Assembly: GCF_009936275.1 (NCBI RefSeq)
Contig: NZ_AP019797.1
Span: 487,501-551,500, forward strand
DNA from: Rhodothermus marinus
GTDB taxonomy: Bacteria; Bacteroidota; Rhodothermia; Rhodothermales; Rhodothermaceae
DNA length: 64,000 nucleotides
Direction of reading: 5' to 3'
In this document: positions 1 to 64,000 of the stretch, piece after piece
Layout of the letters: each line of letters begins with the position of its first letter
How positions within the stretch are numbered: the first letter of the stretch is position 1
The notes under the pieces: generated by a model
The model's database searches: none
Told to the model about the DNA's origin: nothing
Seen by the model: only the letters and a program-made list of their open reading frames with translations
Made by a program: the position numbers and the translations under genes

Positions 1-330
1 GTGACGGCCGTCCGCGCGCAGGCTACCTACAGCCTGGAGACCGTCGCCTTCGGTCTGCGCTACGCGCTGGTGCAGCTCGACGAGCTGGGCGGCGATGCCG
101 TGGGCGACGATCCGATCCACGAAGTGACGCCCATGCTGACCTACCGGCTGCAGAAGAACGTCAAGATCATCCTGGACGGGAGCATTCTGCTGGATGTGCC
201 GGTGGCCGTGGAAGAGGGCGTGGGCGCCTATGTGCTGACGGATCACCCCGAGGAGATCACAGCGGAAGGTGTTACGATTGAGCGGCAGAATGTGATCAAC
301 CTGCGGGCGGCCGTGCAGATCAACTTCTGA
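1..330 (+). CDS. C-terminal part of an outer-membrane beta-barrel protein (truncated by window start)
   Basis: The reading frame is already open at base 1, so the first codon is probably internal and only the last ~109 residues are present. The sequence alternates hydrophobic and polar residues as in beta-strands (for example LTYRLQKNVKIILDGSI) and ends in VQINF. A terminal phenylalanine is the usual outer-membrane barrel insertion signal. The pattern recalls porin O/P-type proteins of Bacteroidota, but with the N-terminus missing the family cannot be fixed. A strong terminator follows within 30 bases, so this is the last gene of its transcript. Confidence 0.6.
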   Translation: MTAVRAQATYSLETVAFGLRYALVQLDELGGDAVGDDPIHEVTPMLTYRLQKNVKIILDGSILLDVPVAVEEGVGAYVLTDHPEEITAEGVTIERQNVINLRAAVQINF

Positions 331-358
331 CCGGTCTGGCCGCGGAGGGCAGCGTGCG

Positions 359-393
359 GGGCCCCGGCAATCATGCCGGGGCCCTGTTGTTTT
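359..393 (+). terminator. Rho-independent terminator of the barrel gene
   Basis: A perfect 10-bp GC stem (arms 359-368 and 375-384, loop AATCAT) is followed by TGTTGTTTT. Confidence 0.8.
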
Positions 394-401
394 CCGACCA
401 C

Positions 402-437
402 AAAAAACCCCGGCGATCACGGGGGAAATCGCCGGGG
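402..437 (-). terminator. Rho-independent terminator of porQ (minus strand)
   Basis: Arms CCCCGGCGAT (408-417) and ATCGCCGGGG (428-437) form a perfect 10-bp stem. Read on the minus strand the stem is followed by TTTTTTG, so it should end the porQ transcript that arrives from 589. Confidence 0.75.
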
Positions 438-588
438 AAGGAGCACGTCCCGGGGGGTGAGGCGCGCCTTCAACGATACGGAGGCGCCGGGTATTCGTCA
501 AGATGAAAGGCAAATTGGCGCCATCAAAACGCGCCGTTCCCGCCGATTTGTGCCGCAGCAGAAGCGCAATTATTCGGGAAGGTCTGGA

Positions 589-1554
589 TTATAGCTGCGT
601 CTGAACGGTCAGATGATGGAGCGTGCCCAGCGAGGACCAGGAGCTGAAGGCATAGTCGAAGTGCAGGCCGGCAAGGCGCAATCCGAAGCCCGCGTTGAAG
701 CCGGCCAGGTCCAGCCGGGGGCGGATTTTGAGCATTTCGTGGCGGCGGTAGCTGTAGCCGAAGCGCAGTTGAAACGAACGGCTGGCGCCCAGTTCGGCTC
801 CGAAGTTCAGGTGATAGAACAGGCGACCGAGCCAGGTCTGATTTTCCGGGCGCTGCCAGAAATGGGGCAGGTCGTAGGCGGTCAGGGTCAGTTGCAGCGG
901 CAGGTAGCGCAGGCGCTTGCGCAGGCCCAGACGCACGTCGAAGGGCAGGCGGTCGGGAGTGGTCCCCAGCGTCTGGAGCGTGACGCCCAGGTGGTGCAGG
1001 CTGGCGCCGAGCGTCAGCAGGTGCTCGGGCAGCTCGTAGCGGAAGCCGGCGTCCAGCGCCAGGGCCGTCGCCCGTCGGTCGGCCAAGGTCGTGTGGATCA
1101 GGTGCAGGCTGGCGCCGTAGTGCAGCGACGGGCCGGCGGCGCGTCCCAGGCCCACCGTCAGGGCCAGGTCGATAGGCCGAAAGGTGCCGTTGCGGTTGCC
1201 TTCCAGGTCGGCCTCGTCGATGGCGCCCCAGTCCAGAAAGCGTAGCGCCAGGCCGAGCGTTCCGAGTTCGCCCCGGTGCCAGCCGTAGGCGATCGTACCG
1301 GCACGGATGTCGCCCAGGTGGTTCAGGTAACTCACCTGCAACTGGCGGTGCTGCGCGGGGTGCAGCAGGGCCGGATTCAGCAGAAACAGCGCCACGTCGT
1401 CGTCGGCGACGGTTGTGGGCGTGTCGCCCAGCGCGGTCACGCGGGCCGAGGGCGCAAGACGCAGAAAGGCAAAACCGCCCAGCGGGGCATCCTGCGCCCG
1501 GACCGGTAAGGCCAGACACAACCAGAGCACCGGCAGGAATCGCCACCCCTTCAT
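589..1554 (-). CDS. porQ: PorQ-like type IX secretion-associated outer-membrane protein
   Basis: A 321-residue predicted outer-membrane protein. The chosen ATG (complement of 1552-1554) opens a clear signal peptide (MKGWRFLPVLWLCLALPVRAQ); the longer frame upstream adds 38 arginine-rich residues without a signal and is rejected. The mature part has the LAPSARVTALGDTP and FLLNPALL patterns typical of the PorV/PorQ group, followed by many short amphipathic strands (LHYGASLHLIHTTL, FQLRFGYSYRR). In Bacteroidota PorQ takes part in type IX secretion and attachment of cargo to the cell surface. No other T9SS gene is nearby, so the assignment rests on sequence pattern alone. A general FadL/OmpP1-like barrel is the alternative. 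Confidence 0.65.
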   Translation of the reverse strand: MKGWRFLPVLWLCLALPVRAQDAPLGGFAFLRLAPSARVTALGDTPTTVADDDVALFLLNPALLHPAQHRQLQVSYLNHLGDIRAGTIAYGWHRGELGTLGLALRFLDWGAIDEADLEGNRNGTFRPIDLALTVGLGRAAGPSLHYGASLHLIHTTLADRRATALALDAGFRYELPEHLLTLGASLHHLGVTLQTLGTTPDRLPFDVRLGLRKRLRYLPLQLTLTAYDLPHFWQRPENQTWLGRLFYHLNFGAELGASRSFQLRFGYSYRRHEMLKIRPRLDLAGFNAGFGLRLAGLHFDYAFSSWSSLGTLHHLTVQTQL

Positions 1555-1645
1555 TGGCACAGCTTGCTTGCTCGGAGTGTGGGCACGTCGCGTTGTAGCA
1601 ATCGGATCGCTTTCCTGCCGGGCTGGTGAGATCGGGGGTACTTTC

Positions 1646-1653
1646 CAAATATA
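1646..1653 (-). promoter_or_regulatory. TAnnTTTG-type -7 box upstream of porQ
   Basis: On the minus strand this reads TATATTTG, an exact match to the Bacteroidota primary-sigma -7 consensus TAnnTTTG, about 90 bases upstream of the porQ ATG. A TTTTG lies further upstream (1668-1672), but its spacing is shorter than usual. Confidence 0.4.
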
Positions 1654-1812
1654 ACACCGCCCGGGCACAAAAGCGAGGTCCGGCGGATGTATCCAGAGGT
1701 GCCATCAGAAATGCGCCAGAGATGCCATGGCCAATGCGGAGAAGCTGCTACGGCCTGTGCCGTGGGATTCCTAAGCTATTTTTAGAATTTGTTGCACCAG
1801 ATACAGGCACGC

Positions 1813-2091
1813 ATGCGTCGGTGGCAGGTTGTCGGATTGCTGCTCGGGCTGCATCTCGGATTCGTTACTGGGATGGTAGCGCTTTTGAGCCGTCTGCTGG
1901 GTACCGGTCTGCCATCGGCCGAAAGTCTGCTGGTAGCCGTCTGGACGCTTCCCCTCTCTGTATTTGTCGCCTGGTTCATTGGGGGTGATCTGCTGCAGCT
2001 CATCCGGCGGCGACCGCTCCTGCGTCCCGCCCTGGCTCAACTGCTGCTTCTGGCCTTGCTGTTGCTGGTGTGGGCGGTCGTGCCCACCTGA
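1813..2091 (+). CDS. Small hydrophobic membrane protein, unknown function
   Basis: About 92 residues from ATG 1813 (MRRWQVVGLLLG...). A TTG eight codons upstream at 1789 is an alternative start. Three hydrophobic stretches are visible: a segment near the N-terminus, a central one (LLVAVWTLPLSVFVAWFIGG) and a C-terminal one (LAQLLLLALLLLVWAVV). An Arg-rich cytoplasmic loop (LIRRRPLLRP) precedes the last helix. No family is recognised. It stands alone between porQ (divergent) and the xylose unit. No clear ribosome binding site is seen, which lowers confidence that it is expressed. Confidence 0.45.
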   Translation: MRRWQVVGLLLGLHLGFVTGMVALLSRLLGTGLPSAESLLVAVWTLPLSVFVAWFIGGDLLQLIRRRPLLRPALAQLLLLALLLLVWAVVPT

Positions 2092-2100
2092 GCGGTATGT

Positions 2101-2133
2101 GAAAAGTGAATCGCTTCTTTTATTTCACTTTTC
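2101..2133. repeat. Perfect 10-bp inverted repeat upstream of xylulokinase
   Basis: GAAAAGTGAA (2101-2110) and TTCACTTTTC (2124-2133) are perfect inverted arms around a 13-base spacer. There is no U-tract after the second arm, so it does not look like a terminator. The LacI-type site at 2108-2117 overlaps the first arm and spacer, which favours a regulatory role. Confidence 0.5.
2108..2117. promoter_or_regulatory. Candidate LacI-family operator upstream of xylB
   Basis: GAATCGCTTC fits the LacI/GalR core GAANCGNTTC with the central CG. The same ten bases occur at 36212-36221 in front of the arabinose isomerase-like gene, and related sites precede the aldose epimerase and both lacI genes. Confidence 0.45.
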
Positions 2134-2146
2134 GTGCGCCTTGCTA

Positions 2147-2175
2147 TTGAATTCCAGGGCCGGATCTTGTATTCT
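2147..2175 (+). promoter_or_regulatory. Candidate xylB promoter
   Basis: TTGAAT (2147-2152) and TATTCT (2170-2175) are separated by 17 bases, placing transcription start ~30 bases upstream of the xylB ATG. It lies downstream of the candidate operator and upstream of the in-gene site at 2325-2336. Confidence 0.35.
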
Positions 2176-2211
2176 TACAGGCGAAAAACGCGGGACACGA
2201 TCCGGTTCATC

Positions 2212-3708
2212 ATGTTATTGCTGGGTTTCGACGTCGGCAGCTCGTTCATCAAAGGGGCCCTGGTTGAAGCGGAGTCCGGGCGCGTGCTGGCGGCTGTAAC
2301 GGTTCCCGAACAGGAATTAAAGATTGAATCGATTCATCCTGGCTGGGCTGAGCAGGATCCGGAGCAGTGGTGGCAGTGCGTGCAGCAGGCCGTGGCTGCC
2401 TTGCGCCAGCGCCACCTGTTCGATCCCGAAGCGGTTGGCGGCATCGGCATCTCCTACCAGATGCACGGGCTGGTGCTGATCGACCGGGAGGGGCGCGTGC
2501 TGCGCCCGGCCATCATCTGGTGCGACAGCCGGGCCGTGCCTGTCGGCGAACGCGCTTTCCAGGAGCTGGGGCAGGAACGCTGCCTGCGCCACCTGCTCAA
2601 CAGTCCCGGCAACTTTACGGCCGCCAAGCTGCGCTGGGTGCTTGAAAACGAGCCGGACATCTACCGTCGGGCCTACAAGTGGCTGCTTCCGGGCGACTAT
2701 GTGGCCTTTCGCATGACCGGCGAGCCGACTACCACCGTTTCGGGCCTTTCGGAAGGGATCTTCTGGGACTTCCTGGAAGAAAAGCCCGCCGATTGGCTGC
2801 TGGACCATCTGGGGATCGACCATGCACTCATGCCCCGCCTAGTGCCCACCTTCGGCCGACAGGGCGAACTGACGCGGGAAGCGGCTGCGGTGCTGGGGCT
2901 CCGGCCCGGCACGCCGGTCACCTACCGGGCCGGTGATCAGCCGAACAACGCCTTCTCGCTGGGCGTGCTGCATCCGGGCGAGGCGGCCACAACGGCCGGC
3001 ACGTCGGGCGTCATCTACGCCGTGGACGATACGCCGCGCTATGATCCCCAGACGCGCGTCAACACGTTCGTGCACGTCAACCACACGCCCGAGCGGCGCC
3101 GCTACGGCATTCTGTTGTGCCTGAACGGCACGGGCATCCTCTACCGCTGGCTCCGACAGGACCTGCTGGGCGGTACGCTGAGCTACGAAGCGATGAACGA
3201 GCAGGCTGCTTCGGTGCCGGTCGGCGCTGACGGCGTGCGCGTGCTCCCCTTCGGCAACGGAGCCGAGCGCATGCTCCGCAACCGAAACCTCGGCGCTTCG
3301 GTGCACGGCCTCGACTTCAACCGCCACGGCCGGGCGCATCTGCTCCGGGCGGCCAAAGAGGGAATCGTGTTCGCACTGGCCTACGGCCTCGAAGTGATCC
3401 GTGGCATGGGGCTGGCCGTCGAAAAGGTCCGGGCCGGACGCGCCAACCTGTTTCTGAGTCCGCTTTTTGGCCGGATCTATGCGACCGTCAACCGGACGGT
3501 CGTGGAACTGTACGACACGGACGGAGCGGCCGGTGCCGCTCGGGGTGCGGGCGTCGGGGCCGGCGTGTACGCCTCGCCCGAGGCGGCTTTCCAGGGCGTG
3601 CCGCCGGTGGCCACGATCGAGCCCGATCCGTCCTGGCAGGAACCCTATGTGGAAGCCTACCACCACTGGTCTGAAATCCTCTCCCGTCAACTTCAAACGG
3701 CTGACTGA
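2212..3708 (+). CDS. xylB: Xylulokinase (FGGY family)
   Basis: A 498-residue cytoplasmic sugar kinase that phosphorylates D-xylulose to xylulose 5-phosphate. ATG 2212 (MLLLGFDVGSSFIKG) is chosen because it begins at the conserved phosphate-binding DVGSS; the longer frame from 2134 would cover the promoter. Other family marks are YQMHGLVLID, the WCDSRA segment, the catalytic-Asp region AGDQPNNAFSLG and the second phosphate loop TAGTSGVI. Length is normal for XylB. The next gene starts 3 bases after the stop, so the two are one operon converting xylose to xylulose 5-phosphate. LacI-type sites lie upstream (2108) and inside the gene (2325), suggesting repression in the absence of pentose. Confidence 0.9.
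   Translation: MLLLGFDVGSSFIKGALVEAESGRVLAAVTVPEQELKIESIHPGWAEQDPEQWWQCVQQAVAALRQRHLFDPEAVGGIGISYQMHGLVLIDREGRVLRPAIIWCDSRAVPVGERAFQELGQERCLRHLLNSPGNFTAAKLRWVLENEPDIYRRAYKWLLPGDYVAFRMTGEPTTTVSGLSEGIFWDFLEEKPADWLLDHLGIDHALMPRLVPTFGRQGELTREAAAVLGLRPGTPVTYRAGDQPNNAFSLGVLHPGEAATTAGTSGVIYAVDDTPRYDPQTRVNTFVHVNHTPERRRYGILLCLNGTGILYRWLRQDLLGGTLSYEAMNEQAASVPVGADGVRVLPFGNGAERMLRNRNLGASVHGLDFNRHGRAHLLRAAKEGIVFALAYGLEVIRGMGLAVEKVRAGRANLFLSPLFGRIYATVNRTVVELYDTDGAAGAARGAGVGAGVYASPEAAFQGVPPVATIEPDPSWQEPYVEAYHHWSEILSRQLQTAD
2325..2336. promoter_or_regulatory. Palindromic LacI-type site inside xylB
   Basis: TGAATCGATTCA is a perfect 12-bp palindrome with a central CG, about 115 bases into the xylB coding region. 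It fits GAANCGNTTC and lies ~218 bp from the upstream site, as auxiliary looping operators of LacI proteins do. It encodes the residues IESIH, so it could be chance. Confidence 0.35.
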
Positions 3709-3711
3709 ACA

Positions 3712-4863
3712 ATGGTAAACGCACAGACCTTCCACAGCATCTGTCGCTGGACGTTCAATGCGGGCAAGGGCGGCTTCGTCCCGGCCAACGTTCGTCCGGC
3801 CTGGGCGGCCGATCGCTTCGACACGGTCGCGTTCATCTATCTGGTCAAAGAGAAGATCGCACCGCGCCTGCCCGATACGATCACGCTGGGCGTTGAGCTG
3901 CACTACGACAACGAGATCAACGAGCAGAACGCCGAGGCGGTCGCGAAGGCGCTGGCCGAGACCGGGCTGCATCTGGCGATGATCACGCCGGGCGCCCATA
4001 TTCATTTCGGCTATGGCGGCATCTGCTCGCTCGACCCGAAGGAGCGGGCGGCCGCCGAAGAACTGGGCCGGCGCACGGTGGAGCTGGCCTACGGTCCGCT
4101 GCGCAAGGTCTGGCATCCGGACCCCGACAGAGCGCCCACGCTGGTCATCTGGAACGGCTCGTTCGGCTACGACCTGGCCACGGTGGGGGTGCGCCAGATG
4201 TACCGTAACCTGAAGGAAAGTCTGGCGCGCCTCTGCCAGCTCGAACAGGAAAAAGGCGGGCTCATGTACATCGGCATCGAGCCCAAGCCGAACGAAGGAC
4301 ATCCGGCCATGCTGTTGCCGACCGTGGCCAGTGCGCTGCTCATCTGGCGCCAGCTCGCCGACGAGTACGGCATCGATCGGTCGAAGAAGGGGGTCAACAT
4401 GGAAATCGGCCACTCGGAGATGATCGGTCTCGATGCCGTCTACGATGTGGTGGAGCAGCTCGAAGAACGGGCCATGGTCCACTTCCACCTGAACAGCCAG
4501 GGCTACAACGACGGCATCATTCTGGGCGGTCCGGGGCGCTACGACATCGACCACGGCACGCGCGTCAACGGCATGAACATCGCGCTGGCCGGTCTGCTGG
4601 AGCAGGACGGGTACAACCGCTGGCTCGGGCACGACATGCAGCCCCGGCCCTACGACAACGAAGAACAGGCCATCGACCGCGTGGTGCGCAGCATTCTGAG
4701 CTGGGAGGCCTGCCGCCGCGCCGCACAGCAGCTCGACGTGTCGGAGCTGCTGGCGCTGCTGGCCCGGCGCGAGACGGCGCGTGCCGAAGACCTGATGCGG
4801 GCGGCGCTGGTCGAAGCACAGCGTCAGTTCGACGCGCTCTACGAGCCGACCGTCAGCGCCTGA
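3712..4863 (+). CDS. xylA: Xylose isomerase-family sugar isomerase (TIM barrel)
   Basis: A 383-residue predicted metal-dependent aldose-ketose isomerase, likely interconverting D-xylose and D-xylulose ahead of the adjacent kinase. The metal and catalytic pattern of the xylose isomerase barrel is visible: IGIEPKPNEGH (E190, K192), NMEIGHSEM (E231, H234) and HFHLNSQGYND (from H257). The N-terminal third differs from standard XylA: the usual His/Asp pair region is replaced by PGAHIHFGYGG, so this is a divergent subfamily. It is translated 3 bases after xylB. A different pentose or deoxyhexose as substrate cannot be excluded. A TTCG-loop terminator closes the operon. Confidence 0.75.
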   Translation: MVNAQTFHSICRWTFNAGKGGFVPANVRPAWAADRFDTVAFIYLVKEKIAPRLPDTITLGVELHYDNEINEQNAEAVAKALAETGLHLAMITPGAHIHFGYGGICSLDPKERAAAEELGRRTVELAYGPLRKVWHPDPDRAPTLVIWNGSFGYDLATVGVRQMYRNLKESLARLCQLEQEKGGLMYIGIEPKPNEGHPAMLLPTVASALLIWRQLADEYGIDRSKKGVNMEIGHSEMIGLDAVYDVVEQLEERAMVHFHLNSQGYNDGIILGGPGRYDIDHGTRVNGMNIALAGLLEQDGYNRWLGHDMQPRPYDNEEQAIDRVVRSILSWEACRRAAQQLDVSELLALLARRETARAEDLMRAALVEAQRQFDALYEPTVSA

Positions 4864-4894
4864 GCACGCGCCTGTTTGCAGAGCGAAGTCCCGT

Positions 4895-6622
4895 TCAGGC
4901 CCCTTCTTCGGAAGGGGCCTTTTTTTCGAGGGATTCCAGGAGACGGGCGGCCTCGCGGTGGTCGTGGAGCGTCTGGACGGGGTCGGGAGGCGTCGGGGCG
5001 TAGCAGGCGGCTTCGCAGGCGGCCAGCAATCGGGCCATGCGGGCCACTTCCGCTTCGGGCAGGCCGCGTTGGCGCAGGCGGTCGCACAGGCGGGTGCGCG
5101 TCAGGCCGCGCACGTCTTCGTCCAGGTAGCGTCCGGCCGCCCGTCGCAGCATTTCTTCCAGCCGTCGGTAGAAGAGCCGGGGCTCCAGTGTGGACGGTGG
5201 AAGGGCGTCGGGTTGCACGGGCGACGGTCGCGGGCGGCGGGCCGCGCGCCGTCGCTGCGCCAGCAACAGCAGCAGTAGGATCACCAGAAGCCCTCCGCCG
5301 GCATAGGGCAGCCACCGGATCCATGAAAATGACCGAGAATGAACGGCCGCCGGGGAAGCGGTCGCCACCGGAGCAGTGGGCGTGGCCGAGGCCGGATGCA
5401 CGACAAGCTCCGGCAGCGGAGCCGTCAGCGTGCGATAGACGCCGCCCTCCGGATCGAAGTAGGCGAGGCGCACGGGTGGCAGCGTGAAACGCCCGGCCCG
5501 GCCGGGCACGAGCACGTAGGACAGCGTGCGGGTGCCGGTCAGCCGCGCGCCGCGGCGGTCGAGCGTCAGCGCATCGTCGGCGGGATAGACGGCGAAGCTG
5601 GTGTCCACGTCCGGCCGGGGCGGCGTCAGCGTGGGCAGGTTTCCTGATCCGGACAGACGGATCGTGACGGTTACCGGCTCGCCGACACTTACTTCGGTAG
5701 GTGAGGCTTCGGCTTCCAGCCGGAATCGTCCCACGGCATCGACGAAACCCGACGGCGCTCCGTCCGGGAGCGGACGCACCGTCACGGTGAGCGCCGGAGC
5801 CGTCACGCGCTGCGGTTCGCTCGGACCCGGACGCAGCAGCGAGGCGAAGGGATCGAGCGGATCCGGCTGCAGCGAGACTTCGCTTTCGATGGTGAGCGGA
5901 TCGATCTGAAGCATTCCGCTCCGCGTGGGAAACAGCGCGATGCGCTGCAGCACGAAGGTGTAATAGGCCGCGCCGTTGCGAAGTACCCGCTCGGGCAGCG
6001 GCCGATCTTCCACCTCAAGTTCCTCGCGCCAGAACCCTTCCGTTTCCCAGGAGCCCACCAGGCGGCTACGCCAGACCTGCAGCCCTTCCCGGAAGAACAG
6101 TCGGTATTCGAGCACGGTCTGTTGCCCTTCGTAGGGGATGGTGGGCTGCAGGGTGGCCTCGATAAACAGGTCGGGTGCAGCGGATGCGTTCGGCGCCACT
6201 TCGGCGGGCGGTGCCGTGGGTGCATCGTAGACGGTCAGTTCGATCGGATCGGTGGCCAGCGTCTGATCGCCCACCTGAAGCCGGAAGGCGCCGATGCGGG
6301 CTTTGCCGGGACGCACCGGCCGAAACCGCCAGCTGTAGCGGATACGTTGCTGGATGCGCCCGCCGATCAGCGAGTACTGGCGGTGTACGGTGGGCGTCGG
6401 ATAGACGAGCGCCAGCCCTTCGGTCGGGGGCGGCTCCGGCATGCGCAATCCGTCGGGCAGGGCGCCGATGATGTCGACGGTGTAGACGACCGTCTCGCCC
6501 ATGCCCACCTGGGTGCGACTGACGCGGGCCTGAACTTCTACCGTCCAGCGCTGCGCGGCCGCCGGGATGGCCCCCACGCTCAAGAACAGCATCGAAAGCA
6601 GCCAGCGCCGCATGTCGCTCAC
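4895..6622 (-). CDS. batD: BatD-like oxygen tolerance protein
   Basis: About 575 residues. A signal peptide (MRRWLLSMLFLSVGAIPAAAQ) opens the protein, followed by repeated Ig-like beta domains (QVGMGETVVYTVDI, SPTEVSVGEPVTVTIRLSGSGN), one transmembrane helix near residue ~445 (WLPYAGGGLLVILLLLLLA), an Arg-rich stretch and a cytoplasmic helical tail. This is the BatD layout. The start may be GTG 6622, overlapping the previous stop by 4 bases, or ATG 6613. In other Bacteroidota and spirochaetes Bat proteins support aerotolerance or envelope stress resistance by an unclear mechanism. It is the last gene of batA-batB-batC-batD. Its last codons contain the convergent xylA terminator. Confidence 0.8.
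   Translation of the reverse strand: MSDMRRWLLSMLFLSVGAIPAAAQRWTVEVQARVSRTQVGMGETVVYTVDIIGALPDGLRMPEPPPTEGLALVYPTPTVHRQYSLIGGRIQQRIRYSWRFRPVRPGKARIGAFRLQVGDQTLATDPIELTVYDAPTAPPAEVAPNASAAPDLFIEATLQPTIPYEGQQTVLEYRLFFREGLQVWRSRLVGSWETEGFWREELEVEDRPLPERVLRNGAAYYTFVLQRIALFPTRSGMLQIDPLTIESEVSLQPDPLDPFASLLRPGPSEPQRVTAPALTVTVRPLPDGAPSGFVDAVGRFRLEAEASPTEVSVGEPVTVTIRLSGSGNLPTLTPPRPDVDTSFAVYPADDALTLDRRGARLTGTRTLSYVLVPGRAGRFTLPPVRLAYFDPEGGVYRTLTAPLPELVVHPASATPTAPVATASPAAVHSRSFSWIRWLPYAGGGLLVILLLLLLAQRRRAARRPRPSPVQPDALPPSTLEPRLFYRRLEEMLRRAAGRYLDEDVRGLTRTRLCDRLRQRGLPEAEVARMARLLAACEAACYAPTPPDPVQTLHDHREAARLLESLEKKAPSEEGA
4897..4926 (+). terminator. Terminator of the xylBA operon
   Basis: A 10-bp stem (4897-4906 with 4911-4920) closed by a TTCG tetraloop is followed by six T. 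It lies wholly inside the 3' end of the convergent batD coding sequence. Confidence 0.85.
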
Positions 6623-7353
6623 CAGTCTTTTTTGACCGTACGGGGATGGGTGGGCAGCCGCAGGGCACGCCGGAGGGCCTCCTGTTCCTGGCGTTGCAGG
6701 GCGTCGAGCAGGCGGGCGGCCGCCTCGGGCGAGAGCTGCGCCGATGAGGTGGGTGTCTGGGATTGTCTTTCAGAGGCGGCGGAATCGGACGGGTCGTTCT
6801 GCGCAGGCGCACGCTCCGCATTGTGCCGGCGGTTGCCGTCCGCCACACCCTGTCCGGGTGCGTTCTGCGTGTTGGCGTCGTTCGGATCGTTCTGTCCGGC
6901 CCCGCCTGCCGACGGAGGGGGCGGGCTGGAAGGCGGCAGGTGTCGCAGGATGTATTCGTAGTTGAAGCGGGCATCTTCGAAGTCGGGGTCGGCCAGCAGC
7001 GCCGTGCGGTAGTAGTGGAGGGCCGCCTGCAGGTCGCCCTCGGCGAAGGCCGCGTTGCCGGCGTTGTAGGCGGCGCGTGCCCGTGCGGCATCGTCGGGGG
7101 CCATGCGGAGCGCCGCGTCGAGAGCGGCACGTGCGCTTCCCGCCTGGCCCAGACGCAGCAGGGCCGCCCCCAGGTTGTGCTGCAGCCCGAAGCGCGTGGC
7201 TGGATCCTGCGTCAGCAGCAATCCCTGGCGGTAATGCTCGGCCGCCTCGGCGTAGCGTCCGGCCCGGTAGGCCGCGTTGCCCCGGCGGCCCTGGCGGGCG
7301 CCGTCGTCGGCAAGCAGCAACAGCAGCAGCGCAAGTCCGATCAGTAGGCGCAT
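6619..7353 (-). CDS. batC: BatC-like tetratricopeptide protein
   Basis: A 244-residue protein with an N-terminal hydrophobic segment (MRLLIGLALLLLLLADDG), about three TPR units (GNAAYRAGRYAEAAEHYRQG, LGAALLRLGQAGSARAALDA, GNAAFAEGDLQAALHYYRTA), a low-complexity Pro/Asn/Gln-rich linker and a C-terminal helix (EAAARLLDALQRQEQEALRR). This is the BatC pattern: a membrane-anchored TPR scaffold for partner binding. It starts 4 bases after batB and its stop overlaps the GTG of batD. Confidence 0.75.
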   Translation of the reverse strand: MRLLIGLALLLLLLADDGARQGRRGNAAYRAGRYAEAAEHYRQGLLLTQDPATRFGLQHNLGAALLRLGQAGSARAALDAALRMAPDDAARARAAYNAGNAAFAEGDLQAALHYYRTALLADPDFEDARFNYEYILRHLPPSSPPPPSAGGAGQNDPNDANTQNAPGQGVADGNRRHNAERAPAQNDPSDSAASERQSQTPTSSAQLSPEAAARLLDALQRQEQEALRRALRLPTHPRTVKKDW

Positions 7354-7357
7354 CGTC

Positions 7358-8377
7358 TCAGGCGGTCTGGAGCGTTCGGCGGCGTTCGGGCAGCAGCGCT
7401 TCGAGCACCAGCAACAGCAGGGCCAGCGCCAGCGGCCACTGATAACGCTCGGCGAAGGTTTCGAACGTCTCGGTCGCGATCGGGGTCCGGGCGAAGCCGT
7501 CCAGCCGCTTCAGCAGGGCTGGCACGACCTCGCCGGTGCGTCCCAGATGGAAGTAGCCGTCCGGTCCGGCCAGCGCCTGTAGCGTGGCCGGCTCCAGCCG
7601 CGTGTGTACGACACGGCCTTCCGCGTCGCGCCGGACGCCCACGCGGCGGCCGTCGCGGTACACGGGAATCGGGGCGCCCGCGGTTTCGCCCACGCCGACA
7701 GCCAGCCGCTCGATGCCGGCCTCCTGAAGTTGGCGGAGCGCCTGCTCGAAGCCCTCCGCGTGGTTTTCGCCATCGGAGACGACCAGTAGCACCCGGCTAC
7801 GTGGTACTTCGTCCGGTTGCGGTGCCTCGAAGGCCTGCAGGGCCACCTGGATCATGCGGACGTAGTCGGTGCCCGGCGTGGGGATCAGCGACGGATCGGC
7901 CACGTCCAGAAACAGCCGTACGGCGCCGTAGTCCGTGGTGAACGGACATTGCAGAAAGGCGTCGCCGGCGAACAGAATCAGGCCCACGCGATCGCCTTCC
8001 AGATGCTCGAGCAGGCGATAGAGTTCGTATCGGGCGCGGGCCAGTCGACTGGGCGCCACGTCTTCGGCCAGCATGGAGTTCGACACGTCCAGTGCGATGA
8101 GCAGGTCGAGGCCTCGCCGTTCGGCCTGGCGGGGTTGCAGGCCGAGGCGGGGACCGGCCAGCGCCAGCGCGAGCAGTGCCACGGCGGTCAGGAGCAACGC
8201 GGCCCGCAGCCGGGCACGTCCGGGAGCCGGCGCGGCCAGTTGGGCGATCAGCACCGGATCGCCCAGCCGCTCGAGATCGCGCCGGCGCCGACGCGCCGCC
8301 CACATCAGCAGCAGCGCGGTGCCCGGCACGGCGGCCAGCGCCCAGAGCCATTCGGGATGGAGCCAGTGCAGGTTCAT
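7358..8377 (-). CDS. batB: BatB-like von Willebrand factor A domain membrane protein
   Basis: A 339-residue protein with two N-terminal transmembrane helices (WLWALAAVPGTALLLMWA; LRAALLLTAVALLALALAGP), a VWA domain with an intact metal-ion site (IALDVSNSML, then SDGENH), and a C-terminal helix (WPLALALLLLVLEALLP). The family acts in the inner membrane with the VWA domain exposed, probably in a multiprotein Bat complex. Its ATG overlaps the batA stop by 4 bases. It is a paralogue of batA. Confidence 0.82.
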   Translation of the reverse strand: MNLHWLHPEWLWALAAVPGTALLLMWAARRRRRDLERLGDPVLIAQLAAPAPGRARLRAALLLTAVALLALALAGPRLGLQPRQAERRGLDLLIALDVSNSMLAEDVAPSRLARARYELYRLLEHLEGDRVGLILFAGDAFLQCPFTTDYGAVRLFLDVADPSLIPTPGTDYVRMIQVALQAFEAPQPDEVPRSRVLLVVSDGENHAEGFEQALRQLQEAGIERLAVGVGETAGAPIPVYRDGRRVGVRRDAEGRVVHTRLEPATLQALAGPDGYFHLGRTGEVVPALLKRLDGFARTPIATETFETFAERYQWPLALALLLLVLEALLPERRRTLQTA

Positions 8378-9363
8378 GTGACGACCAGGCGGCGGAGTCG
8401 GGTGGTGCGCAGGATCACTTCCAGCAGAAGCAGCAGCAGGGCCGGTCCCAGAAAGATCGCGTACCGCTCCCGGGCGGTTTCGTAGCGGGTGACGGCCACC
8501 GGACTTTTCTCCAGGCGGTCGATCTCGGCGTAGATGGCCTCCAGCGTACGGGCATCGGTGGCGCGAAAGTAGCGGCCGCCGGTCTTTTCGGCCACCTCGC
8601 GCATCATGGCCTCGTCGATCTCGACCGGTACGGGTTGCGGTCGGGTGCCGAAAGGCGTCTGCACCGGATAGGGGGCCTCGCCCCGGCCGCTGAGGCCGAT
8701 CGTGTAGATGCGGATGCCCGCCTGACGGGCCAGCTCGGCGGCCGTCAGCGGATCGATCTCACCCCGGTTGTTCTGGCCGTCGGTCAGCAGGATGATTACC
8801 CTGCTGCGGGCTTCGGAGTTTTTCAACCGGTTGATGGCCGTGGCAATGGCGGTGCCGATGGCCGTGCCGTCTTCAAGGCGTCCTACCTGCAGGCGCTGGA
8901 GCATGGTCAGCAGAAAGCGATAGTCCAGCGTGGGCGGCACCTGTGTGAAGGCCTGTCCGGCGAAGACCACCAGCCCGATCCGGTCGGCCCGGCGCCCCTG
9001 GACGAACTGGATGGCCGTGCGGCGTGCCACCTCGAAGCGGCTGGGCGAGAAGTCCTGCGCGAGCATCGACGACGACAGATCGAGTACGAGCATCAGATCG
9101 CGTCCCTCGACCGTGCGTTTTTCGAAGACGTGCCGTTCCTGCGGGCGGGCCAGCGCCAGAATGCCCAGCGTCAGCACGGCCAGCCGGAGCGCGAAGGGCA
9201 ACCCGCGCAGGCGAATCCAGAGCGTGGCCGGTGCCGCTTCGACCAGCGCCGCACTGCTGAAGAGCAGGTCCCCGCCGCGACGGCGCGCACGCCACCAGCG
9301 CACCAGCGCCAGGATCGGCACCAGTGCCAGCAACCAGAGCCACTGTGGCTGCGCAAACGTCAT
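8374..9363 (-). CDS. batA: BatA-like von Willebrand factor A domain membrane protein
   Basis: A 329-residue protein from ATG at 9363 (MTFAQPQWLWLLALVPILAL); the upstream frame adds 13 residues and is less likely. It shows the same layout as batB: N-terminal membrane helices, a MIDAS motif in LVLDLSSSML, a second motif in LLTDGQNNRGE, and a C-terminal helix (AIFLGPALLLLLLEVIL). It is the first gene of the bat operon. The MoxR ATPase and DUF58 genes that commonly lead such operons are not in this window; a DUF493 gene lies divergently upstream. Confidence 0.82.
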   Translation of the reverse strand: MTFAQPQWLWLLALVPILALVRWWRARRRGGDLLFSSAALVEAAPATLWIRLRGLPFALRLAVLTLGILALARPQERHVFEKRTVEGRDLMLVLDLSSSMLAQDFSPSRFEVARRTAIQFVQGRRADRIGLVVFAGQAFTQVPPTLDYRFLLTMLQRLQVGRLEDGTAIGTAIATAINRLKNSEARSRVIILLTDGQNNRGEIDPLTAAELARQAGIRIYTIGLSGRGEAPYPVQTPFGTRPQPVPVEIDEAMMREVAEKTGGRYFRATDARTLEAIYAEIDRLEKSPVAVTRYETARERYAIFLGPALLLLLLEVILRTTRLRRLVVT

Positions 9364-9570
9364 GGACAGGGGTGTTAGATCGTGGGATCTCACGTGAAGC
9401 AAGTGCTGGGGTTTCCCGATGCGTCTGGCAAAAGCGAACGGGACTGCTTGCTGAGTACTGGACGAATGGCAGGCCGGCTACCCGATGGCCGGCGGGCGAA
9501 CGAATGCGCTCGAAGGGCGTACTTTTTGCTCTGCACGATGAGAGTCCGAAACAGCAGGAAGTACGTACCG

Positions 9571-9846
9571 ATGGGTGGTTTACCACAGCAGAGCTGGTGG
9601 GATCGATTTCAGGAACTTCTGGACGATCAGAACGAGTGGCCGGCCGAGTATCTGTTCAAGTTCATTGCCCCTTCCAGTGAACGCGAGGCACTTCGGGCCG
9701 TTTTCGGACACTACCCGGTCACGATCCGCGAATCCCGCAAGGGCAATTACATCAGCCTGACGGCGCGCATGGAGGTGCGGTCCAGCGACGAGATCATTGC
9801 CATCTACAAGGCGGCGGCCCGCGTGCGCGGCGTCATCGCGCTGTAG
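9571..9846 (+). CDS. DUF493 family protein
   Basis: A 91-residue small alpha/beta protein of the YbeD/DUF493 type. Start ATG 9571 (MGGLPQQSWWDRFQELLD) is preceded by AGGAAG nine bases upstream; an upstream ATG at 9538 would add 11 residues. Family marks are the FKFIAPSSEREALRAVFG opening and the second half SLTARMEVRSSDEIIAIYKA, ending RVRGVIAL. The family has an ACT-like fold and is thought to act in regulation, but its role is not established. It converges with the receiver-like gene, with one base between the stops. Confidence 0.75.
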   Translation: MGGLPQQSWWDRFQELLDDQNEWPAEYLFKFIAPSSEREALRAVFGHYPVTIRESRKGNYISLTARMEVRSSDEIIAIYKAAARVRGVIAL

Positions 9847-9847
9847 C

Positions 9848-10285
9848 TCAGGAGTTGAGCGTCAGCGCCGTGGCCAGTTCCTCAAACAGGGCCGACAGCG
9901 TAAACGGTTTGCACAGATAGCCGGCAAATCCCAGCCGCAGGACGGCATCGCGATGGCGTAGCGTTCCCACGGACGTCATCGCAACGGCGGGGGGTTGGTG
10001 ATCGGGCGGCGCTTCCCGGATCAACTGCATGGTGCGGTGGGCATTTTCTTCCAGCGGCCACGTGGGGTGGCCGATCGACTCCAGCGAAATCAGCGCCACG
10101 TGATAGTGGTGTTGCGGTAGATGCTCTCGAAGCTGATCGGCGTTGACTACCGGGTGGCACATCATGTAGCGCAGCGAGGCATAGGGCGCCCGGCGAAGGG
10201 CAGCCTGAATGAAAGGATGGAGGGCCGTGTCGGCATCCACCAGGAGCAGCAGACGACGCTGCCCGTTGACTTCGCTGTGGGCCAT
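9848..10285 (-). CDS. Stand-alone receiver-like domain without the phospho-acceptor Asp
   Basis: A 145-residue single-domain protein with the CheY-like pattern. The acidic pocket is LVDAD near residue 16, the conserved Thr/Ser is in AVAMTSVG, and the conserved Lys with cis-Pro is in YLCKPFTLSALFEEL. At strand beta-3, where LLDLMMP would carry the phosphorylated Asp, it reads VALISLESIG, so Ser takes the Asp place. No output domain is present. It is therefore a pseudo-receiver, perhaps a protein-protein adaptor, or a diverged regulator. No histidine kinase is adjacent. Confidence 0.65.
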   Translation of the reverse strand: MAHSEVNGQRRLLLLVDADTALHPFIQAALRRAPYASLRYMMCHPVVNADQLREHLPQHHYHVALISLESIGHPTWPLEENAHRTMQLIREAPPDHQPPAVAMTSVGTLRHRDAVLRLGFAGYLCKPFTLSALFEELATALTLNS

Positions 10286-10490
10286 ATACCGTGGGAAGCA
10301 GGCTTTTGATCAAAAACTCGTGGTTTTGCGCTGAACTGGAAAGTACTATTGGCGCATTATCCCCCGGATTTCTGGCAGAAAAGGCGTTGCGCCAACTAAA
10401 GCGCAACGATTTTTTTCAGAGCGCAGCGGGATCCGAACCGGAAAAAGAAGGTCTTTACAGAGAAACTTTTCTAAAGAACCGGGGGGCGCT

Positions 10491-10868
10491 ATGGCTGAGG
10501 CAAATCCGAACCGGGCGATGCACGTCCACTGGCCGCGGGTAGTGCCGGACGGGGCGGCCGAGCAGGAGGCCGTGCAGGTACTCGAGCAACTGGCCCGCGA
10601 GCTGCAGGCGCTGGCGCAGGAAGTCGAGCAGGCGTACGCCGACGGGGGCCGACTTCTTCAGTACGTGCAGACGAACCTGCGGCCGGATCTGTGGCGTAAC
10701 GCGGCGCACCTGCAGGTCCGGCTGGAAGGGCTGAAGGACCAGGTGCGGGCAGCCCGCGAGCTGGTCGAACGGCTCCGGGCAGCCACGCAGGAAGATCGGC
10801 CCCCGATCGAAGGACGGGGTGTGCGGCGGACGGAGACCGTAGCTTCAGCCGAGGTTGAGCCAGCGTAG
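10491..10868 (+). CDS. Small predicted coiled-coil protein, unknown function
   Basis: 125 residues. The middle (EQEAVQVLEQLARELQALAQEVEQAYADGG and the second helix from LQVRLEGLKDQVRAARELVERLRAA) has heptad-like leucine and alanine spacing, suggesting two antiparallel helices or a short coiled coil. No signal peptide or membrane segment is present and no family is recognised. A run of G (GGGGGG) ends six bases before the ATG. The last 24 bases overlap the 3' end of the convergent HAD gene. Confidence 0.5.
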   Translation: MAEANPNRAMHVHWPRVVPDGAAEQEAVQVLEQLARELQALAQEVEQAYADGGRLLQYVQTNLRPDLWRNAAHLQVRLEGLKDQVRAARELVERLRAATQEDRPPIEGRGVRRTETVASAEVEPA

Positions 10869-11567
10869 CAGCTCCGGCCAGTGAGCAAAGACAAAGACGC
10901 TTTCGGGAACGGACGCCAGCGCGGCAGGCGTGAACCAGGCCACCTGCCAGCCGGCGTTTTTTGCACCGAGCACGTCGCTTCCGAACGAATCGCCGACGTA
11001 GAGGATCGCTTCCGGCGTGACACCGGCCGCGCGGGTGGCATGGGCGAACAGTTCCGGATGGGGTTTGGCCACGCCCACTTCTTCGCTGATGACCAGCGCC
11101 TTTGCATGCTGGCGAAGCTCCGGAAAGCGCGCCAGCTTGGCGTGCTGTACGGCGGCAAAGCCGTTCGTCAGAAGGCCCACGGGCAGATGGCGGGCCACCG
11201 TCAGAAATGCCTCACGGGCGCCCGGTACCCAGCGCCAGTGCCGGCGGTAGCGCTCCATGTAGCAGGCGTTGAGCTGCTCCGAGGTGACGCCCTGCAGCCC
11301 GAGTGCTTCGATCAGCCGCGCAAAGCGGGCGTGCATCAGCGCCGGACGGTCGATTTTTCCCCGCTGGTATTGCTCCCAGAGTTCGGTGTTGATCGTGTGA
11401 TAGGTGTGGTGCAGCTGCTCCAGCGGGACGTGGGCGAACACGTCCGGAAAGGCGGCCTTCACGTCGGCCAGTGCCGCCTGCTCGGCCGCCCGATGATCGA
11501 GCAGCGTATCGTCCAGGTCGAAATAGACGAAGCGGATCGTTTCAGAGGGGTTTTTCGAAGAGGGCAT
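10845..11567 (-). CDS. HAD-superfamily hydrolase (YjjG-like)
   Basis: 240 residues from the ATG at 11567 (MPSSKNPSETIRFVYFDLDDTLLDHR); an upstream in-frame start at 11591 is possible. All four HAD motifs are present: DLDDTLLD (nucleophile and acid/base Asp), LLTNG, the Lys of VAKPHPELF, and VGDSFGSDVLGA. The helical cap insert between motifs I and II is of the YjjG/YfnB type, whose characterised members are pyrimidine nucleotide phosphatases, often of house-cleaning type. The start lies 26 bases inside the upstream gene, so the two are probably translationally coupled. Confidence 0.75.
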   Translation of the reverse strand: MPSSKNPSETIRFVYFDLDDTLLDHRAAEQAALADVKAAFPDVFAHVPLEQLHHTYHTINTELWEQYQRGKIDRPALMHARFARLIEALGLQGVTSEQLNACYMERYRRHWRWVPGAREAFLTVARHLPVGLLTNGFAAVQHAKLARFPELRQHAKALVISEEVGVAKPHPELFAHATRAAGVTPEAILYVGDSFGSDVLGAKNAGWQVAWFTPAALASVPESVFVFAHWPELLRWLNLG

Positions 11568-12711
11568 ATTCTTTATCCACCACACCCCCAAGGTGTTCGA
11601 GGGCGTTCAGCAACACCTTGTTCGTGTCGAGCACCCAGCTCATCTCGCAGGCTTCGTAGCCGCGGCGCTTGCCGCGCTGGATCGTTTCCAGCACGAGCAG
11701 GGCATCGAGCCCGCGGCCGTGATACTTTTTACGAATGCCCATCAGGGGCATGCGGGTTTCGTAGATGGCGCCCAGGTTGGCGGCCAGCAGGATCTTGATC
11801 AGTCCGAAGGGAAACAGCCGGCCGTCACGGGCATGGCGCAGCGCCTGGTTCAGGTTGGGCAGCAGCAGCGAAAAGCCGACGGGATAGCCGTTGTCTTCCA
11901 GAATGAGGACCAGCTCGGGATCGACGATCTGCTTCAGGGCGCGGGCCAGGTGCTGGAATTCGTGTTCGGTCATGGGCACGTGGCCCCAGTTTTCGGACCA
12001 GGCTTCGTTGTAGATGTCCAGCACCGTCCGCGCCTCCTCGTCGTAGCGGCGCATGTCGAGCGTGCGCAGCGTGATGGTGGGGTTGCGCCGCCGGACCAAC
12101 TCGACGCCCCGCTCCAGTTTTTCGGCCTTCAGGTATTTTTTGTGGACGTAGTAGGCCCACATGGTCATGACGCGCGTAAAGCCCGCCCGCTCCAGAAAGT
12201 CGGCGTAGTAGGGCGGATTGTAGGGCATCAGGATGGAGGGGGCGCGGTCGAAGCCGTTGACCAGCAGGCCGGCCATGTCGTTGAGCGAGGGGTTGGTCGG
12301 GCCGCGCATGTGTTGCAGGCCCTGCTGGCGCAGCCAGTCGGCGGCGGCCTTGAAGAGCGCCTCGGCCACCGCGAAATCCGGCACGCACTCGAAGAAGCCG
12401 AAAAACCCGACGCCGTCGTCGTACTTCTTCAGGTGCATGCCGTTGACGATGGCCGCAATGCGGCCGACGACCCGTCCCGACGCGTCCAGCGCCAGAAACG
12501 GCTGAATCTGGCCGTGCTCGAAAAAGGGATTCTTGCGGGGCGAAAGGATCTGGGCCACGTCCCGGCGCAGCGGCGGGACCCAGTACGGGTTGTCCCGGTA
12601 GAGCCGGTAGGGCAGGTCGATGAATTTGCGCAGCAGGCGCCGGCCGCGAACCGGCACCACCTGCACCGGGGGGGCGACGCGGACTTCCGGGAGCGTTTCA
12701 GTAGCTTCCAT
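11542..12711 (-). CDS. GNAT-superfamily acyltransferase, candidate bacterial ceramide synthase
   Basis: 389 residues from ATG 12711 (MEATETLPEVRVAPP). A conserved N-terminal block (FIDLPYRLYRDNPYWVPPLRRD) and a C-terminal GNAT-like half (LVLILEDNGYPVGFSLLLPN; MPLMGIRKKYHGRGLDALLV) are visible. Proteins of this size are usually annotated only as N-acetyltransferase. The gene starts 14 bases inside the end of serine palmitoyltransferase. The bacterial ceramide synthase described in Caulobacter belongs to the same fold, so N-acylation of the long-chain base is a reasonable proposal. This is an inference from context; acylation of another amine is possible. Confidence 0.6.
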   Translation of the reverse strand: MEATETLPEVRVAPPVQVVPVRGRRLLRKFIDLPYRLYRDNPYWVPPLRRDVAQILSPRKNPFFEHGQIQPFLALDASGRVVGRIAAIVNGMHLKKYDDGVGFFGFFECVPDFAVAEALFKAAADWLRQQGLQHMRGPTNPSLNDMAGLLVNGFDRAPSILMPYNPPYYADFLERAGFTRVMTMWAYYVHKKYLKAEKLERGVELVRRRNPTITLRTLDMRRYDEEARTVLDIYNEAWSENWGHVPMTEHEFQHLARALKQIVDPELVLILEDNGYPVGFSLLLPNLNQALRHARDGRLFPFGLIKILLAANLGAIYETRMPLMGIRKKYHGRGLDALLVLETIQRGKRRGYEACEMSWVLDTNKVLLNALEHLGGVVDKEYALFEKPL

Positions 12712-13984
12712 TGGCCTGAATGACGCCCAGTCGCTTTCCGACGCGATGGAAGGCTTCGAGGATGTAGTCGAGCTCCTCGTCGGTGTGCGTGGCCATGAAG
12801 GACGTCCGCAGTAGCGCCTGGCCCTGTGGGACGGCCGGCGGCACCACCGCATTGACGAACACCCCTTCTTCCAGCAGCTCGCGCCAGAAGCGGAAGCAGG
12901 TCATCATGTCGCCGATCACGACCGGAATGACCGGCGTCTGGCTGTTCCACACGTTGAAGCCGGCGCTGCGGAAGCCCTCGCGCATGTAGTCGGAGATCTT
13001 CCAGAGGCGTTCGAGCCGTTCCGGCTCCTGCTCGATGATGTCGAGGCACTTGAGTACGGTGGCTACGTTGGCCGGCGGCATGGAAGCCGAGAAGATGTGG
13101 GCCGAGCTGGTGTGACGAATGTACTCGATCACGTCGCGGTCGCCCACGCAGAAGCCGCCCAGCGAGGCGAAGCTTTTCGAAAAGGTGCCCACGGTCAGGT
13201 GCACCTTGTGCTCCAGGCCGAAGTAGGCCGCCGAGCCGCGTCCGCCCGGACCGATCACGCCGACGGCGTGGGCGTCGTCCAGCATCAGCGCGGCGCCGAA
13301 CTCTTCGGCCAGCTCCACCAGCTCCGGCACCCGTGCGATGACGCCGCTCATGGAAAAGACGCCGTCGGTGACGATTAGCTTGCCGGCCTCCGGCCGCTCG
13401 GCCTGGGCGCGTTCGAGCAGGCGTCGCAGATGGTCCAGGTCGTTGTGCCGGTAGCGCACCGTGTCGGCCAGGCTCACCTGGGTACCGGCCACGATGCTGG
13501 CGTGGTTGTCTTTATCCGAGAAGATGATGTCGTTTTTGGAGGTGAGCGCCTGGATGACCCCCATGTTCGTCATGTAGCCGGTCGAAAAGACGATGCAGGC
13601 TTCCCGTCCCATGAAGCGGGCCAGGCGCTCTTCCAGCTGCAGGTGCAGGTCCAGCGTACCGTTGAGGAAGCGGCTCCCCGTACAGCCTGTCCCGTACTTG
13701 CGGATGGCCTCGATGGCGGCCTCTTTGACCCGGGGGTCCGAGGTCAGCCCGAGGTAGTTGTTCGAGCCGGCCATGATCACCTCCCGGCCGTTGATGATGG
13801 CACGTGTGCCTTCGTTGCGCTCGATGGGTCGGAAGTAGGGGTACAGGCCGGCCGCCTTCACCCGGGCGTAGTCGCCCTCCGGCGCGAAGAACTTGTGGCA
13901 CTTGGCGAACAGGCTGGGTTCCGAAGTCGAAACCTGGGTCTCCAGCCGTTCCTGTGGCGTACGGGCCGCGTCCGACATGGGCAT
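12698..13984 (-). CDS. spt: Serine palmitoyltransferase-like PLP-dependent acyltransferase
   Basis: A 428-residue alpha-oxoamine synthase, the family that condenses an acyl-CoA or acyl-ACP with an amino acid. Visible marks are NNYLGLTSDPRVKEAA, GTGCTGSRFLNGT, the cofactor-stacking region DKDNHASIV, DDAHAVGVIGPGGRG, and the Schiff-base Lys in TFSKSFASLGGF. Long N-terminal (about 45 residues) and C-terminal extensions, and the partnership with a GNAT protein and a glycosyltransferase, favour serine palmitoyltransferase over KBL or BioF, producing 3-ketosphinganine. ATG 13978 is an alternative start two codons in. Sphingolipids are common in Bacteroidota outer membranes. Confidence 0.75.
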   Translation of the reverse strand: MPMSDAARTPQERLETQVSTSEPSLFAKCHKFFAPEGDYARVKAAGLYPYFRPIERNEGTRAIINGREVIMAGSNNYLGLTSDPRVKEAAIEAIRKYGTGCTGSRFLNGTLDLHLQLEERLARFMGREACIVFSTGYMTNMGVIQALTSKNDIIFSDKDNHASIVAGTQVSLADTVRYRHNDLDHLRRLLERAQAERPEAGKLIVTDGVFSMSGVIARVPELVELAEEFGAALMLDDAHAVGVIGPGGRGSAAYFGLEHKVHLTVGTFSKSFASLGGFCVGDRDVIEYIRHTSSAHIFSASMPPANVATVLKCLDIIEQEPERLERLWKISDYMREGFRSAGFNVWNSQTPVIPVVIGDMMTCFRFWRELLEEGVFVNAVVPPAVPQGQALLRTSFMATHTDEELDYILEAFHRVGKRLGVIQANGSY

Positions 13985-14080
13985 ATCGTGCAGGTTGTTA
14001 TGTCTGGGGCAGTATCCTCAAACTTGCGCTAAAACGCAGCATACTGTATAAGGATCTATGACGCGTCGTTTTTATTCGGT

Positions 14081-15214
14081 TTAGATGAACGAAAGCGCGG
14101 TATTTTCACGGGGGGTTCGCGCAGGGCGTCCGCGATAGCGGGGCGTTTCCAGGCGCTGCAGCAGCCGTTCAATGAAGTTCAGGGCCATTTCGTTGCCGCA
14201 TCGCAGCGAGCGTTCCCGCAGGCGTTTTTCGTAGTGCGGGCAGGCCTCGAGGAAGCGGCGCACGTCTTCGCTCCGGAGTTCGCGATCGAAGACGGCCATG
14301 CCCAGTCCCTCACGCTCCAGAAACAGCGCGTTGAGCGTCTGCTCGAAGATGCCCCGGTTGGGCACGACCAGCAACGGTTTGCCGAGGTAGAGCGCCTCGC
14401 TCATCAGCGTGAAGCCGGCCGTGCAGAGTACGGCCCGGCAGCTGGCCAGATCTTCCAGAAAGCCGTCGATGGAGGGCGCCTTGAACGTCAGGTTCGGGTA
14501 CTTTTCCGCTTCAGGGGGGCGCGGGACGTTGTAGAGCACGAACGACGCCGGCAGGCGCGCGAGCACTTCGGGTAGATGGTCCACGCCCTCGGGCTGGTTG
14601 AAATAAACCAGCACGTGCGAGCCGGTGGTGGGCCGCAGCGCCTGCACTTCGTCGCGAATGATCGGAGGAATGAGCGTGACGCGTTCGGGATGGCGCAGCG
14701 GCGGAAAGTAAAACGAGGTCAGCAGCACGTGCAACGGACGCCGGGGGACAATCAATTGAATGGCCAGATGGGCCAGCAGGGCGTCTTTCCAGTAGCGGAG
14801 GGGGAGCCGGTAACGCGTTTCGGTCACCACCTGCTGGTGGTTGAACGACAGTACCGGAAGACCCAGGCGGGCCGCCGCACGAGGCGTCAGCGCCTCGAAG
14901 TCGGTGATGACCAGATGGGGGCGGAAGTCGGCCAGCTTTTCGGTCAACTCGTCGAGCAACGGGCGCAGCCGACGCATCACCGGAAGGTTGGCCCGCAGGG
15001 TGGCCAGCAGGCGCATGCGGTTGCCGTGCAGCACCTGGCAGAGCGAGGGCACGGGCCAGACGGTCTCGCCGCAGGCTTCGAGCACCGCACGGGCGGTGCC
15101 CCCGCCGCAGAAGCGCAGCTCGTGGCCGCGCGCACGTAGCGCCCGAGCAACGGCCAACACGCGCGAGGCATGGCCCCGTCCCTGGCCGCTCAGTGCGTAA
15201 ACGATACGTGCCAT
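14081..15214 (-). CDS. MurG/UGT-like glycosyltransferase
   Basis: 377 residues with the GT-B fold pattern. The N-terminal loop is YALSGQGRGHASRVLAVARAL, as in the family of glycosyltransferases annotated as UDP-glucuronosyltransferase or teichoic-acid type. The C-terminal donor-site motif is CTAGFTLMSEALYLGKPLLVVP followed by FEQTLNALFLE. It lies upstream of serine palmitoyltransferase on the same strand, with about 95 bases between. It could glycosylate ceramide or another envelope lipid; the acceptor cannot be read from sequence. Confidence 0.7.
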   Translation of the reverse strand: MARIVYALSGQGRGHASRVLAVARALRARGHELRFCGGGTARAVLEACGETVWPVPSLCQVLHGNRMRLLATLRANLPVMRRLRPLLDELTEKLADFRPHLVITDFEALTPRAAARLGLPVLSFNHQQVVTETRYRLPLRYWKDALLAHLAIQLIVPRRPLHVLLTSFYFPPLRHPERVTLIPPIIRDEVQALRPTTGSHVLVYFNQPEGVDHLPEVLARLPASFVLYNVPRPPEAEKYPNLTFKAPSIDGFLEDLASCRAVLCTAGFTLMSEALYLGKPLLVVPNRGIFEQTLNALFLEREGLGMAVFDRELRSEDVRRFLEACPHYEKRLRERSLRCGNEMALNFIERLLQRLETPRYRGRPARTPRENTALSFI

Positions 15215-15307
15215 GAAGCTTCAGCTCCCCCTGCAGACCGGATGGTCAGGGCATTTTGCCGGAAGATCGTAAAATTTATGCAGAAAAGAAAATCAAAATT
15301 CAAAATT

Positions 15308-15832
15308 TTAAAATTGTCCCTGCAGGCGCAGCGCGGCTCCGTTCGGGCGGGGTAGCAGGCGAAGCTGCAGGTTTTCGCTCACGTCGAAATCGTACAGGTG
15401 GGCATGTACGTAGGCATCCAGCACGGTCAGTCCATACCATAAGCCGAGCGCAATGTAGGAAAGGTCACGGTTGCGGCGGTAGCGGTCGCGGTACTGGCGC
15501 AGCAGGTCGGCGCGTCCGGCTTCGATCACGGCGCGGAAGCGTTCGCCCTCGTCGCGATACTGGGGGTAGCGATCCGGGGCGATGGCGTACAGGTAAGCGT
15601 GGCGGTAGAGCAGGTAGCGTTCGTTCATGAAGTGGGCCAGCGCCGCAAAGCCGCCCAGTCCGGCATAGACGAACGGCACCTTCCAGTACTGGCGGTTGTA
15701 GATCTGGCCCCAGCCGGGAAGCACCAGAGCCCGCCAGAGCGCCCCTTCGGGCGAGTGGGTGCGGGTCGAATCGGGCGACGGCGGCGCGGCGCCCGCCGGA
15801 AGCAGCAGGCACGCCAGCAGCAGCCCGGTCAT
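15308..15832 (-). CDS. DUF5683 domain protein downstream of parB
   Basis: 174 residues starting with a signal-like segment (MTGLLLACLLLPAGAAPP). The domain core ALWRALVLPGWGQIYNRQYWKVPFVYAGLGG is the hallmark of DUF5683. Predicted membrane helices include FVYAGLGGFAALAHF and LSYIALGLWYGLTVLDAYVHAHL. The ATG overlaps the parB stop by 4 bases, so it is the third gene of parA-parB-DUF5683, an arrangement I know from Bacteroidota. Its function is unknown; the context suggests a membrane protein linked to envelope or chromosome processes. Confidence 0.75.
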   Translation of the reverse strand: MTGLLLACLLLPAGAAPPSPDSTRTHSPEGALWRALVLPGWGQIYNRQYWKVPFVYAGLGGFAALAHFMNERYLLYRHAYLYAIAPDRYPQYRDEGERFRAVIEAGRADLLRQYRDRYRRNRDLSYIALGLWYGLTVLDAYVHAHLYDFDVSENLQLRLLPRPNGAALRLQGQF

Positions 15833-16782
15833 GTGCCCAGCAGCAGGCTTAGCAGGCGCTCCAGTTCCTCGTCGGAGAAGTAGGCAATCTCGATGCGGCC
15901 GCCGCGGCCCGAGCGGTGCCGGATACGCACCTGGGTCCCCAGCCGTCGCCGCAACTGGTCTTCGTAGTCGCGAATCTGGAGCGTCTCGGGATCCGGTTCG
16001 GCCGGCGTGGTAGCGGCTTCGCCCGTCGTCTTGCGCTCCTGCCGGCGGTGCCAGGCCCGCACCCGTTCTTCGACTTCGCGGACGGAAAGCTGCTTCGTTT
16101 CGATCTCCTGCAGCAGCCGGAGCTGGACCGGTTCGGGCAGGCCGATCAGGGCGCGGGCATGGCCAGCCGTGATCGTGCCGTCGCGCAGGCTGGCCTGAAT
16201 GCGGGGTGGTAGTTTGAGCAGGCGCAGAAAGTTGGCCACCGTTGCGCGGTTCTTGCCCACCTTCTCGGCCACCTGCTCCTGGGTCAGGCCGCATTCCTCG
16301 ATCAGCCGCTGATAGCCCAGCGCCACCTCGATCGGGTTCAGTTCTTCGCGCTGGACGTTTTCGACCAGCGCCATTTCCAGCATTTCCTCGGTGTCGGCCT
16401 CGCGCACGTAGGCCGGCACGCGCTTCAGGCCGGCCCGGCGCGCCGCGCGCAGACGCCGCTCGCCCGAGATCACCTCAAACTCGTTGTTGCCCAGCGCCCG
16501 CACGGTGATCGGCTGGATGATACCGAGCTGGGCGATCGAGCGGGCCAGTTCGTCCAGCGCCTCCTCGTCGAAGTCCTTGCGCGGCTGGTACGGGTTGGGG
16601 CGAATCCGATCGATGTCGATCTCCGCCACTCGTCCCAGCAGCCGAAGCCGCTCCTCGAAGTGATAGAGGCGGCTCTTGGGCGTCTCGACGCCCGTCACCT
16701 CTTCGGGGGGCGTCGCTTCCTGGTTCACACTCGGAAGCAGGGCGCTCAACCCGCGCCCCAGGGCTGCTTTCTTCGTGGCCAT
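15829..16782 (-). CDS. parB: Chromosome partitioning protein ParB
   Basis: 317 residues. The N-terminal KKAALGRGLSALLPS matches the ParA-contact tail. The ParB/Srx domain carries the CTP-binding motifs RPNPYQPRKDFDEEALDELA and SGERRLRAARRAG. A helix-turn-helix follows (LTQEQVAEKVGKNRATVANFLRLLKLP), which recognises parS, and then a C-terminal dimerisation region. It loads on parS as a CTP-dependent clamp and is moved by ParA. It is encoded 18 bases after parA. No convincing parS is present in the window. Confidence 0.93.
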   Translation of the reverse strand: MATKKAALGRGLSALLPSVNQEATPPEEVTGVETPKSRLYHFEERLRLLGRVAEIDIDRIRPNPYQPRKDFDEEALDELARSIAQLGIIQPITVRALGNNEFEVISGERRLRAARRAGLKRVPAYVREADTEEMLEMALVENVQREELNPIEVALGYQRLIEECGLTQEQVAEKVGKNRATVANFLRLLKLPPRIQASLRDGTITAGHARALIGLPEPVQLRLLQEIETKQLSVREVEERVRAWHRRQERKTTGEAATTPAEPDPETLQIRDYEDQLRRRLGTQVRIRHRSGRGGRIEIAYFSDEELERLLSLLLGT

Positions 16783-16800
16783 AAACCGTTGGTTGCTTGC

Positions 16801-17688
16801 TCAGGCGTCTTGTTCGGGATGCGGTCGAAACGGCGCGGCGTCGGACGAAGGCGAACGACGACCGGCCGGAATGGACAGGCCGTTCGTCGAAGCCTCTTCG
16901 GTGGTCGATTCCGGCAGCAGAAACCGCTGGTTGTTCTGGACAATCTCTTTGGCCAGCGCCATGTAGTTGCGGGCGCCCACGCTCGTGATGTCGTAGAGCA
17001 GCACCGGCCGACCAAAGCTGGGCGCCTCCGACAGCCGCACGTTGCGCTGCACGATGGTACGAAAAACCTTGTCGCCGAAGTAGCGGCGCACCTCTTCGGC
17101 CACCTGGTTGGACAGGCGCAGCCGCGTATCGAACATCGTGAGCAGCACCCCTTCAATTTCCAGTTCCGGATTCAGGTGCTGGCGCACGATCTTGATCGTG
17201 TTCAGGAGCTGACCCAGCCCCTCCAGCGCAAAGTATTCCGCCTGTACGGGAATCAGGACCGAGTTGGCCGCCGTCAGTGCATTGAGCGTCAGCAGACCCA
17301 GCGACGGAGGGCAGTCGATGATGATGAAATCGTACTTGCGGCGGGCGCGGCGCAGCGCATTGGCCAGAATCCGCTCCCGCTCCATGACGTCGATCATCTC
17401 GATTTCGGCGCCCACCAGATTGATGTGGCTGGGCACGACTTCCAGAAACGGCAGCTCCGTCGGCTGAATGGCCTCTTCCAGCGAGATGTCGCCGATGAGC
17501 ACCTCGTAGGTGGATTTCTGGACCGTCCGCGGATTGATGCCGACGCCGGAGGAGCAGTTGGCCTGTGGATCGATGTCGATCAGCAGCGTGGGATGTTCGA
17601 TGGCGGCCAGCGAAGCGGCCAGGTTGATCGCGGTGGTCGTCTTCCCTACGCCCCCTTTCTGGTTGGCAATCGCAATAACTTTACCCAT
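16801..17688 (-). CDS. parA: Chromosome partitioning ATPase ParA
   Basis: 295 residues. The deviant Walker A motif [14 protein letters not shown] is near residue 11, with the A' motif [14 protein letters not shown] and Walker [11 protein letters not shown]. The last ~40 residues ([19 protein letters not shown]...) form a low-complexity tail beyond the usual end. The protein binds DNA non-specifically in the ATP state and positions ParB-parS complexes. It is the first gene of the minus-strand par operon and is divergent from the helicase gene. Confidence 0.93.
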
Positions 17689-17907
17689 GAGCTATCTGTG
17701 AGCTTGCAGCCACCGGATCTACGAACCGAGCAGAAACGGACGGCGGCCGGCCTTTGTTGCACAGGCGGCAGCGCACGCAACCTGCAGGTTCTTTAATCTA
17801 TAAAGAAACGCGCACGTAAGCCAGTCCCGCGACAAAAAAGCACCGAACCGGATCACACGCTGTCGCCTCGCGTTGAGAATGGGCAAAACCCGCTCGCATC
17901 GCTCGAA

Positions 17908-19953
17908 ATGGCGCGCCGCTTTGTACTGAAGCCGGAAGCCGAAGCCCCTACCACCCGCCTGACCGTGGACTATGCCGGCCAGCTCAACCCGCAGCAGTAT
18001 GCGGTGGTGACGGCCGGGGGCGGACCGATCCTGGTGGTGGCCGGGGCCGGCACGGGCAAGACGCGCACGCTGGTCTACCGCGTGGCCTATCTGGTCGAGA
18101 CCGGCACACCGCCCGAGGAAATCGTGCTGCTGACCTTCACGCGCCGCGCCGCCCGCGAAATGCTGGCGCGGGCCGCCGCGCTGCTCGACGGACGCTGCGA
18201 GCGGGTGCAGGGCGGCACCTTCCACGCTTTCTGTCTGGGACTGCTCCGACGCTATGCCGGCCGGCTGGGCTACCCCTCGAACTTCACCGTGCTGGACGCT
18301 TCGGACGCCGCCGACGTGATCGATCTGCTCCGCACCGCACACGGATTGCATCGGAGCGGCCGTCGCTTTCCCCGCAAACAGACGATCCAGGCCATCTTTT
18401 CGGCGGCGGCCAGCCACCCCGACGCCGATCTGGAAACGATCCTGGAGGCCCGCTATCCGCAGTTTCTGGAGCATCTCGAAGCGTTGCAGGCGCTACGCGA
18501 GGACTATGCCCGCTACAAGCGCCAGCACGGCCTGATGGACTACGACGACCTGCTGGCCTGCACGATCGAACTCTTCCGGCAGCACCCCGACGTGCATCGC
18601 CAGGTAGCGGCGCGGTGCCGCCATGTGCTCGTCGATGAGTACCAGGACACCAACCGCCTGCAGGCGCAGATCGTGCAGGCGCTGGCCGCCGTGCACGGCA
18701 ACGTGATGGCCGTGGGCGACGACGCGCAGTCGATCTACCGCTTCCGCGGTGCCGACTTCCGCAACATCTTCGAGTTTCCGCGCCTGTTTCCGGGCACGCG
18801 TATCCTGAAGCTGGAGCAGAACTACCGCTCCACGCAGCCTATTCTGGATCTGGCCAACCGGATCATTCGGCGGGCGCACCACCGCTACGACAAGGTGCTT
18901 TTCAGCGAGCGCAAGCAGGGCGAGCGGCCGGCCATCGTCCCGGCACCGGACGAGCGTACCGAAAGCCGCTTCGTCTGTCAGATGATTCTGGCACTTCGCG
19001 AGCAGGGCGTGCCGCTGCATCAGATGGCCGTGCTGTTCCGGAGCAGCCATAATGCGTTCGATCTGGAAATGGAGCTCAACCGCCGGGGCATCCCCTACGT
19101 GAAGTACGGCGGGCTGAAGCTCAGCGAAGCGGCCCATGTGAAGGACCTGCTGGCCTACCTCCGACTGCTCGAAAACCCGAAAGACGCGGCTGCCTGGAAC
19201 CGCGTGCTGCAATTGATCGAAGGGATCGGCCCGCGCACGGCGCAGCGACTGATCGAATGGATCACGTCGGCCGATGCGACGCCGTTTACGCTGGAAGAGC
19301 GACCGTTTTCGCCCCGCTACGCCGAGGCGCTGATCCGGCTCTTCACGCTGCTGCGCCAGCTCTGGGAGACCGAGCTTCCGCTGGAGGCGCAGCTGACCGA
19401 GCTGTTGCACTACTACCGGCCGCTGTGCGAGCGCCGTTACTACGAGGACTACCCGAAGCGGCTGCAGGACCTGGAGCACCTGGTCAGTCTGAGCGCCCGC
19501 TTTCAGAGCCGGGCGGCGTTTCTGGAAGCACTCGTGCTCGATCCGCTGGAACTGACCGCGCTGGAGGTCGAGCCGCTCGTCGAAGACGAACCGCCGCTGG
19601 TGCTCTCGACGATCCATTCGGCCAAGGGCCTGGAGTTCCACACGGTGTTCATCATCCACGCGCTGGAAGGCATTCTGCCTTCGGCCTATGCGCTGAACGA
19701 TCCAGAAGCGCTTGACGAGGAGCTCCGGCTGCTCTACGTGGCCGTCACCCGCGCGCGGGAGTATCTGTTCATTTCCTATCCGATGGTGCGTTACCAGGCC
19801 GGCTCCGGCTCGTACCTGACCAGCCCCAGCCGCTTTCTGGAAGACCTGCCGGAAGAAATTCTGGAGCCCTGGGTGCTCGTGGAGGAACCCACGGCTTCTT
19901 CCGCCTATGAACTGCCGGGTTCGAGCGCATCTGCCTTACCGCCAGGCGATTGA
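17908..19953 (+). CDS. UvrD/PcrA-like superfamily 1 DNA helicase
   Basis: 681 residues. SF1A motifs in order: the Q-motif region LNPQQYAVV, Walker A VVAGAGTGKTRTL, motif Ia LTFTRRAAREM, motif II VDEYQDTN, motif III GDDAQSIYRFRGA, motif IV QNYRST, motif V LSTIHSAKGLEF and motif VI LLYVAVTRARE. It is shorter in the 2B region than classical UvrD, resembling the compact ATP-dependent helicases of Bacteroidota. It probably unwinds DNA 3'-5' in repair. The GNAT gene follows with its ATG immediately after the stop. Confidence 0.88.
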   Translation: MARRFVLKPEAEAPTTRLTVDYAGQLNPQQYAVVTAGGGPILVVAGAGTGKTRTLVYRVAYLVETGTPPEEIVLLTFTRRAAREMLARAAALLDGRCERVQGGTFHAFCLGLLRRYAGRLGYPSNFTVLDASDAADVIDLLRTAHGLHRSGRRFPRKQTIQAIFSAAASHPDADLETILEARYPQFLEHLEALQALREDYARYKRQHGLMDYDDLLACTIELFRQHPDVHRQVAARCRHVLVDEYQDTNRLQAQIVQALAAVHGNVMAVGDDAQSIYRFRGADFRNIFEFPRLFPGTRILKLEQNYRSTQPILDLANRIIRRAHHRYDKVLFSERKQGERPAIVPAPDERTESRFVCQMILALREQGVPLHQMAVLFRSSHNAFDLEMELNRRGIPYVKYGGLKLSEAAHVKDLLAYLRLLENPKDAAAWNRVLQLIEGIGPRTAQRLIEWITSADATPFTLEERPFSPRYAEALIRLFTLLRQLWETELPLEAQLTELLHYYRPLCERRYYEDYPKRLQDLEHLVSLSARFQSRAAFLEALVLDPLELTALEVEPLVEDEPPLVLSTIHSAKGLEFHTVFIIHALEGILPSAYALNDPEALDEELRLLYVAVTRAREYLFISYPMVRYQAGSGSYLTSPSRFLEDLPEEILEPWVLVEEPTASSAYELPGSSASALPPGD

Positions 19954-20418
19954 ATGATGGAGCTCTACCGCGCACCGGTCCAGAACGGCGCCGTCCTGAC
20001 CATCGAAGAAGTCGGGCTGGAGCAACTGGACGTGATCCGGGAGCTAAACCGGGCCATTTTCGACGAGGAGCGTATCATCAACACGTTCGATCGGGACGAC
20101 CTGATGATCCTGCTGGCCCGGGTCAACGGCGTGCCCGTCGGTTTCAAGATCGGCTACCGCGAAAACAGCCGTACGTTCTACAGCGCCAAGGGCGGGGTAC
20201 TGCCCGAATACCGGCGTCAGGGCATCGCTCGCCAGCTTCTGTATGTGATGATGGAGCGGGCCCGCCAGAAGGGTTATCGGCGCTTCGCCTACGACACGTT
20301 CCCGAACCGGCATCCCGGCATGGCCGTGCTGGGCCTGACCGAGGGCTTCCGGGTCACCCGCGCCGACTACAACACGTTCTACCGCGACTACCGCCTGCGA
20401 CTGGAGAAGGATCTGTAG
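19954..20418 (+). CDS. GNAT family N-acetyltransferase
   Basis: 154 residues from an ATG directly following the helicase stop; a second ATG is the next codon. The acetyl-CoA pyrophosphate loop is VLPEYRRQGIARQLL, preceded by strand VPVGFKIGYRENSRTFYSAKGG and followed by YRRFAYDTFPNRHPGMAVLGLTEGF, the standard GNAT order. The substrate is unknown. It is co-transcribed with the helicase and convergent to the beta-propeller lipoprotein. Confidence 0.72.
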   Translation: MMELYRAPVQNGAVLTIEEVGLEQLDVIRELNRAIFDEERIINTFDRDDLMILLARVNGVPVGFKIGYRENSRTFYSAKGGVLPEYRRQGIARQLLYVMMERARQKGYRRFAYDTFPNRHPGMAVLGLTEGFRVTRADYNTFYRDYRLRLEKDL

Positions 20419-20451
20419 TGTCGGAGGTTCTGAACTGGACATGGACGCCCT

Positions 20452-21591
20452 TCACCGTCGCACCTCCACGCGGAAGCGGCCGATCAGCCGCCGGTCCGGC
20501 TCGTCCGACAACCGGATGTAGAGATGAAAAGCTTCGTCCCGTCCCAGCACCGGACCCGGAAGCTCCAACGCCTGCTGCCAGGCGCCCGACAACGAGACCA
20601 GCACTCCATGTGGCTCAATCTTACTGTCATCCCATCCTTTCATTGAGTAATAATCTGACTTTTTGTTAGCAAAAAAAGCTAAAATCAAAGTGTCTGCCAC
20701 AAAAAACACTTCGAAAGTCTGTGATGTCCGCAACATTAAGGATTCCCATTTCTTTCGATCGTTTATGGCCAGATTTGCAGGTATATCTTCATTCGGAGAA
20801 TGCCATTCAGGATGTTGAAAATACACGCTTTTAAGAAACACACCTCCAGTATCTGAGAGCGCATAAATTTGAATCTCTGGAGAAAGACTGTATCCTACAG
20901 CTGCAATTCTACGGTTTGCATTCACATCTATGCGTGGAGCTCTGGTTGCCAGGTTCTTTTCAAAATACAGCGTTGGGTAAAAGCCAAATCGACCTTTTAC
21001 ATGGGTAAAGGAAGTGTCGAGAATAGAAACCGTTCGTGTCTCCTTACAGGGCTTCCCAAGAGGATCACTGCAGGGTTCCCTGATATCTGTTGAAGCTACA
21101 ACAATATGTTGATCATCCAGAACCCTAAGAGGAAACTCTGGATAATAAAATTCAGGCATTCTCTTTTGAGATAAAAATCTTCCTGTTCGATCAAAAACAA
21201 CGATTCTGTTAAATATTTCCTGAACATATACCTTATCATTTAATAATGTTACATACAGAGGCCCCAAGAGAGAGCCCGGTTCTTCAAAGCCGGGATATCC
21301 GAAAGTCTGCACAGGCATTCCGGATTTGTCATATACAACGATACGCCTCAGTCGTCTGTCGGGCACGTATAGTCGAAAAGGATCTAAGGAAACCGCAACT
21401 GATCTGAACTCCCCCAGAAAGAGTGTATCCGGCTCTTTTAGAAATATTGTATCTACAGGTAATAGTGTAGCAGAAAAGACAATTGTCTCTTCTTTTAGCA
21501 GGCAACTACATAAAACAAGGAGGGTTCCGACAAGGGCATAAACCGCACATTGTCGAAACCCTCTATTCGTAATTCCACACTTCACCTTCAC
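20452..21591 (-). CDS. Six-bladed beta-propeller lipoprotein (BF3164-like)
   Basis: 379 residues from a GTG that overlaps the upstream peptide stop by 4 bases. A signal peptide ends in a lipobox-like CSC (VGTLLVLCSCLLKEE). Repeated strand pairs of the NHL/propeller kind follow (FRLYVPDRRLRRIVVYDKSG, VYVQEIFNRIVVFDRTGRF, RIAAVGYSLSPEIQIYALSDTGG). The lipoprotein type matches those found with NVEALA-class peptides in Bacteroidales. Base composition is clearly more AT-rich than the flanking genes, which suggests transfer. It is probably surface or periplasmic and may bind the peptide encoded with it. Confidence 0.7.
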   Translation of the reverse strand: MKVKCGITNRGFRQCAVYALVGTLLVLCSCLLKEETIVFSATLLPVDTIFLKEPDTLFLGEFRSVAVSLDPFRLYVPDRRLRRIVVYDKSGMPVQTFGYPGFEEPGSLLGPLYVTLLNDKVYVQEIFNRIVVFDRTGRFLSQKRMPEFYYPEFPLRVLDDQHIVVASTDIREPCSDPLGKPCKETRTVSILDTSFTHVKGRFGFYPTLYFEKNLATRAPRIDVNANRRIAAVGYSLSPEIQIYALSDTGGVFLKSVYFQHPEWHSPNEDIPANLAINDRKKWESLMLRTSQTFEVFFVADTLILAFFANKKSDYYSMKGWDDSKIEPHGVLVSLSGAWQQALELPGPVLGRDEAFHLYIRLSDEPDRRLIGRFRVEVRR

Positions 21592-21788
21592 TTCGGCTTA
21601 ATGATTATTGGACAGAAGCAATTGACAGGAACGCCACCACAATCATTAGGGACCGTAAAGTCGTTAGAGCAAATGTAATCAGGCGGATCTGCTACAACAT
21701 TATCAGGCCGATACACCCACGGCACCAGGCTCAGACCCAGCGCCAGCACCAGAAACAACGTCGCCAGTCGATCCTTCCAGCCTTTCAT
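21588..21788 (-). CDS. Short secreted Cys-rich peptide, NVEALA-like
   Basis: 66 residues. A hydrophobic leader (WKDRLATLFLVLALGLSLVPW) is followed by DNVVADPPDYICSND, which resembles the NVEALA cleavage region of Bacteroidales peptides, and then a small tail with four Cys (ICSND, NDCGG, NCFC). The stop overlaps the GTG of the lipoprotein gene (GTGA). The start is preceded by AAGGAGGTGAGCG, a strong ribosome binding site. NVEALA-class peptides are putative secreted natural products; their function is not established. The family assignment is by pattern and context and would need a profile search. Confidence 0.6.
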   Translation of the reverse strand: MKGWKDRLATLFLVLALGLSLVPWVYRPDNVVADPPDYICSNDFTVPNDCGGVPVNCFCPIIIKPK

Positions 21789-21833
21789 CGCTCACCTCCT
21801 TTTGTTTTGGTGAAACATACGCCCTCTATCCGA

Positions 21834-22343
21834 TCACCGGTGATCGTCCAACAACAACAGCCGCACCGACGAAGCATCCCCCACCGTGCGCAACACCTCC
21901 GGACCCAGCTCCACCACCACCCGACCCTCCCGCCGCACCAGCGCCCGCGGCAACAACGCCTCCCCGAAATGCCGCCCGTACCACCCCAGCGAATCCCACC
22001 ACACCCCGAACGGAAACCCCATCACCGCCGCATAGCGCCGCGCCAGCTCCCGACTCCGATCCTCCAGAATCCCCACCACCCGAAAACCCAGTGCATGGGC
22101 CCCTTCAACCCAGGCCTGAGCCGTGCGCGCCACGGTCTGGCCGCATTCGTTCGGGCTGAAAAACAGCAGCACCTCGCCCGCTGCGTCCGTCGGCTCGGGG
22201 TTTCCGGCCGGGGTCCAGACCGGCACGAAGGCCTCGGAGGGGAAGGGCACCTCGGGCACGCTTCGATGCAGGCGCCAGGCGTGCAGGCCCCAGCTCGGCG
22301 CCAGAAGCAGCAGGCCCAGGCCGATTTTCTGCACCGCCGACAT
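21834..22343 (-). CDS. Membrane-anchored thioredoxin-fold-like protein
   Basis: 169 residues. An N-terminal hydrophobic anchor (KIGLGLLLLAPSWGLHAWRL) is followed by a likely thioredoxin/AhpC-type core: EVLLFFSPNECGQTVARTAQAW, then GFRVVGILEDRSRELARRYAAVMGFPF and a C-terminal pair RALVRREGRVVVEL. Only one Cys is at the active-site position (NECGQT), so it would not be a CxxC disulfide exchanger. It is the first gene of the cassette with the Cys-rich peptide and propeller lipoprotein, 45 bases upstream of the peptide. A role in redox state of the peptide is a guess from context. Confidence 0.5.
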   Translation of the reverse strand: MSAVQKIGLGLLLLAPSWGLHAWRLHRSVPEVPFPSEAFVPVWTPAGNPEPTDAAGEVLLFFSPNECGQTVARTAQAWVEGAHALGFRVVGILEDRSRELARRYAAVMGFPFGVWWDSLGWYGRHFGEALLPRALVRREGRVVVELGPEVLRTVGDASSVRLLLLDDHR

Positions 22344-22463
22344 GGCCCGAAGTGTCCGGGTTGGTGAAAAGTCCTTGCTTTTGAGAAGCTGCCGTTAAGT
22401 TACACACGCACACACACAATCTGTCAAGAGGAAAAGTGCCTGTAAAATTGTAACTTTTATCTG

Positions 22464-22492
22464 TTTGGGCGAAATTCGTTTGACGGTATAAC
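22464..22492 (+). promoter_or_regulatory. Candidate promoter of the DinB gene
   Basis: TTTGGG (22464-22469) and TATAAC (22487-22492) are separated by 17 bases in the divergent, AT-rich intergenic region. A GGGACAGG ribosome binding site follows just before ATG 22514. Confidence 0.4.
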
Positions 22493-22513
22493 CTGTAAAA
22501 AACGGGACAGGTC

Positions 22514-23020
22514 ATGAGCGAACCCTGGTTGATGCCGGACCGCGCGCGTGGGGCGGAGGCCCGGCGGGCCGATCTGCTCAAGGGCTTGCAGCAGGTGCAG
22601 TACTGGATCGAGGAGGCGTTGCATCAGCTTCCGGATGAGGCGGCGCTGTGGTGGGAGCCGGCGCCGGGCGTGCCGTCGATCGGCGCGCGCGTGCAGCACA
22701 TCCTGGGCGCCAGCCGCCGACTGGCCGCCTATGCGCTGGACCCGGCGCCTGATCCCGAGGCGCTGGCGGCCGAAGCACGCACCGACTGGACGCCGCGAGG
22801 CGATTCGCGGGAGCAACTGCTGGACGCGCTCCGACGGCAGTTTGCGGCGCTGGCCGAGCGCATCGAAGCACTCTCCGACGCCGAACTGGACGCGGTGCGT
22901 CCCGTGGGACGGCGTCGGCTGCCCGTGCGGCGCGCCACCATCCTGCACCACCTGATCGAACATGCCGCGCATCACAGCGGCCAGCTCATCCTGCTTGTGC
23001 GCCTTTATGCGCGTCGTTGA
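22514..23020 (+). CDS. DinB/YfiT-like four-helix metalloprotein
   Basis: 168 residues. Helices and the three-His metal pattern of the DinB superfamily are visible: RVQHILGASRRL in helix 2 and ILHHLIEHAAHHSGQLILLVRLY at the C-terminus. Characterised relatives are thiol transferases (bacillithiol or mycothiol dependent) or of unknown function. Its last bases run into the region upstream of the first permease gene, which begins 65 bases later. Confidence 0.7.
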   Translation: MSEPWLMPDRARGAEARRADLLKGLQQVQYWIEEALHQLPDEAALWWEPAPGVPSIGARVQHILGASRRLAAYALDPAPDPEALAAEARTDWTPRGDSREQLLDALRRQFAALAERIEALSDAELDAVRPVGRRRLPVRRATILHHLIEHAAHHSGQLILLVRLYARR

Positions 23021-23085
23021 GCGACGCAACCCGGCCGACTTCCGCTCGTAGGCTACGACAGTCGCACCGGGAAATCGACCGACGT

Positions 23086-24324
23086 ATGTCGCTGCTGCTG
23101 TTCGAACTCTGGGAGGGCCTGATGGCCGCGCTCCGGGCCATCGCCGCGCACAAGCTGCGGGCCGTCCTGACCACGCTGGGCATCATCATCGGCATCGTGG
23201 CCGTCACACTGATGGCCACGGTGATCAACGGCATCGAGCGGGACTTCAACGAGTCGCTCTCGGAGCTGGGCACCGACGTGCTGTATGTGGAGAAGTGGCC
23301 CTGGATCGTCGGGCCCGGCTCGCGCTGGTGGGAGTACATCAACCGCCCGGACATCACGCCCGAGCTGGCCGACGTGATCGAGGAGCGGGCCCGCTACGTG
23401 GTGGCCGCCGTGCCGGTGCTCGATCGCATGGGCACGGCCCGTTATGGCGGCACCACCGTCTCGTCGCTGACCATCGTGGGCGCCGAAGCCGACTATCCCC
23501 GGGTGCACGCGGTGGACCTGGCGCTCGGCCGTTTCTACACCGAAGTGGAAGAGCGAAGCGCCCGCGCCGTGTGCGTGCTGGGCGCCGAGGTGGCCTCCCG
23601 ACTGTTTCCCGTCGAGCAACCGCTGGGCAAGTTCATCCGGCTCAGCGGGCATCGCTGCCAGGTGATCGGCGTGCTGCAGCGCAAGGGAAGCGGCCCCGAC
23701 AGTCCGGCTTCGACCGACACCCAGGTGTTCATTCCGTTCCGGACCTACGCGCGGTTCTTCGGCATTCGCAACCGGAGCGTGTCCATTCACGTCAAGGTGG
23801 TCGATCCGGAGCTGATGGCGCTGGCGAAGGACGAACTGACGGGGGTCCTGCGCGTGGCGCGCCGGCTGGATGCGCTGGAAAAGAACGACTTCGAGATCAA
23901 CGAGCAGCAGGCGCTCCGGGAACAACTGGCGCCGGTCAAGACCGCCATCTACGGCGTGGGGCTGTTTCTGACGGGTCTGTCGCTGCTGGTGGGCGGCGTG
24001 GGCGTGATGAACATCATGTTCGTGTCGGTCAAAGAACGCACGCGCGAGATCGGCATCCGCAAGGCCGTGGGCGCCACGCGCCGGGCCATTCTCGTGCAGT
24101 TTCTGATCGAGGCGATCCTGGTCTGCATGATCGGAGGCGTGATCGGCGTGCTGCTGGCCATGGCACTGACCGGCGTGGTCAACCTGTTCATCGACGCCTT
24201 CCTGCCGGCCACGACGGTCGCCCTTGCCTTCCTGATCTGCGTGCTGACCGGTATCACGTTCGGGCTGGCGCCGGCCTGGACGGCCGCCCGTGCCCAACCC
24301 ATTGAAGCGTTACGCTACGAGTGA
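23086..24324 (+). CDS. MacB/FtsX-like ABC transporter permease
   Basis: 412 residues from ATG 23086 (MSLLLFELWEGLMAALRA). A TTG at 23017 would add 23 residues and overlap dinB. The first helix (LRAVLTTLGIIIGIVAVTLM) is followed by a ~230-residue periplasmic MacB_PCD domain, then three helices starting at the coupling segment (GGVGVMNIMFVSVKERTREIGIRKAVGATRR). The end is AQPIEALRYE. Such subunits form mechanotransmission transporters for lipids, peptides or toxins with a MacB-type ATPase. No ATPase gene is adjacent here; a paralogous permease follows after 3 bases. Confidence 0.82.
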   Translation: MSLLLFELWEGLMAALRAIAAHKLRAVLTTLGIIIGIVAVTLMATVINGIERDFNESLSELGTDVLYVEKWPWIVGPGSRWWEYINRPDITPELADVIEERARYVVAAVPVLDRMGTARYGGTTVSSLTIVGAEADYPRVHAVDLALGRFYTEVEERSARAVCVLGAEVASRLFPVEQPLGKFIRLSGHRCQVIGVLQRKGSGPDSPASTDTQVFIPFRTYARFFGIRNRSVSIHVKVVDPELMALAKDELTGVLRVARRLDALEKNDFEINEQQALREQLAPVKTAIYGVGLFLTGLSLLVGGVGVMNIMFVSVKERTREIGIRKAVGATRRAILVQFLIEAILVCMIGGVIGVLLAMALTGVVNLFIDAFLPATTVALAFLICVLTGITFGLAPAWTAARAQPIEALRYE

Positions 24325-24327
24325 GCC

Positions 24328-25551
24328 ATGGAATTTGTCGAAGCCTTCCGGATGGCCTGGACGGCCCTGCGCACCAACCGACTGCGTTCGGGACTGACGC
24401 TGCTGGGCATGGTGATCGGCGTCTTCGCGATCATCAGCTCGGTGACGGCCGTCGAAGTGATCGACGTGTACTTCCGCGAGTCGATGAACTTTCTGGGGTC
24501 GTCCACCTTCACGATCAGCCGCTACCCGAGCATCCGGGTGAGCAACGAGCAGTTCGACTACCGCCAGCCCATTACGTACGAACAGATCGAACGCCTCAAG
24601 CGGAGTCTCTCGCAACCGGTCTTCATCAGCATTCTGGAGGATTTCGATCTGGGGTCCGTGCGCTACGGGGACCGGGAGACCGAGCCGAACGTGCAGCTCC
24701 TGGGCACCGACGAAAACTTTCTGGAAAACTTCAGCTACGAGCTGGCCGAGGGCCGCTTCATTACGGCGCAGGATGTGCACTACGCGCGGCCGGTCATTGT
24801 GCTGGGCTCGGTGATCGCCGAGGAGCTGTTTCCGAACGAGACGCCGCTGGGCAAGGTGGTGCGCTTCGGCGGGCATCGCTACGAGGTGATCGGCGTGCTG
24901 AAAACCAAGGGAAGCTTTCTGGGCTTCAGCCAGGACCGGCGCGTGCTGATTCCGATCACGACGGCGTTTGCCCGCTACGGACAGCCGGACCGCAACCTGG
25001 CGGCCGTCAGCGTGCGCGTCAGCAGTCCGGAACGGCTGGGTGCGGCGATGGACGAGGTGATCAGCAAGTTTCGCGTCATCCGCAAGGTGCCGCCCGGCCA
25101 GCCCAACGATTTTGAGATCAGCACGAACGACTCGATGCGAAGCGTTTTCGAGGCGTTCACGCGCACGCTTTCGATCGGCGGGGCCGGGATCGGGCTGATT
25201 GCACTGCTGGCGGCCGGCATCGGAATCATGAACATCATGCTGGTGTCGGTCACCGAGCGCACACGCGAGATCGGCATCCGCAAGGCCGTGGGCGCCCGGC
25301 GACGCGACATTCTACGGCAATTCCTGCTTGAAGCATTTTTCTTGTGCCAGATCGGCGGCCTTGTCGGTATCTTACTGGGTGCGCTGGGGGGCAATCTGGT
25401 GGCGGTGTACTTCGACATTTCGGCCGTCTTTCCCTGGGACTGGGCGCTGGGTGGTATGCTGCTGGTGACGCTGGTGGCCGTGGTGTTCGGTAGCTACCCG
25501 GCGTACAAGGCGGCTCGGTTGAATCCCATTGAGGCATTGCGCTACGAATAG
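24328..25551 (+). CDS. MacB/FtsX-like ABC transporter permease (second copy)
   Basis: 407 residues, paralogous to the preceding gene with the same order: helix 1 (RSGLTLLGMVIGVFAIISSV), MacB_PCD domain, helices 2-4 with GIGIMNIMLVSVTERTREIGIRKAVGARRR, and the same terminal LNPIEALRYE. The two probably form a heterodimeric permease. The ATG follows the previous stop by three bases and rpiA starts three bases downstream, so the three genes are likely co-transcribed. Confidence 0.82.
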   Translation: MEFVEAFRMAWTALRTNRLRSGLTLLGMVIGVFAIISSVTAVEVIDVYFRESMNFLGSSTFTISRYPSIRVSNEQFDYRQPITYEQIERLKRSLSQPVFISILEDFDLGSVRYGDRETEPNVQLLGTDENFLENFSYELAEGRFITAQDVHYARPVIVLGSVIAEELFPNETPLGKVVRFGGHRYEVIGVLKTKGSFLGFSQDRRVLIPITTAFARYGQPDRNLAAVSVRVSSPERLGAAMDEVISKFRVIRKVPPGQPNDFEISTNDSMRSVFEAFTRTLSIGGAGIGLIALLAAGIGIMNIMLVSVTERTREIGIRKAVGARRRDILRQFLLEAFFLCQIGGLVGILLGALGGNLVAVYFDISAVFPWDWALGGMLLVTLVAVVFGSYPAYKAARLNPIEALRYE

Positions 25552-25554
25552 CCT

Positions 25555-26265
25555 ATGGAAGAGACGCTGTCGGCGGCCGATCGGGCCAAGAAGGCCGCGG
25601 GCGAAAAGGTGGCGGCCATGGTGGAGCCGGGCATGCGGCTGGGACTGGGAACGGGCTCGACGGCTGCCTGGGCCATCCGGGCGCTGGGGCGGCGCGTGCG
25701 CGAAGAAGGGCTCCGTGTGGTGGGCGTGCCCACTTCGTATGCCGCGGAGCAGCTGGCCCGTGCCGAGGGCATTCCGCTGGTGACGCTGGCGGACGTCGAG
25801 GCGCTGGACCTGGCCTTCGACGGGGCCGACGAGGTCAGTCCGGAGCTGAACCTGATCAAAGGCCGCGGGGCCGCCCACACGCGGGAAAAGGTGGTGGCCT
25901 CGCTGGCCCGGCGCTTCGTGGTGCTGGTGGACGCGTCGAAGCTGGTCGATCGGCTGGGCACGCGCTGGCCTGTGCCCATCGAGGTGTTGCCGATGGCGGC
26001 CGAGCCGGTGCTGCGACAGCTCCGACGCATGGGGGCCGAGCCCGTGCTGCGGATGGGCAAGTGCAAGGACGGGCCGGTGGTGACCGATCAGGGCTTCTGG
26101 GTGATCGACGCGCGCTTTCCCGATGGCATCGACGATCCGCATGCGCTGGCCGTCACGCTCTCGACGATGCCCGGCGTGCTGGACCATGGCCTGTTTCTGG
26201 GACTGGCCACCGACGTGCTGGTCGGGCAGGCCGACGGCCAGGTGCGTCACATCCGGCGTCCGTAA
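25555..26265 (+). CDS. rpiA: Ribose-5-phosphate isomerase A
   Basis: 236 residues. RpiA marks are LGLGTGSTAAWAIRALG, VPTSYAAEQLA, DLAFDGADEVSPELNLIKGRGAAHTREKVV (catalytic Asp and Glu region) and KLVDRLGTRWPVPIEVLP. It interconverts ribose 5-phosphate and ribulose 5-phosphate in the pentose phosphate pathway. It is tightly spaced behind the permeases, but no functional link is evident. It complements the transketolase and transaldolase encoded at 41815-44588. Confidence 0.93.
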   Translation: MEETLSAADRAKKAAGEKVAAMVEPGMRLGLGTGSTAAWAIRALGRRVREEGLRVVGVPTSYAAEQLARAEGIPLVTLADVEALDLAFDGADEVSPELNLIKGRGAAHTREKVVASLARRFVVLVDASKLVDRLGTRWPVPIEVLPMAAEPVLRQLRRMGAEPVLRMGKCKDGPVVTDQGFWVIDARFPDGIDDPHALAVTLSTMPGVLDHGLFLGLATDVLVGQADGQVRHIRRP

Positions 26266-26304
26266 TATGGAATCGTTGTTTTACTGGTGCATGAGGGGCC
26301 ACAC

Positions 26305-26461
26305 CCCATGTGGCGGACGTGATCCGGCGGGTATGATCGGGCGGACACAATGGTCCGCCCCTACGGGATAGGGAAACTGTCAATGATCTGGTAGGGGCGC
26401 ACCACAGTGTGCGCCCGTGCTTTTTCGCATGCACTACGATACGATTTTTCAGAAATCGTAT
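26305..26461 (-). repeat. Dispersed palindromic repeat, copy 1
   Basis: An intergenic repeat of ~155 bp. Its reverse complement aligns along its length with 44649-44800, with identical runs such as CCCTATCCCGTAGGGGCGGA. It holds two palindromes with GGGCG/CGCCC arms (26339-26360 and about 26395-26416) and a third at the outer end (TACGATTT...AAATCGTA). No coding sequence is seen, and it fills most of the gap after rpiA. Confidence 0.75.
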
Positions 26462-26490
26462 AAGCGTCTATTCCCCTGACGCTGTGCAAT

Positions 26491-26523
26491 AAAAAAGCGC
26501 GGCCCATCGGACCGCGCTTTTTT
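26491..26523. terminator. Bidirectional terminator between rpiA and tonB
   Basis: A 12-bp stem, AAAAAAGCGCGG (26491-26502) with CCGCGCTTTTTT (26512-26523), is flanked by A and T tracts. It can stop transcription in both directions and serves the convergent rpiA and tonB. Confidence 0.85.
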
Positions 26524-26542
26524 GTTTCGACAGACCTGATTA

Positions 26543-27208
26543 TCACTGTAGACGGAAGATCACCGGCAGCGTGAAGCGCACGCGCACCGGACGCCCACGC
26601 TGACGTCCCGGCTTGAACTTGAGCTGGCTGACGCACCGGAGCGCTTCTTCGTCGAGGCCGGCTCCGACGCCGCGCAGCACCTGCGGGTTGGTCACGTTGC
26701 CGTTTTCGTCCACCACGAACTGGATGATCACGCGGCCTTCGACGCCTGCCTTGCGGGCAATTTCCGGATACTTAATGCAGTCGTAGAGCGCCTTCTGGCC
26801 GCCGATGATCTCGGGCATCTCCTCGACCACCACGAACACCTCCGGCTCGGGCTCTTCTTCTTCCTCAGGAGGCGGCGGAGGCGGCGGGACGTTGGTGACC
26901 GTCTCGTTGATGTCCAGCGCGGCGTCCAGGTTCAGGTCTTCCTCCTCCAGCGTCGTCTCATCCGGCACCTCTACCGGGACGGGCGGCCGCGGCGGTGGCG
27001 GTGGCTTGACCTCCTGCTTGGTCTGCACGATCTCTTCCATCTGCACCACTTCCTGCTCCTCCATCACAAATTGCATTTCCTGCTCGGGCCGCCAGTCGAC
27101 GCGGAAGGCGACGATCAAAAGGAGCAGCGTGATGATCAGACCGATCTCGATATAGAGCGGATACCGCTTTCGCAGATCGGCCTCTTCCGTCTTCCGAACA
27201 ATCCCCAT
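26543..27208 (-). CDS. tonB: Energy transducer TonB
   Basis: 221 residues. There is a short cytoplasmic N-terminus, one transmembrane anchor (YIEIGLIITLLLLIVAF), an acidic and proline-rich periplasmic spacer (PPPPPRPPVPVEVP; PPPPPPPEEEEEPEPE) and a C-terminal TonB domain (YPEIARKAGVEGRVIIQFVVDENGNV ... LKFKPGRQRGRPVRVRFTLPV). It couples proton-motive force to TonB-dependent outer-membrane transporters; none is encoded in this window. It is monocistronic with its own terminator. Confidence 0.9.
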   Translation of the reverse strand: MGIVRKTEEADLRKRYPLYIEIGLIITLLLLIVAFRVDWRPEQEMQFVMEEQEVVQMEEIVQTKQEVKPPPPPRPPVPVEVPDETTLEEEDLNLDAALDINETVTNVPPPPPPPEEEEEPEPEVFVVVEEMPEIIGGQKALYDCIKYPEIARKAGVEGRVIIQFVVDENGNVTNPQVLRGVGAGLDEEALRCVSQLKFKPGRQRGRPVRVRFTLPVIFRLQ

Positions 27209-27302
27209 GACAGATAGCTACTGGTTGGTGTAGCGGCGAAGATACAGTGTTTTCAGCATGGAAGCAACCGTGCTTATGCATGAAGGATTGCTGAAGTTCC
27301 AT

Positions 27303-27653
27303 TCAGGAACGGGTGGTGGGAATGATCAGCCAGCGATCGAAGGCATAGCCGGCCAGCAGGCCCAGTCCGTCGGCCGCCAGGTCGAACCACTCGGCCGAAC
27401 GGCCGATCGACAGCACATACTGGCCGACTTCGGTAAACAGGGCCAGCAGCAGACCCGTCCCGAGCACCAGCGCAAAGCGACGATTTCCGGGAAGGGCCGG
27501 GAGCCAGAACCCGGCAAACCCGGCAAACAGCACGAAATGGGCGATTTTGTCGATCCATTCGAAGACGATGGGCTCGACGAGTTTGCCGGGGATGAAGCAG
27601 GCGACCAGCACGCCCAGCGTCCAGCCCACCGCCAGCAGTCGAAACAACCGCAT
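27303..27653 (-). CDS. VanZ-like family membrane protein
   Basis: 116 residues from ATG 27653 (MRLFRLLAVGWTLGVLVACFIP). VanZ-like order: helix 1, the DKIAHFVLFAGFAGFWLPAL helix, helix 3 (FALVLGTGLLLALFTEVGQYVL) and the terminal RSAEWFDLAADGLGLLAGYAFD. The HF...E...D pattern is typical of the family, whose function outside teicoplanin resistance is unknown. It starts two bases after the upstream NAD(P)HX repair gene. Confidence 0.78.
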   Translation of the reverse strand: MRLFRLLAVGWTLGVLVACFIPGKLVEPIVFEWIDKIAHFVLFAGFAGFWLPALPGNRRFALVLGTGLLLALFTEVGQYVLSIGRSAEWFDLAADGLGLLAGYAFDRWLIIPTTRS

Positions 27654-27655
27654 GC

Positions 27656-29251
<1,596 letters not shown>

Positions 29252-29291
29252 GGGTCTTTTCGGAACAGGCTTTTCAAAAAAAGAACGCACA

Positions 29292-30959
29292 TCAGGGCGT
29301 CTGGCGCAAATGAAGCGACGGAAAATGCAGCGTGTCGGCCGCAGCTACTTCCCAGCGGGGACGCGTCTGCAGCGGCTCGGGCAACCGGCGCAGCGGTTCG
29401 GGCGGCTCGTAGGGCAGCAGTTGGCCGCCGTCCCAGCGTCGATTGCCGTTGCGGTCCAGAAAGGCCCGCACGCGGAAGCGCCCTTCGGGCAATTGTTTGA
29501 AGTGAAACGCACCGCCGCCGGGCGGTAAAGTCTGTCGGCGAACGGGTAAGGTAGGCGTTTCCGGAAGCAATTCGACGACGATCGGCGCGGTGGTGTCGGC
29601 CGCCTGCACGACGCCGCTCAGGCTGCCCAGCATGGCGGCGGGCATCCGGGCCAGCGTGGCGCGCCAGAGCGTGTCGGGCCGGCCGACGATCCGCCCCTCC
29701 AGCACCAGGTGCAGCCGTTCGTCTGGGCGCAGCGGCGGGTCCGGCCACAGCGCATAGGTCGTTCCGTCGGCGCTTTCCAGGTGGAAGGTCCGGGGGGCTC
29801 CGGCCGTATCGGTCAGGCTCAGATAAGGCGTCAGATCGGGCGGGGGCTGGTTGAACCGAAGCCGAAGCGGTTGGTCCGGCAACAGCAGGGCCTCGGCGGC
29901 CGGCTCGAATCCCAGAAAACGAAGGCGGAGTGTGTCGGGCCGTTCGCTTCCTGTAAAGCGGAGGGTGTCCGGCCGCACCGGATTGCCGGCCGTGTCCACC
30001 ACGCCGCCTGGACGCAGGAAATACGTGGTGGCCCGAAGCGGAGCCGTGTAGAGCAGCACGTCGAGCGGTCGCTCGGGCACCTGGTACACGACGTCGACGG
30101 GCACGGTGGCGTCCCCGGTGAATAGCCGCCAGCGGGAGGGGTCGCGCGTCTGAAGCCGGACCGGTTCCGAAAAGCGCACCTGCAGGCGCCGATTCGAAAG
30201 CGGCTGCACGCGCTGCGGCGCAGGAGGCATGGTGTCGAGTCGGGTCAACAGCCAGGGCTCAGGGAATGGCCGATCGGTGGTGTCGGCCACCAGCGTCGGA
30301 ATCGGCGGCGCGGCAAAGGCCTCGCCGGGGTCCGGGTGGCGGTTGCGGTTGCGGTCGGCCAGCGCTACCACGAAGTAGGGCTGCGGGCTCAGGTAGGTGA
30401 ACCGGAACTGCCCTTCGGGATCGGTTTGCGTGCGGTAGTCCGGAGCGGTTGGCCACGCATGCGGCGGGAGCGTATCGGGCAGGGCGTAGGCGTACACGTC
30501 CACGCCGGCAACGGGACGACCGGAGGCGGCGTCGAGCACGCGTCCGGCCAGCTGGCCCCGGTTGATCGTGGGGCCGGTAGAGAAGGCCAGCACGATGGGT
30601 TCACGGAGGGCGACCCCGTGCAGATCGCGGAGATTGGTGTCGAAGGTCAGCACGTAGGTGGTGTTGGGTCGTAGCGGCGCGGGGAGCGTAAAGGTGACGG
30701 TGCGGCCCCGGACGCGCACTTCGGGCAGGCGCTCCGGGGTGGGCGTGATCGAAAGGGCCCGGGCGACGGAAGCCGGATCGATCCCTTCCGAAAAGATCAG
30801 CCGAATGCGCGGGTCCTGTACGCCGGTGGCGTTGGGCGGTGGCATGCTCTCCACCAGCGCCGGCGGGGTGCGGTCCGGGGGGCCGCCGGAGGGCGGTACC
30901 GGGTTGGCGCACGCCGCCAGTCCCAGCAGCAACCACAGCAGCTTACGGACTGGACGCAT
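29292..30959 (-). CDS. Ig-like (SbsA-type) domain lipoprotein
   Basis: 555 residues. A signal peptide with lipobox LAAC (Cys at ~17) is followed by a Bacteroidota-type PPSGGPPDRTPPALVESMPPPNATGV segment that begins a bacterial Ig-like domain (IRLIFSEGIDP...TYVLTFDTNLRDLHG). A carboxypeptidase-regulatory-like domain follows (GRVLDAASGRPVAGVDVYAYA ... FRFTYLSPQPYFVVALADRNRN), then a second Ig-like repeat. Such proteins are outer-membrane lipoproteins of unknown role. Its first 17 bases overlap the end of the preceding gene. Confidence 0.75.
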   Translation of the reverse strand: MRPVRKLLWLLLGLAACANPVPPSGGPPDRTPPALVESMPPPNATGVQDPRIRLIFSEGIDPASVARALSITPTPERLPEVRVRGRTVTFTLPAPLRPNTTYVLTFDTNLRDLHGVALREPIVLAFSTGPTINRGQLAGRVLDAASGRPVAGVDVYAYALPDTLPPHAWPTAPDYRTQTDPEGQFRFTYLSPQPYFVVALADRNRNRHPDPGEAFAAPPIPTLVADTTDRPFPEPWLLTRLDTMPPAPQRVQPLSNRRLQVRFSEPVRLQTRDPSRWRLFTGDATVPVDVVYQVPERPLDVLLYTAPLRATTYFLRPGGVVDTAGNPVRPDTLRFTGSERPDTLRLRFLGFEPAAEALLLPDQPLRLRFNQPPPDLTPYLSLTDTAGAPRTFHLESADGTTYALWPDPPLRPDERLHLVLEGRIVGRPDTLWRATLARMPAAMLGSLSGVVQAADTTAPIVVELLPETPTLPVRRQTLPPGGGAFHFKQLPEGRFRVRAFLDRNGNRRWDGGQLLPYEPPEPLRRLPEPLQTRPRWEVAAADTLHFPSLHLRQTP

Positions 30960-31530
30960 CGCCAGAACGACTCCGGAGGGTGAAAAGCAGATAGACGCTC
31001 AGCGTGGTCGCTACCAGCGCCACGGCCGGGATCACGTAGCGTTCGAGGAGGCCGGGACGTTCGGGAGGCAGCGGGGCCTGCGTTTCCGGGAAGGCCGGGT
31101 GCTCCAGACGGTCGCGCAGCGCCTGCGCGATGGTATCGACGGCCACCGGCTGGCAGGCGCGCACGTCGAGCAGGCGTCCCCGGGGATCCAGCAGTTCGGC
31201 CTGCAGCGCCAGCGTCACGGTGCGCTGCAGGCGGTCGTGGTCAAGGCGGGCGTATGCCACGCGGGCCGCGTCGATCCGGTAGCGCACCGTGGGCAGCGCC
31301 GAGGTGTCGCGCCGGTACACCCGGCGGCCTTCCTGCAGCCAGCGGGCTTCGAGGGCGGTCCGGATGTAGGGCAGCGTGTCCGGCGCTTCCAGTCGGAAGG
31401 CCCGGAGCGTGTCCGGAAGCGTCAGGCAGGAGCGGGCCAGCTCCTGGAAACGCGCCAGGTTGGTGGGCTGGGCGCCGGCCGGAACGCCGAGGCCCCAGCA
31501 GAGCAGACCGAACAGCAGAAAGCGTCGCAT
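30943..31530 (-). CDS. Secreted/membrane protein of unknown function
   Basis: 195 residues. A signal peptide (MRRFLLFGLLCWGLGVPAGAQ) is followed by an extracytoplasmic domain with strand-like segments (RTVTLALQAELLDPRGRLL) and a C-terminal transmembrane helix (YVIPAVALVATTLSVYLLFTL) ending in a short charged tail. No family is recognised. It overlaps the Ig-like lipoprotein gene by 17 bases on the same strand, so the two are probably made together and may act together in the envelope. Confidence 0.6.
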   Translation of the reverse strand: MRRFLLFGLLCWGLGVPAGAQPTNLARFQELARSCLTLPDTLRAFRLEAPDTLPYIRTALEARWLQEGRRVYRRDTSALPTVRYRIDAARVAYARLDHDRLQRTVTLALQAELLDPRGRLLDVRACQPVAVDTIAQALRDRLEHPAFPETQAPLPPERPGLLERYVIPAVALVATTLSVYLLFTLRSRSGDASSP

Positions 31531-31629
31531 GCGAACCGTGCTTTTGCCTGAAGATCCGAATTTCCGAAGCCAAAGTCATCCGGGGGCGTTCTGTAGAGGC
31601 TTCCAACCCGTCGGATTTCGTATGGCTTC

Positions 31630-32403
31630 ATGCTCACGCGACGTCGCTTGAAGGAACTGGCCCGACTGCACCGACGCAAAGACCGGGAAGCGCTGGGACA
31701 ATATCTGGTGGAAGGCGTGCGCCTGCTGGCCGCGGCGTTGGAGGCACAGGCTCCGCTGGTGGAGGTGCTGGTGACCGCGACGGCCCGCAGGCGGCCCGAG
31801 GTGCAGGCGCTGCTGGCACGCGTCGTGGTGCCGGTCGCGGAAGTGTCCGAGCAGGAAATGGCCCGGCTTTCGGAGGTGGAGACCAGCCAGGGCGTGCTGG
31901 CCGTCGCCCGAATGCAGTGGCAGCCGGAGGCGCACCTGCTGCGCTGCCGTCGCATTCTGGCGCTCGACGGCCTGCAGGACCCGGGGAATGCCGGTACCAT
32001 CCTGCGCGCGGCGGCCTGGTTCGGGATTGAGGCCGTCGTGGCCGGGGCCGGCACGGTGGACCTCTACAACCCCAAGGTGGTGCGGGCGGCCATGGGAAGC
32101 CACTGGGATCTGGCGCTGGTGCGCACGGGTGCGTTGCCCGACTTGCTCGCACAGCTTCAGGCAAACGGATTCACCTGCTATGGGGCCGATCTGGAGGGCA
32201 CGCCGGCCTCCCGGTGGCAGCCCCGCGAGCCGGCCGTGCTCGTGCTGGGCAGCGAGGCGCACGGGTTGCAGCCGGCCGTGCGGGAGCGGCTGACGGCACG
32301 CGTCACGGTGCCGGGCTCGCCGCGCCGTCAGGCGACCGAGTCGCTGAATGTGGCCATGGCCGCCACGGTGTTGCTGTACGAATGGCTGGGCCGCACCGGG
32401 TAG
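31630..32403 (+). CDS. TrmH/SpoU-family RNA 2'-O-methyltransferase
   Basis: 257 residues. An N-terminal substrate-binding domain (RRLKELARLHRRKDREALGQYLVEGVRLL) precedes the SPOUT knot. The three family motifs are present: LDGLQDPGNAGTILRAAAWFG, LVLGSEAHGL and the C-terminal TVPGSPRRQATESLNVAMAATVLLYE. It methylates a ribose in rRNA or tRNA using S-adenosylmethionine; the target cannot be told from sequence. It is monocistronic with a terminator downstream. Confidence 0.88.
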   Translation: MLTRRRLKELARLHRRKDREALGQYLVEGVRLLAAALEAQAPLVEVLVTATARRRPEVQALLARVVVPVAEVSEQEMARLSEVETSQGVLAVARMQWQPEAHLLRCRRILALDGLQDPGNAGTILRAAAWFGIEAVVAGAGTVDLYNPKVVRAAMGSHWDLALVRTGALPDLLAQLQANGFTCYGADLEGTPASRWQPREPAVLVLGSEAHGLQPAVRERLTARVTVPGSPRRQATESLNVAMAATVLLYEWLGRTG

Positions 32404-32447
32404 GCACGTCGGCATACCGGGAAAATCCTGAAAAGAAAAAACTTTCC

Positions 32448-32479
32448 CGGCCGGTAAAGCCGGCCGTTCCTTCTTTTTT
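32448..32479 (+). terminator. Terminator of the RNA methyltransferase gene
   Basis: CGGCCGG (32448-32454) and CCGGCCG (32460-32466) form a 7-bp GC stem, followed by TTCCTTCTTTTTT. Confidence 0.7.
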
Positions 32480-32494
32480 AAGGGGCGTTCGTCG

Positions 32495-32502
32495 TATATT
32501 TG
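32495..32502 (+). promoter_or_regulatory. TAnnTTTG-type -7 box of the alanine dehydrogenase gene
   Basis: TATATTTG matches TAnnTTTG exactly and would place transcription start ~30 bases before ATG 32541. A T-rich stretch lies upstream but shares bases with the preceding terminator. Confidence 0.45.
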
Positions 32503-32540
32503 AAGAACTATAGCAACCAGTAAGGTGGCCGTCGCTGCGT

Positions 32541-33761
32541 ATGGAGATCCCCGCCCTTCAAGGGATGACCATCGGTCAGGCGCTTCTGCCGATGGAGAAG
32601 CCGTTGCGGCTTCGCGAACAGCACCGCTCGTTGCGGATTGGCGTGCCCCGGGAAGTAGCGAACGAGGAGCGTCGCGTGGCGCTGGCCCCCAGCGGAGTGG
32701 CCACGCTGGTCGCCAACGGGCACGAGGTGTACGTCGAGCAGGGCGCCGGGGTGCTGGCGAACTTCCCGGACGCGGAGTACATGGAGGCCGGGGCGCAGAT
32801 CGTGGCCACGCCGGAGGACCTTTACAGCCAGTGTGAGCTGATCGTCAAGGTCGGGCGGCCTACCGACGACGAACTCAAGCTGCTGCAGGAAAACCAGGTG
32901 CTCATCTCCGCGCTGCACCTGGGCAACACCACGCCCGATTTTCTGCGGCGGCTCATGGAGCTGGGCGTTACGGGTATTGGCTTTGAATTTATCCGTGATT
33001 CGGACGGCACACTGCCCATCGTGCGCATGATGCACGAGATCATGGGGTCGATGGCCGTCCAGATCGCCGCCCGCTATCTGGAGAGCAACGAAGGGGGCAA
33101 AGGCGTCATGCTGGGCGGGATTTCGGGCGTGCCGCCGGCCACCGTGGTGATCATCGGCGCCGGTGTCGTCGGGGAGTGGGCCGCCCGCACGGCGCTGGGT
33201 TTCGGTGCGCACGTGGTGGTGCTCGATACCGATCTGGGTGCGCTCCGGGCCATTGAACACTACCTGGACCGACGGGTTACCACGGCGATGGCCTCGGTCG
33301 AATTCATCCGCAAGGCGGTGCGGTCGGCCGACGTGGTGATCGGGGCCAAAATGGGCGAAGGACAGCGGGCGCCCATTCTGGTCACCGAAGACATGGTGGC
33401 CGAAATGCAGCCCGGCTCGGTGATCGTCGATACGATGATCGATCAGGGCGGATGTATCGAAACGAGCCGTCCCACCACGCACTCCAATCCGGTCTTCCGC
33501 AAGTACGACGTCATCCACTACTGCGTGCCGAACATGCCCTCGAACGCGGCCCGCACGGCCACCTATGCGCTGAACAACGTGCTGGTGCCCTACCTGATCG
33601 AGATCGGTGAGAGCGGCTCCATTCACGAAGCGCTCTGGCGCAACGTGGGACTGCGCAACGGCACCTACGTCTACCGCCGCCACCTGACCAAGAAGAGCCT
33701 GGCGGCCATGTTCGGCCTCCCCTACCGCGACATCGAGCTGCTGATCGCCTCGGGCCTTTAG
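32541..33761 (+). CDS. ald: Alanine dehydrogenase
   Basis: 406 residues. It catalyses reversible NAD-dependent deamination of L-alanine to pyruvate. Marks are IGVPREVANEERRVALAPSGVATL (substrate Arg and Lys region), LISALHLGN, the Rossmann motif VVIIGAGVVGEWAARTALGFGAHVVVLD, and MIDQGGCIETSRPTTHSNPVF near the active site. The ~30-residue N-terminal extension before RIGVPRE is shared with Bacteroidota homologues. It converges with the first lacI gene, with a 4-base overlap of the stops. Confidence 0.9.
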   Translation: MEIPALQGMTIGQALLPMEKPLRLREQHRSLRIGVPREVANEERRVALAPSGVATLVANGHEVYVEQGAGVLANFPDAEYMEAGAQIVATPEDLYSQCELIVKVGRPTDDELKLLQENQVLISALHLGNTTPDFLRRLMELGVTGIGFEFIRDSDGTLPIVRMMHEIMGSMAVQIAARYLESNEGGKGVMLGGISGVPPATVVIIGAGVVGEWAARTALGFGAHVVVLDTDLGALRAIEHYLDRRVTTAMASVEFIRKAVRSADVVIGAKMGEGQRAPILVTEDMVAEMQPGSVIVDTMIDQGGCIETSRPTTHSNPVFRKYDVIHYCVPNMPSNAARTATYALNNVLVPYLIEIGESGSIHEALWRNVGLRNGTYVYRRHLTKKSLAAMFGLPYRDIELLIASGL

Positions 33762-34801
33762 GTCGAGGGCTGCAGGGCGCGCGTCGTGGCGCGAAGCACC
33801 AGCTCGAAGTCCAGATGCACCTTTTCGATCGGCACGGGCTGATCCGCCTCGATATTGCGGATCAGAATTTCGGCCGCCTTTTCGCCCATCGTTTCTTTGG
33901 GCACGCGCACCGTCGAAAGCGGCCAGGGCGTGTAGCGGAGGAAGGCCAGGTCGTCGAAGCCCATGACCGATACTTCGTCGGGTACCCGGATGTCCAGTTC
34001 CTGCAGTGCGCGGAGCACGCCGAGCGCCACCAGGTCGTTGTAGCAGGCGACGGCCGTGGGCATGGGATCGGGCCGCTGCGCAAAGTATGCCCGGGCAGCT
34101 TCGTACCCGTCGCGGGCATGCGCGCCGGCGTAGATGACCTGATCGTCGCGAAGCGCCCGGTTCGAGGCGCTGAAGGCCCGGCGCACGCCTTCCAGGCGTT
34201 CTTCCGTGTGGAGCGAGTAGCGCGGGCCGGCAAAATAGACGATGTGCGCGTGCCCCTGCTCCATGAGGTACTGCACGGCCGCCTGTGAGGCGCGCACGTT
34301 GTCGATGTCCACCAGGTTGGCCTGCAGCCCGCGGATCCCCTCCAGCAGCACGAACGGAATGTTGCGGCGCTTGAGTTCGAAGATGTGCGAGAGGTCGGCC
34401 TCGTCGTCGATGACCGGCGTGATGATGAAGCCGTTGACGTCCTTGGCCGTCATGAGTTGAATGATCTGCTGCTCGGCGCGGAACGAGCCTTCGGAGCTGG
34501 CCACCAGGATCGTGTAGCCTTTGGACTCGGCCACGCGCCGGGCGCCGGCGATCAGCTCGGCATAGTACGGGTTGTCGTCTTCCTTGATGATGAAGCCGAT
34601 GCTGCGCTCACTGTCGGAGCGGAAGCGGTGGCGGGCGAATTCGCGCGGCCGGTAGTTGAGCTCGCGGATCACGGCCAGCACCTTTTCGCGGGTAGCCGCG
34701 CTGACCGTATCCCGATCGTTCAGCACGGCCGAGACGGTGGCCTTCGAGACGCCGGCCAGACGGGCAACGTCCGAGATGGTAGGATTGCGCCGCTTCTTCA
34801 T
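33758..34801 (-). CDS. LacI-family transcriptional regulator 1
   Basis: 347 residues. The N-terminal helix-turn-helix is TISDVARLAGVSKATVSAVLND, with the hinge helix NYRPREFARHRF. The periplasmic-binding-like effector domain includes SIGFIIKEDDNPYYAELIAGA, FAGPRYSLHTEERLEGVRRAF, CYNDLVALGVLRAL and GFDDLAFLRYTPWPLSTVRVP. It is a close paralogue of the regulator at 49773-50855. The position suggests control of mannan or pentose genes. A possible operator of the GAANCGNTTC type lies just upstream (34822), consistent with autoregulation. Confidence 0.88.
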   Translation of the reverse strand: MKKRRNPTISDVARLAGVSKATVSAVLNDRDTVSAATREKVLAVIRELNYRPREFARHRFRSDSERSIGFIIKEDDNPYYAELIAGARRVAESKGYTILVASSEGSFRAEQQIIQLMTAKDVNGFIITPVIDDEADLSHIFELKRRNIPFVLLEGIRGLQANLVDIDNVRASQAAVQYLMEQGHAHIVYFAGPRYSLHTEERLEGVRRAFSASNRALRDDQVIYAGAHARDGYEAARAYFAQRPDPMPTAVACYNDLVALGVLRALQELDIRVPDEVSVMGFDDLAFLRYTPWPLSTVRVPKETMGEKAAEILIRNIEADQPVPIEKVHLDFELVLRATTRALQPST

Positions 34802-34821
34802 TGCAGGTAAACTGGACCGTT

Positions 34822-34831
34822 AAATCGGTTC
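34822..34831. promoter_or_regulatory. Candidate LacI-type operator upstream of regulator 1
   Basis: AAATCGGTTC keeps the AANCGNTT core and lies 21 bases upstream of the lacI ATG, where autoregulatory operators occur. It departs from GAANCGNTTC at the first base. Confidence 0.3.
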
Positions 34832-34903
34832 AAATTCCGTCGTGGAATAAAGGACCCCGGGGCCAGGTTCCCGGAAGCCGTGCGAAGCCGGCGCGGGATG
34901 TTT

Positions 34904-36046
34904 TCAACGGCCGTTTTCCAGGCGGTACAGGTCGGGCAGTTCGTCTTCGAAGTAAATGAGCGGGTGGGCCTTGAAGCGACGAAAGTCCTCGGCGCTGGGA
35001 TGACCGGGATAGGGGGCGAAGTAGTGGCCGGGTCGGTTGTAGGCGTTGCGCCAGGTGAGCACGTAGATGATCTGGCGCGTCGTGTCGTCGTGATCGAGCG
35101 CCCGGAGCAGTTTGCCTGTCCACCAGGTGCTGTCGGGAATGGCTTCGTAGCCGGTTTCGGTCAGGGCGGCCAGTTTGCCGCGCGCCCGGGCCATGCGAAC
35201 CACGTCGTGCAGCTCACGGATCAGGAAGGGGAGCGTTTCCTCGCTTTTGTGGGAGTGGTAGTCGTCGAAGCCCAGCAGGTCCACGTAGTCGTCGCCGGGG
35301 TAGCGTTCCAGGTAATCCTCGGGCGAGTGGAAGCGATCGGAGGAGTAGGCCAGGAGCAGGTTGTGCAGGCCCTTTTCCCGGCGCAGGTAATCGACGGTAA
35401 AACGCCAGAGCTGGATGAATTCGTCCGGGGTGCAGTGGCCGCGCCCCCACCAGAACCAGCTACCGGTCCACTCGTGGTAAGGGCGGAAGATGATGGGGAT
35501 GGCGACGGTGTCGGTGCGGCCGGGCGGTACGCCCCGGAGCGTGCGGACGAAGTCGGCGAAGCGGTCCAGCCAGCTCCGGAACAGGGCGTGTTGCGGGCCG
35601 CCGGGCAGGATGGCATAGACCGCCCGCGTGGTGTCCCAGGCGTTGCCGCCGCTGACCGGGTTGTCCATGTGCCAGCTGATCGTGATGACGCCGCCGCGCT
35701 GGAAGCCTTCGATGATCCAGCGGCGCATGTCGTCGAAGCGCACGCCGTCAAGGTTGCGTTCGGCCCCGTGTTCCAGGTCGCCCACGTCCCAGCCGTAGAC
35801 GGCCGGATAGGAGCCGGTCACTGCTTTCACGTCGGAGCGGCCGGGTTCGGCCCACCAGGAGACGCCGTAGGCCAGGTCGTCCTGATGGCCGTAGAGGATG
35901 GCGCGGGGGGCCAGACGGTACAGGTTGTGAAAGAGCGCGCGTGTTTCCGCGGTGGCCTCCGGATCGGAGGGGGCGACGGACGGCTGCGAATCGGCCGCAT
36001 GACAGCCGAGCAGGAGCAGTCCGAGCAGCAACAGCGTGCGAAGCAT
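34904..36046 (-). CDS. GH26 beta-mannanase, lipoprotein
   Basis: 380 residues from ATG 36046. A lipoprotein signal (MLRTLLLLGLLLLGC, Cys 15) is followed by a GH26 (beta/alpha)8 domain. Marks are ILYGHQDDLAYG, VTGSYPAVYGWDVGDLE, ITISWHMDNPVSGG, the acid/base Glu in FRPYHEWTGSWFWWG and the nucleophile Glu in ALTETGYE. It cleaves internal or terminal beta-1,4-mannosidic bonds and is probably held on the outer membrane. No carbohydrate-binding module is present. It lies between the two units controlled by LacI-like sites and is divergent from the arabinose operon. Confidence 0.88.
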   Translation of the reverse strand: MLRTLLLLGLLLLGCHAADSQPSVAPSDPEATAETRALFHNLYRLAPRAILYGHQDDLAYGVSWWAEPGRSDVKAVTGSYPAVYGWDVGDLEHGAERNLDGVRFDDMRRWIIEGFQRGGVITISWHMDNPVSGGNAWDTTRAVYAILPGGPQHALFRSWLDRFADFVRTLRGVPPGRTDTVAIPIIFRPYHEWTGSWFWWGRGHCTPDEFIQLWRFTVDYLRREKGLHNLLLAYSSDRFHSPEDYLERYPGDDYVDLLGFDDYHSHKSEETLPFLIRELHDVVRMARARGKLAALTETGYEAIPDSTWWTGKLLRALDHDDTTRQIIYVLTWRNAYNRPGHYFAPYPGHPSAEDFRRFKAHPLIYFEDELPDLYRLENGR

Positions 36047-36181
36047 GGCGCGGGATGGAAAGCGGTGGCGGTGGCATAACACAGGGTTACTATAATCCAT
36101 TCATTTTACAAAATAAATCTGCTTCGGTTTATTCACAGGATCTTTACAAAGTGGCTGTCCGGTGAAAAGCCGGCCACAGGC

Positions 36182-36210
36182 TTGCTTAACAAAAAGAGGT
36201 TTCCTATTAT
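36182..36210 (+). promoter_or_regulatory. Predicted promoter of the arabinose operon
   Basis: TTGCTT (36182-36187), a 17-base spacer and TATTAT (36205-36210) form a good sigma-70-like promoter. Transcription would start near 36217, inside the operator-like site at 36212-36221. Confidence 0.55.
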
Positions 36211-36211
36211 T

Positions 36212-36221
36212 GAATCGCTTC
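36212..36221. promoter_or_regulatory. Candidate LacI-type operator at the arabinose promoter
   Basis: GAATCGCTTC is identical to the site upstream of xylB (2108-2117). It directly follows the -10 box, where repressor binding would block transcription. Confidence 0.5.
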
Positions 36222-36244
36222 GCTCATTACCTAAACGCTACCTG

Positions 36245-36254
36245 AAATCGCTTT
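36245..36254. promoter_or_regulatory. Second LacI-like site of the arabinose promoter
   Basis: AAATCGCTTT keeps the AANCGNTT core; its centre is 33 bp, about three helical turns, from the first site. Confidence 0.3.
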
Positions 36255-36288
36255 TGCTGTCACTGTAAAACCCAGGGAGGTGCAACGC

Positions 36289-37692
36289 ATGGTTACACTG
36301 GGGGTGCTTATCGGCAACCGGGGCTTCTTCCCCGCCCATCTCTGCACCGAAGGCCGCCAGAAGGTATTGCAGGTGCTGGAATCGGAGGGGATTCGGGCGC
36401 TCATCCTTCCGGAAGAGGCCACGCGCAACGGTGCCGTCGAAAGCCTCGAAGAAGCGCGGAAATACGCCGAGTTTTTCAGGGCGCATCGGGACGAACTCGA
36501 CGGCGTGCTGGTCTCGCTCCCCAACTTCGGCGACGAGCGGGCCATCGCTAACACGCTGCGCTGGGCCGGGATCGACGTGCCCGTGCTGATTCACGCCTTT
36601 CCGGATCGGCCTGATCGCATGTCGATCAACTTCCGCCGCGACAGTTTCTGCGGCAAGATTTCGGTCTGCAACAACCTGTACCAGTACGGCATCCGCTACT
36701 CGCTGACGACGCTGCACACGGTCGATCCCGACAGCGAGGCGTTTCGGGCCGATCTGCGGCGCTTTGCGGCGGTCTGTCGCGTGGTGCGCTCGCTGCGCGG
36801 GCTGCGGATCGGACAGATCGGCGCGCGGCCGGCCGCCTTCAACACCGTGCGCTACAGCGAAAAACTGCTCGAGCGGACGGGCATCACCGTCGAGCCGCTG
36901 GACCTTTCGGAGCTGCTGGGCTGGATCCGGCGCATGAACGATCAGGACCCGCCGGTCCAGCAGAAGCTTGAGGAAATCCGGGCCTATACCGACACGCAGG
37001 GCATCCCTGAAGAAAGCCTGTACAAGCTGGCCAAGCTGGGCGTGGCCATCGATCGCTTTCTGCAGGAGAAAGAACTCAAGGCGGTGGCCATTCAGTGCTG
37101 GACGGCCCTCGAGGAATTCTACGGCGTGGTGCCCTGTACGCCCATGAGCATGCTCAGCAACCGGCTGATCCCCAGCGCCTGCGAGGCCGACATCCCGGGC
37201 GTGCTCAGCATGTACCTGTTGCAGCAGGCTTCAGGCAAACCCGCGGCGCTGCTGGACTGGAATAACAACTACCGAGACGAGCTGGACAAGGGCGTCGTGT
37301 TCCACTGCAGCAACCTGCCGGCCGCCTTTTTCGAGTCGCAACGCATGGATTATCAGGAGATCATCGCGGGCACGGTCGGTAAGGAAAACACCTACGGCAC
37401 GCTGGTGGGGCGCATTGCACCGGGGCCGTTCACCTTCTGCGGGCTGACTACCGACGAGTTCAGCGGCCGCATCCGCACCTATGTGGGCGAAGGACGCTTC
37501 ACGGACGATCCGCTCGAGACCTTTGGCGGCTACGGGGTCTTCGAAGTGCCCGGCCTGCAGCAGCTGCTGCGCTACGTCTGCGCCAACGGCTTTCCGCACC
37601 ACGTGGCCGCCACGCTGAACCATGTGGCCGACGTGCTGGCCGAGGCGCTGGGGACGTACCTGGGCTGGGACGTGTACCGCCATCAGGCCTGA
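36289..37692 (+). CDS. L-fucose/L-arabinose isomerase family protein
   Basis: 467 residues from ATG 36289, eight bases after GGGAGG. The FucI/AraA-like three-domain pattern is present: N-terminal Rossmann-like GVLIGNRGFFP, DGVLVSLPNFGDERAIANTL, the central RGLRIGQIGARPAAFNTV, the metal-site Glu region QCWTALEEFYGVVPCTPMSML and a C-terminal barrel ending near GFPHHVAATLNH. Followed by ribulokinase and ribulose-phosphate epimerase, it most likely isomerises L-arabinose to L-ribulose in place of classical AraA. It is the first gene of the operon, under a promoter overlapped by a LacI-type site. Confidence 0.8.
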   Translation: MVTLGVLIGNRGFFPAHLCTEGRQKVLQVLESEGIRALILPEEATRNGAVESLEEARKYAEFFRAHRDELDGVLVSLPNFGDERAIANTLRWAGIDVPVLIHAFPDRPDRMSINFRRDSFCGKISVCNNLYQYGIRYSLTTLHTVDPDSEAFRADLRRFAAVCRVVRSLRGLRIGQIGARPAAFNTVRYSEKLLERTGITVEPLDLSELLGWIRRMNDQDPPVQQKLEEIRAYTDTQGIPEESLYKLAKLGVAIDRFLQEKELKAVAIQCWTALEEFYGVVPCTPMSMLSNRLIPSACEADIPGVLSMYLLQQASGKPAALLDWNNNYRDELDKGVVFHCSNLPAAFFESQRMDYQEIIAGTVGKENTYGTLVGRIAPGPFTFCGLTTDEFSGRIRTYVGEGRFTDDPLETFGGYGVFEVPGLQQLLRYVCANGFPHHVAATLNHVADVLAEALGTYLGWDVYRHQA

Positions 37693-37713
37693 ACCACACC
37701 GGAGGAAAACGCC

Positions 37714-39402
37714 ATGCAACCGACGTTCGCCATCGGACTGGACTACGGCACGAATTCCGTCCGGGCTCTGATCGTCAACGTGCAGACCGGCGAGGAAGTC
37801 GGCACCTGCGTGTTTCCGTATCCTTCGGGCGAGCAGGGTATTCTTCTGGACGCGTCCGATCCGGATCTGGCCCGTCAGTATCCGGGCGACTACCTGCAGG
37901 GCGCCGAGGCAAGCATTCGGGGAGCGCTGGAGCAGGCGCGGCGCCATCTCGACTTCGATCCCGCACGCGTCATCGGCATCGGGGTCGACACGACAGGTTC
38001 GACGCCGCTGCCGGTCGACGCTGAGGGGCGTCCGCTGGCTTTCGACGAACGCTTTCGCAACAACCTCAATGCTCAGGCCTGGCTCTGGAAGGACCATACG
38101 AGCCATGCCGAGGCGGCCGAGATCACCGAAAAGGCGCGGGCGTTGCGGCCGCACTACATTGCCCGCTACGGCGGCACCTACAGCGCCGAGTGGTTCTGGG
38201 CCAAAATCCTGCACTGTCGGCGGGTGGATCCGGAGGTGTTCGAGGCGGCCTACACGTGGGTGGAGATCGCCGACTGGATCCCGGCGGCGCTGACCGGCAC
38301 CGAGCATCCCGCCCGGCTTCGGCGCTCGATCTGTGCCGCCGGCCACAAGGCGTTCTTCAACCCGGACTGGGGCGGCTACCCGGACGAAGAATTCCTGGCC
38401 GCCATCGATCCGGCGCTGGTGCGCGTGCGGCGCTCGTTGCCGGACCGGGCCTATGACGTGTCGCAGCCGGCGGGGCGGCTCACGCCCGAATGGGCCGAGC
38501 GGCTGGGCCTTCCGGCCGGCATTCCCGTGGCCGTCGGCGCCTTCGACGCCCATCTGGGGGCCGTGGGGGCGGGCATCGAACCGGGCGTGCTGGTCAAGAT
38601 CATCGGTACGTCCACCTGCGACATCATGATCGCTCCGGGCGATCAGCCGCTGGCCGACATTCCCGGGCTGTGCGGCATCGTGCGCGACTCGGTGCTCCCG
38701 GGCTACTACGGGCTGGAAGCCGGCCAGTCGGCCGTGGGCGACATCTTCAACTGGTTCGTGCAGGTGGTGCGCCCGGAAGGCCAGGATCATGCTTCGCTGA
38801 CCGAGGCGGCCGCGCGGCTGCATCCGGGCGAAAGCGGCCTGCTGGCGCTCGACTGGCACAACGGCAACCGGACCGTGCTCGTCGATCAGCGCCTGACCGG
38901 GCTGATCGTGGGACTGACGCTGCGCTCGACACCCGCCGAGATCTACCGGGCGCTGATGGAAGCGACGGCCTTCGGGGCCCGTGTCATCATGGAGCGCTTT
39001 GAGGAATATGGCGTGCCGGTTCGGCGCGTGCTGGCCTGCGGGGGCATTCCGCCCAAAAATCCGCTGCTCATGCAGATCTATGCCGACGTGATGGGTCGTC
39101 GCATCGAGCTGGCCCGAAGCGATCTGACCTGTGCGCTGGGTGCCGCCATCAGCGGGGCCGTGGTGGCCGGCAAGCAGAACGGTGGCTACGATCGCTTCGA
39201 CGAAGCCATCCGGGCCATGACCGGCGTGCGGCCGGAAGCCTACGAACCGGACCCGGAGCGACGGCGCGTTTACGACGAGCTTTTTGCACTTTATAAGAAT
39301 TTGCACGACGCCTTTGGGGTATCCGGCGTCGAAATGGATCTTTATCCAGTGATGAAGCGCTTGCTTCAAATCCGTGACGAGGTATGGCGTTCGAAAAACT
39401 GA
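37714..39402 (+). CDS. araB: Ribulokinase
   Basis: 562 residues, FGGY family of AraB length. Marks are IGLDYGTNSVRALIVNVQTG, IGVDTTGSTPLPVD, the substrate segment YIARYGGTYSAEWFWAKIL, VGAFDAHLGAVGAG (catalytic Asp), IIGTSTCDIMIA, GLEAGQSAVGDIFNW and ACGGIPPKNPLLMQIYADV. It phosphorylates L-ribulose. A GGAGG precedes the ATG, 21 bases after the isomerase stop. The 3' end overlaps araD by 19 bases. Confidence 0.93.
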   Translation: MQPTFAIGLDYGTNSVRALIVNVQTGEEVGTCVFPYPSGEQGILLDASDPDLARQYPGDYLQGAEASIRGALEQARRHLDFDPARVIGIGVDTTGSTPLPVDAEGRPLAFDERFRNNLNAQAWLWKDHTSHAEAAEITEKARALRPHYIARYGGTYSAEWFWAKILHCRRVDPEVFEAAYTWVEIADWIPAALTGTEHPARLRRSICAAGHKAFFNPDWGGYPDEEFLAAIDPALVRVRRSLPDRAYDVSQPAGRLTPEWAERLGLPAGIPVAVGAFDAHLGAVGAGIEPGVLVKIIGTSTCDIMIAPGDQPLADIPGLCGIVRDSVLPGYYGLEAGQSAVGDIFNWFVQVVRPEGQDHASLTEAAARLHPGESGLLALDWHNGNRTVLVDQRLTGLIVGLTLRSTPAEIYRALMEATAFGARVIMERFEEYGVPVRRVLACGGIPPKNPLLMQIYADVMGRRIELARSDLTCALGAAISGAVVAGKQNGGYDRFDEAIRAMTGVRPEAYEPDPERRRVYDELFALYKNLHDAFGVSGVEMDLYPVMKRLLQIRDEVWRSKN

Positions 39403-40085
39403 AGGCGGCGGTCTGGAAGGCGAACCGGGATATCGTGCGGAGCGGGCTGGTGCAGCTCACCTGGGGCAATGCCAGCGGGGTGGATCGCCAGGCCGGCGTC
39501 ATGGCCATCAAACCCAGCGGCGTGGACTACGACCGACTGCGGCCGGACGACATGGTGATCGTCGAACTGGAAACCGGCCGCGTGGTGGAGGGCACGCTGA
39601 AGCCCTCGACCGACACGCCCACGCACCGCTACCTGTACCTGGCGTTCGAAGAAATCGGCGGCATCGTGCACACGCACTCCCGACATGCGGTGGCCTGGGC
39701 CCAGGCGCGCCGACCGATTCCGTGCCTGGGGACGACCCACGCCGACCATTTCTACGGAGAAATTCCGGTTACGCGACCGTTGCGGCCGGAAGAGGTCGCC
39801 GAAGCCTACGAGCACCAGACGGGCGTAGTGATCGCCGAGTGCTTCCGGGAGCGCGGGCTCGATCCGCTGGAGGTGCCCGGCGTGCTGGTGGCCGGGCATG
39901 GCCCTTTTGCCTGGGGTGAAACCCCGGAAAAAGCGGCCGAAAACGCGCTGGTGCTCGAGCTGGTGGCCGAAATGGCCCTCTACACCTACCAGCTCAATCC
40001 CGAAGCGCCCGTGCTCGAGCGGTACGTGCTGGACAAACACTTCCGGCGCAAGCACGGAAGCCAGGCTTACTACGGACAGCGATAG
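39384..40085 (+). CDS. araD: L-ribulose-5-phosphate 4-epimerase
   Basis: 233 residues of the class II aldolase fold. Marks are LVQLTWGNASGVD, MAIKPSGVDYDRL, the zinc-binding His pair in VHTHSRHAVAWAQA, TTHADHFYGEIPVTR and VLVAGHGPFAWGETPEKAAENALVLE with the third His. It converts L-ribulose 5-phosphate to D-xylulose 5-phosphate, the substrate of the transketolase encoded two genes downstream. It starts within the end of araB. Confidence 0.93.
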   Translation: MAFEKLKAAVWKANRDIVRSGLVQLTWGNASGVDRQAGVMAIKPSGVDYDRLRPDDMVIVELETGRVVEGTLKPSTDTPTHRYLYLAFEEIGGIVHTHSRHAVAWAQARRPIPCLGTTHADHFYGEIPVTRPLRPEEVAEAYEHQTGVVIAECFRERGLDPLEVPGVLVAGHGPFAWGETPEKAAENALVLELVAEMALYTYQLNPEAPVLERYVLDKHFRRKHGSQAYYGQR

Positions 40086-40116
40086 ACTCCTTCCCCAACG
40101 AACCTTCTGGAGCCCT

Positions 40117-41790
40117 ATGACGGTACTGGACTGGTTAATCGTGGCGGCCTATTTCGCGATCCTGGCCGGGATCGTCTGGTGGTCGGCCCGCCGCGTCAAA
40201 ACCACCACGGACTACTTCCTGGCCGGCCGCGACGTGGGCTTTTTCGTCATCGGCGCCTCGATTTTTGCTTCGAACATCGGCTCGGAGCACATCGTGGGGC
40301 TGGCCGGAAGCGGTGCGGCCAACGGCCTGGCCCAGGCGCACTGGGAGCTGCACGCCTGGATTCTGGTGCTGCTGGCCTGGGTGTTCGTGCCGTTTTACTA
40401 CCGCTCGGGCGTCTTCACGATGCCGGAGTTTCTCGAGCGGCGTTTCAACAGCCGCGCGCGCTGGATTCTGGCGATTGTGTCGCTGACGGCCTACGTGTTC
40501 ACGAAGGTGTCGGTGACGGTGTATGCGGGGGCGCTGGTGTTTCGGACGCTTCTGGCCGACGTGTTTGGTTCGCCGGACCAGGCGTTCTGGGTGGGGGCGA
40601 TTGCGACGGTGCTGGCCACGGGGATTTACACGATCCTGGGGGGGCTTCGGGCGGTGGTCTACACGGAGGTGTTGCAGACGGGGTTGTTGATTCTGGGGAG
40701 TGTGTTCATCACGGTATTCGGGCTTTCGGCACTGGGGGGCTGGGGCGAGCTGCGGGAGGTAGCCCGCCTGCAGGGCGAGCAGTGGGCCCTGTGGCGCTCG
40801 AACAGTGATCCGGTGTTTCCGTGGCTGGGCGTGATGATTTCCTCGCCGATCGTGGGCATCTGGTACTGGTGCACGGACCAGTACATTGTGCAGCGGACGC
40901 TGGCGGCGCGTTCGCTGCAGGATGCGCGTCGGGGCGCGCTCTGGGGTGGTTTTTTGAAGGTGTGGCCGGTGTTCATTTTTCTGGTGCCGGGGATGATCGG
41001 CTATGCGCTGCACCAGAAGGGGTTGATTCACATTCCGACGGACGCTTCGGGTCAGTTGTTGGGGGACATGGTCTTTCCGACGCTGGTGGCGGAGCTATTG
41101 CCGCTGGGCTTGCGGGGGCTGGTGGTTGGGGGGTTGCTCTCGGCGCTGATGTCGTCGTTGTCGTCGCTGTTTAATTCGTGCGCGACGCTTTTCACGGTGG
41201 ATATTTATGAGAAGCTGCGGCCGGGACGGCCGGAGCGGGAGCTGGTGCGGGTGGGACGGATAGCGACGGCGGTGGTGGTGGGGCTGGGTCTGCTCTGGAT
41301 TCCGATCATGAAAGTGATGGCCGAGTCGAAGGCGGGGCTGTACGATTACCTGCAGAACGTGCAGGGTTTTCTGGCGCCGCCGATCACGGCGGTGTTTCTG
41401 CTGGGATTGGCCAGCCGTCGGATCAACGCGCGGGGTGCGGTGTGGGGGCTGGGCGTTGGCTTTGTGCTGGGGATGGTGAAGCTGACATTGCAGTCGATGG
41501 TGCAGAACGGGGCGCTGGATCCGGGGACGGTGCTGGGGGCGATTGGCGCGTTTAATGGCTATTACTTCTCCGGACTGTTATTTTTCGTGAGCGTGGCGAT
41601 TGTGGTGGGGGTGTCGTTGCTGACGGAGGCGCCGCCGGAGGAGAAGGTACGGGGGTTGACGTTTGGGACGGTGTCGGCGTCGGATCGGTCCGAGAGTCGG
41701 AAGACGTGGGACTGGCGGGATGTGGCGTTGACGGTGGTGGTTCTGGGGCTGGTGCTGGCGATTTATCTGTACTTCTCCTTCTGGGTGTAA
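40117..41790 (+). CDS. Sodium:solute symporter (SSS/SLC5 family)
   Basis: 557 residues from ATG 40117 (MTVLDWLIVAAYFAILAGIV), preceded by CTGGAG. About 14 transmembrane helices are evident. SSS marks are DYFLAGRDVGFFVIGASIFASNIGSEHIVGLAGSGA and the PEFLERRF motif after helix 3, plus the GGLLSALMSSLSSLFNSCATLFTVDIYEKL segment. It imports a sugar with sodium, most likely L-arabinose or another pentose, given the flanking araD and transketolase genes. Confidence 0.88.
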   Translation: MTVLDWLIVAAYFAILAGIVWWSARRVKTTTDYFLAGRDVGFFVIGASIFASNIGSEHIVGLAGSGAANGLAQAHWELHAWILVLLAWVFVPFYYRSGVFTMPEFLERRFNSRARWILAIVSLTAYVFTKVSVTVYAGALVFRTLLADVFGSPDQAFWVGAIATVLATGIYTILGGLRAVVYTEVLQTGLLILGSVFITVFGLSALGGWGELREVARLQGEQWALWRSNSDPVFPWLGVMISSPIVGIWYWCTDQYIVQRTLAARSLQDARRGALWGGFLKVWPVFIFLVPGMIGYALHQKGLIHIPTDASGQLLGDMVFPTLVAELLPLGLRGLVVGGLLSALMSSLSSLFNSCATLFTVDIYEKLRPGRPERELVRVGRIATAVVVGLGLLWIPIMKVMAESKAGLYDYLQNVQGFLAPPITAVFLLGLASRRINARGAVWGLGVGFVLGMVKLTLQSMVQNGALDPGTVLGAIGAFNGYYFSGLLFFVSVAIVVGVSLLTEAPPEEKVRGLTFGTVSASDRSESRKTWDWRDVALTVVVLGLVLAIYLYFSFWV

Positions 41791-41814
41791 CCTGAAAGAC
41801 ATAAACCATAAACC

Positions 41815-43863
41815 ATGCAGGAACAGAAGGCGACGGAGGCGATTCGGGAAACCGACTTTTCGCCGGGCGAACTGGACAATCTGTGCATCAATACGATTCG
41901 ATTCCTGGCCGTCGATGCCGTCGAGCAGGCGAAGTCCGGCCATCCGGGCATGCCGATGGGCGCGGCGCCGATGGCCTACGTGCTCTGGACCCGGCATCTG
42001 CGGCACAATCCAAGCGATCCGAAGTGGCCGAACCGGGATCGGTTCGTGCTTTCGGCCGGTCATGGCTCGATGTTGCTCTACGCGCTGCTGCACCTGACCG
42101 GCTACGACCTGCCCATGGAGGAGTTGCAGCGCTTTCGTCAGTGGGGATCGCGCACGCCGGGCCATCCGGAGTACGGGCTGACGCCCGGGGTCGAGACCAC
42201 GACGGGACCGCTGGGCCAGGGCTTCGGAAATGCCGTCGGTATGGCGATCGCCGAACAGTATCTGGCGGCGCATTTCAACCGGGACGGATTCCCGCTGTTC
42301 GACCATTTCACGTACGTGATTGCCTCCGACGGCGACCTGATGGAAGGCATTTCGCACGAGGCGGCTTCGCTGGCCGGACATCTCGGGCTGGGGAAGTTGA
42401 TCGTGCTCTACGATGACAATGACATTTCCATCGACGGCTCGACGGACGTCACCTTCACCGAGGACGTCGGCGCGCGCTTTGAGGCCTACGGCTGGCATGT
42501 GCAGCGCGTGGACGACGGGAACGACCTGGTAGCCATCGATGCGGCGCTTCGGCAGGCCAAAGCCGAGACCGAACGCCCTTCGCTGATCATCGTGCGCACG
42601 CACATCGGCTACGGAAGCCCGAACAAGCAGGACACGCCCGCCGCGCACGGCGCGCCGCTCGGTCCTGAAGAGGTGCGCCTGACCAAGCGCAACCTGGGCT
42701 GGCCCGAGGACAAAACCTTTTACGTGCCGGAGGAGGTCTACCGGCACATGCGGCAGGCCGTCACGCGGGGGCAGCAGTGGCAGGCCGAATGGGAGGCGCT
42801 GCGCGCCCGCTATCGGGAAGCCTATCCCGCCGAAGCTGCCGAACTGGACCGCTGGCTGAGCCGGCGGTTGCCCGAAGGGTGGAGCGAGGGACTCCCGACC
42901 TTCGAGGCGGGCAAGGCCGTAGCTACGCGCAATGCCGGCGGGGCCGTGCTCGACGTACTGGCCGCCCGCATTCCCGAGTTGATCGGCGGCTCGGCCGACC
43001 TGGCCGAGTCGAACAAAACGCATCCGAAAGGGCGCGAAGCCTTCAGCCGCGATAACCGCAGGGGCGGCTACATCCACTTCGGGGTGCGCGAGCACGCCAT
43101 GGCGGCCATCTGTAACGGGCTGTCGTTGCACGGACTGCGGGCCTACGCGAGCACCTTCCTGGTCTTCAGCGATTACCTGCGACCGTCGCTGCGGCTGAGT
43201 GCCCTTTCAGAACAGCCCGTTATCTACGTGTTCACGCACGACTCGATCGGGCTGGGTGAGGACGGTCCCACGCATCAGCCGATCGAGCATCTGGCCAGCC
43301 TGCGTGCCATCCCGCACGTGGTGGTGCTGCGGCCGGCCGACGCGACCGAGACGGTGGAAGCCTGGAAGGTGGCGCTCGAGCGCGAAGACGGTCCCACGGT
43401 GCTCGTGTTGACGCGTCAGAACGTGCCGGTGCTGGACCGGAGCCGTCTGGCGCCGGCCGAAGGCGTGCGCCGCGGCGCTTACGTGCTCAGAGAAGCGCAG
43501 GGCACCTTGCAGGCGATCCTGCTGGCTTCCGGCAGCGAAGTACATGTGGCGCTGGCGGCCGCCGAACAGCTCGAAGCCGAAGGCATCGGCACGCGCGTCG
43601 TCAGCGTGCCTTCCTGGGAGCTGTTCAAGCAGCAGGAGGCGGCCTATCGGGAATCGGTGCTCCCGCCGGAGGTGACCGTACGGGTGGCCGTCGAAGCCGG
43701 GGTCGGACAGGGATGGGAGCAGTTCGTAGGGTGCCGGGGCCGCATCGTCAGCATTGAGCGCTTCGGCGCTTCGGCTCCCGGCAAGGTCCTGTTCGAAAAA
43801 TTCGGCTTCACGCCCGAGCGGGTGGCCGGTGAAGTGCGTGCGCTGCTGGCGCAGAACCATTGA
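41815..43863 (+). CDS. tkt: Transketolase
   Basis: 682 residues. The thiamine diphosphate motif is [34 protein letters not shown]. Catalytic and substrate residues occur in [59 protein letters not shown] and [22 protein letters not shown]. It transfers two-carbon units between pentose phosphates. It lies in the arabinose operon 24 bases after the symporter and overlaps the beginning of the extended frame of the transaldolase region. Confidence 0.93.
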
Positions 43864-43916
43864 ACTTGATCAGGCGTAAGCTTCGAAAATACAGGATAAA
43901 AAAACGAAAGGGAACC

Positions 43917-44588
43917 ATGAAATTCTTCCTGGACACGGCCGACCTGGACGAAATCCGAGAAGCGGCGAGCCTGGGCATTCTCGATGGCGTGACCACGAAC
44001 CCCACGCTGATCCGGAAAGCGGGCGCCCGTGATTTCCACGAGCATATCTACCAGATCTGCGAGCTGGTCGAGGGCGACGTGTCGGCCGAGGTGACGGCCA
44101 CGGACTACGAGGGCATGTTGCGCGAAGCGCGGGAACTGGCCCGCATCCACGAGCGCGTGGTCGTAAAGATCCCGTTGATCGCCGAAGGCATCCGCGCCAT
44201 CAAGACGCTGACGGAGGAAGGCATTCGCACGAACTGCACGCTGTGCTTTTCGCCCACACAGGCGCTCGTGGCGGCCAAGGCCGGGGCGACCTACATCAGT
44301 CCGTTTGCCGGTCGCCTCGACGACGTGTCGTCCGACGGCATGCACGTGATCGAGCAGGTGGTCAAGATTTATCGGAACTACGGTTTCAAGACGCAGGTGC
44401 TGGCCGCCTCGCTGCGCCATCCGATGCACGTGCTCGAGGCGGCTCTGATGGGTGCCGACGTGGCCACCATGCCCTTCGGCGTTATGATGCAACTGCTCAA
44501 GCATCCGCTGACGGATGTGGGGCTGGAACGCTTCCTGAAGGACTGGGAAGCCTACCTGCAGGCAAAGCAGGGCGTGCAGACGGCCTGA
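43917..44588 (+). CDS. tal: Transaldolase (small TalC/FSA type)
   Basis: 223 residues from ATG 43917 ([22 protein letters not shown]), preceded by AAAGGGA. The longer frame starting at 43860 would add basic residues and overlap tkt. The marks are [14 protein letters not shown], the Schiff-base Lys in [43 protein letters not shown] and [18 protein letters not shown]. It completes the non-oxidative pentose phosphate route for arabinose and xylose carbon. A strong terminator follows. Confidence 0.9.
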
Positions 44589-44614
44589 CCGGTTTTACCG
44601 TGCAGAAAGATCAG

Positions 44615-44646
44615 AAAAGCTCCGGTCCGGTGCCGGAGCTTTTTTG
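44615..44646 (+). terminator. Terminator of the arabinose operon
   Basis: AAGCTCCGG (44617-44625) and CCGGAGCTT (44633-44641) form a 9-bp stem, followed by T residues to 44645. Confidence 0.85.
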
Positions 44647-44648
44647 TA

Positions 44649-44800
44649 ATACGATTTCCGGGAAATCATCGTGCATGTGAGAAAGCACGGGCGCACACGG
44701 CGGTGCGCCCCTACAGATCCTTGACGTTTTCCCTATCCCGTAGGGGCGGACCCCTGTGTTCGCCCGATCATACCCGCCGGCTCACGTCAGGGCACATGTG
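44649..44800 (+). repeat. Dispersed palindromic repeat, copy 2
   Basis: Inverted copy of the repeat at 26305-26461. It starts with a TACGATTT/AAATC palindrome, then GGGCGCAC...GTGCGCCCC and TAGGGGCGGA...TCGCCCGATCATACCCGCCGG. It occupies about a third of the ~470-base non-coding gap 44589-45057. The bases from 44801 to 44914 show nothing recognisable. Confidence 0.75.
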
Positions 44801-44914
44801 GCGTTGCGCCATCGGCGTACCGGTGACTTGGCGATCACATATGATCCCTGTCCCATAAGGACACAAGAGGGCCTGCGCTACTCCGGACCGTGCGTTTTTT
44901 ATGATGAGTGGGCC

Positions 44915-44945
44915 TTGACTTAATTTTGAATAGCTGCTATTTTTG
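44915..44945 (+). promoter_or_regulatory. Predicted promoter of the aldose epimerase-GH51-GH97 unit
   Basis: TTGACT (44915-44920) and, 17 bases later, TATTTTTG (44938-44945). The second box also matches TAnnTTTG. Confidence 0.55.
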
Positions 44946-44947
44946 GC

Positions 44948-44979
44948 GAAACGATTCGATTTTAGAATTGAATCGTTTT
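44948..44979. promoter_or_regulatory. Tandem LacI-type operators at the aldose epimerase promoter
   Basis: GAAACGATTC (44948-44957) fits GAANCGNTTC exactly, and GAATCGTTTT (44970-44979) fits at nine of ten. Their centres are 22 bp apart, two helical turns. Together AAACGATTC and GAATCGTTT form a perfect 9-bp inverted repeat with a 12-base spacer. They cover the predicted transcription start. Confidence 0.5.
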
Positions 44980-45057
44980 GAAATGAGAAAGCTGTGAAAA
45001 AATCAGGACCTGTAGGGGACTGCGCGTGTTTTTGCGTCCACCATCTTAGAAGCAGCT

Positions 45058-46209
45058 ATGCGAACGTTCTGGCTCGTACTCTGCGGGGGGCTGCTGTTTG
45101 GTTGTCAGCCTTCGTCCAACGAAACCCCTTCGCCTGTGGAAACGACAACGGTAACCGTCACCGAGGAATCGTTTGGCCAGTTGCCCGACGGACGGCCTGT
45201 CACGCTTTTCCGGTTACGTAATGCCAGCGGGATGGAAGTCGAAGTCCTGAATTACGGCGCGATCATCCGGGCCATTCGGGTGCCCGATCGCGAGGGGAAC
45301 ACGGGCGATGTGGTGCTGGGCTTCGACAGTCTTGCGGCCTATCTGCAACCCCATCCTTACATCGGGGCAATGGTCGGTCGCTATGCCAACCGCATCGGCG
45401 GCGCCCGCTTCGTGCTCGACGGCCAGACCTACGAGCTGGCGGCCAACGATGGGCCCAACCACCTGCACGGCGGGCTGAAAGGCTTCGACAAGGTGCTCTG
45501 GGAGGCTGAGCCGTTCACGAACGGGAACGAAGCCGGCGTGCGCTTGACGTACGTGAGTCCCGACGGCGAGGAGGGCTATCCGGGCACGCTGCGGGCGACG
45601 GTCACCTACACGCTGGCCGATTCGAACGCGCTGGTGATCGACTACGAGGCGACCACCGACAAACCCACCATCGTCAACCTGACGCAGCATGCCTACTTCA
45701 ACCTGGCCGGTCGCGGGGACATTCTGAACCATGAACTGCAGCTCTTGGCCGATTTCTACACGCCCGTGGACGAGCGGCTGATTCCTACCGGCGAGATATG
45801 CCCGGTGGCGGGCACGCCGCTGGACTTTCGCACCCCGCAGCGCATCGGCGCGCGCATCGACGCCGACCACGAGCAGATCCGTCGCGGCCGTGGCTACGAC
45901 CACAACTTCGTGCTGCGCCACACCGAACGCGGCGCGCTGGAGCTGGCCGCCCGCGTCTACGAGCCCACCACCGGCCGCATCATGCGCGTCTACACCACCG
46001 AGCCGGGCATTCAGTTCTACAGCGGTAACTTTCTGGACGGCTCGCTGACCGGCAAAGGCGGCATGGTTTACGCCCGGCGCACCGGCTTCTGTCTGGAAAC
46101 GCAGCATTTTCCAGATTCACCCAACAAGACGCATTTTCCGTCGCCGGTGCTGCGTCCGGGTGAGACCTACCGCTCGCGTACGGTCTACGCCTTCGACGTG
46201 GCCGAGTAG
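45058..46209 (+). CDS. galM: Aldose 1-epimerase, lipoprotein
   Basis: 383 residues. A lipoprotein signal ([16 protein letters not shown], Cys 16) and a Thr/Glu-rich linker precede the galactose-mutarotase domain. Marks are [20 protein letters not shown], the substrate Arg in [28 protein letters not shown], the catalytic His in [13 protein letters not shown] and the catalytic Glu in [13 protein letters not shown]. It interconverts anomers of sugars released by the co-transcribed glycosidases, probably in the periplasm. Confidence 0.9.
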
Positions 46210-46260
46210 TGCATCGCACAGGTTTTGTCTATTCGCCTTCAACACAATCCGAGCATTGCC

Positions 46261-47838
46261 ATGCGTGGACTGTTTTCGAAAGGGCTTTTGCTGCTGATCG
46301 TGCTGGCCTGCACCGGCAGCGTTTTGCAGGCACAACCGACGCACCGGCTCGTCATTCACGCGGATCAGGGTCGGGTGCAGATCAGCCGGCACATTTACGG
46401 GCATTTTATCGAACACCTGGGCTACGGCATCTATGGTGGTTTCTGGCAGCGGGACGCGCAGGGACGCTGGCACCTGCGGCAGGACATTATCGACGCGCTC
46501 CGGCGCATTCGCATCCCGAACCTGCGCTGGCCCGGCGGCTGCTTTGCCGACCTGTACCACTGGAAAGACGGCATCGGTCCGCAGGAGCAGCGTCGGCCGA
46601 TCCTGAATGCCTTCTGGGGACAGGTGGTCGAGGACAACAGCTTCGGCACGCACGAATTCATGGCGCTGGTCGAAGCACTGGGCGCCGAGCCCTACATCGC
46701 CGGGAACGTGGGCAGCGGCACGCCCCGCGAAATGGCCGAGTGGGTCGAATACCTGACGGCCGAAGACGGTCCCATGGCCCGCCTGCGCAAGCAGAACGGT
46801 CGCGAACAGCCCTGGCGCGTGCCCTTCTGGGGCGTGGGCAACGAAAGCTGGGGCTGCGGCGGCAACATGGACCCCGAGTACTATGCGGACCTCTACCGCC
46901 GCTTTGCCACGTACCTGTTCAACTATAGCGGCAACCAGCTCTACAAAATTGCAGCCGGACCGGCCGATGCCGACACGACCTGGACCAGCGTGCTCATGCG
47001 CGATGTCTTCCGTCGCAATCCCTGGCTGATGCAGGGCATTTCCGTGCACTATTACACCTGGATCTCGAAAACGGGCCGCTGGAACGAAAAAGAACCGGCT
47101 ACCGGCTTTGACGAGTGGGGCTGGTTCAAAGGATTGCAGAAGGCGCTCTTTCTGGACGAAGTGCTGCGCCGGCATGAAACCGTCATGGACCGCTACGATC
47201 CCGAAAAGCGGGTGGGGTTGATCGTGGACGAATGGGGCATGTGGCATGCGCCCGAGCCCGGCTCGAACCCGGCCTTTCTGGTGCAGCAGAACACGCTGCG
47301 CGATGCGCTCGTGGCGGCCGTTTCGCTGAACATCTTCAACCACCACGCCGAACGCGTCAAGATGGCCAATCTGGCGCAGACGATCAACGTGCTGCAGGCG
47401 CTGATCCTCACGCGGGAAGGCGAGGAAACGATCGTGCTGACGCCCACCTATCACGTGTTCGACCTCTACAAAGAACATCAGGACGCGACGCTATTGCCTG
47501 TCGAGCTGGAGGCCGGGGAATACCGCTACGGCGACGAGGCCATTCCGGCGCTGCATGCTTCGGCTTCGCGCAATGCGGAAGGGGCCGTGCATCTGACGAT
47601 TGCCAATCTGGACCCCCATCAGGAGCGGGTGGTGCAGGCTCGGCTGGAGGGCATCCAGCCGGCCCGTGTGGAAGGGCGTGTGCTGACCGCCGAGGCAATG
47701 GATGCGCACAACACGTTCGAGGCGCCCGACCGGGTGCGACCGGTCGCCTTCACCGCCTACCGTGCCGTGGGCAATGGCGTCTATGAGCTACGCCTTCCCG
47801 CCAAATCGGTCGTGGCGCTCACTTTCTATCCGCGCTGA
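46261..47838 (+). CDS. GH51 alpha-L-arabinofuranosidase
   Basis: 525 residues from ATG 46261. A signal peptide (LLLLIVLACTGSVLQAQ) is present. GH51 marks are ISRHIYGHFIEHLGYGIYGG, IPNLRWPGGCFADLYHWKDGIGP, the acid/base Glu in GVGNESWGCGGNMDPEYYADLYRRF, and the nucleophile Glu in LIVDEWGMWH. A C-terminal beta domain closes the protein. It releases terminal alpha-L-arabinofuranosyl residues from arabinan or arabinoxylan. GH51 enzymes are often cytoplasmic, so the secretion signal is of note. Confidence 0.9.
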   Translation: MRGLFSKGLLLLIVLACTGSVLQAQPTHRLVIHADQGRVQISRHIYGHFIEHLGYGIYGGFWQRDAQGRWHLRQDIIDALRRIRIPNLRWPGGCFADLYHWKDGIGPQEQRRPILNAFWGQVVEDNSFGTHEFMALVEALGAEPYIAGNVGSGTPREMAEWVEYLTAEDGPMARLRKQNGREQPWRVPFWGVGNESWGCGGNMDPEYYADLYRRFATYLFNYSGNQLYKIAAGPADADTTWTSVLMRDVFRRNPWLMQGISVHYYTWISKTGRWNEKEPATGFDEWGWFKGLQKALFLDEVLRRHETVMDRYDPEKRVGLIVDEWGMWHAPEPGSNPAFLVQQNTLRDALVAAVSLNIFNHHAERVKMANLAQTINVLQALILTREGEETIVLTPTYHVFDLYKEHQDATLLPVELEAGEYRYGDEAIPALHASASRNAEGAVHLTIANLDPHQERVVQARLEGIQPARVEGRVLTAEAMDAHNTFEAPDRVRPVAFTAYRAVGNGVYELRLPAKSVVALTFYPR

Positions 47839-47839
47839 C

Positions 47840-49771
47840 ATGCGGCGCGCGTCGTTGTGGTTGACGCTGGCGCTGCTGGCGGCGGCCGCCTGTCGGCCGG
47901 CCACGGAGCGCTCGCTTTCCAGCCCGGACGGACAGCTCACCGTACAGGTGGGGCTGCAGGACGGACGGCTGTTGTACCAGGTGTGGCGCCAGGGACAGCC
48001 CGTACTGGAACCCTCACCGCTGGGGCTGGTCCGATCCGATGCCGACTTTACGGGCGGGCTCCGGCTGGAGGGCGTCAGTCCGGTGCGTCGGGTTGTCGAA
48101 ACCTACACGCTGGTGGCCGGCAAGCGCCGCGTCAATCGCCATGAAGCGAACGAGCGCACCTACCGGCTGCGCAATGCCGGGGGACGGCCGCTGGAGGTGG
48201 TGTTTCGCGTCGCGAACGACGGCGTGGCCTTCCGCTATCGCTTTCCGGAAAGCGACCCGACGCCCCGGGAAATCCTTGAAGAACGGACCACGTTCGACTT
48301 CCCCGACAGCGCGCGGGCCTGGCTGCAACCGCTGGCCGAGCCGAAAAGCGGCTGGCGCCAGACGAACCCTTCCTACGAAGAGTACTACCTGCAGGACATC
48401 CCGGTCGGTACGCCCTCGCCCATGGCCGGCTGGGTCTTTCCCGCGCTGTTCCGGGTGGGGTCGCACTGGGTGCTGATCACCGAGGCGGACGTCGACAGTA
48501 CGTTCTGCGGCGTACGGCTGCGCCCCGAGGCACCGGGCGGTGCCTATCGGATCGGTTATCCGGACGCCCGCGAGGCCATTCCCGGTCAGGGGCATCTACC
48601 GCGCAGCGCGCTTCCCTGGCAGACGCCCTGGCGCGTGCTCGCGGTGGGCGATCTGAAAACAATCGTCGAATCGACCCTGGGCACCGATCTGGCCGCCCCG
48701 GCCATTGCCGTCGATACCACGTTCATCCGGCCGGGCCGTGCCTCCTGGAGCTGGGCGCTGCTCAAAGACCCTTCCATTACCTATGAGGTGCAGCGCCGCT
48801 TCATCGACTATGCGGCCGAGATGGGCTGGGAGTACACGCTGATCGACGTCAACTGGGACTCGACGATCGGCTATGACCGCATGGCCGAACTGGCCCGCTA
48901 TGCCGCCGCGCGAGGCGTCGGGCTCTGGCTCTGGTACAACTCGTCGGGCAACTGGAACACGACCACCTATCGGCCGAAAAGCCGGCTGCTGACCCGTGCG
49001 GATCGGCAGCGTGAATTTGCGCGGCTGGCCGCCATGGGCATTCGGGGGATCAAGGTGGATTTCTTCGGAGGCGATGGCCGCTCGATGATCCGCTACTACC
49101 ATGAAATCCTGCAGGACGCGGCCGCGCACCGACTGCTGGTGAACTTTCACGGCTGCACGTTGCCGCGCGGCTGGGTCCGCACCTATCCCCACCTGATGAC
49201 GATGGAGGCGGTCCGGGGCTTCGAATTTGTCACCTTCACGCAGGAAGGAGCCGATCGAGAGGCCAACCATGCGGCCATGCTGCCGTTCACGCGCAACGTG
49301 TTCGATCCGATGGACTACACGCCCCTGAGCCTGGGTGAAATTCCAGGCGTAGTGCGGCGTACGACGAACGGGTTTCAGCTGGCGCTGACCGTGCTGTTTA
49401 CGTCCGGCGTCCAGCACTTTGCCGAAACGCCCGAGGGCATGCGCCGGGTGCCTGAGGCGGTGCGGGCGTTTCTGCGAGAGGTACCGGTCGTGTGGGAGGA
49501 GACGCGCTTTGTGGACGGCTGGCCCGGTCGGTTCGTGGTGCTGGCCCGCCGAGCCGGAGACGGGCGCTGGTATCTGGCCGGCATCAACGGCGAGGCGACG
49601 TCGCGGACGGTCACGCTGGATCTATCGTTTCTACAGCCCGGGCAGACCGGCCTGCTCCTGACCGACGGCGAAACCGCACGCGCTTTTCGGATCGAAACGC
49701 TGCGCTACCAGTCGCCGCTTACGGTCTCTATGCAGCCGAATGGCGGCTTTGTGCTCGCCTGGTCGCCCTGA
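47840..49771 (+). CDS. GH97 family glycoside hydrolase (retaining type)
   Basis: 643 residues from ATG 47840, one base after the GH51 stop. A lipoprotein-like signal (WLTLALLAAAACRPA) is followed by an N-terminal beta-sandwich (SSPDGQLTVQVGLQDGRLLYQV), the barrel (YTLIDVNWDSTIGYDRM, GVGLWLWYNSSGNWNTT, IKVDFFGGDGRSMI, NFHGCTLPRGWVRTYP, TMEAVRGFE) and a C-terminal beta domain. An Asp in KVDFFGGD at the nucleophile place suggests the retaining branch, with alpha-galactosidase or beta-L-arabinopyranosidase activity, rather than inverting alpha-glucosidase. In this arabinose context arabinopyranosidase is attractive but unproven. Confidence 0.82.
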   Translation: MRRASLWLTLALLAAAACRPATERSLSSPDGQLTVQVGLQDGRLLYQVWRQGQPVLEPSPLGLVRSDADFTGGLRLEGVSPVRRVVETYTLVAGKRRVNRHEANERTYRLRNAGGRPLEVVFRVANDGVAFRYRFPESDPTPREILEERTTFDFPDSARAWLQPLAEPKSGWRQTNPSYEEYYLQDIPVGTPSPMAGWVFPALFRVGSHWVLITEADVDSTFCGVRLRPEAPGGAYRIGYPDAREAIPGQGHLPRSALPWQTPWRVLAVGDLKTIVESTLGTDLAAPAIAVDTTFIRPGRASWSWALLKDPSITYEVQRRFIDYAAEMGWEYTLIDVNWDSTIGYDRMAELARYAAARGVGLWLWYNSSGNWNTTTYRPKSRLLTRADRQREFARLAAMGIRGIKVDFFGGDGRSMIRYYHEILQDAAAHRLLVNFHGCTLPRGWVRTYPHLMTMEAVRGFEFVTFTQEGADREANHAAMLPFTRNVFDPMDYTPLSLGEIPGVVRRTTNGFQLALTVLFTSGVQHFAETPEGMRRVPEAVRAFLREVPVVWEETRFVDGWPGRFVVLARRAGDGRWYLAGINGEATSRTVTLDLSFLQPGQTGLLLTDGETARAFRIETLRYQSPLTVSMQPNGGFVLAWSP

Positions 49772-49772
49772 C

Positions 49773-50855
49773 TCACTTCAGCGGGCGCGTCGAATTCCGC
49801 ACGACCAGTTGGGCCTGCAAGAAGATGCGCTCGACCGCATCCGAACCGCCCCGTCCATTGGCCCCCTCGATCTGGCGGATGAGCAGTTCGGCCGCTTTGG
49901 CGCCCATCTCCGTTTTGGGCACGCGCACGGTTGTCAGCGGGATGGGCAGGTATTCGGCGATGGCGATGTCGTCGTACCCGATGATGGAGACCTGATCGGG
50001 CACCTTGATGCCGAGCTGGTGCAGCGCCCGCATCAGCCCGATGGCCACCAGGTCGTTGTAGCAGGTGACGGCCGTCGGCGGGTTGTCGCGATGTTCCTGG
50101 AAGTAGGCCAGGCCCTTTTCGTAGCCGTCTTTCAGGCGGGCCCCGGCGTAGACGATCATGTCTTCGCGGAAGATCAGATTCGTTTCACTGAAGGCCCGCC
50201 GGAAGCCTTCAATGCGTTCTTCGGTGTGCAGCGAGTAGCGCGGCCCGGCAAAGTGGATGATGCGTTCGTGTCCGCCTTCGATCAGGTAGCGCGTGGCTTC
50301 TTTGGAGGCCGCCACGTTGTCCACGTCCACGATGTTGGCCTGCAGGCCGAGGACGTTTTCAATGAGCACAAAGGGAATGTTGCGGCGCTTGAGTTCGAAC
50401 AGGTGGGAAAGGTCCGCCTGTTCTTCGAGCAGCGGATTGATGATCAGGCCATCGACGTCCTTGTCGGCCAACAGGTCGACGATGCGGTGTTCGGAAGCAA
50501 AGTCGCTTTCCGAGCTGGTGATGAGCACGGTATAGCCATGCTGGTTGGCCACTGCGCGGGCGCCCAGGAAGATGTCGGCAAAGTAGGGATTATCGACTTC
50601 CTTGACGACCAGGCCGATCGTGCGGTGCAGCGTGGGCTGCAGGCGACGGCGGGCGGCGCCGCTGGGCCGGTAGTTCAGCTTTTCGATGGCTTCCAGCACA
50701 CGACGACGGGTGCTCTCCTTGACTGTACCCTTGTTGTTGAGCACGGCCGAGACGGTCGCGTTCGAGACGCCCGCGTAGCGGGCCACGTCCGAGATGGTGA
50801 CGCGCTTCTGCGTGGAGGCTTCCGAGGGCATAGGACGTTTCGTAGCTACGTGCAT
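49773..50855 (-). CDS. LacI-family transcriptional regulator 2
   Basis: 360 residues from ATG 50855, preceded by AAGGATTTAGG; ATG 50831 is an alternative. The helix-turn-helix VTISDVARYAGVSNATVSAVLNN differs little from regulator 1, and the effector domain shares FAGPRYSLHTEER, CYNDLVAIGLMRAL and GYDDIAIAEYLPIPLTTVRVP. It is convergent to GH97, with one base between the stops, and divergent from GH127. It is a good candidate for the repressor that binds the GAANCGNTTC sites. Confidence 0.88.
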   Translation of the reverse strand: MHVATKRPMPSEASTQKRVTISDVARYAGVSNATVSAVLNNKGTVKESTRRRVLEAIEKLNYRPSGAARRRLQPTLHRTIGLVVKEVDNPYFADIFLGARAVANQHGYTVLITSSESDFASEHRIVDLLADKDVDGLIINPLLEEQADLSHLFELKRRNIPFVLIENVLGLQANIVDVDNVAASKEATRYLIEGGHERIIHFAGPRYSLHTEERIEGFRRAFSETNLIFREDMIVYAGARLKDGYEKGLAYFQEHRDNPPTAVTCYNDLVAIGLMRALHQLGIKVPDQVSIIGYDDIAIAEYLPIPLTTVRVPKTEMGAKAAELLIRQIEGANGRGGSDAVERIFLQAQLVVRNSTRPLK

Positions 50856-50990
50856 CCTAAATCCTTGCTAAAACGGGCCAGCGCTGCAAAAAGATTCGAT
50901 CGGCGTTCAGCCAGCGCATGCGGCCTGTTCTGTGAAAATCGAAAGAACGTGAAAAATTTGATTTTTGCACAGCATTTCTTCGATTGAGAA

Positions 50991-51000
50991 AAAGCGATTT
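50991..51000. promoter_or_regulatory. Candidate LacI-type operator between regulator 2 and GH127
   Basis: AAAGCGATTT is a symmetric AAANCGNTTT variant of the GAANCGNTTC core, in the divergent intergenic region. Confidence 0.3.
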
Positions 51001-51032
51001 CTCTTTCTGGAAAGGGTATTTTTGTTTTTTTG

Positions 51033-51063
51033 TTGACAAATTATATGAAATGATTTTATATTA
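51033..51063 (+). promoter_or_regulatory. Predicted GH127 promoter
   Basis: TTGACA (51033-51038) is followed, 18 bases later, by TATATT (51057-51062). This is the best -35/-10 pair in the region. Confidence 0.5.
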
Positions 51064-51279
51064 TTGAAAATGTTTAGGAATTCATGAAAGTTGGAAATGC
51101 GTCATTGCTTTGCGCAGTCGATTATGGATCAGTGATAGAACTCTGTCGGAGAAAGCGGTTAAGGCAGAGGCTATCTTCCAGTAACGACCACCCGTCAGAT
51201 TGTGTGGTACGAGCCCTCAGGTCGAGAGGTGAACCGCTGGACGCCAACTGCTTCTTTTTCAGACCCTGACCTGTTTACT

Positions 51280-53205
51280 ATGCCCACACGCATCTGCTGG
51301 ATTTTGCTATCGGGACTGCTGCTGAGCCACACGCTGCAGGCGCAGCCGCTCACGGCCGAAACGGACGCCCGCTCCCGGGAACGCCTCCGGGCCTTCGCCT
51401 TCCCGCCGCGGGCCGTCCGGCTGCTCGACAGCCCTTTCCTTGAAGCCATGCAGCGGGACGTGGCCTATCTGTTCGAGCTGGACCCCGACCGACTCCTCAG
51501 CCGCTTTCGTCGCTTCGCCGGTCTGGAGCCGAAAGCGCCGGAGTACGGCGGCTGGGAATCGCAGGGCATCTCGGGCCATACGCTGGGGCACTACCTGTCG
51601 GCGCTGTCCATGTACTACGCGGCCACCGGCGACGAGAAGGCCCGTGCGCGCATCGACTACATCGTAAGCGAACTGGCCGAAGTGCAACGCGCACACGGCA
51701 ACGGCTACGTGGGAGCCATTCCCGAAGGCGATCGCCTCTGGGCCGAAATCGCCCGGGGCGAGATCTGGCAGGCCGAGCCTTTCTCGCTCAACGGCGCCTG
51801 GGTTCCCTGGTACACCATGCACAAAATCTTTCAGGGACTGATCGATGCCTACTGGTATGGCGGCAGCGAGCAGGCGCTGGAGGTGGTGACCCGACTGGCC
51901 GACTGGGCCTACGAAACCACAAAGAACCTGACGCCCGCCCAGTGGCAGCAGATGCTCCGCACCGAGCACGGCGGCATGAACGAAGCGCTGGCCAACCTCT
52001 ACAGCATCACAGGCAACCCGAAACACCGCGAGCTGAGCGAGAAATTCTACCATGCGGCCGTGCTCTCCCCACTGGCCCGCGGCATTCCGAACCTGACCGG
52101 CCTGCATGCGAACACGCAGATCCCCAAGGTCATCGGGGTGGTGCGGCAGTACGAACTGATCGGCAGCGACTCGCTGCGGGCCGTGGCCGAGTTCTTCTGG
52201 GAAGAAGTGGTGCAGCACCATACCTACGTCATCGGCGGTAACTCGCAGAACGAGCACTTCGGACCGCGCGACAGCCTCGCCAACCGCCTGGGTGAAGGTA
52301 CCGCCGAGACCTGCAACACCTACAACATGCTGCGCCTCACGCGCCATCTGTTTGCGCTGCACCCGGAAAAAGTCCGCTACGTGGACTTCTACGAGCGGGC
52401 GCTCTACAACCACATTCTGGCCTCGCAGGACCCCAAACGGGGTATGTTCACCTATTACATGTCGCTTCGTCCCGGACACTTCAAAACCTACGCGACCCCG
52501 GAGCATTCCTTCTGGTGTTGCGTCGGGATCGGCATGGAAAACCATGTCAAGTACAACGAATTCATCTACTTCTACAACGGCGATACGCTGTACGTGAACC
52601 TGTTCATTCCTTCGGAGCTGAACTGGGAGCGGCGGGCGCTCCGGTTGCGTCTGGAGACGGCCTTTCCGGAAAGCAACCGCGTGCGGCTGGACTTCGACCC
52701 GGAGGTGCCGCAGCGGCTGGTGGTGAAAGTGCGGCATCCATCCTGGGCGCAGGACGCCCTCGACGTCCGGATCAACGGCGAGGTGCAATCCGTGACGAGC
52801 CGGCCGGGAAGCTACCTGACGCTGGCACGCGTCTGGCAGCCGGGCGACGAAGTGGAAATCACGCTCCCGATGCGCCTTCGTGTCGAAACCATGCCGGACA
52901 ATCCCGATCGCTTTGCCATCCTCTACGGACCGATCGTGCTGGCCGGCGTTTTCGGAAGCCGCGGCATGCCCGAGGGCGGCGCCTACGCGAAGGATCAGTG
53001 GGAGTTTTTCGGCTGGCCGGCCCCGCCGGTCCCGAAGCTCTGCGGCGATCTGAACCGCGTGGAAGACTGGGTGAAACCCCTGGCCACCGGCGGCGAGTTG
53101 CGTTTCCACACCGTGGGCGTCGGTAAACCCGCCGACGTGCTGCTCAAGCCCTTTTACGAAGTGCACCACGAGCGCTACACGATCTACTGGGATCGTTGCC
53201 GCTGA
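51280..53205 (+). CDS. GH127 beta-L-arabinofuranosidase
   Basis: 641 residues from ATG 51280 ([22 protein letters not shown], a signal peptide); a longer frame from 51202 is unlikely. An (alpha/alpha)6 barrel with GH127/DUF1680 marks: [39 protein letters not shown], the zinc and catalytic residues in [14 protein letters not shown] and [21 protein letters not shown] (Glu, Cys and the Cys-Cys pair), then C-terminal beta domains. The family uses a zinc-bound Cys nucleophile to release beta-L-arabinofuranose. It fits the arabinose catabolic genes of this region. Confidence 0.9.
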
Positions 53206-53303
53206 GCAGCCGGCGATAGCCTGCTCCAGGCGGAACCGGCCGGAGCAAACCGGGGTGCCACCTTGCCGAGACAGGGCTTTTCGGCTTATTCCAGCTCAGG
53301 GAG

Positions 53304-53822
53304 ATGCGCTGGAAAGGAATGCCGCTCGAAGTGGCACCGCTGCTTTTCTTCGACGTGGAGACCAGCGGGCTGCGGCCTGATCGTGGCGCCGCGATCGTCG
53401 AACTGGCGCTGCTCGGCGCACGCGAGCCGCTCCTGCTCTGGAAAGGGACAAGCGCGCAGCGACTGCAGCGCGCACAGTTCAGGGAGCTGTTCGCGCATGT
53501 TCGGGAAGGGGTGGTCGTCGGACACAACCTGCGCTTCGACTTCTGGTTCGTCACGTACGAGGCCGGACGGCTGGGATTGTCCGTGCCACCCATCCGGTTC
53601 ATCGACACACTTGGACTGGCCCGGCGTTTGCTGCCCGAACAGGCTGATTACCGGCTCGTCGCCCTGCTGCACGCGCTGGGGATCGAACCGGACAACCCCC
53701 TGCATACGGCCGTAGCCGATGCACAGGCTACCCGTGCGCTTTTCTGGAAACTGGTGGAACGAGGCAAGCTGCGTACCCTGGCCGACGCCGGCATGAAGCA
53801 ATTGACCTGGACTCATCGCTGA
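53304..53822 (+). CDS. DEDDh 3'-5' exonuclease (DnaQ-like) upstream of cas3
   Basis: 172 residues. All DEDDh residues are present: D17 and E19 in FFDVETSG, D79 in VVGHNLRFDF, and H134 with D139 in LHTAVADAQATR. It has the size of a stand-alone exonuclease domain of the DNA polymerase III epsilon type. ATG 53304 follows GGGAG closely; ATG 53319 is an alternative. The gene lies 19 bases before cas3 on the same strand, so it is likely part of the cas transcript. DnaQ-like exonucleases are known to trim prespacers and are fused to Cas2 in some type I-E systems, so a role in adaptation is plausible. General DNA repair is the alternative. Confidence 0.8.
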   Translation: MRWKGMPLEVAPLLFFDVETSGLRPDRGAAIVELALLGAREPLLLWKGTSAQRLQRAQFRELFAHVREGVVVGHNLRFDFWFVTYEAGRLGLSVPPIRFIDTLGLARRLLPEQADYRLVALLHALGIEPDNPLHTAVADAQATRALFWKLVERGKLRTLADAGMKQLTWTHR

Positions 53823-53841
53823 ACCAATCCAGAAAAAAGCC

Positions 53842-56472
53842 ATGGAGGGAGCCCCTTCGCCTGCTCAGTTCTGGGCCAAGCTCCGGTACACGGAGGAGCG
53901 ACACCCCGAAAACATTGTGGCCTGGCATCCGCTGGTTGCCCACGCGGCCGACGTGGCGGCCGTCGTCGAGGCCTTGCTGCAACGCACGCTGCTTCGGAAA
54001 CGCCTGGCCCGATTGATCGGGTGGAACGACCTGGCGGAGGTGCACGTGGCCCGACTGGCCGTGCTGGCGGCGCTGCACGATGCGGGCAAAGCCAACCACG
54101 GCTTTCAGGACCAGGCGTTCGATCCTCGCGTGCGCAGCCCGGGGCACGTGCGCCCCATCGTCGAGATCCTCTGCGCAGATGAACCGGCCCGGTGGCTGGA
54201 GCCGCTCAAAATAGGGGAAATGGCGGGATGGTTCGTGTCGGAAGAAGTGTTCTACCACTTCCTGTTGGCCACCTGGTCTCATCATGGCCGGCCGGTGCTG
54301 CCGGAAGGGGATTTCCGGGCGCACTACTGGCGCCCTAACGCGCGGCGCGATCCTCGAGCGGCCTGGCGCCGTCTGGCCGAACTGGTGCGCCTGTGGTTCC
54401 CGGCGGCTTTTGCAGACGGCGCCGAACCATTTCCCGCAGATCCACGCTTTCAGCACGCGTTCAACGGTCTATTGACACTGGCCGACTGGATCGGTTCGGA
54501 CACGCGCTTCTTCCCCTATGCCGACGAGACGGCAGATCCGATGTGTCCGATCGAGCGGGCGCGGGAGGGAGCACGGCAGGCACTGCAGTCGCTGTTTCTG
54601 GACGCTGCAGGCGGGCGCAAGGCGCTGGGGGACGTGCCCGTGGGATTCCGCGGGGTGATCGAAGCCGGTACGCCCTATCCCATCCAGCAGGCCTGCTACG
54701 ACCTTCCGGTGCATCCGCAGGGAAGTCTGACCATTCTCGAATCGGACACCGGTTCGGGCAAAACCGAGGCGGCCGTGGCCCGCTTTTTCCGGCTCTATCA
54801 GGAGGGGCTGGTGGATGGGATGTACTTCGCCCTGCCTACCCGCAGCGCGGCCTCGCAGATCCACCGACGCATTACCGAGATCGTGGCCCGGGTCTTTCCG
54901 GAAGCCCATCGTCCTCCGGTGGTGCTGGCCGTTCCGGGCTACCTGCGCGTGGACGAGGCGGAGGCCGTTCGCCTGCCGGACTTTCAGGTGCTGTGGGACG
55001 ACGAAGCGTTGCGCTACCGCGGATGGGCGGCCGAGCATCCCAAGCGCTATCTGGCCGGTCCCATCGTGGTGGGGACGATCGATCAGGTGCTGCTCGCGGG
55101 CCTTCAGGTCAGCCATGCCCACATGCGGGCCGCCGCACTACTTCGCCATTTTCTGGTAGTCGACGAGGTGCACGCCTCGGCCCCCTACATGACGACCCTG
55201 CTGGAGCGGATCCTGGCCTTTCATCTGGCGGCGGGAGGGCACGCGCTGCTCATGTCGGCCACCCTGGGTTCCGTGGCGCGCGTGCGTTACGCGACGAAGG
55301 GCGGTACGCCACCACCGCTCGACGAGGCGGAAGGCGAGCGCTACCCGTTGCTGACGCACGTGGATGCCGGCCGCCAGAGGCTCGAGACGGTATCCGCTGC
55401 ATCGTCCGGCCGGGAAAAGCCGGTGACGCTCCGTCTTGAGCCCATCGCTTCCGATCCGCAGGCCATTGCCGAACGGGCCCTGCAGCATGCCCGCGCCGGA
55501 GCGCGCGTGCTGCTCATCCGCAACCGGGTGGAAGACTGTCTGGCCGTACAGCGGGCCCTCGAGGAAGCGGCGTGCGACGATCGTTCGCTGCTGCTGACCT
55601 GCAACGGCCAGCCCGTTCCGCATCATGGCCGCTACGCTCCGGAAGATCGCCGGGCGCTGGATGCCGCCATCGAGGCGGCCTTTGGCAAAAACAGTCCGAA
55701 GCGGGGCATTGTGGCCGCCTGTACGCAGACGGTGGAGCAGAGCCTGGACATCGATGCGGACCTGTTGATCACGGACCTGTGCCCGATCGACGTGCTGCTG
55801 CAGCGGATCGGACGGCTGCATCGCCACGAGCGCCCGCGGCCGAAAGGCTACGAACAGGCCGTGTGTCTGGTGCTGACGCCGGCGGAACGAGATCTGACCC
55901 GGACCATCCAGCCCGACGGTGGGGCACGGGGACCGCACGGCCTCGGCACCGTGTATCCGGACCTGCGGGTGATCGAGGCGACCTGGCGCGTGCTCGAAGG
56001 CCAGAACCTGTGGCAGATCCCCCGCGACAACCGCCGCCTGGTAGAACGCGCCACGCATCCGGCCGTTTTGCAGCAGATCGTCCGGGAAAAAGGCGAACGC
56101 TGGGAGGCCCATCAGCGCCACATACTCGGACAGGAAGCCGCCAATCGCTATGTGCCCGAGATTACAGGACTTCATTTCGAGCGGCCGTTCGGGGCGCATC
56201 CATTCGGCCGGGACATTGCGCCGCGTACTCGGCTGGGCGACGACGACTACCGGGTCGAGCTACCGGAGCCGGTTCTGGGACCGTTCGGCTGGCCTGTCGG
56301 AACGCTACCGGTGGCTTCCTGGATGGTCGGCGACGAGCTACCGGAAGAACCGAAAGCCCGGGACGTGACTCCGTTCGACGGCGGCTTCTCCTTTGTGTTC
56401 GCCGGAAGGCGGTTCCACTACGACCGCCTGGGCCTCCGGAAAGATTTTAATGAGGCGTTGGAACTTTCCTAG
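53842..56472 (+). CDS. cas3: Cas3 helicase-nuclease, type I-E
   Basis: 876 residues. The N-terminal HD nuclease has HPLVAHAADVAAVVE, LAALHDAGKANHGFQ and ATWSHHGRPV. The superfamily 2 helicase follows, with Walker A LESDTGSGKTEAAVARFF, DEVH box LVVDEVHASAPYMTTLL, motif III LLMSATLG and motif VI LQRIGRLHRHER. A C-terminal domain closes the protein. Cascade recruits it to the R-loop, where it degrades target DNA. The stop codon lies inside a 16-bp inverted repeat that begins the unusual cas3-cse1 gap, and a predicted promoter overlaps its last codons. Confidence 0.95.
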   Translation: MEGAPSPAQFWAKLRYTEERHPENIVAWHPLVAHAADVAAVVEALLQRTLLRKRLARLIGWNDLAEVHVARLAVLAALHDAGKANHGFQDQAFDPRVRSPGHVRPIVEILCADEPARWLEPLKIGEMAGWFVSEEVFYHFLLATWSHHGRPVLPEGDFRAHYWRPNARRDPRAAWRRLAELVRLWFPAAFADGAEPFPADPRFQHAFNGLLTLADWIGSDTRFFPYADETADPMCPIERAREGARQALQSLFLDAAGGRKALGDVPVGFRGVIEAGTPYPIQQACYDLPVHPQGSLTILESDTGSGKTEAAVARFFRLYQEGLVDGMYFALPTRSAASQIHRRITEIVARVFPEAHRPPVVLAVPGYLRVDEAEAVRLPDFQVLWDDEALRYRGWAAEHPKRYLAGPIVVGTIDQVLLAGLQVSHAHMRAAALLRHFLVVDEVHASAPYMTTLLERILAFHLAAGGHALLMSATLGSVARVRYATKGGTPPPLDEAEGERYPLLTHVDAGRQRLETVSAASSGREKPVTLRLEPIASDPQAIAERALQHARAGARVLLIRNRVEDCLAVQRALEEAACDDRSLLLTCNGQPVPHHGRYAPEDRRALDAAIEAAFGKNSPKRGIVAACTQTVEQSLDIDADLLITDLCPIDVLLQRIGRLHRHERPRPKGYEQAVCLVLTPAERDLTRTIQPDGGARGPHGLGTVYPDLRVIEATWRVLEGQNLWQIPRDNRRLVERATHPAVLQQIVREKGERWEAHQRHILGQEAANRYVPEITGLHFERPFGAHPFGRDIAPRTRLGDDDYRVELPEPVLGPFGWPVGTLPVASWMVGDELPEEPKARDVTPFDGGFSFVFAGRRFHYDRLGLRKDFNEALELS

Positions 56473-56486
56473 ATCAACAGTAATTA
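56458..56486 (+). promoter_or_regulatory. Candidate promoter of the crRNA-like mini-array
   Basis: TTGGAA (56458-56463), a 17-base spacer and TAATTA (56481-56486) would start transcription near 56493, exactly at the first degenerate repeat. It overlaps the 3' end of cas3 and also the 16-base element (56468-56483) that matches the pseudo-spacer. Confidence 0.4.
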
Positions 56487-56556
56487 AAATGAACGTGACG
56501 CCAGAATGCTGGCGATAGTCCTTACTGTTGATCTAGGTTCTACCGTAGATCAACAG
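56468..56556. repeat. Three copies of an 11-16 base element in alternating orientation
   Basis: CCTAGATCAACAGTAA (56468-56483) and its exact reverse complement (56522-56537) form a 16-bp inverted repeat. A third, direct partial copy TAGATCAACAG is at 56546-56556. The middle copy can pair with either neighbour. The middle and third copies both fall in the pseudo-spacer. Confidence 0.85.
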
Positions 56557-56582
56557 ATTCTCCACTCCCGTGGAGGTTGAAA
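56494..56582 (+). CRISPR. Degenerate mini-CRISPR unit (pseudo-repeat, 33-nt pseudo-spacer, pseudo-repeat)
   Basis: Two 28-base segments, 56494-56521 and 56555-56582, start exactly 61 bases apart, the period of the real array at 63490. Aligned without gaps to the array repeat they match at 17 and 15 of 28 positions. Both can form the same 6-bp stem (repeat positions 6-11 with 16-21) and 4-base loop. Changes at pairs 7/20 and 10/17 (both copies) and 11/16 (first copy) are compensatory. The first copy keeps the last seven bases ATAGTCC plus the G before them, which form the crRNA 5' handle after Cas6e cleavage. The pseudo-spacer is 56522-56554. This most resembles a crRNA-like regulatory RNA of the CreA or CRISPR-derived type that would be processed by Cas6e and loaded into Cascade. 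Confidence 0.7.
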
Positions 56583-56583
56583 A

Positions 56584-56623
56584 AAGCGAAACCCCGCAAG
56601 CTTCAAGCTTCGGGGTTTCGCTT
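56584..56623. terminator. Long hairpin after the mini-array, possible terminator
   Basis: AAGCGAAACCCCG (56584-56596) pairs with CGGGGTTTCGCTT (56611-56623), 13 bp, and an inner AAGCTT pair extends the stem. It could end the short RNA on the plus strand, although the T-tract there is weak. On the minus strand it is followed by a run of T. Confidence 0.5.
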
Positions 56624-56671
56624 CTGGCGATAGGGCTAGGTAATCCTTTAATCCAAAACGGAGGTAAAGTT

Positions 56672-57151
56672 ATGTGCATTTCTCGTCGTTCTCAAGTGGA
56701 CGGTGCCGTTTTGCGAATTCTTCTACGGCACAACGGTCAGTTAGCGGTTCGCGAACTTAACGATACCGCTGGTCACTTTATCATCAACAGCAGTACTCGA
56801 ATTCTGGTTCGCTATGCCAGCGGAAAGAATGGACGATGGCGCTTCACATTGAGAGAGGAAGATATAGCTACACTTCTAAATGACTATGCACAAAGTGGTC
56901 TCTTCGGTGCGTATCTGATTCTGGTTTGTGGACAAGAGGCGGTTGGTGTCCTCTCACCTGATGAGTGGTGTCAGCTGCTTGATTTGGGAGGCAATTATAA
57001 AGTCCAGACAATCACAATTTGCAGGGATGCTCGGTGCCAGATGGAAGTAACTGGTACTAGAGGACGCTTAGCATACAGGATTCCAGCCGCTCGCTTTCCC
57101 AGAATGATTCTTGGACAACGTGGTTTTAGACGTCGGCCCCAGGTAACCTGA
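56672..57151 (+). CDS. Unrecognised 159-residue protein inserted between cas3 and cse1
   Basis: Starts at ATG 56672, eight bases after GGAGG; the longer frame from 56570 would cover the hairpin region and is rejected. The protein is soluble, with no signal or membrane segment. It shows an alpha/beta pattern: a winged-helix-like start (VDGAVLRILLRHNGQLAVREL), then ILVRYASGKNGRWRFTLREEDIATLLND, a buried strand AYLILVCGQEAVGVLSPDEWCQLLDL, and a basic end (FPRMILGQRGFRRRPQVT). I recognise no family. A nuclease-like or regulatory fold is conceivable but not shown. Its base composition is near 50% GC against ~65% in the cas genes, a sign of separate origin. It is on the same strand, 16 bases before cse1, so it is probably expressed with Cascade. 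Confidence 0.7.
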   Translation: MCISRRSQVDGAVLRILLRHNGQLAVRELNDTAGHFIINSSTRILVRYASGKNGRWRFTLREEDIATLLNDYAQSGLFGAYLILVCGQEAVGVLSPDEWCQLLDLGGNYKVQTITICRDARCQMEVTGTRGRLAYRIPAARFPRMILGQRGFRRRPQVT

Positions 57152-57167
57152 CGATTAGGGAGGAATC

Positions 57168-58727
57168 ATGATGCGATACGCTCTTCTGGACGAACCCCTG
57201 ATCCGGGTGCGGTTCAAAGACAAGACGGTGCGGGGCTGTACGTTGCCGGAGGTGATCGTGGCCCTGCTACGCGATGCGGTGCTTGGCTTCGAAGCGCTGC
57301 AACCGCACCAGCAGCAGGCCTGGCACAGCTTTCTGGTGCAGCTTGTGGCCATGGCCGTGGCGCGCATCACGGGCGATGCCTTTCCTAAAGAGGCCGCACG
57401 CTGGCGACAGGCCCTGGTGGAGCTGGCCGGCGGCGAAGAAGCGGCCTGGTATCTGGTGGTATCCGATCTCAGCCGCCCGGCCTTCATGCAGCCTCCTGTT
57501 CCGGAAGGCTCGCTGGAAGCTGCCCGTTATAAGGCCGATGTGCAGACGCCGGACCAGCTCGACGTGCTGATTACGGCAAAAAATCACGACCTGAAGGCCC
57601 GGCGCATCGTGCAGCCCCGGCCCGAACACTGGCTGTTCGCGCTGGTGACGCTCCAGACGATGGAAGGCTTTCTGGGCCGGGGCAACTATGGCATTGTGCG
57701 CATGAACGGGGGATTCGGCAATCGTCCCCTGGTGGGGCTCACCCGGGCACTTTCGCCGGGCGCCCACTTCCGCCGCGACGTGCAGGTGCTGCTCGACGCC
57801 CGCCTGTCGTTTGCCGACCGCTACGACCTCGGGGGGCACGCGCTGCTGTGGTTGCTGCCCTGGGATGGAAAGAAGCAGAGCGGCATCCCACTCGAAACCT
57901 GCGATCCATACTTCATCGAAGTGTGTCGTCGGATTCGATTCCTGGAGGAGAACGGGCACATCGTGTGCTGGCGTGCCAACACCGAAGGGCCACGTGTTGC
58001 GGCTCCGAAGGAGCTGAACGGCGTCACAGGCGATCCCTGGACGCCCGTGGAAAAGTCGGACAAACCGAAAGCGCTGACCGTAAGCGATAGTGGCTTCACG
58101 TACCGGCTGCTCCAGCAGGTCTTCCTGTCCGGCGATTACGAACCGCCTGTAGCGCTTGCCTTCCGGGAAGATGAAAAAGACGGGGTGTACCTGGTGGCCC
58201 GTACGCTCGTGCGCGGTCAGGGAAAGACCGGCGGTCTGCACTTTCGGATCGTGCCGGTGTCGCAGGCGGCGGCGCGATGGCTCTCGGGGTCCGAGGAGCG
58301 GCGCACGAAGCTGGCCCGCCGGGCCGAACAGCGCGTCCGGTTGGCAGCAGATGTGCAGCGCAAGGTGCTCTATCCGGCGCTGGCCGCGCTGCTGAGCGGT
58401 GGACGGGATGCCCGCGTGGAGTGGGAGCAGGTGACGCCCTGGATCGAAGCCTTCGATCGCGCCGTGGATGCGCAGTTCTTCGATCGTCTGTGGGCTTCCG
58501 TGGAGCAGGACGAAGAAACTGCCCGTCGCGACTGGGAACGCTTTCTGCTGACCGAAGCCCGGCGTCAGTTCGCGGTGGCCGAGCACGGTATGCCCGTGGC
58601 GTCCGCGCATCACTGGCGGGCGCGCAGCCGGGCCCATGCGATCTTCGAGGCCCGATCCCGCGAGGTATTGCCGTATGCCTTCAATGCAACCCGTTCCCTA
58701 TCAACCGAACAGGAGGTCCGGTCATGA
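57168..58727 (+). CDS. cse1: Cas8e (Cse1/CasA), large subunit of Cascade
   Basis: 519 residues, normal for the family. It starts at ATG 57168 after GGGAGGA. Family features are the N-terminal FNLLDEPW-like YALLDEPLIRVRF, TLPEVIVALLRDAV, PAFMQPPVPE, NHDLKARRI and the loop GNYGIVRMNGGFGNRP, followed by a C-terminal four-helix bundle. In type I-E it recognises the PAM and helps recruit Cas3. Its stop overlaps the cse2 start by 4 bases. Confidence 0.92.
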   Translation: MMRYALLDEPLIRVRFKDKTVRGCTLPEVIVALLRDAVLGFEALQPHQQQAWHSFLVQLVAMAVARITGDAFPKEAARWRQALVELAGGEEAAWYLVVSDLSRPAFMQPPVPEGSLEAARYKADVQTPDQLDVLITAKNHDLKARRIVQPRPEHWLFALVTLQTMEGFLGRGNYGIVRMNGGFGNRPLVGLTRALSPGAHFRRDVQVLLDARLSFADRYDLGGHALLWLLPWDGKKQSGIPLETCDPYFIEVCRRIRFLEENGHIVCWRANTEGPRVAAPKELNGVTGDPWTPVEKSDKPKALTVSDSGFTYRLLQQVFLSGDYEPPVALAFREDEKDGVYLVARTLVRGQGKTGGLHFRIVPVSQAAARWLSGSEERRTKLARRAEQRVRLAADVQRKVLYPALAALLSGGRDARVEWEQVTPWIEAFDRAVDAQFFDRLWASVEQDEETARRDWERFLLTEARRQFAVAEHGMPVASAHHWRARSRAHAIFEARSREVLPYAFNATRSLSTEQEVRS

Positions 58728-59263
58728 AGACGCAGATCCAGACCGAAGGGCCGTCGATCACGCGCGGCCAGGCCGTTGGTAAGGCGGCTGGATTGCTGGC
58801 CTCAGAGGCGCTCTCGTCCGGCGAGCGCGCCGAACTGCGCCGCATCGCTTTTGAGGCGCCGTTCACCGCGGCCCTGTGGAAGGTGCTGTTCTACCTGCGC
58901 GACGAAGGAGCGCCCGTGCGTATCGGCGACGAGGCGGACGAACGCTGCTGGGCTACGCTACTCATGGGCATGGCCCATTGCATTAAGCTGCACGACTATC
59001 AGGTTCCGCTCGGGCGTGCGCTGGCCGAGGCCGGATGGTCCGAGCTGCGCTTCACGCAGCTCCTTCGCGCCCGGGGACCGCAGCTTGCCGTTTTCCTGCG
59101 GAGGATGGCGCAGTACCTCTCGGCCAAAAACCAGCTGGCCAACTGGGCCGACGTGGCCGATCTGCTTTTTGAGCAGGAAGGGGCAAAGGCCGACACCGTC
59201 CGGCTGCGCATCGCCCGGGACTACTACGCCCGGCGCTATCAACAGGAACGTGAGGCCGCCTGA
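58724..59263 (+). CDS. cse2: Cse2 (CasB), small subunit of Cascade
   Basis: 179 residues from ATG 58724 with AGGAGG eight bases upstream; the longer frame from 58277 is the shadow of cse1. The all-helical family pattern is visible: GERAELRRIAFEAPFTAALWKVLFYL, ATLLMGMAHCIKLHD, and FTQLLRARGPQLAVFLRRMAQYLSAKN. Two copies normally line the Cascade backbone and hold the R-loop open. Confidence 0.9.
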   Translation: MKTQIQTEGPSITRGQAVGKAAGLLASEALSSGERAELRRIAFEAPFTAALWKVLFYLRDEGAPVRIGDEADERCWATLLMGMAHCIKLHDYQVPLGRALAEAGWSELRFTQLLRARGPQLAVFLRRMAQYLSAKNQLANWADVADLLFEQEGAKADTVRLRIARDYYARRYQQEREAA

Positions 59264-59310
59264 GGCCCGATCGATACGTCCTTTCCATCAAAACCAAACC
59301 CGTAAAAGCC

Positions 59311-60582
59311 ATGGTATCCGCATTCGTTCAGATCCACACGCTGACGGCGTATCCCGCCGCGCTGCTCAACCGGGACGACGCCGGATTCGCCAAGCGCCTG
59401 CCCTTCGGCGGGGCTATTCGTACCCGTGTTTCGTCCCAGTGCCTGAAGTATCACTGGCGCAATTTTTCGGGCGAGCATGCCCTCTACGGACTGGATGTGC
59501 CCCGTTCGCTTCGTTCGCGCGAGACGTTCAAACGATGCATTGCCCGGCCGCTCGTCGAGGAAGGGTATCCGTTGCGGCTGGTGGTAGCCTTCGCGCTGCA
59601 TCTGCAGAAGCTGATCGTTTCGGACGAGTCGTTGAGCAAAACCGATTTCAAGAAGCTGATGAGCGATGAGGTGGACGATGCGACGTTGCTGGACCAGCTC
59701 AAATCAAACCAGGTCATCATCCTGGGCCGTCCCGAAGTCGATTACCTGACTCGGCGCATCCGGGAGCGGCTGGATGCCCTGCGCGAGGTATGGGCGGATG
59801 CCGCGGCGCCGCTTTCCGACGAGCAGCTGGAACGGGTATATCAGGAGCTGCAGGCCATCGGCAAGGGGGAGCTGAAAAAGAATCTCAAAGGGCTGTATCT
59901 GGCGGCCGGGCTGGACGCAGCCCTGTTCGGGCGCATGGCGACCAGCGACGTGCTGGCCCGGGGCGATGCCGCCATCCACGTGGCGCATGCCTTCACGACG
60001 CACGCGGAAGAAAGCGAAAGCGACTACTTTACGGCGGTGGACGAACTGGTCGCGCAGGAAGGGGAAGGCGAGCTGGGCAGCGGGCACCTCAACAACCAGG
60101 AGTTGACGAGCGGCCTGTTTTATGGCTACGTGGTGGTGGACGTGCCGCTGCTGGTTTCGAACCTGGAAGGCGTGCCGCCGGCGGCCTGGCAGGAGGCCGA
60201 TCGTACGCTGGCCGCCGAAGTCGTCAGGCGGTTGCTGCACCTGATCGCCACGGTCTCGCCGGGCGCCAAGCTGGGTTCGACGGCACCCCACGCTTACGCT
60301 CAGTTTATGCTGGTGGAGTGGGGCCGATCCCAGCCGCGCACCCTGGCCAACGCCTTCCACCGACCGGTATCGCTGGACGGCGAGGGCGTGCTCGTCAACA
60401 GCTACCGCGCCCTCGGCCGTTACGTCGAGCAGATGGACCGGATGTACGGCAAGCTGACGGAGCGCCGACTGGCGGCCATCGACCTGCCCGAAGCGGTGCA
60501 ACGCCAGCTTCAGGTGGACACGCTCAATGCCGTGCCGGAGATTGCCGACTGGGTTGCTGAAAAAATCCAGGGAGGGGCATGA
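59311..60582 (+). CDS. cas7e: Cas7e (Cse4/CasC), Cascade backbone
   Basis: 423 residues. The RRM-type start VQIHTLTAYPAALLNRDDAGFAKRLPFGGAIRTRVSSQCLKYHWR is the typical Cas7e beginning. Later come the helical thumb region, GELGSGHLNNQELTSGLFYGYVVVDVPLLVSN and VSPGAKLGSTAPHAYAQFMLVEWG. Six copies bind the crRNA spacer. The stop overlaps the cas5e start by 4 bases. Confidence 0.93.
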   Translation: MVSAFVQIHTLTAYPAALLNRDDAGFAKRLPFGGAIRTRVSSQCLKYHWRNFSGEHALYGLDVPRSLRSRETFKRCIARPLVEEGYPLRLVVAFALHLQKLIVSDESLSKTDFKKLMSDEVDDATLLDQLKSNQVIILGRPEVDYLTRRIRERLDALREVWADAAAPLSDEQLERVYQELQAIGKGELKKNLKGLYLAAGLDAALFGRMATSDVLARGDAAIHVAHAFTTHAEESESDYFTAVDELVAQEGEGELGSGHLNNQELTSGLFYGYVVVDVPLLVSNLEGVPPAAWQEADRTLAAEVVRRLLHLIATVSPGAKLGSTAPHAYAQFMLVEWGRSQPRTLANAFHRPVSLDGEGVLVNSYRALGRYVEQMDRMYGKLTERRLAAIDLPEAVQRQLQVDTLNAVPEIADWVAEKIQGGA

Positions 60583-61340
60583 TGGAAATCCTCCTGCTAC
60601 GCTTCGATGCCCCGCTGATGAGCTTCGGGGCGCCCATCGTGGATCAGTATGGATTTATCCAGCCCTATCCGGCGCTTTCCATGATGACCGGCCTGCTGGC
60701 CAATGCGCTGGGCTACACGCATGCCGAGACGGCCCGCCTGGAGCGTCTGCAGGAGCGCCTCCGCTACGCCGTGCGCGAAGACCGACGCGGTCAGCAGCTG
60801 CGCGACTTTCAGACGGTGGATCTATCGCAGCCGTTTCTGCATGACGAGCGGGCCTGGACCACCCGCGGTACGCTGGAAACCCGCCAGGGCGGTACGGCCA
60901 GCCTCGGCATCCACATCCGCCTGCGCGACTACTGGGCCGACGCCGTCTATACCGTCGCGCTCACGCTTGACCCACCGGACGAGCCGCCCACGCTGGCGGA
61001 TCTCGAACAGGCTCTCCGCTTTCCGGCGCGGCCGCTGTTTATCGGCCGCAAGCCCTGTCTGCCGGCTGCGCCGCTTTTTATCGGACGCGTGGAGGCGGCC
61101 GATCTGCTGGATGCGCTGCGACGGGCGCCGCTGGACGCGCGGGCCGACCGCGCTGACTTCTATCGGGTCTGGTGGGAGACGGGCCCTGACGATCCGCCGC
61201 CCGTCGAAGGCATTCGAGAAAATCTGCGGCGGCCGGTTACCGACCGGCGTGACTGGGCCAACCAGATCCACGTGGGCAGCCGCTGGATCGCCATGGGAGA
61301 ACTGTCCGTCCATCCAGCCGGAGAACGTCATGAAGGATAA
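60579..61340 (+). CDS. cas5e: Cas5e (CasD)
   Basis: 253 residues. The N-terminal RAMP strand LLLRFDAPLMSFGAPIVDQYGFIQPYPALSMMTGLLANALGY is typical, as are QLRDFQTVDLS and the C-terminal FPARPLFIGRKPCLPAAPLFIG. It caps the Cascade at the crRNA 5' handle, whose last bases are conserved in the pseudo-repeat upstream. The 3' end overlaps cas6e by 11 bases. Confidence 0.92.
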   Translation: MMEILLLRFDAPLMSFGAPIVDQYGFIQPYPALSMMTGLLANALGYTHAETARLERLQERLRYAVREDRRGQQLRDFQTVDLSQPFLHDERAWTTRGTLETRQGGTASLGIHIRLRDYWADAVYTVALTLDPPDEPPTLADLEQALRFPARPLFIGRKPCLPAAPLFIGRVEAADLLDALRRAPLDARADRADFYRVWWETGPDDPPPVEGIRENLRRPVTDRRDWANQIHVGSRWIAMGELSVHPAGERHEG

Positions 61341-62127
61341 TGCAAGCCAGGGACGAGCCGACCCGACGCCTTTTCACATGGTGCAACTCTGGCTCGACGT
61401 CCGGCGCCTTTACGAACTGGGCCGGATGCTTGATCTTTTCCGGGCGCGCCGGCCGGTGAGCCTGTCCTACCTGGTGCACTGCGCCCTGGGCGAACTCTTC
61501 CAGGCGCAGGCCCCGCGGCCGTTTGCCGTCGAGGGGGAAAATCGGCGGGGACCCTGGGTCCGGGTACTCGGCTATGCGGATGTGCCGTGGGAGACGCTGC
61601 AGGAGCTTGCCCGGGGGTTTGCCAGCCCGGCCGTTTATGCCATCTGCGGCTGGGATCGTGGCGCTTCGAAGCCGATGCCCACGGAGATCCCGCGCGGAAT
61701 GCGGCTGGCCTTCAGCGTACGGGTCTGCCCGGTGGTGCGCAAGGCCTCGGCCGGGCAATCGCCCCGGGGGCGGCGCTGGCAGAAAGGTCAGGAACTGGAC
61801 GTCTTCCTCGATGCGGCCTGGAGCCAACCCGAGGCTGTGCTGGATCGCGAGGCCGTCTATGCGGAATGGCTTCGCCGTCAGATGGCCCGCCCTGAAAAAG
61901 GAGGCGCCCGGGTGGAGACCGTTCGCATGACGCGGTTTTCCATCGAACGAATGACGCGCCGGACGAACGGTTCGTCGCGTTCGGTCACGGTCATCCAGCG
62001 TCCGGACGTAACCCTCGAAGGGGTGCTGACCGTCACCGACAGTGCCGCGTTCATGCGAATGCTCCGCCGGGGCGTCGGACGCCACACCAGCTTCGGCTAC
62101 GGCATGCTCAAGCTCCGCCGGGCCTGA
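61330..62127 (+). CDS. cas6e: Cas6e (CasE) crRNA endoribonuclease
   Basis: 265 residues from ATG 61330. The frame is open much further upstream, but that part is the shadow of cas5e. The protein has two RAMP-like halves: the first carries YLVHCALGELF, where His 50 fits the catalytic His, and a Gly-rich loop near the end reads RRGVGRHTSFGYGMLKLRRA. It cuts the repeat below its stem to leave an 8-base handle. The length is slightly above the usual ~200-215 residues because of extra sequence around PRGRRWQKGQELD and the N-terminus. Confidence 0.88.
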   Translation: MKDNASQGRADPTPFHMVQLWLDVRRLYELGRMLDLFRARRPVSLSYLVHCALGELFQAQAPRPFAVEGENRRGPWVRVLGYADVPWETLQELARGFASPAVYAICGWDRGASKPMPTEIPRGMRLAFSVRVCPVVRKASAGQSPRGRRWQKGQELDVFLDAAWSQPEAVLDREAVYAEWLRRQMARPEKGGARVETVRMTRFSIERMTRRTNGSSRSVTVIQRPDVTLEGVLTVTDSAAFMRMLRRGVGRHTSFGYGMLKLRRA

Positions 62128-62144
62128 AGAGGAGAAATGCGCTC

Positions 62145-63038
62145 ATGGTTTTCAAAGGACGCCTCGGACTCGAATCGGCGCGGGTGCCGCAGGCCGACCG
62201 GCACGGACTGCTGTGGCTGGAGCGGGGCCGCCTGAGCGCCGAAGACGGAACGCTGGTGTTCACCACGGCCGGTACCGATCGGCTGGCCGCCGGCACCTAC
62301 GACATTCCGCTGCAGCAGGTCTCCAACATCCTGCTCGGACCGGGCACCGTCGTCAGCCACGATGCGCTGCGCCTGCTGGCCCGTCAGCAGACCGGGTTGC
62401 TGGCGGTCGGCTCCGGTGGGGTACGGCTTTATGCCGTCAGCATGCCGTTTGGCCCCGACCGTTCGGAGCGAGCACGTCGGCATGCCCGTCTCTGGGCCGA
62501 CGAAACGCGTCGGCTGGAGGTGGCCCGTGCCATGTACGCCATTCGGCTGGGCGGAGCGTTGCCACCGTACATTCAGGATCTGGACACGCTGCGCGGAATC
62601 GAAGGGGCACGCGTCAAAGAAAGCTATCGGCAGCTTGCGCGGCAGTTCGGCATTGACTGGCGGGGCCGTCGGTACGATCGCCAGCATCCTGAACTCAACG
62701 ATCTGGTCAACAACGCGATCAACCATGCAGCCGTTGCCGTTTACGCGGCCGCCCGGATTGCCGTGGCCGTAACCGGCACCATCCCACAGCTCGGCTTCAT
62801 CCATGAGGCCTCCGGCCATGCCTTTGCGCTGGACATTGCCGATCTGTTTCGAACCACGGTCACCGTACCGGTGGCCTTTCGTGCGGTGCGGCAGTTCATC
62901 ACGGAGGGCGGGCGCGACATCGAATCGGTGACCCGGACGCTGGCCGGGCGCACGCTGCGGGACGAGGAGGTCATTCCACGCATGATTGACTACATCAAGG
63001 AACTGATCGATGGCCATGACGATCGCCGTGACCCGTAA
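62145..63038 (+). CDS. cas1: Cas1 integrase, type I-E
   Basis: 297 residues, starting after GAGGAG. Marks are the I-E-type N-terminal beta domain and the helical active-site domain: Glu in EGARVKESYRQLARQFGIDW, and the His and Asp in GFIHEASGHAFALDIADLFR. It inserts new spacers as a complex with Cas2. The 3' end overlaps cas2 by 29 bases, implying coupled translation. Confidence 0.93.
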   Translation: MVFKGRLGLESARVPQADRHGLLWLERGRLSAEDGTLVFTTAGTDRLAAGTYDIPLQQVSNILLGPGTVVSHDALRLLARQQTGLLAVGSGGVRLYAVSMPFGPDRSERARRHARLWADETRRLEVARAMYAIRLGGALPPYIQDLDTLRGIEGARVKESYRQLARQFGIDWRGRRYDRQHPELNDLVNNAINHAAVAVYAAARIAVAVTGTIPQLGFIHEASGHAFALDIADLFRTTVTVPVAFRAVRQFITEGGRDIESVTRTLAGRTLRDEEVIPRMIDYIKELIDGHDDRRDP

Positions 63039-63438
63039 CACGCCTGGCCGCTTTCGGGGCTTTCTGGCTTCCTGCATGCTGGAAATAGCACCGGGCGTGT
63101 ATGTGGCGCCCCGGATGCCCCGGGATGTGCGTGAGCGGGTCTGGCAGGTCCTGCTGTCCTGGGCCGAGTTGATTCCGCCAGATGGGGGTGTGGTGCTGCT
63201 CTGGCGCAATCGCAAAGCGCCTTCTGGTCTGGATATGCGGCTATTGGGCTGGCCCAAAAAGGAGCTGGTGGAGTACGAAGGATTGTGGCTGGCGTGGCGT
63301 GGGTTGACGGCGGCGCACGACGTGGAGGAGCTTGCTCGACTGGTGGAGGCCGAGGAGCCGCCGCTTGAGGCGGGAGATCCGATCCTGCGGCTGGTGGAAA
63401 GACCGGACCTGGACGAAGAGGAGGGATCGTCTCTCTAA
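63010..63438 (+). CDS. cas2: Cas2, type I-E, with C-terminal extension
   Basis: 142 residues from ATG 63010, or 140 from 63016. The I-E Cas2 ferredoxin-like core is clear: MTIAVTRNTPGRFRGFLASCMLEIAPGVYVAPRMPRDVRERVWQ, then GVVLLWRNRKAPSGLDMRLLGWPKKELVEYEGLWL. Typical members are about 95-110 residues; this one has an extra ~45-residue tail, mostly acidic (VEAEEPPLEAG; DLDEEEGSSL). Other I-E Cas2 proteins carry a fused DnaQ exonuclease at this end; here a separate DEDDh exonuclease is encoded in front of cas3. Confidence 0.9.
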   Translation: MAMTIAVTRNTPGRFRGFLASCMLEIAPGVYVAPRMPRDVRERVWQVLLSWAELIPPDGGVVLLWRNRKAPSGLDMRLLGWPKKELVEYEGLWLAWRGLTAAHDVEELARLVEAEEPPLEAGDPILRLVERPDLDEEEGSSL

Positions 63439-63489
63439 TCAATCCTTAATTGTCCTTTTTTTGCCGCGGTTATGCCATAATGGCATAGA
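63439..63489 (+). promoter_or_regulatory. CRISPR leader
   Basis: A 51-base AT-rich segment between cas2 and the first repeat. It contains CTTTTTTT and, ending two bases before the array, a palindrome TATGCCATAATGGCATA (63471-63487, 7-bp arms). No clear -35/-10 pair is seen, so the promoter may lie in the end of cas2. Confidence 0.6.
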
Positions 63490-64000
63490 GGTGTCCCCGC
63501 ACCCGCGGGGATAGTCCCCGCCTTCCTCCACCCCGTTGACGAGCGCCTCGGGTGTCCCCGCACCCGCGGGGATAGTCCTTCGGTTCGGCTATCACTTCAG
63601 CTGACAAGCGGGGTGTCCCCGCACCCGCGGGGATAGTCCCTCCCGGTAACCGCCGCGATAGTAACGCTTCCTGGTGTCCCCGCACCCGCGGGGATAGTCC
63701 CGTGAGCCGCCAGGGCGAAGTGCCCTGGCGCTTGGTGTCCCCGCACCCGCGGGGATAGTCCCTGCTCGGCCGGATGCGGAACGACAACGGGCGGGGTGTC
63801 CCCGCACCCGCGGGGATAGTCCCTTCTCACTTGTGATCACCGACGTTTTGCCGGGGGTGTCCCCGCACCCGCGGGGATAGTCCTATCCCCGCTGTCGGCG
63901 CGCAATTCATCTGAGTGGTGTCCCCGCACCCGCGGGGATAGTCCCTGCGCCGCCGGTGGTCGATCGGAGACGGCCAGGGTGTCCCCGCACCCGCGGGGAT
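63490..64000 (+). CRISPR. Type I-E CRISPR array, nine repeats, continues beyond the window
   Basis: 28-base repeats begin at 63490, 63551, 63612, 63673, 63734, 63795, 63856, 63917 and 63978 (the last cut by the window end), period 61, with 33-base spacers. All visible repeats are identical. Each has a 6-bp GC stem with loop ACCC, then ATAGTCC. The base after each repeat is C in six spacers and T in two, so by the E. coli convention the functional repeat is 29 bases, with its last base taken from the PAM (NNY). Spacers show no similarity to each other. Confidence 0.98.

Follow-up and report, generated by a model that had tools for sequence, protein, structure and literature searches.

A thioredoxin, peptide and propeller-lipoprotein locus at several chromosomal sites in Rhodothermus, with an apparently exchanged core and a predicted phase-variable promoter

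A locus of three genes, encoding a predicted thioredoxin-fold protein (TRX), a secreted-type cysteine-rich peptide (PEP) and a predicted beta-propeller lipoprotein (LIP), was found in a 64,000-nucleotide stretch of Rhodothermus marinus DNA (contig NZ_AP019797.1, positions 487,501 to 551,500; hereafter the window) and recurs at other sites in this genome and its relatives. The evidence is good for how the locus is built and for its genetics, its anatomy, the conserved gene order, the division into arms and core, the homogenisation of the arms, the sharing of cores between species and the variation of repeat length between copies all being established by comparison of sequences. The best explanation available is that of a multi-site locus for peptide display or antagonism, with a promoter switched by slippage and exchangeable peptide-LIP pairs, a reading to which slightly less than an even chance is given.

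The genome containing the window (G000) is closed, with a size of 3.43 Mb, and was compared with six Rhodothermus congeners (seven genomes in total). The locus is chromosomal and is flanked by a GNAT-like ORF on one side and a DinB-like ORF on the other (names read from the translations). It consists of three ORFs on the minus strand, at 22343-21834 (TRX), 21788-21588 (PEP) and 21591-20452 (LIP), of which the last two share 4 nt (GTGA), so that the three minus-strand genes and the 4-base overlap given in a preliminary description of this DNA are present as described.

TRX is a protein of 169 aa with a predicted thioredoxin fold and membrane anchor (pLDDT 78) and an N-terminal helix at residues 3-26. 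Its sole cysteine, C67, stands in the motif CGQT and is invariant in all eight homologues aligned, two of which come from another family. The nearest solved structures are those of ResA, DsbE and StoA (Foldseek E 1e-6; a ResA/TlpA/StoA-like fold). The membrane-anchored thioredoxin fold is thus a feature shared with thiol-disulfide proteins of the ResA/TlpA/StoA type. However, the CxxC active site is absent from TRX, and the family is without a resolving cysteine, having CGQT or CYSN/CYSS in place of CxxC. The earlier reading of a single-Cys thioredoxin-like membrane protein is in agreement with the predicted fold, the helix and the lone C67.

PEP is preceded by a strong Shine-Dalgarno sequence (AGGAGGTGAG, 21791-21800, minus strand) and encodes a 66-aa precursor with a leader and four cysteines, as previously noted, the leader being of the Sec type. 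The leader is hydrophobic and ends at an A-x-A-like site (VVA33/D34), from which a Cys-rich mature peptide of 33 residues is predicted (residues 34-66, DPPDYICSNDFTVPNDCGGVPVNCFCPIIIKPK; 21591..21689, minus strand) with the motif NCxCxIxIxP. The mature-peptide motif IC...C...NCxCxIxIxP is common to Rhodothermus and Salinibacteraceae; the leader is not.

LIP has a length of 379 aa, a GTG start codon and a lipobox-like LCSC, and its AlphaFold model is a six-bladed beta-propeller (pLDDT 89) of the DUF4221/DUF5128/NHL-like kind, both features being consistent with the beta-propeller lipoprotein first proposed. The top structural match was 3s9j, the DUF4221 protein BVU_1028 of Bacteroides vulgatus (Z 23.6, rmsd 3.5 over 326 residues). 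Pfam and NCBIfam gave no name to the proteins of the window, a ScyF/NHL match falling far under its cut-off. With the DUF5128, TolB_like and DUF4221 profiles the window LIP had no match at E<=1, and three of 16 family members matched DUF5128 (best 1.5e-7). A pair of cysteines in a loop of LIP (residues 172-182, EPCSDPLGKPC, at about 21046-21078) is conserved across the Rhodothermus proteins of type I (LIP I, described below) and missing from two aligned Salinibacteraceae homologues; it may make a disulfide contact with the peptide.

The preliminary description had let its reading of these genes as a cassette depend on their homologues being found together. The order TRX-PEP-LIP was found to be kept in five of the seven Rhodothermus genomes, in Salinivenus lutea and at three further Salinibacteraceae loci, one of which is an array form of the unit (genome G353, locus L200) with one TRX followed by PEP-LIP-PEP-LIP in tandem; the cassette reading thus withstood this check. 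Full-length LIP homologues are present in five of the seven Rhodothermus genomes and in Salinibacteraceae (Salinivenus and others), with 181 of the 195 sampled genomes of the class having no match to LIP. A contig search with the LIP alignment matched Rhodothermus MAGs, two Salinivenus species and a related Bacteroidetes MAG; the same search with a single protein as query matched nothing.

The peptide had been taken at first for a divergent NVEALA peptide with NVVADP at the position of the family motif. This was not upheld by the profile search then proposed, in which PF14055 (NVEALA) matched neither the window peptide nor homologous peptides (0/60 relatives over the cut-off, with a positive Bacteroides ihuae control), or by profile-profile comparison (hhalign, 0.5% probability). 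The NVVADP position itself reads EKVVADP, EEVVADP, RPAKADP or QPVEANS in relatives and the N-V/I-E-A-L motif is not conserved. Membership of PEP in the NVEALA family was therefore rejected on Pfam, genome search and profile-profile comparison. The pairing of NVEALA peptides with lipoproteins of this kind, which had also been put forward, was confirmed at true NVEALA loci of the Bacteroidota genome G275, in which NVEALA peptides stand directly before lipoproteins of the DUF5128, TolB_like and DUF4221 families, in a cluster that also holds a TlpA-like protein (by reading), a signal peptidase and DUF1573. NVEALA is not mentioned in the literature searched, where a single paper uses any of four names for the partner families.

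Both the Rhodothermus unit and these arrays have a small Cys-containing leader peptide directly upstream of a propeller lipoprotein, occur in multiple copies and include a TlpA-like or thioredoxin protein, and the lipoproteins of the arrays are related to LIP by profile and fold. The Rhodothermus unit differs in that its peptide is not recognisably homologous, TRX has a single cysteine and always comes first, the copies lie at dispersed sites rather than in one array, and a TG-repeat promoter is present; at the window locus, moreover, neither DUF1573 nor a signal peptidase of its own was noticed. It is improbable that the locus is a divergent NVEALA locus, with a peptide of the same ancestral family whose motif drifted to NVVADP. 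Such a descent would account for the same arrangement at L147/L148 (a leader peptide directly before a propeller lipoprotein, with a TlpA-like protein nearby), the alignment of the LIP profile with NVEALA-linked lipoproteins (hhalign 94.8%) and the DUF4221 fold match, but not for a peptide that fails both PF14055 and the profile-profile comparison, lacks a conserved NVV motif and has a different Cys pattern in its mature part. The locus is NVEALA-type by arrangement, and its peptide is outside the NVEALA family on the tests run.

The composition of the locus changes abruptly within PEP and again within LIP. An AT-rich block (20601..21711) has a G+C content of 41.7% compared with a window mean of 64.4% (SD 4.1) and is the lowest-GC 1.1 kb of the window. 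It starts past the peptide leader and stops short of the LIP stop codon by about 50 codons, and GC3 falls from 76.9% in the leader to 33.9% over LIP codons 1-330 and rises again to 83.7% in the LIP tail. A second copy of the locus in the window genome (G000:C1:80.8-82.8 kb), which adjoins uvrA and lies 427 kb from the window copy, is 95% identical to it over 743 nt at the 5' end, about 50% identical in the peptide/LIP core and 92% identical over the last 29 LIP codons, and the edges of the AT-rich block fit the edges of this homology. Three parts, all read on the minus strand, can therefore be distinguished by composition and homology, namely a 5' homology arm of promoter, TRX and peptide leader (21712..22459), a payload formed by the AT-rich block with the mature peptide and the LIP body, and a 3' homology arm formed by the LIP tail (20452..20600, 67% GC). 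Simple transfer of two whole genes is ruled out, since the edges of both composition and homology fall inside both genes. The AT-richness earlier ascribed to the last two genes is real, though not in the extent given, and the idea of their transfer as a unit can be kept only for an internal payload between native arms. The pattern suggests that the peptide-LIP core was replaced as a block between matching ends.

Comparison of flanks placed the TRX-PEP-LIP unit at five chromosomal sites in the genus: A (the window), B (uvrA), C, D and F. The core at site A differs among G000, G002, G005 and the G003/G006 pair. LIP bodies with 97% nucleotide identity were found in G003 at site B and G006 at site C (G003_C26 and G006_C177), and again in G003 at site D and G006 at site F (G003_C11 and G006_C171), the orthologous flanks of these two species being 85-90% identical. 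The same cores thus apparently occur in different species at different sites, with the qualification that G003, G005 and G006 are drafts which break at these repeats, so that individual site assignments may be wrong; the two-copy comparison within the closed genome G000 is independent of them. Among LIP pairs with divergent bodies, the nucleotide identity of the tails is 89.6% when both copies come from one genome and 80.7% when they come from two (label permutation, p=5e-5), whereas that of the bodies is 57.1 and 56.8%, respectively. Homogenisation of tails but not of bodies within genomes is the pattern left by gene conversion of arms on either side of a core that is exchanged.

At the orthologous site A of G004, which is otherwise 96-98% identical, the stretch 20601-22497 is missing and a remnant of the LIP tail is followed by approximately 80 nt of unrelated sequence, read as a deletion scar. 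The idea of a separate mobile element, bounded by ends of its own, is unsupported, there being no transposase at the locus, a deletion scar at site A and other genes at site B of G004, and an empty site D in both G000 and G004. At site B of G004 (L133 2600-4791), the place of the peptide locus is taken by a DUF4405 membrane protein and a dGTPase-like HD/phosphohydrolase protein that is AT-rich. At site C of G000 and G004 (L164 2991-3748 and L165 2582-3343), which in other species is occupied by the peptide locus, two genes stand together that look like a toxin-antitoxin pair of the UPF0175/PIN-like kind.

A putative phase-variable promoter was recognised by its pattern upstream of TRX (22396..22427, minus strand), consisting of TTGACA, a 19-nt spacer (GATTGTGTGTGTGCGTGTG) and TAACTTA. 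All 16 intact 5' ends, from five genomes, have TTGACA, a TG-rich spacer and TA[AT][CT]TTA directly upstream of TRX. The spacers of these 16 copies are 11, 13, 15, 19, 21, 25 or 27 nt long, always an odd number, and differ by whole repeat units. A search of the seven whole genomes for TTGACA-(TG)n-TANNTTA returned these 16 places only, with none in the two genomes that have no intact loci, and a reversed control pattern had no match in the seven. In the window, the TG tract is the only dinucleotide run of at least five units. A sigma-70 scan restricted to spacers of 16-18 nt did not list the promoter, as its 19-nt spacer is out of range, and its -10-like box matches the flavobacterial -7 consensus TAnnTTTG in part only (PMC9723704). 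A (TA)n repeat occupies the -35/-10 spacer of the hifA/hifB fimbrial promoter of Haemophilus influenzae (PMC2651432), and the two have in common a dinucleotide repeat between promoter elements which varies in length by whole units. However, the Rhodothermus tract is (TG)n, each of several dispersed copies has its own tract, and switching is here only predicted.

Phase variation and shuffling would be explained just as well by a surface antigen that varies or by a signalling pair. As a surface antigen, LIP with its bound peptide would be an outer-membrane display complex of no toxicity, and multi-site copies, phase-variable promoters and cassette exchange would serve to evade phages or grazers. 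This is considered unlikely, even though a predicted phase-variable promoter at every intact 5' end and gene-conversion arms around a variable core are both hallmarks of antigenic variation, and the body of LIP, a lipoprotein, is large and variable. Antigenic variation alone explains neither the presence of a matched secreted Cys-rich peptide in each core nor the persistence of LIPs that have no peptide, and the surface exposure of LIP is only putative.

The matching of peptide and lipoprotein was seen in two ways. Four-Cys peptides are paired with LIP I and six-Cys peptides with a related LIP II, which has a signal peptide and no evident lipobox, in every case seen. In addition, distances between mature peptides were found to correlate with distances between LIP bodies (Mantel r 0.78, exact p 0.006), on six type I pairs only, two of which have identical mature peptides; for the leaders of the same six pairs the correlation with LIP bodies was not significant (r 0.38, p 0.09). 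This correlation, a hypervariable peptide linked to its partner between conserved ends and the translational coupling of PEP and LIP would also be expected of a peptide pheromone (the mature peptide) with a receptor or sequestering protein (the propeller as cognate binder), comparable to agr/comQXPA-like pherotypes. Such a system is rated as somewhat less likely still than a surface antigen, because the unit contains no kinase, regulator or transporter and the keeping of LIPs without peptides fits a signal pair less readily.

LIPs often stand alone, as tandem second LIPs, at G002_C5, G003_C11 and G006_C171 and at several Salinibacteraceae loci, but no type I peptide was seen that is not immediately followed by a LIP. 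In the second copy of the window genome, the peptide gene is frameshifted (a 42-aa ORF; G000:C1:81474-81658, L060 7475-7660) and the LIP gene is intact. Partner genes kept without effectors, together with peptides that are always followed by a LIP, are a trait of effector-immunity systems. In the T6SS of Vibrio cholerae, effectors have been displaced and immunity genes retained (PMC5361080), and the likeness extends to the replacement of cargo pairs by homologous recombination, with older partner genes kept without effectors (PMC5361080). However, no T6SS is involved here, the effector would be a Sec-exported Cys-rich peptide and the immunity role of LIP is putative.

As to the biological role, it is proposed, with slightly more doubt than attaches to the overall explanation, that the peptide is secreted and disulfide-bonded, that the lipoprotein is its cognate binder or immunity protein, and that the pair is used among close relatives, probably in competition. 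Promoter switching, secretion and disulfide formation, peptide-LIP binding and the role in antagonism or immunity are steps that we infer. The TTGACA-(TG)n-TANNTT promoter would drive TRX-PEP-LIP and is probably switched by slippage in the TG tract. The Sec-type leader would direct export of the peptide, which would fold by means of its cysteines, and the thiols of these are probably handled by the single-Cys TRX. The translationally coupled LIP would bind the mature peptide as its dedicated partner, most likely in the role of immunity protein or binder against a peptide acting on related strains. Homologous recombination between the conserved ends, namely the 5' arm (promoter, TRX, leader) and the 3' arm (LIP tail), would put new peptide-LIP pairs in the place of old ones, the old LIPs often being kept without their peptides, and related strains would probably display different peptide-partner pairs as a result. 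The conservation of NCxCxIxIxP between families is more than a fast-evolving toxin would lead one to expect and counts against the antagonism role.

The NVEALA-like arrangement is here joined to a repeat-controlled promoter, cassette exchange and retained partners, a combination which points to conflict or recognition. It may be, on a judgement falling just short of evenly balanced, that each Rhodothermus strain owes a specificity of its own in recognition or killing to a dispersed phase-variable repertoire of exchangeable secreted-peptide/propeller pairs, and that this repertoire can serve as a model for pairs of peptide and propeller lipoprotein across Bacteroidota which are unstudied, NVEALA included. 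If true, this would be a system of phase variation and cassette switching in a heat-loving, non-pathogenic lineage.

Two of the loci with a LIP but no type I peptide (G002_C5 and G006_C171) have, between TRX and LIP and so in the position that PEP takes elsewhere, an interrupted ORF for a hydrophobic Gly-rich peptide together with a membrane protein that is small and has several helices (L061 10135-11075, minus strand; L078 138-851, plus strand). No Pfam family was named for the Gly-rich peptide; by resemblance, it is bacteriocin-like and the membrane protein immunity-like.

Follow-up and report, generated by a model that had tools for sequence, protein, structure and literature searches.

A predicted crRNA-like RNA with a matching upstream target in the type I-E cas locus of Rhodothermus marinus: probable Cascade-guided autorepression coupled to a gene of an undescribed family

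The interval between cas3 and cse1 in the type I-E CRISPR-Cas locus of Rhodothermus marinus encodes what is probably a CreR-type crRNA-like RNA, a guide with which Cascade would repress, at its promoter, the operon to which the RNA itself belongs; this operon would run from the RNA through a gene termed X here to cse1 and onward. The new element is the strict coupling of this guide RNA to gene X. The window analyzed is a 64,000-nt stretch of contig NZ_AP019797.1 (positions 487,501–551,500, forward strand) from a genome of 3.43 Mb, and it contains a complete type I-E system comprising cas3, ORF X, cse1, cse2, cas7, cas5, cas6e, cas1, cas2 and an array with the repeat GGTGTCCCCGCACCCGCGGGGATAGTCC. 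A first-pass annotation had proposed that a crRNA-like RNA from the cas3–cse1 gap is kept for a role other than immunity, either as a CreA-like RNA or as a regulator of cas expression. This proposal is supported, relatives keeping the stems, the handle and a seed match with PAM, and the evidence points more to a regulator of cas expression than to a CreTA system. The key feature, absent from that annotation, is an upstream target of the psi-spacer. The features of the locus are as follows.

53842–56472, + strand: cas3 (Pfam Cas3_HD and Cas3-like_C_2)
56458–56491, + strand: putative promoter TTG...N20...TAATTAAAATG, suggested by sequence inspection
56468–56482, − strand: predicted target, protospacer TACTGTTGATCTAGG, overlapping the last cas3 codons; a 15-nt exact match to psi-spacer nt 1–15
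56483–56485, − strand: PAM AAT (ATT on the + strand); AAC or AAT at this place in 7/7 loci
56494–56521, + strand: psiR1, degenerate repeat with stem CGCCAG/CTGGCG and handle GATAGTCC; 17/28 identity, stem covariation
56515–56575, + strand: predicted mature 61-nt crRNA-like RNA (8-nt handle ATAGTCCT, spacer, 3′ hairpin), as expected if Cas6e cuts at the stem base, as in type I-E systems
56522–56554, + strand: psi-spacer; repeat base 29, a T, occupies 56522 and the guide begins at 56523; contains a self-complementary hairpin
56555–56582, + strand: psiR2, degenerate repeat with stem CTCCAC/GTGGAG; 15/28 identity, stem 100% paired in seven loci
about 56584–56622, + strand: strong hairpin after psiR2 by RNA folding, with an A-tract on its 5′ side and a weak T-run on its 3′ side
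56672–57151, + strand: gene X, 159 aa, unnamed family; homologues in seven I-E loci
57168–58727, + strand: cse1 (casA), first Cascade gene (TIGR02547 casA_cse1 above cutoff), starting 16 nt past the end of X
63489–64000, + strand: the system's own CRISPR array, period 61

Besides ORF X and the strong hairpin, the gap holds two strongly diverged copies of the array repeat, for which the first-pass annotation gave identities of 17/28 (at 56494) and 15/28 (at 56555) and starts 61 nt apart; these figures are exact. Each copy still has the 6-bp stem, with six Watson-Crick pairs, and its 4-nt loop, and the last eight bases of the repeat, GATAGTCC, are unchanged in psiR1 only, again as described. Compensated changes at stem pairs 7/20, 10/17 and 11/16 had been claimed for both copies; all three are present in psiR1, but psiR2 has only those at 7/20 and 10/17. 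That the arrangement exceeds chance was borne out by shuffling of the 199-nt gap, two perfect stems 61 nt apart occurring in 0 of 20,000 shuffles. On the + strand of the window, array excluded, two such stems are unique to psiR1 and psiR2, and their joint identity to the repeat (32/56) is the highest, the next being 29. An Rfam search produced no match above chance.

Following the handle ATAGTCC plus T, the psi-spacer starts with TACTGTTGATCTAGG, and the reverse complement of TACTGTTGATCTAGG is present at 56468–56482, directly upstream of psiR1, with AAT on the protospacer strand. The predicted 61-nt RNA has the 5′ end ATAGTCCU. With up to two mismatches allowed, the genome has no AAN-PAM match to the seed besides this target. 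Its one further near match, the guide's own DNA, has no AA PAM, and PAM-based discrimination of self from non-self is therefore kept. In type I-E systems repeat base 29 derives from the PAM, and 70 of the 78 array repeats from four systems carry C or T there (8/8, 23/25, 8/10 and 31/35), giving independent backing to AAY as the PAM. For a direct reading of the PAM, two window spacers were compared with IMG/VR, where neither had a match. The psi-spacer of the window is also self-complementary at 56523–56556, forming a hairpin of 11–14 bp (z = −5.8) that hides the seed; it is weak in G024 and the other loci fold no better than shuffles, and this hairpin was dropped as a conserved device.

A search for X homologues among 114 genomes of the order identified 11 genomes, and a Cse1 search added an X upstream of cse1 in G065. 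In seven genomes (the window, G028, G064, G037, G024, G077 and G065) X is located between cas3 and cse1, and upstream of it each of the seven has a hairpin with an ATNGNCC handle, a spacer, a second hairpin and its own target with an AAC or AAT PAM, placed 16–73 nt upstream of the psiR1 stem. The seed matches its target at 7/7 positions in the window, G028, G064, G037 and G065 and at 6/7 in G024 and G077; over 12 nt the matches are 12 in the window, 9 in G028, 11 in G064, 9 in G037, 10 in G024, 8 in G077, which is the weak case, and 11 in G065. When each spacer is compared with all seven upstream regions, its best AA-PAM match is the one in its own region, the best foreign match reaching 5/7 in the seed and at most 8/12. 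The spacers are unrelated in sequence yet each matches its own target, indicating that guide and target changed together.

The mismatches themselves have a pattern. In the six clear loci, G077 being left out, mismatches within nt 1–12 cluster at positions 6 and 12 (6/12 versus 4/60 cells, Fisher p = 0.0009). These positions are the bases that are flipped out, and hence unpaired, in Cascade, and the clustering agrees with the prediction from Cascade geometry. Guide nt 1–5 match the target in all six, the only mismatches within nt 1–8 are at position 6 (three loci) or 8 (one locus), and nt 1–11 are fully matched in two loci. The distance from handle to second stem is 38 in four loci, 26 in two and 37 in G077 (38 if the stem is counted one base further in); the difference between 38 and 26 equals 2 × 6 nt and would represent two Cas7 steps.

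Stem covariation in relatives had been named as a check by the first-pass annotation, and both stems are kept and covary. The psiR1 stem has two-sided changes at all six pairs with 100% pairing in six loci (G064, with an irregular stem, is omitted); for the psiR2 stem pairing is likewise 100%, over seven loci, and two-sided changes occur at four pairs. These percentages are partly built in, as the aligned segments were picked as hairpins, a limitation from which the handle and target matches are free. Slid-partner controls collapse for both stems. The stems were aligned alone, a whole-gap MAFFT alignment being uninformative because the spacers are unrelated. The 61-base spacing between repeats, also looked for in relatives, is kept in four of the seven loci but not in the other three, where it is 65 in one, due to a longer psiR1 hairpin, and 49 and 51 in two, due to a spacer shorter by exactly 12 nt.

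When the full pattern (hairpin with handle, second hairpin and an upstream AA-PAM seed match of at least 6/7) was sought in 784 kb of locus sequence on both strands, only the seven loci were recovered, repeated matches representing overlapping fetches, and none was found in 2.56 Mb of shuffled sequence; the window has one further weak case, inside the true array. The pattern was absent from all 14 upstream regions of module-less type I-E loci. X and the RNA thus occur together in 7/7 versus 0/14 loci, a co-occurrence of which part may be plain physical linkage as the two adjoin. A phylum-wide Cse1 search added a single locus, G312, which lacks the module, and the Cse1 tree requires at least four gains or losses of the module. 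In G004, from the genus of the window, the cas3 end is 98.7% and cse1 94.6% identical to the window, with a gap of approximately 85 bp versus the roughly 700-bp module. The GC content of the window module is 0.48 versus 0.65–0.67 for the flanking cas genes, and it is also below that of the cas genes in other loci, clearly so in six of the seven and with a small difference in G024. On the basis of the near-identical flanks, low GC and repeated gain and loss, the module behaves as a swapped cassette.

The short cas3–cse1 gap of module-less congeners, which the module replaces, is the sole room for a promoter directly before cse1. By eye, a palindrome, GTGACATAACGTTGTCAC, was observed in this gap (L015, L016, L017), and a GGACAC..ATGTCC palindrome just before cse1 in several relatives of another family (L018, L021, L025); GTGACATAACGTTGTCAC is absent from the window. 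As judged from their sequence, these palindromes resemble operators to which a regulatory protein would bind, suggesting that protein-operator control may have been replaced by RNA-guided control in the window. A VapBC-like pair (ribbon-helix-helix and PIN, Pfam) is present inside the cas3–cse1 gap of G028 (L004, 399–1226), with a similar pair in L021, making the gap a hot spot of small modules with addiction or regulatory roles. G077 has pieces of another cas3-like gene upstream of its main cas3 (L047, 10803–12663), possibly a decayed copy.

The X homologues of the I-E loci are 22–44% identical to X of the window. No Pfam, NCBIfam or convincing PADLOC match was obtained for the family, and no sequence relative in the PDB. 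Foldseek comparison of an AF2 model (pLDDT 81) gave archaeal Hjc Holliday-junction resolvases as best match (E = 1.2e-3) together with tRNA-splicing endonucleases, a borderline result by which the modelled fold may be distantly PD-(D/E)XK-like; on inspection no conserved D...ExK was seen in the alignment. The phage family phrog_28860, of unassigned function, matches 10/10 members of the X family. tblastn with one X homologue detected nothing in the phage collection or viral contigs and one distant match in a Calothrix plasmid, and contig scans with X yielded a single further record, on the same contig as G064. Outside CRISPR loci, G067 has a divergently oriented homologue next to an integron integrase (TIGR02249), where the first gene cassette would be expected (L042, 4904–6491), and homologues in G011 and G012 are within nitrate-gene clusters; no psi element was found beside the X-like genes of these three genomes. 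Nitrate-reductase-type genes adjoin X homologues in two genomes, at L043 6682–7931 and L046 6159–6806, and one of these homologues overlaps a uroporphyrinogen methyltransferase-like gene. The nitrate-gene neighbours suggest that the family has a general role other than that of a toxin. X remnants with no psiRNA detected are present in G081, where the contig ends just upstream, and in G075.

A scan for consensus sigma-70 sequences found no promoter at the expected place upstream of psiR1. Inspection revealed a TTG-N20-TA-rich spacing shared with G028 and G024; a Bacteroidota-type −33/−7 promoter at the cas3 end is plausible. In five of the seven loci the complement of the PAM (GTT/ATT) overlaps the TTG element or is at most two bases from it (examples are GTTTGACA, GTTCTTGACA, GTTCTTGAT, ATTTGCAA and ATTGGAAC). 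In the window, with TTGGAA at 56458, this presumed −33 element lies upstream of the target; most other loci have the target at the TTG or upstream of it. Hairpins follow psiR2 in all seven loci. That of the window has its T-run on the minus strand and looks a better terminator for an antisense RNA than for the guide RNA, as do those of several relatives. If the hairpin terminates transcripts ahead of X, as it may, the targeted promoter would control the RNA only.

These data can be combined in a model in which transcription from the cas3-end promoter would cover psiR1-psiS-psiR2, read through the hairpin and continue into X, cse1 and the remaining genes of the Cascade operon. Cas6e would cut both degenerate hairpins, given their conserved structure, to produce a 61-nt guide. 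Cascade loaded with this guide would recognize the AAT PAM and pair through its seed-proximal part only at 56468–56482, where the sequence match is found; pairing would be too short to trigger Cas3 cleavage and the complex, by the precedent of CreA and CreR, would sit on the promoter and repress it. Occupation of Cascade by immune crRNAs, its scarcity or its inhibition by an anti-CRISPR would lift repression and raise both X and Cascade; X always accompanies the RNA and would be the first gene of the operon under repression. As cse1 begins 16 nt after X, repression would reach the Cascade operon, as for CreR. Counted against autorepression are the negative scan for a consensus promoter, the hairpin after psiR2, the position of the window target downstream of the TTG, the seed lying in an 11-bp hairpin and the weak G077 match.

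The constant presence of X permits a CrePA-like reading, in which the RNA serves to silence X, a toxin or anti-anti-CRISPR effector that loss or inhibition of Cascade would set free, and cas regulation is secondary. The joint presence and absence of X and RNA with its gains and losses on the Cse1 tree, the order promoter, RNA, hairpin, protein gene, the AT-richness of the module, like that of an acquired cassette, and the links of X to an integron integrase and to phrog_28860 all fit this reading, but X lacks KilA-N, the hallmark of CreP, lone homologues in nitrate-gene clusters without psiRNA would be odd for a toxin, and the proximity of cse1 to X means that Cascade would be repressed too; on balance it is unlikely. 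A decayed mini-array, in which a duplicated repeat-spacer unit drifts without function, would account for an identity to the array repeat of only 54–61%, but this is very improbable given full stem covariation, a kept handle and seed-target matches kept across lineages with unrelated spacers. The 14-nt inverted arms TAGATCAACAGTAA...TTACTGTTGATCTA might alternatively bind a repressor or form a terminator, as a protein operator or plain RNA hairpins; in the window they are a perfect inverted repeat with a third partial copy at 56546–56556, and congeners carry palindromes in this gap. In other loci, however, the arms are unrelated and their match has gaps at positions 6 and 12; an AAY PAM and an ATNGNCC handle always adjoin them, features that an operator would not require, and this explanation too has very little probability.

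Cascade-guided autorepression therefore remains the preferred reading. A more speculative extension, which we regard as possible though doubtful, is a two-part cassette of a type I-E guide and a nuclease-fold, apparently non-catalytic X, in which Cascade would hold both X and itself off, and X would be a new effector (a toxin, an anti-anti-CRISPR factor or a Cascade modulator) brought into action by titration or inhibition of Cascade; the cassette would move between cas loci, replacing another short regulatory segment between cas3 and cse1. If X is such a payload, it would represent a new class of CRISPR-guarded effector. The preferred reading would extend RNA-guided cas autorepression to an apparent lineage of thermophilic and halophilic bacteria, the Rhodothermales. 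Seven guide-target pairs of unrelated sequence that obey Cascade pairing rules make the mechanism testable by base swaps, an undescribed protein family tied to a guide RNA is exposed, and the swapping of the module in and out between near-identical flanks within one genus allows cas expression to be compared in matched natural loci.

Among known systems, autorepression by CreR has been reported for types I-B, I-E and V-A (PMC13131331), and the module shares with CreR a crRNA-like unit within the cas locus, degenerate repeats and a seed that partially matches, next to a PAM, a site in the putative promoter region before the Cascade genes. It differs in that X is always interposed and co-inherited, and in a spacer that is sometimes 12 nt short; promoter and repression are here predicted from sequence. 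CreR is usually uncoupled from a toxin gene (PMC12737573), and X would be a toxin only under the CrePA-like reading. CreTA, in which CreA is the guide and CreT an RNA toxin, likewise has two divergent psiR, and CreA of Halobacterium hubeiense pairs through psiS nt 1–5 and 7–11 beside a PAM (PMC8501985). CreTA is however of type I-B, and no conserved CreT minigene (strong RBS, rare-codon ORF) lies here between target and psiR1, a 9-codon ORF of the window (MNVTPECWR) having no counterpart in G024, G065 or G077. CrePA also combines a CreA guide RNA with a protein gene under the targeted region, but its toxin CreP carries KilA-N (PMC12737573), whereas X has no Pfam match and a fold that may be distantly PD-(D/E)XK-like. 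The scaRNA of Francisella Cas9 likewise has a degenerate repeat and makes a repressor of a CRISPR effector (PMC9458426), but in a type II system and with a trans target elsewhere in the genome.
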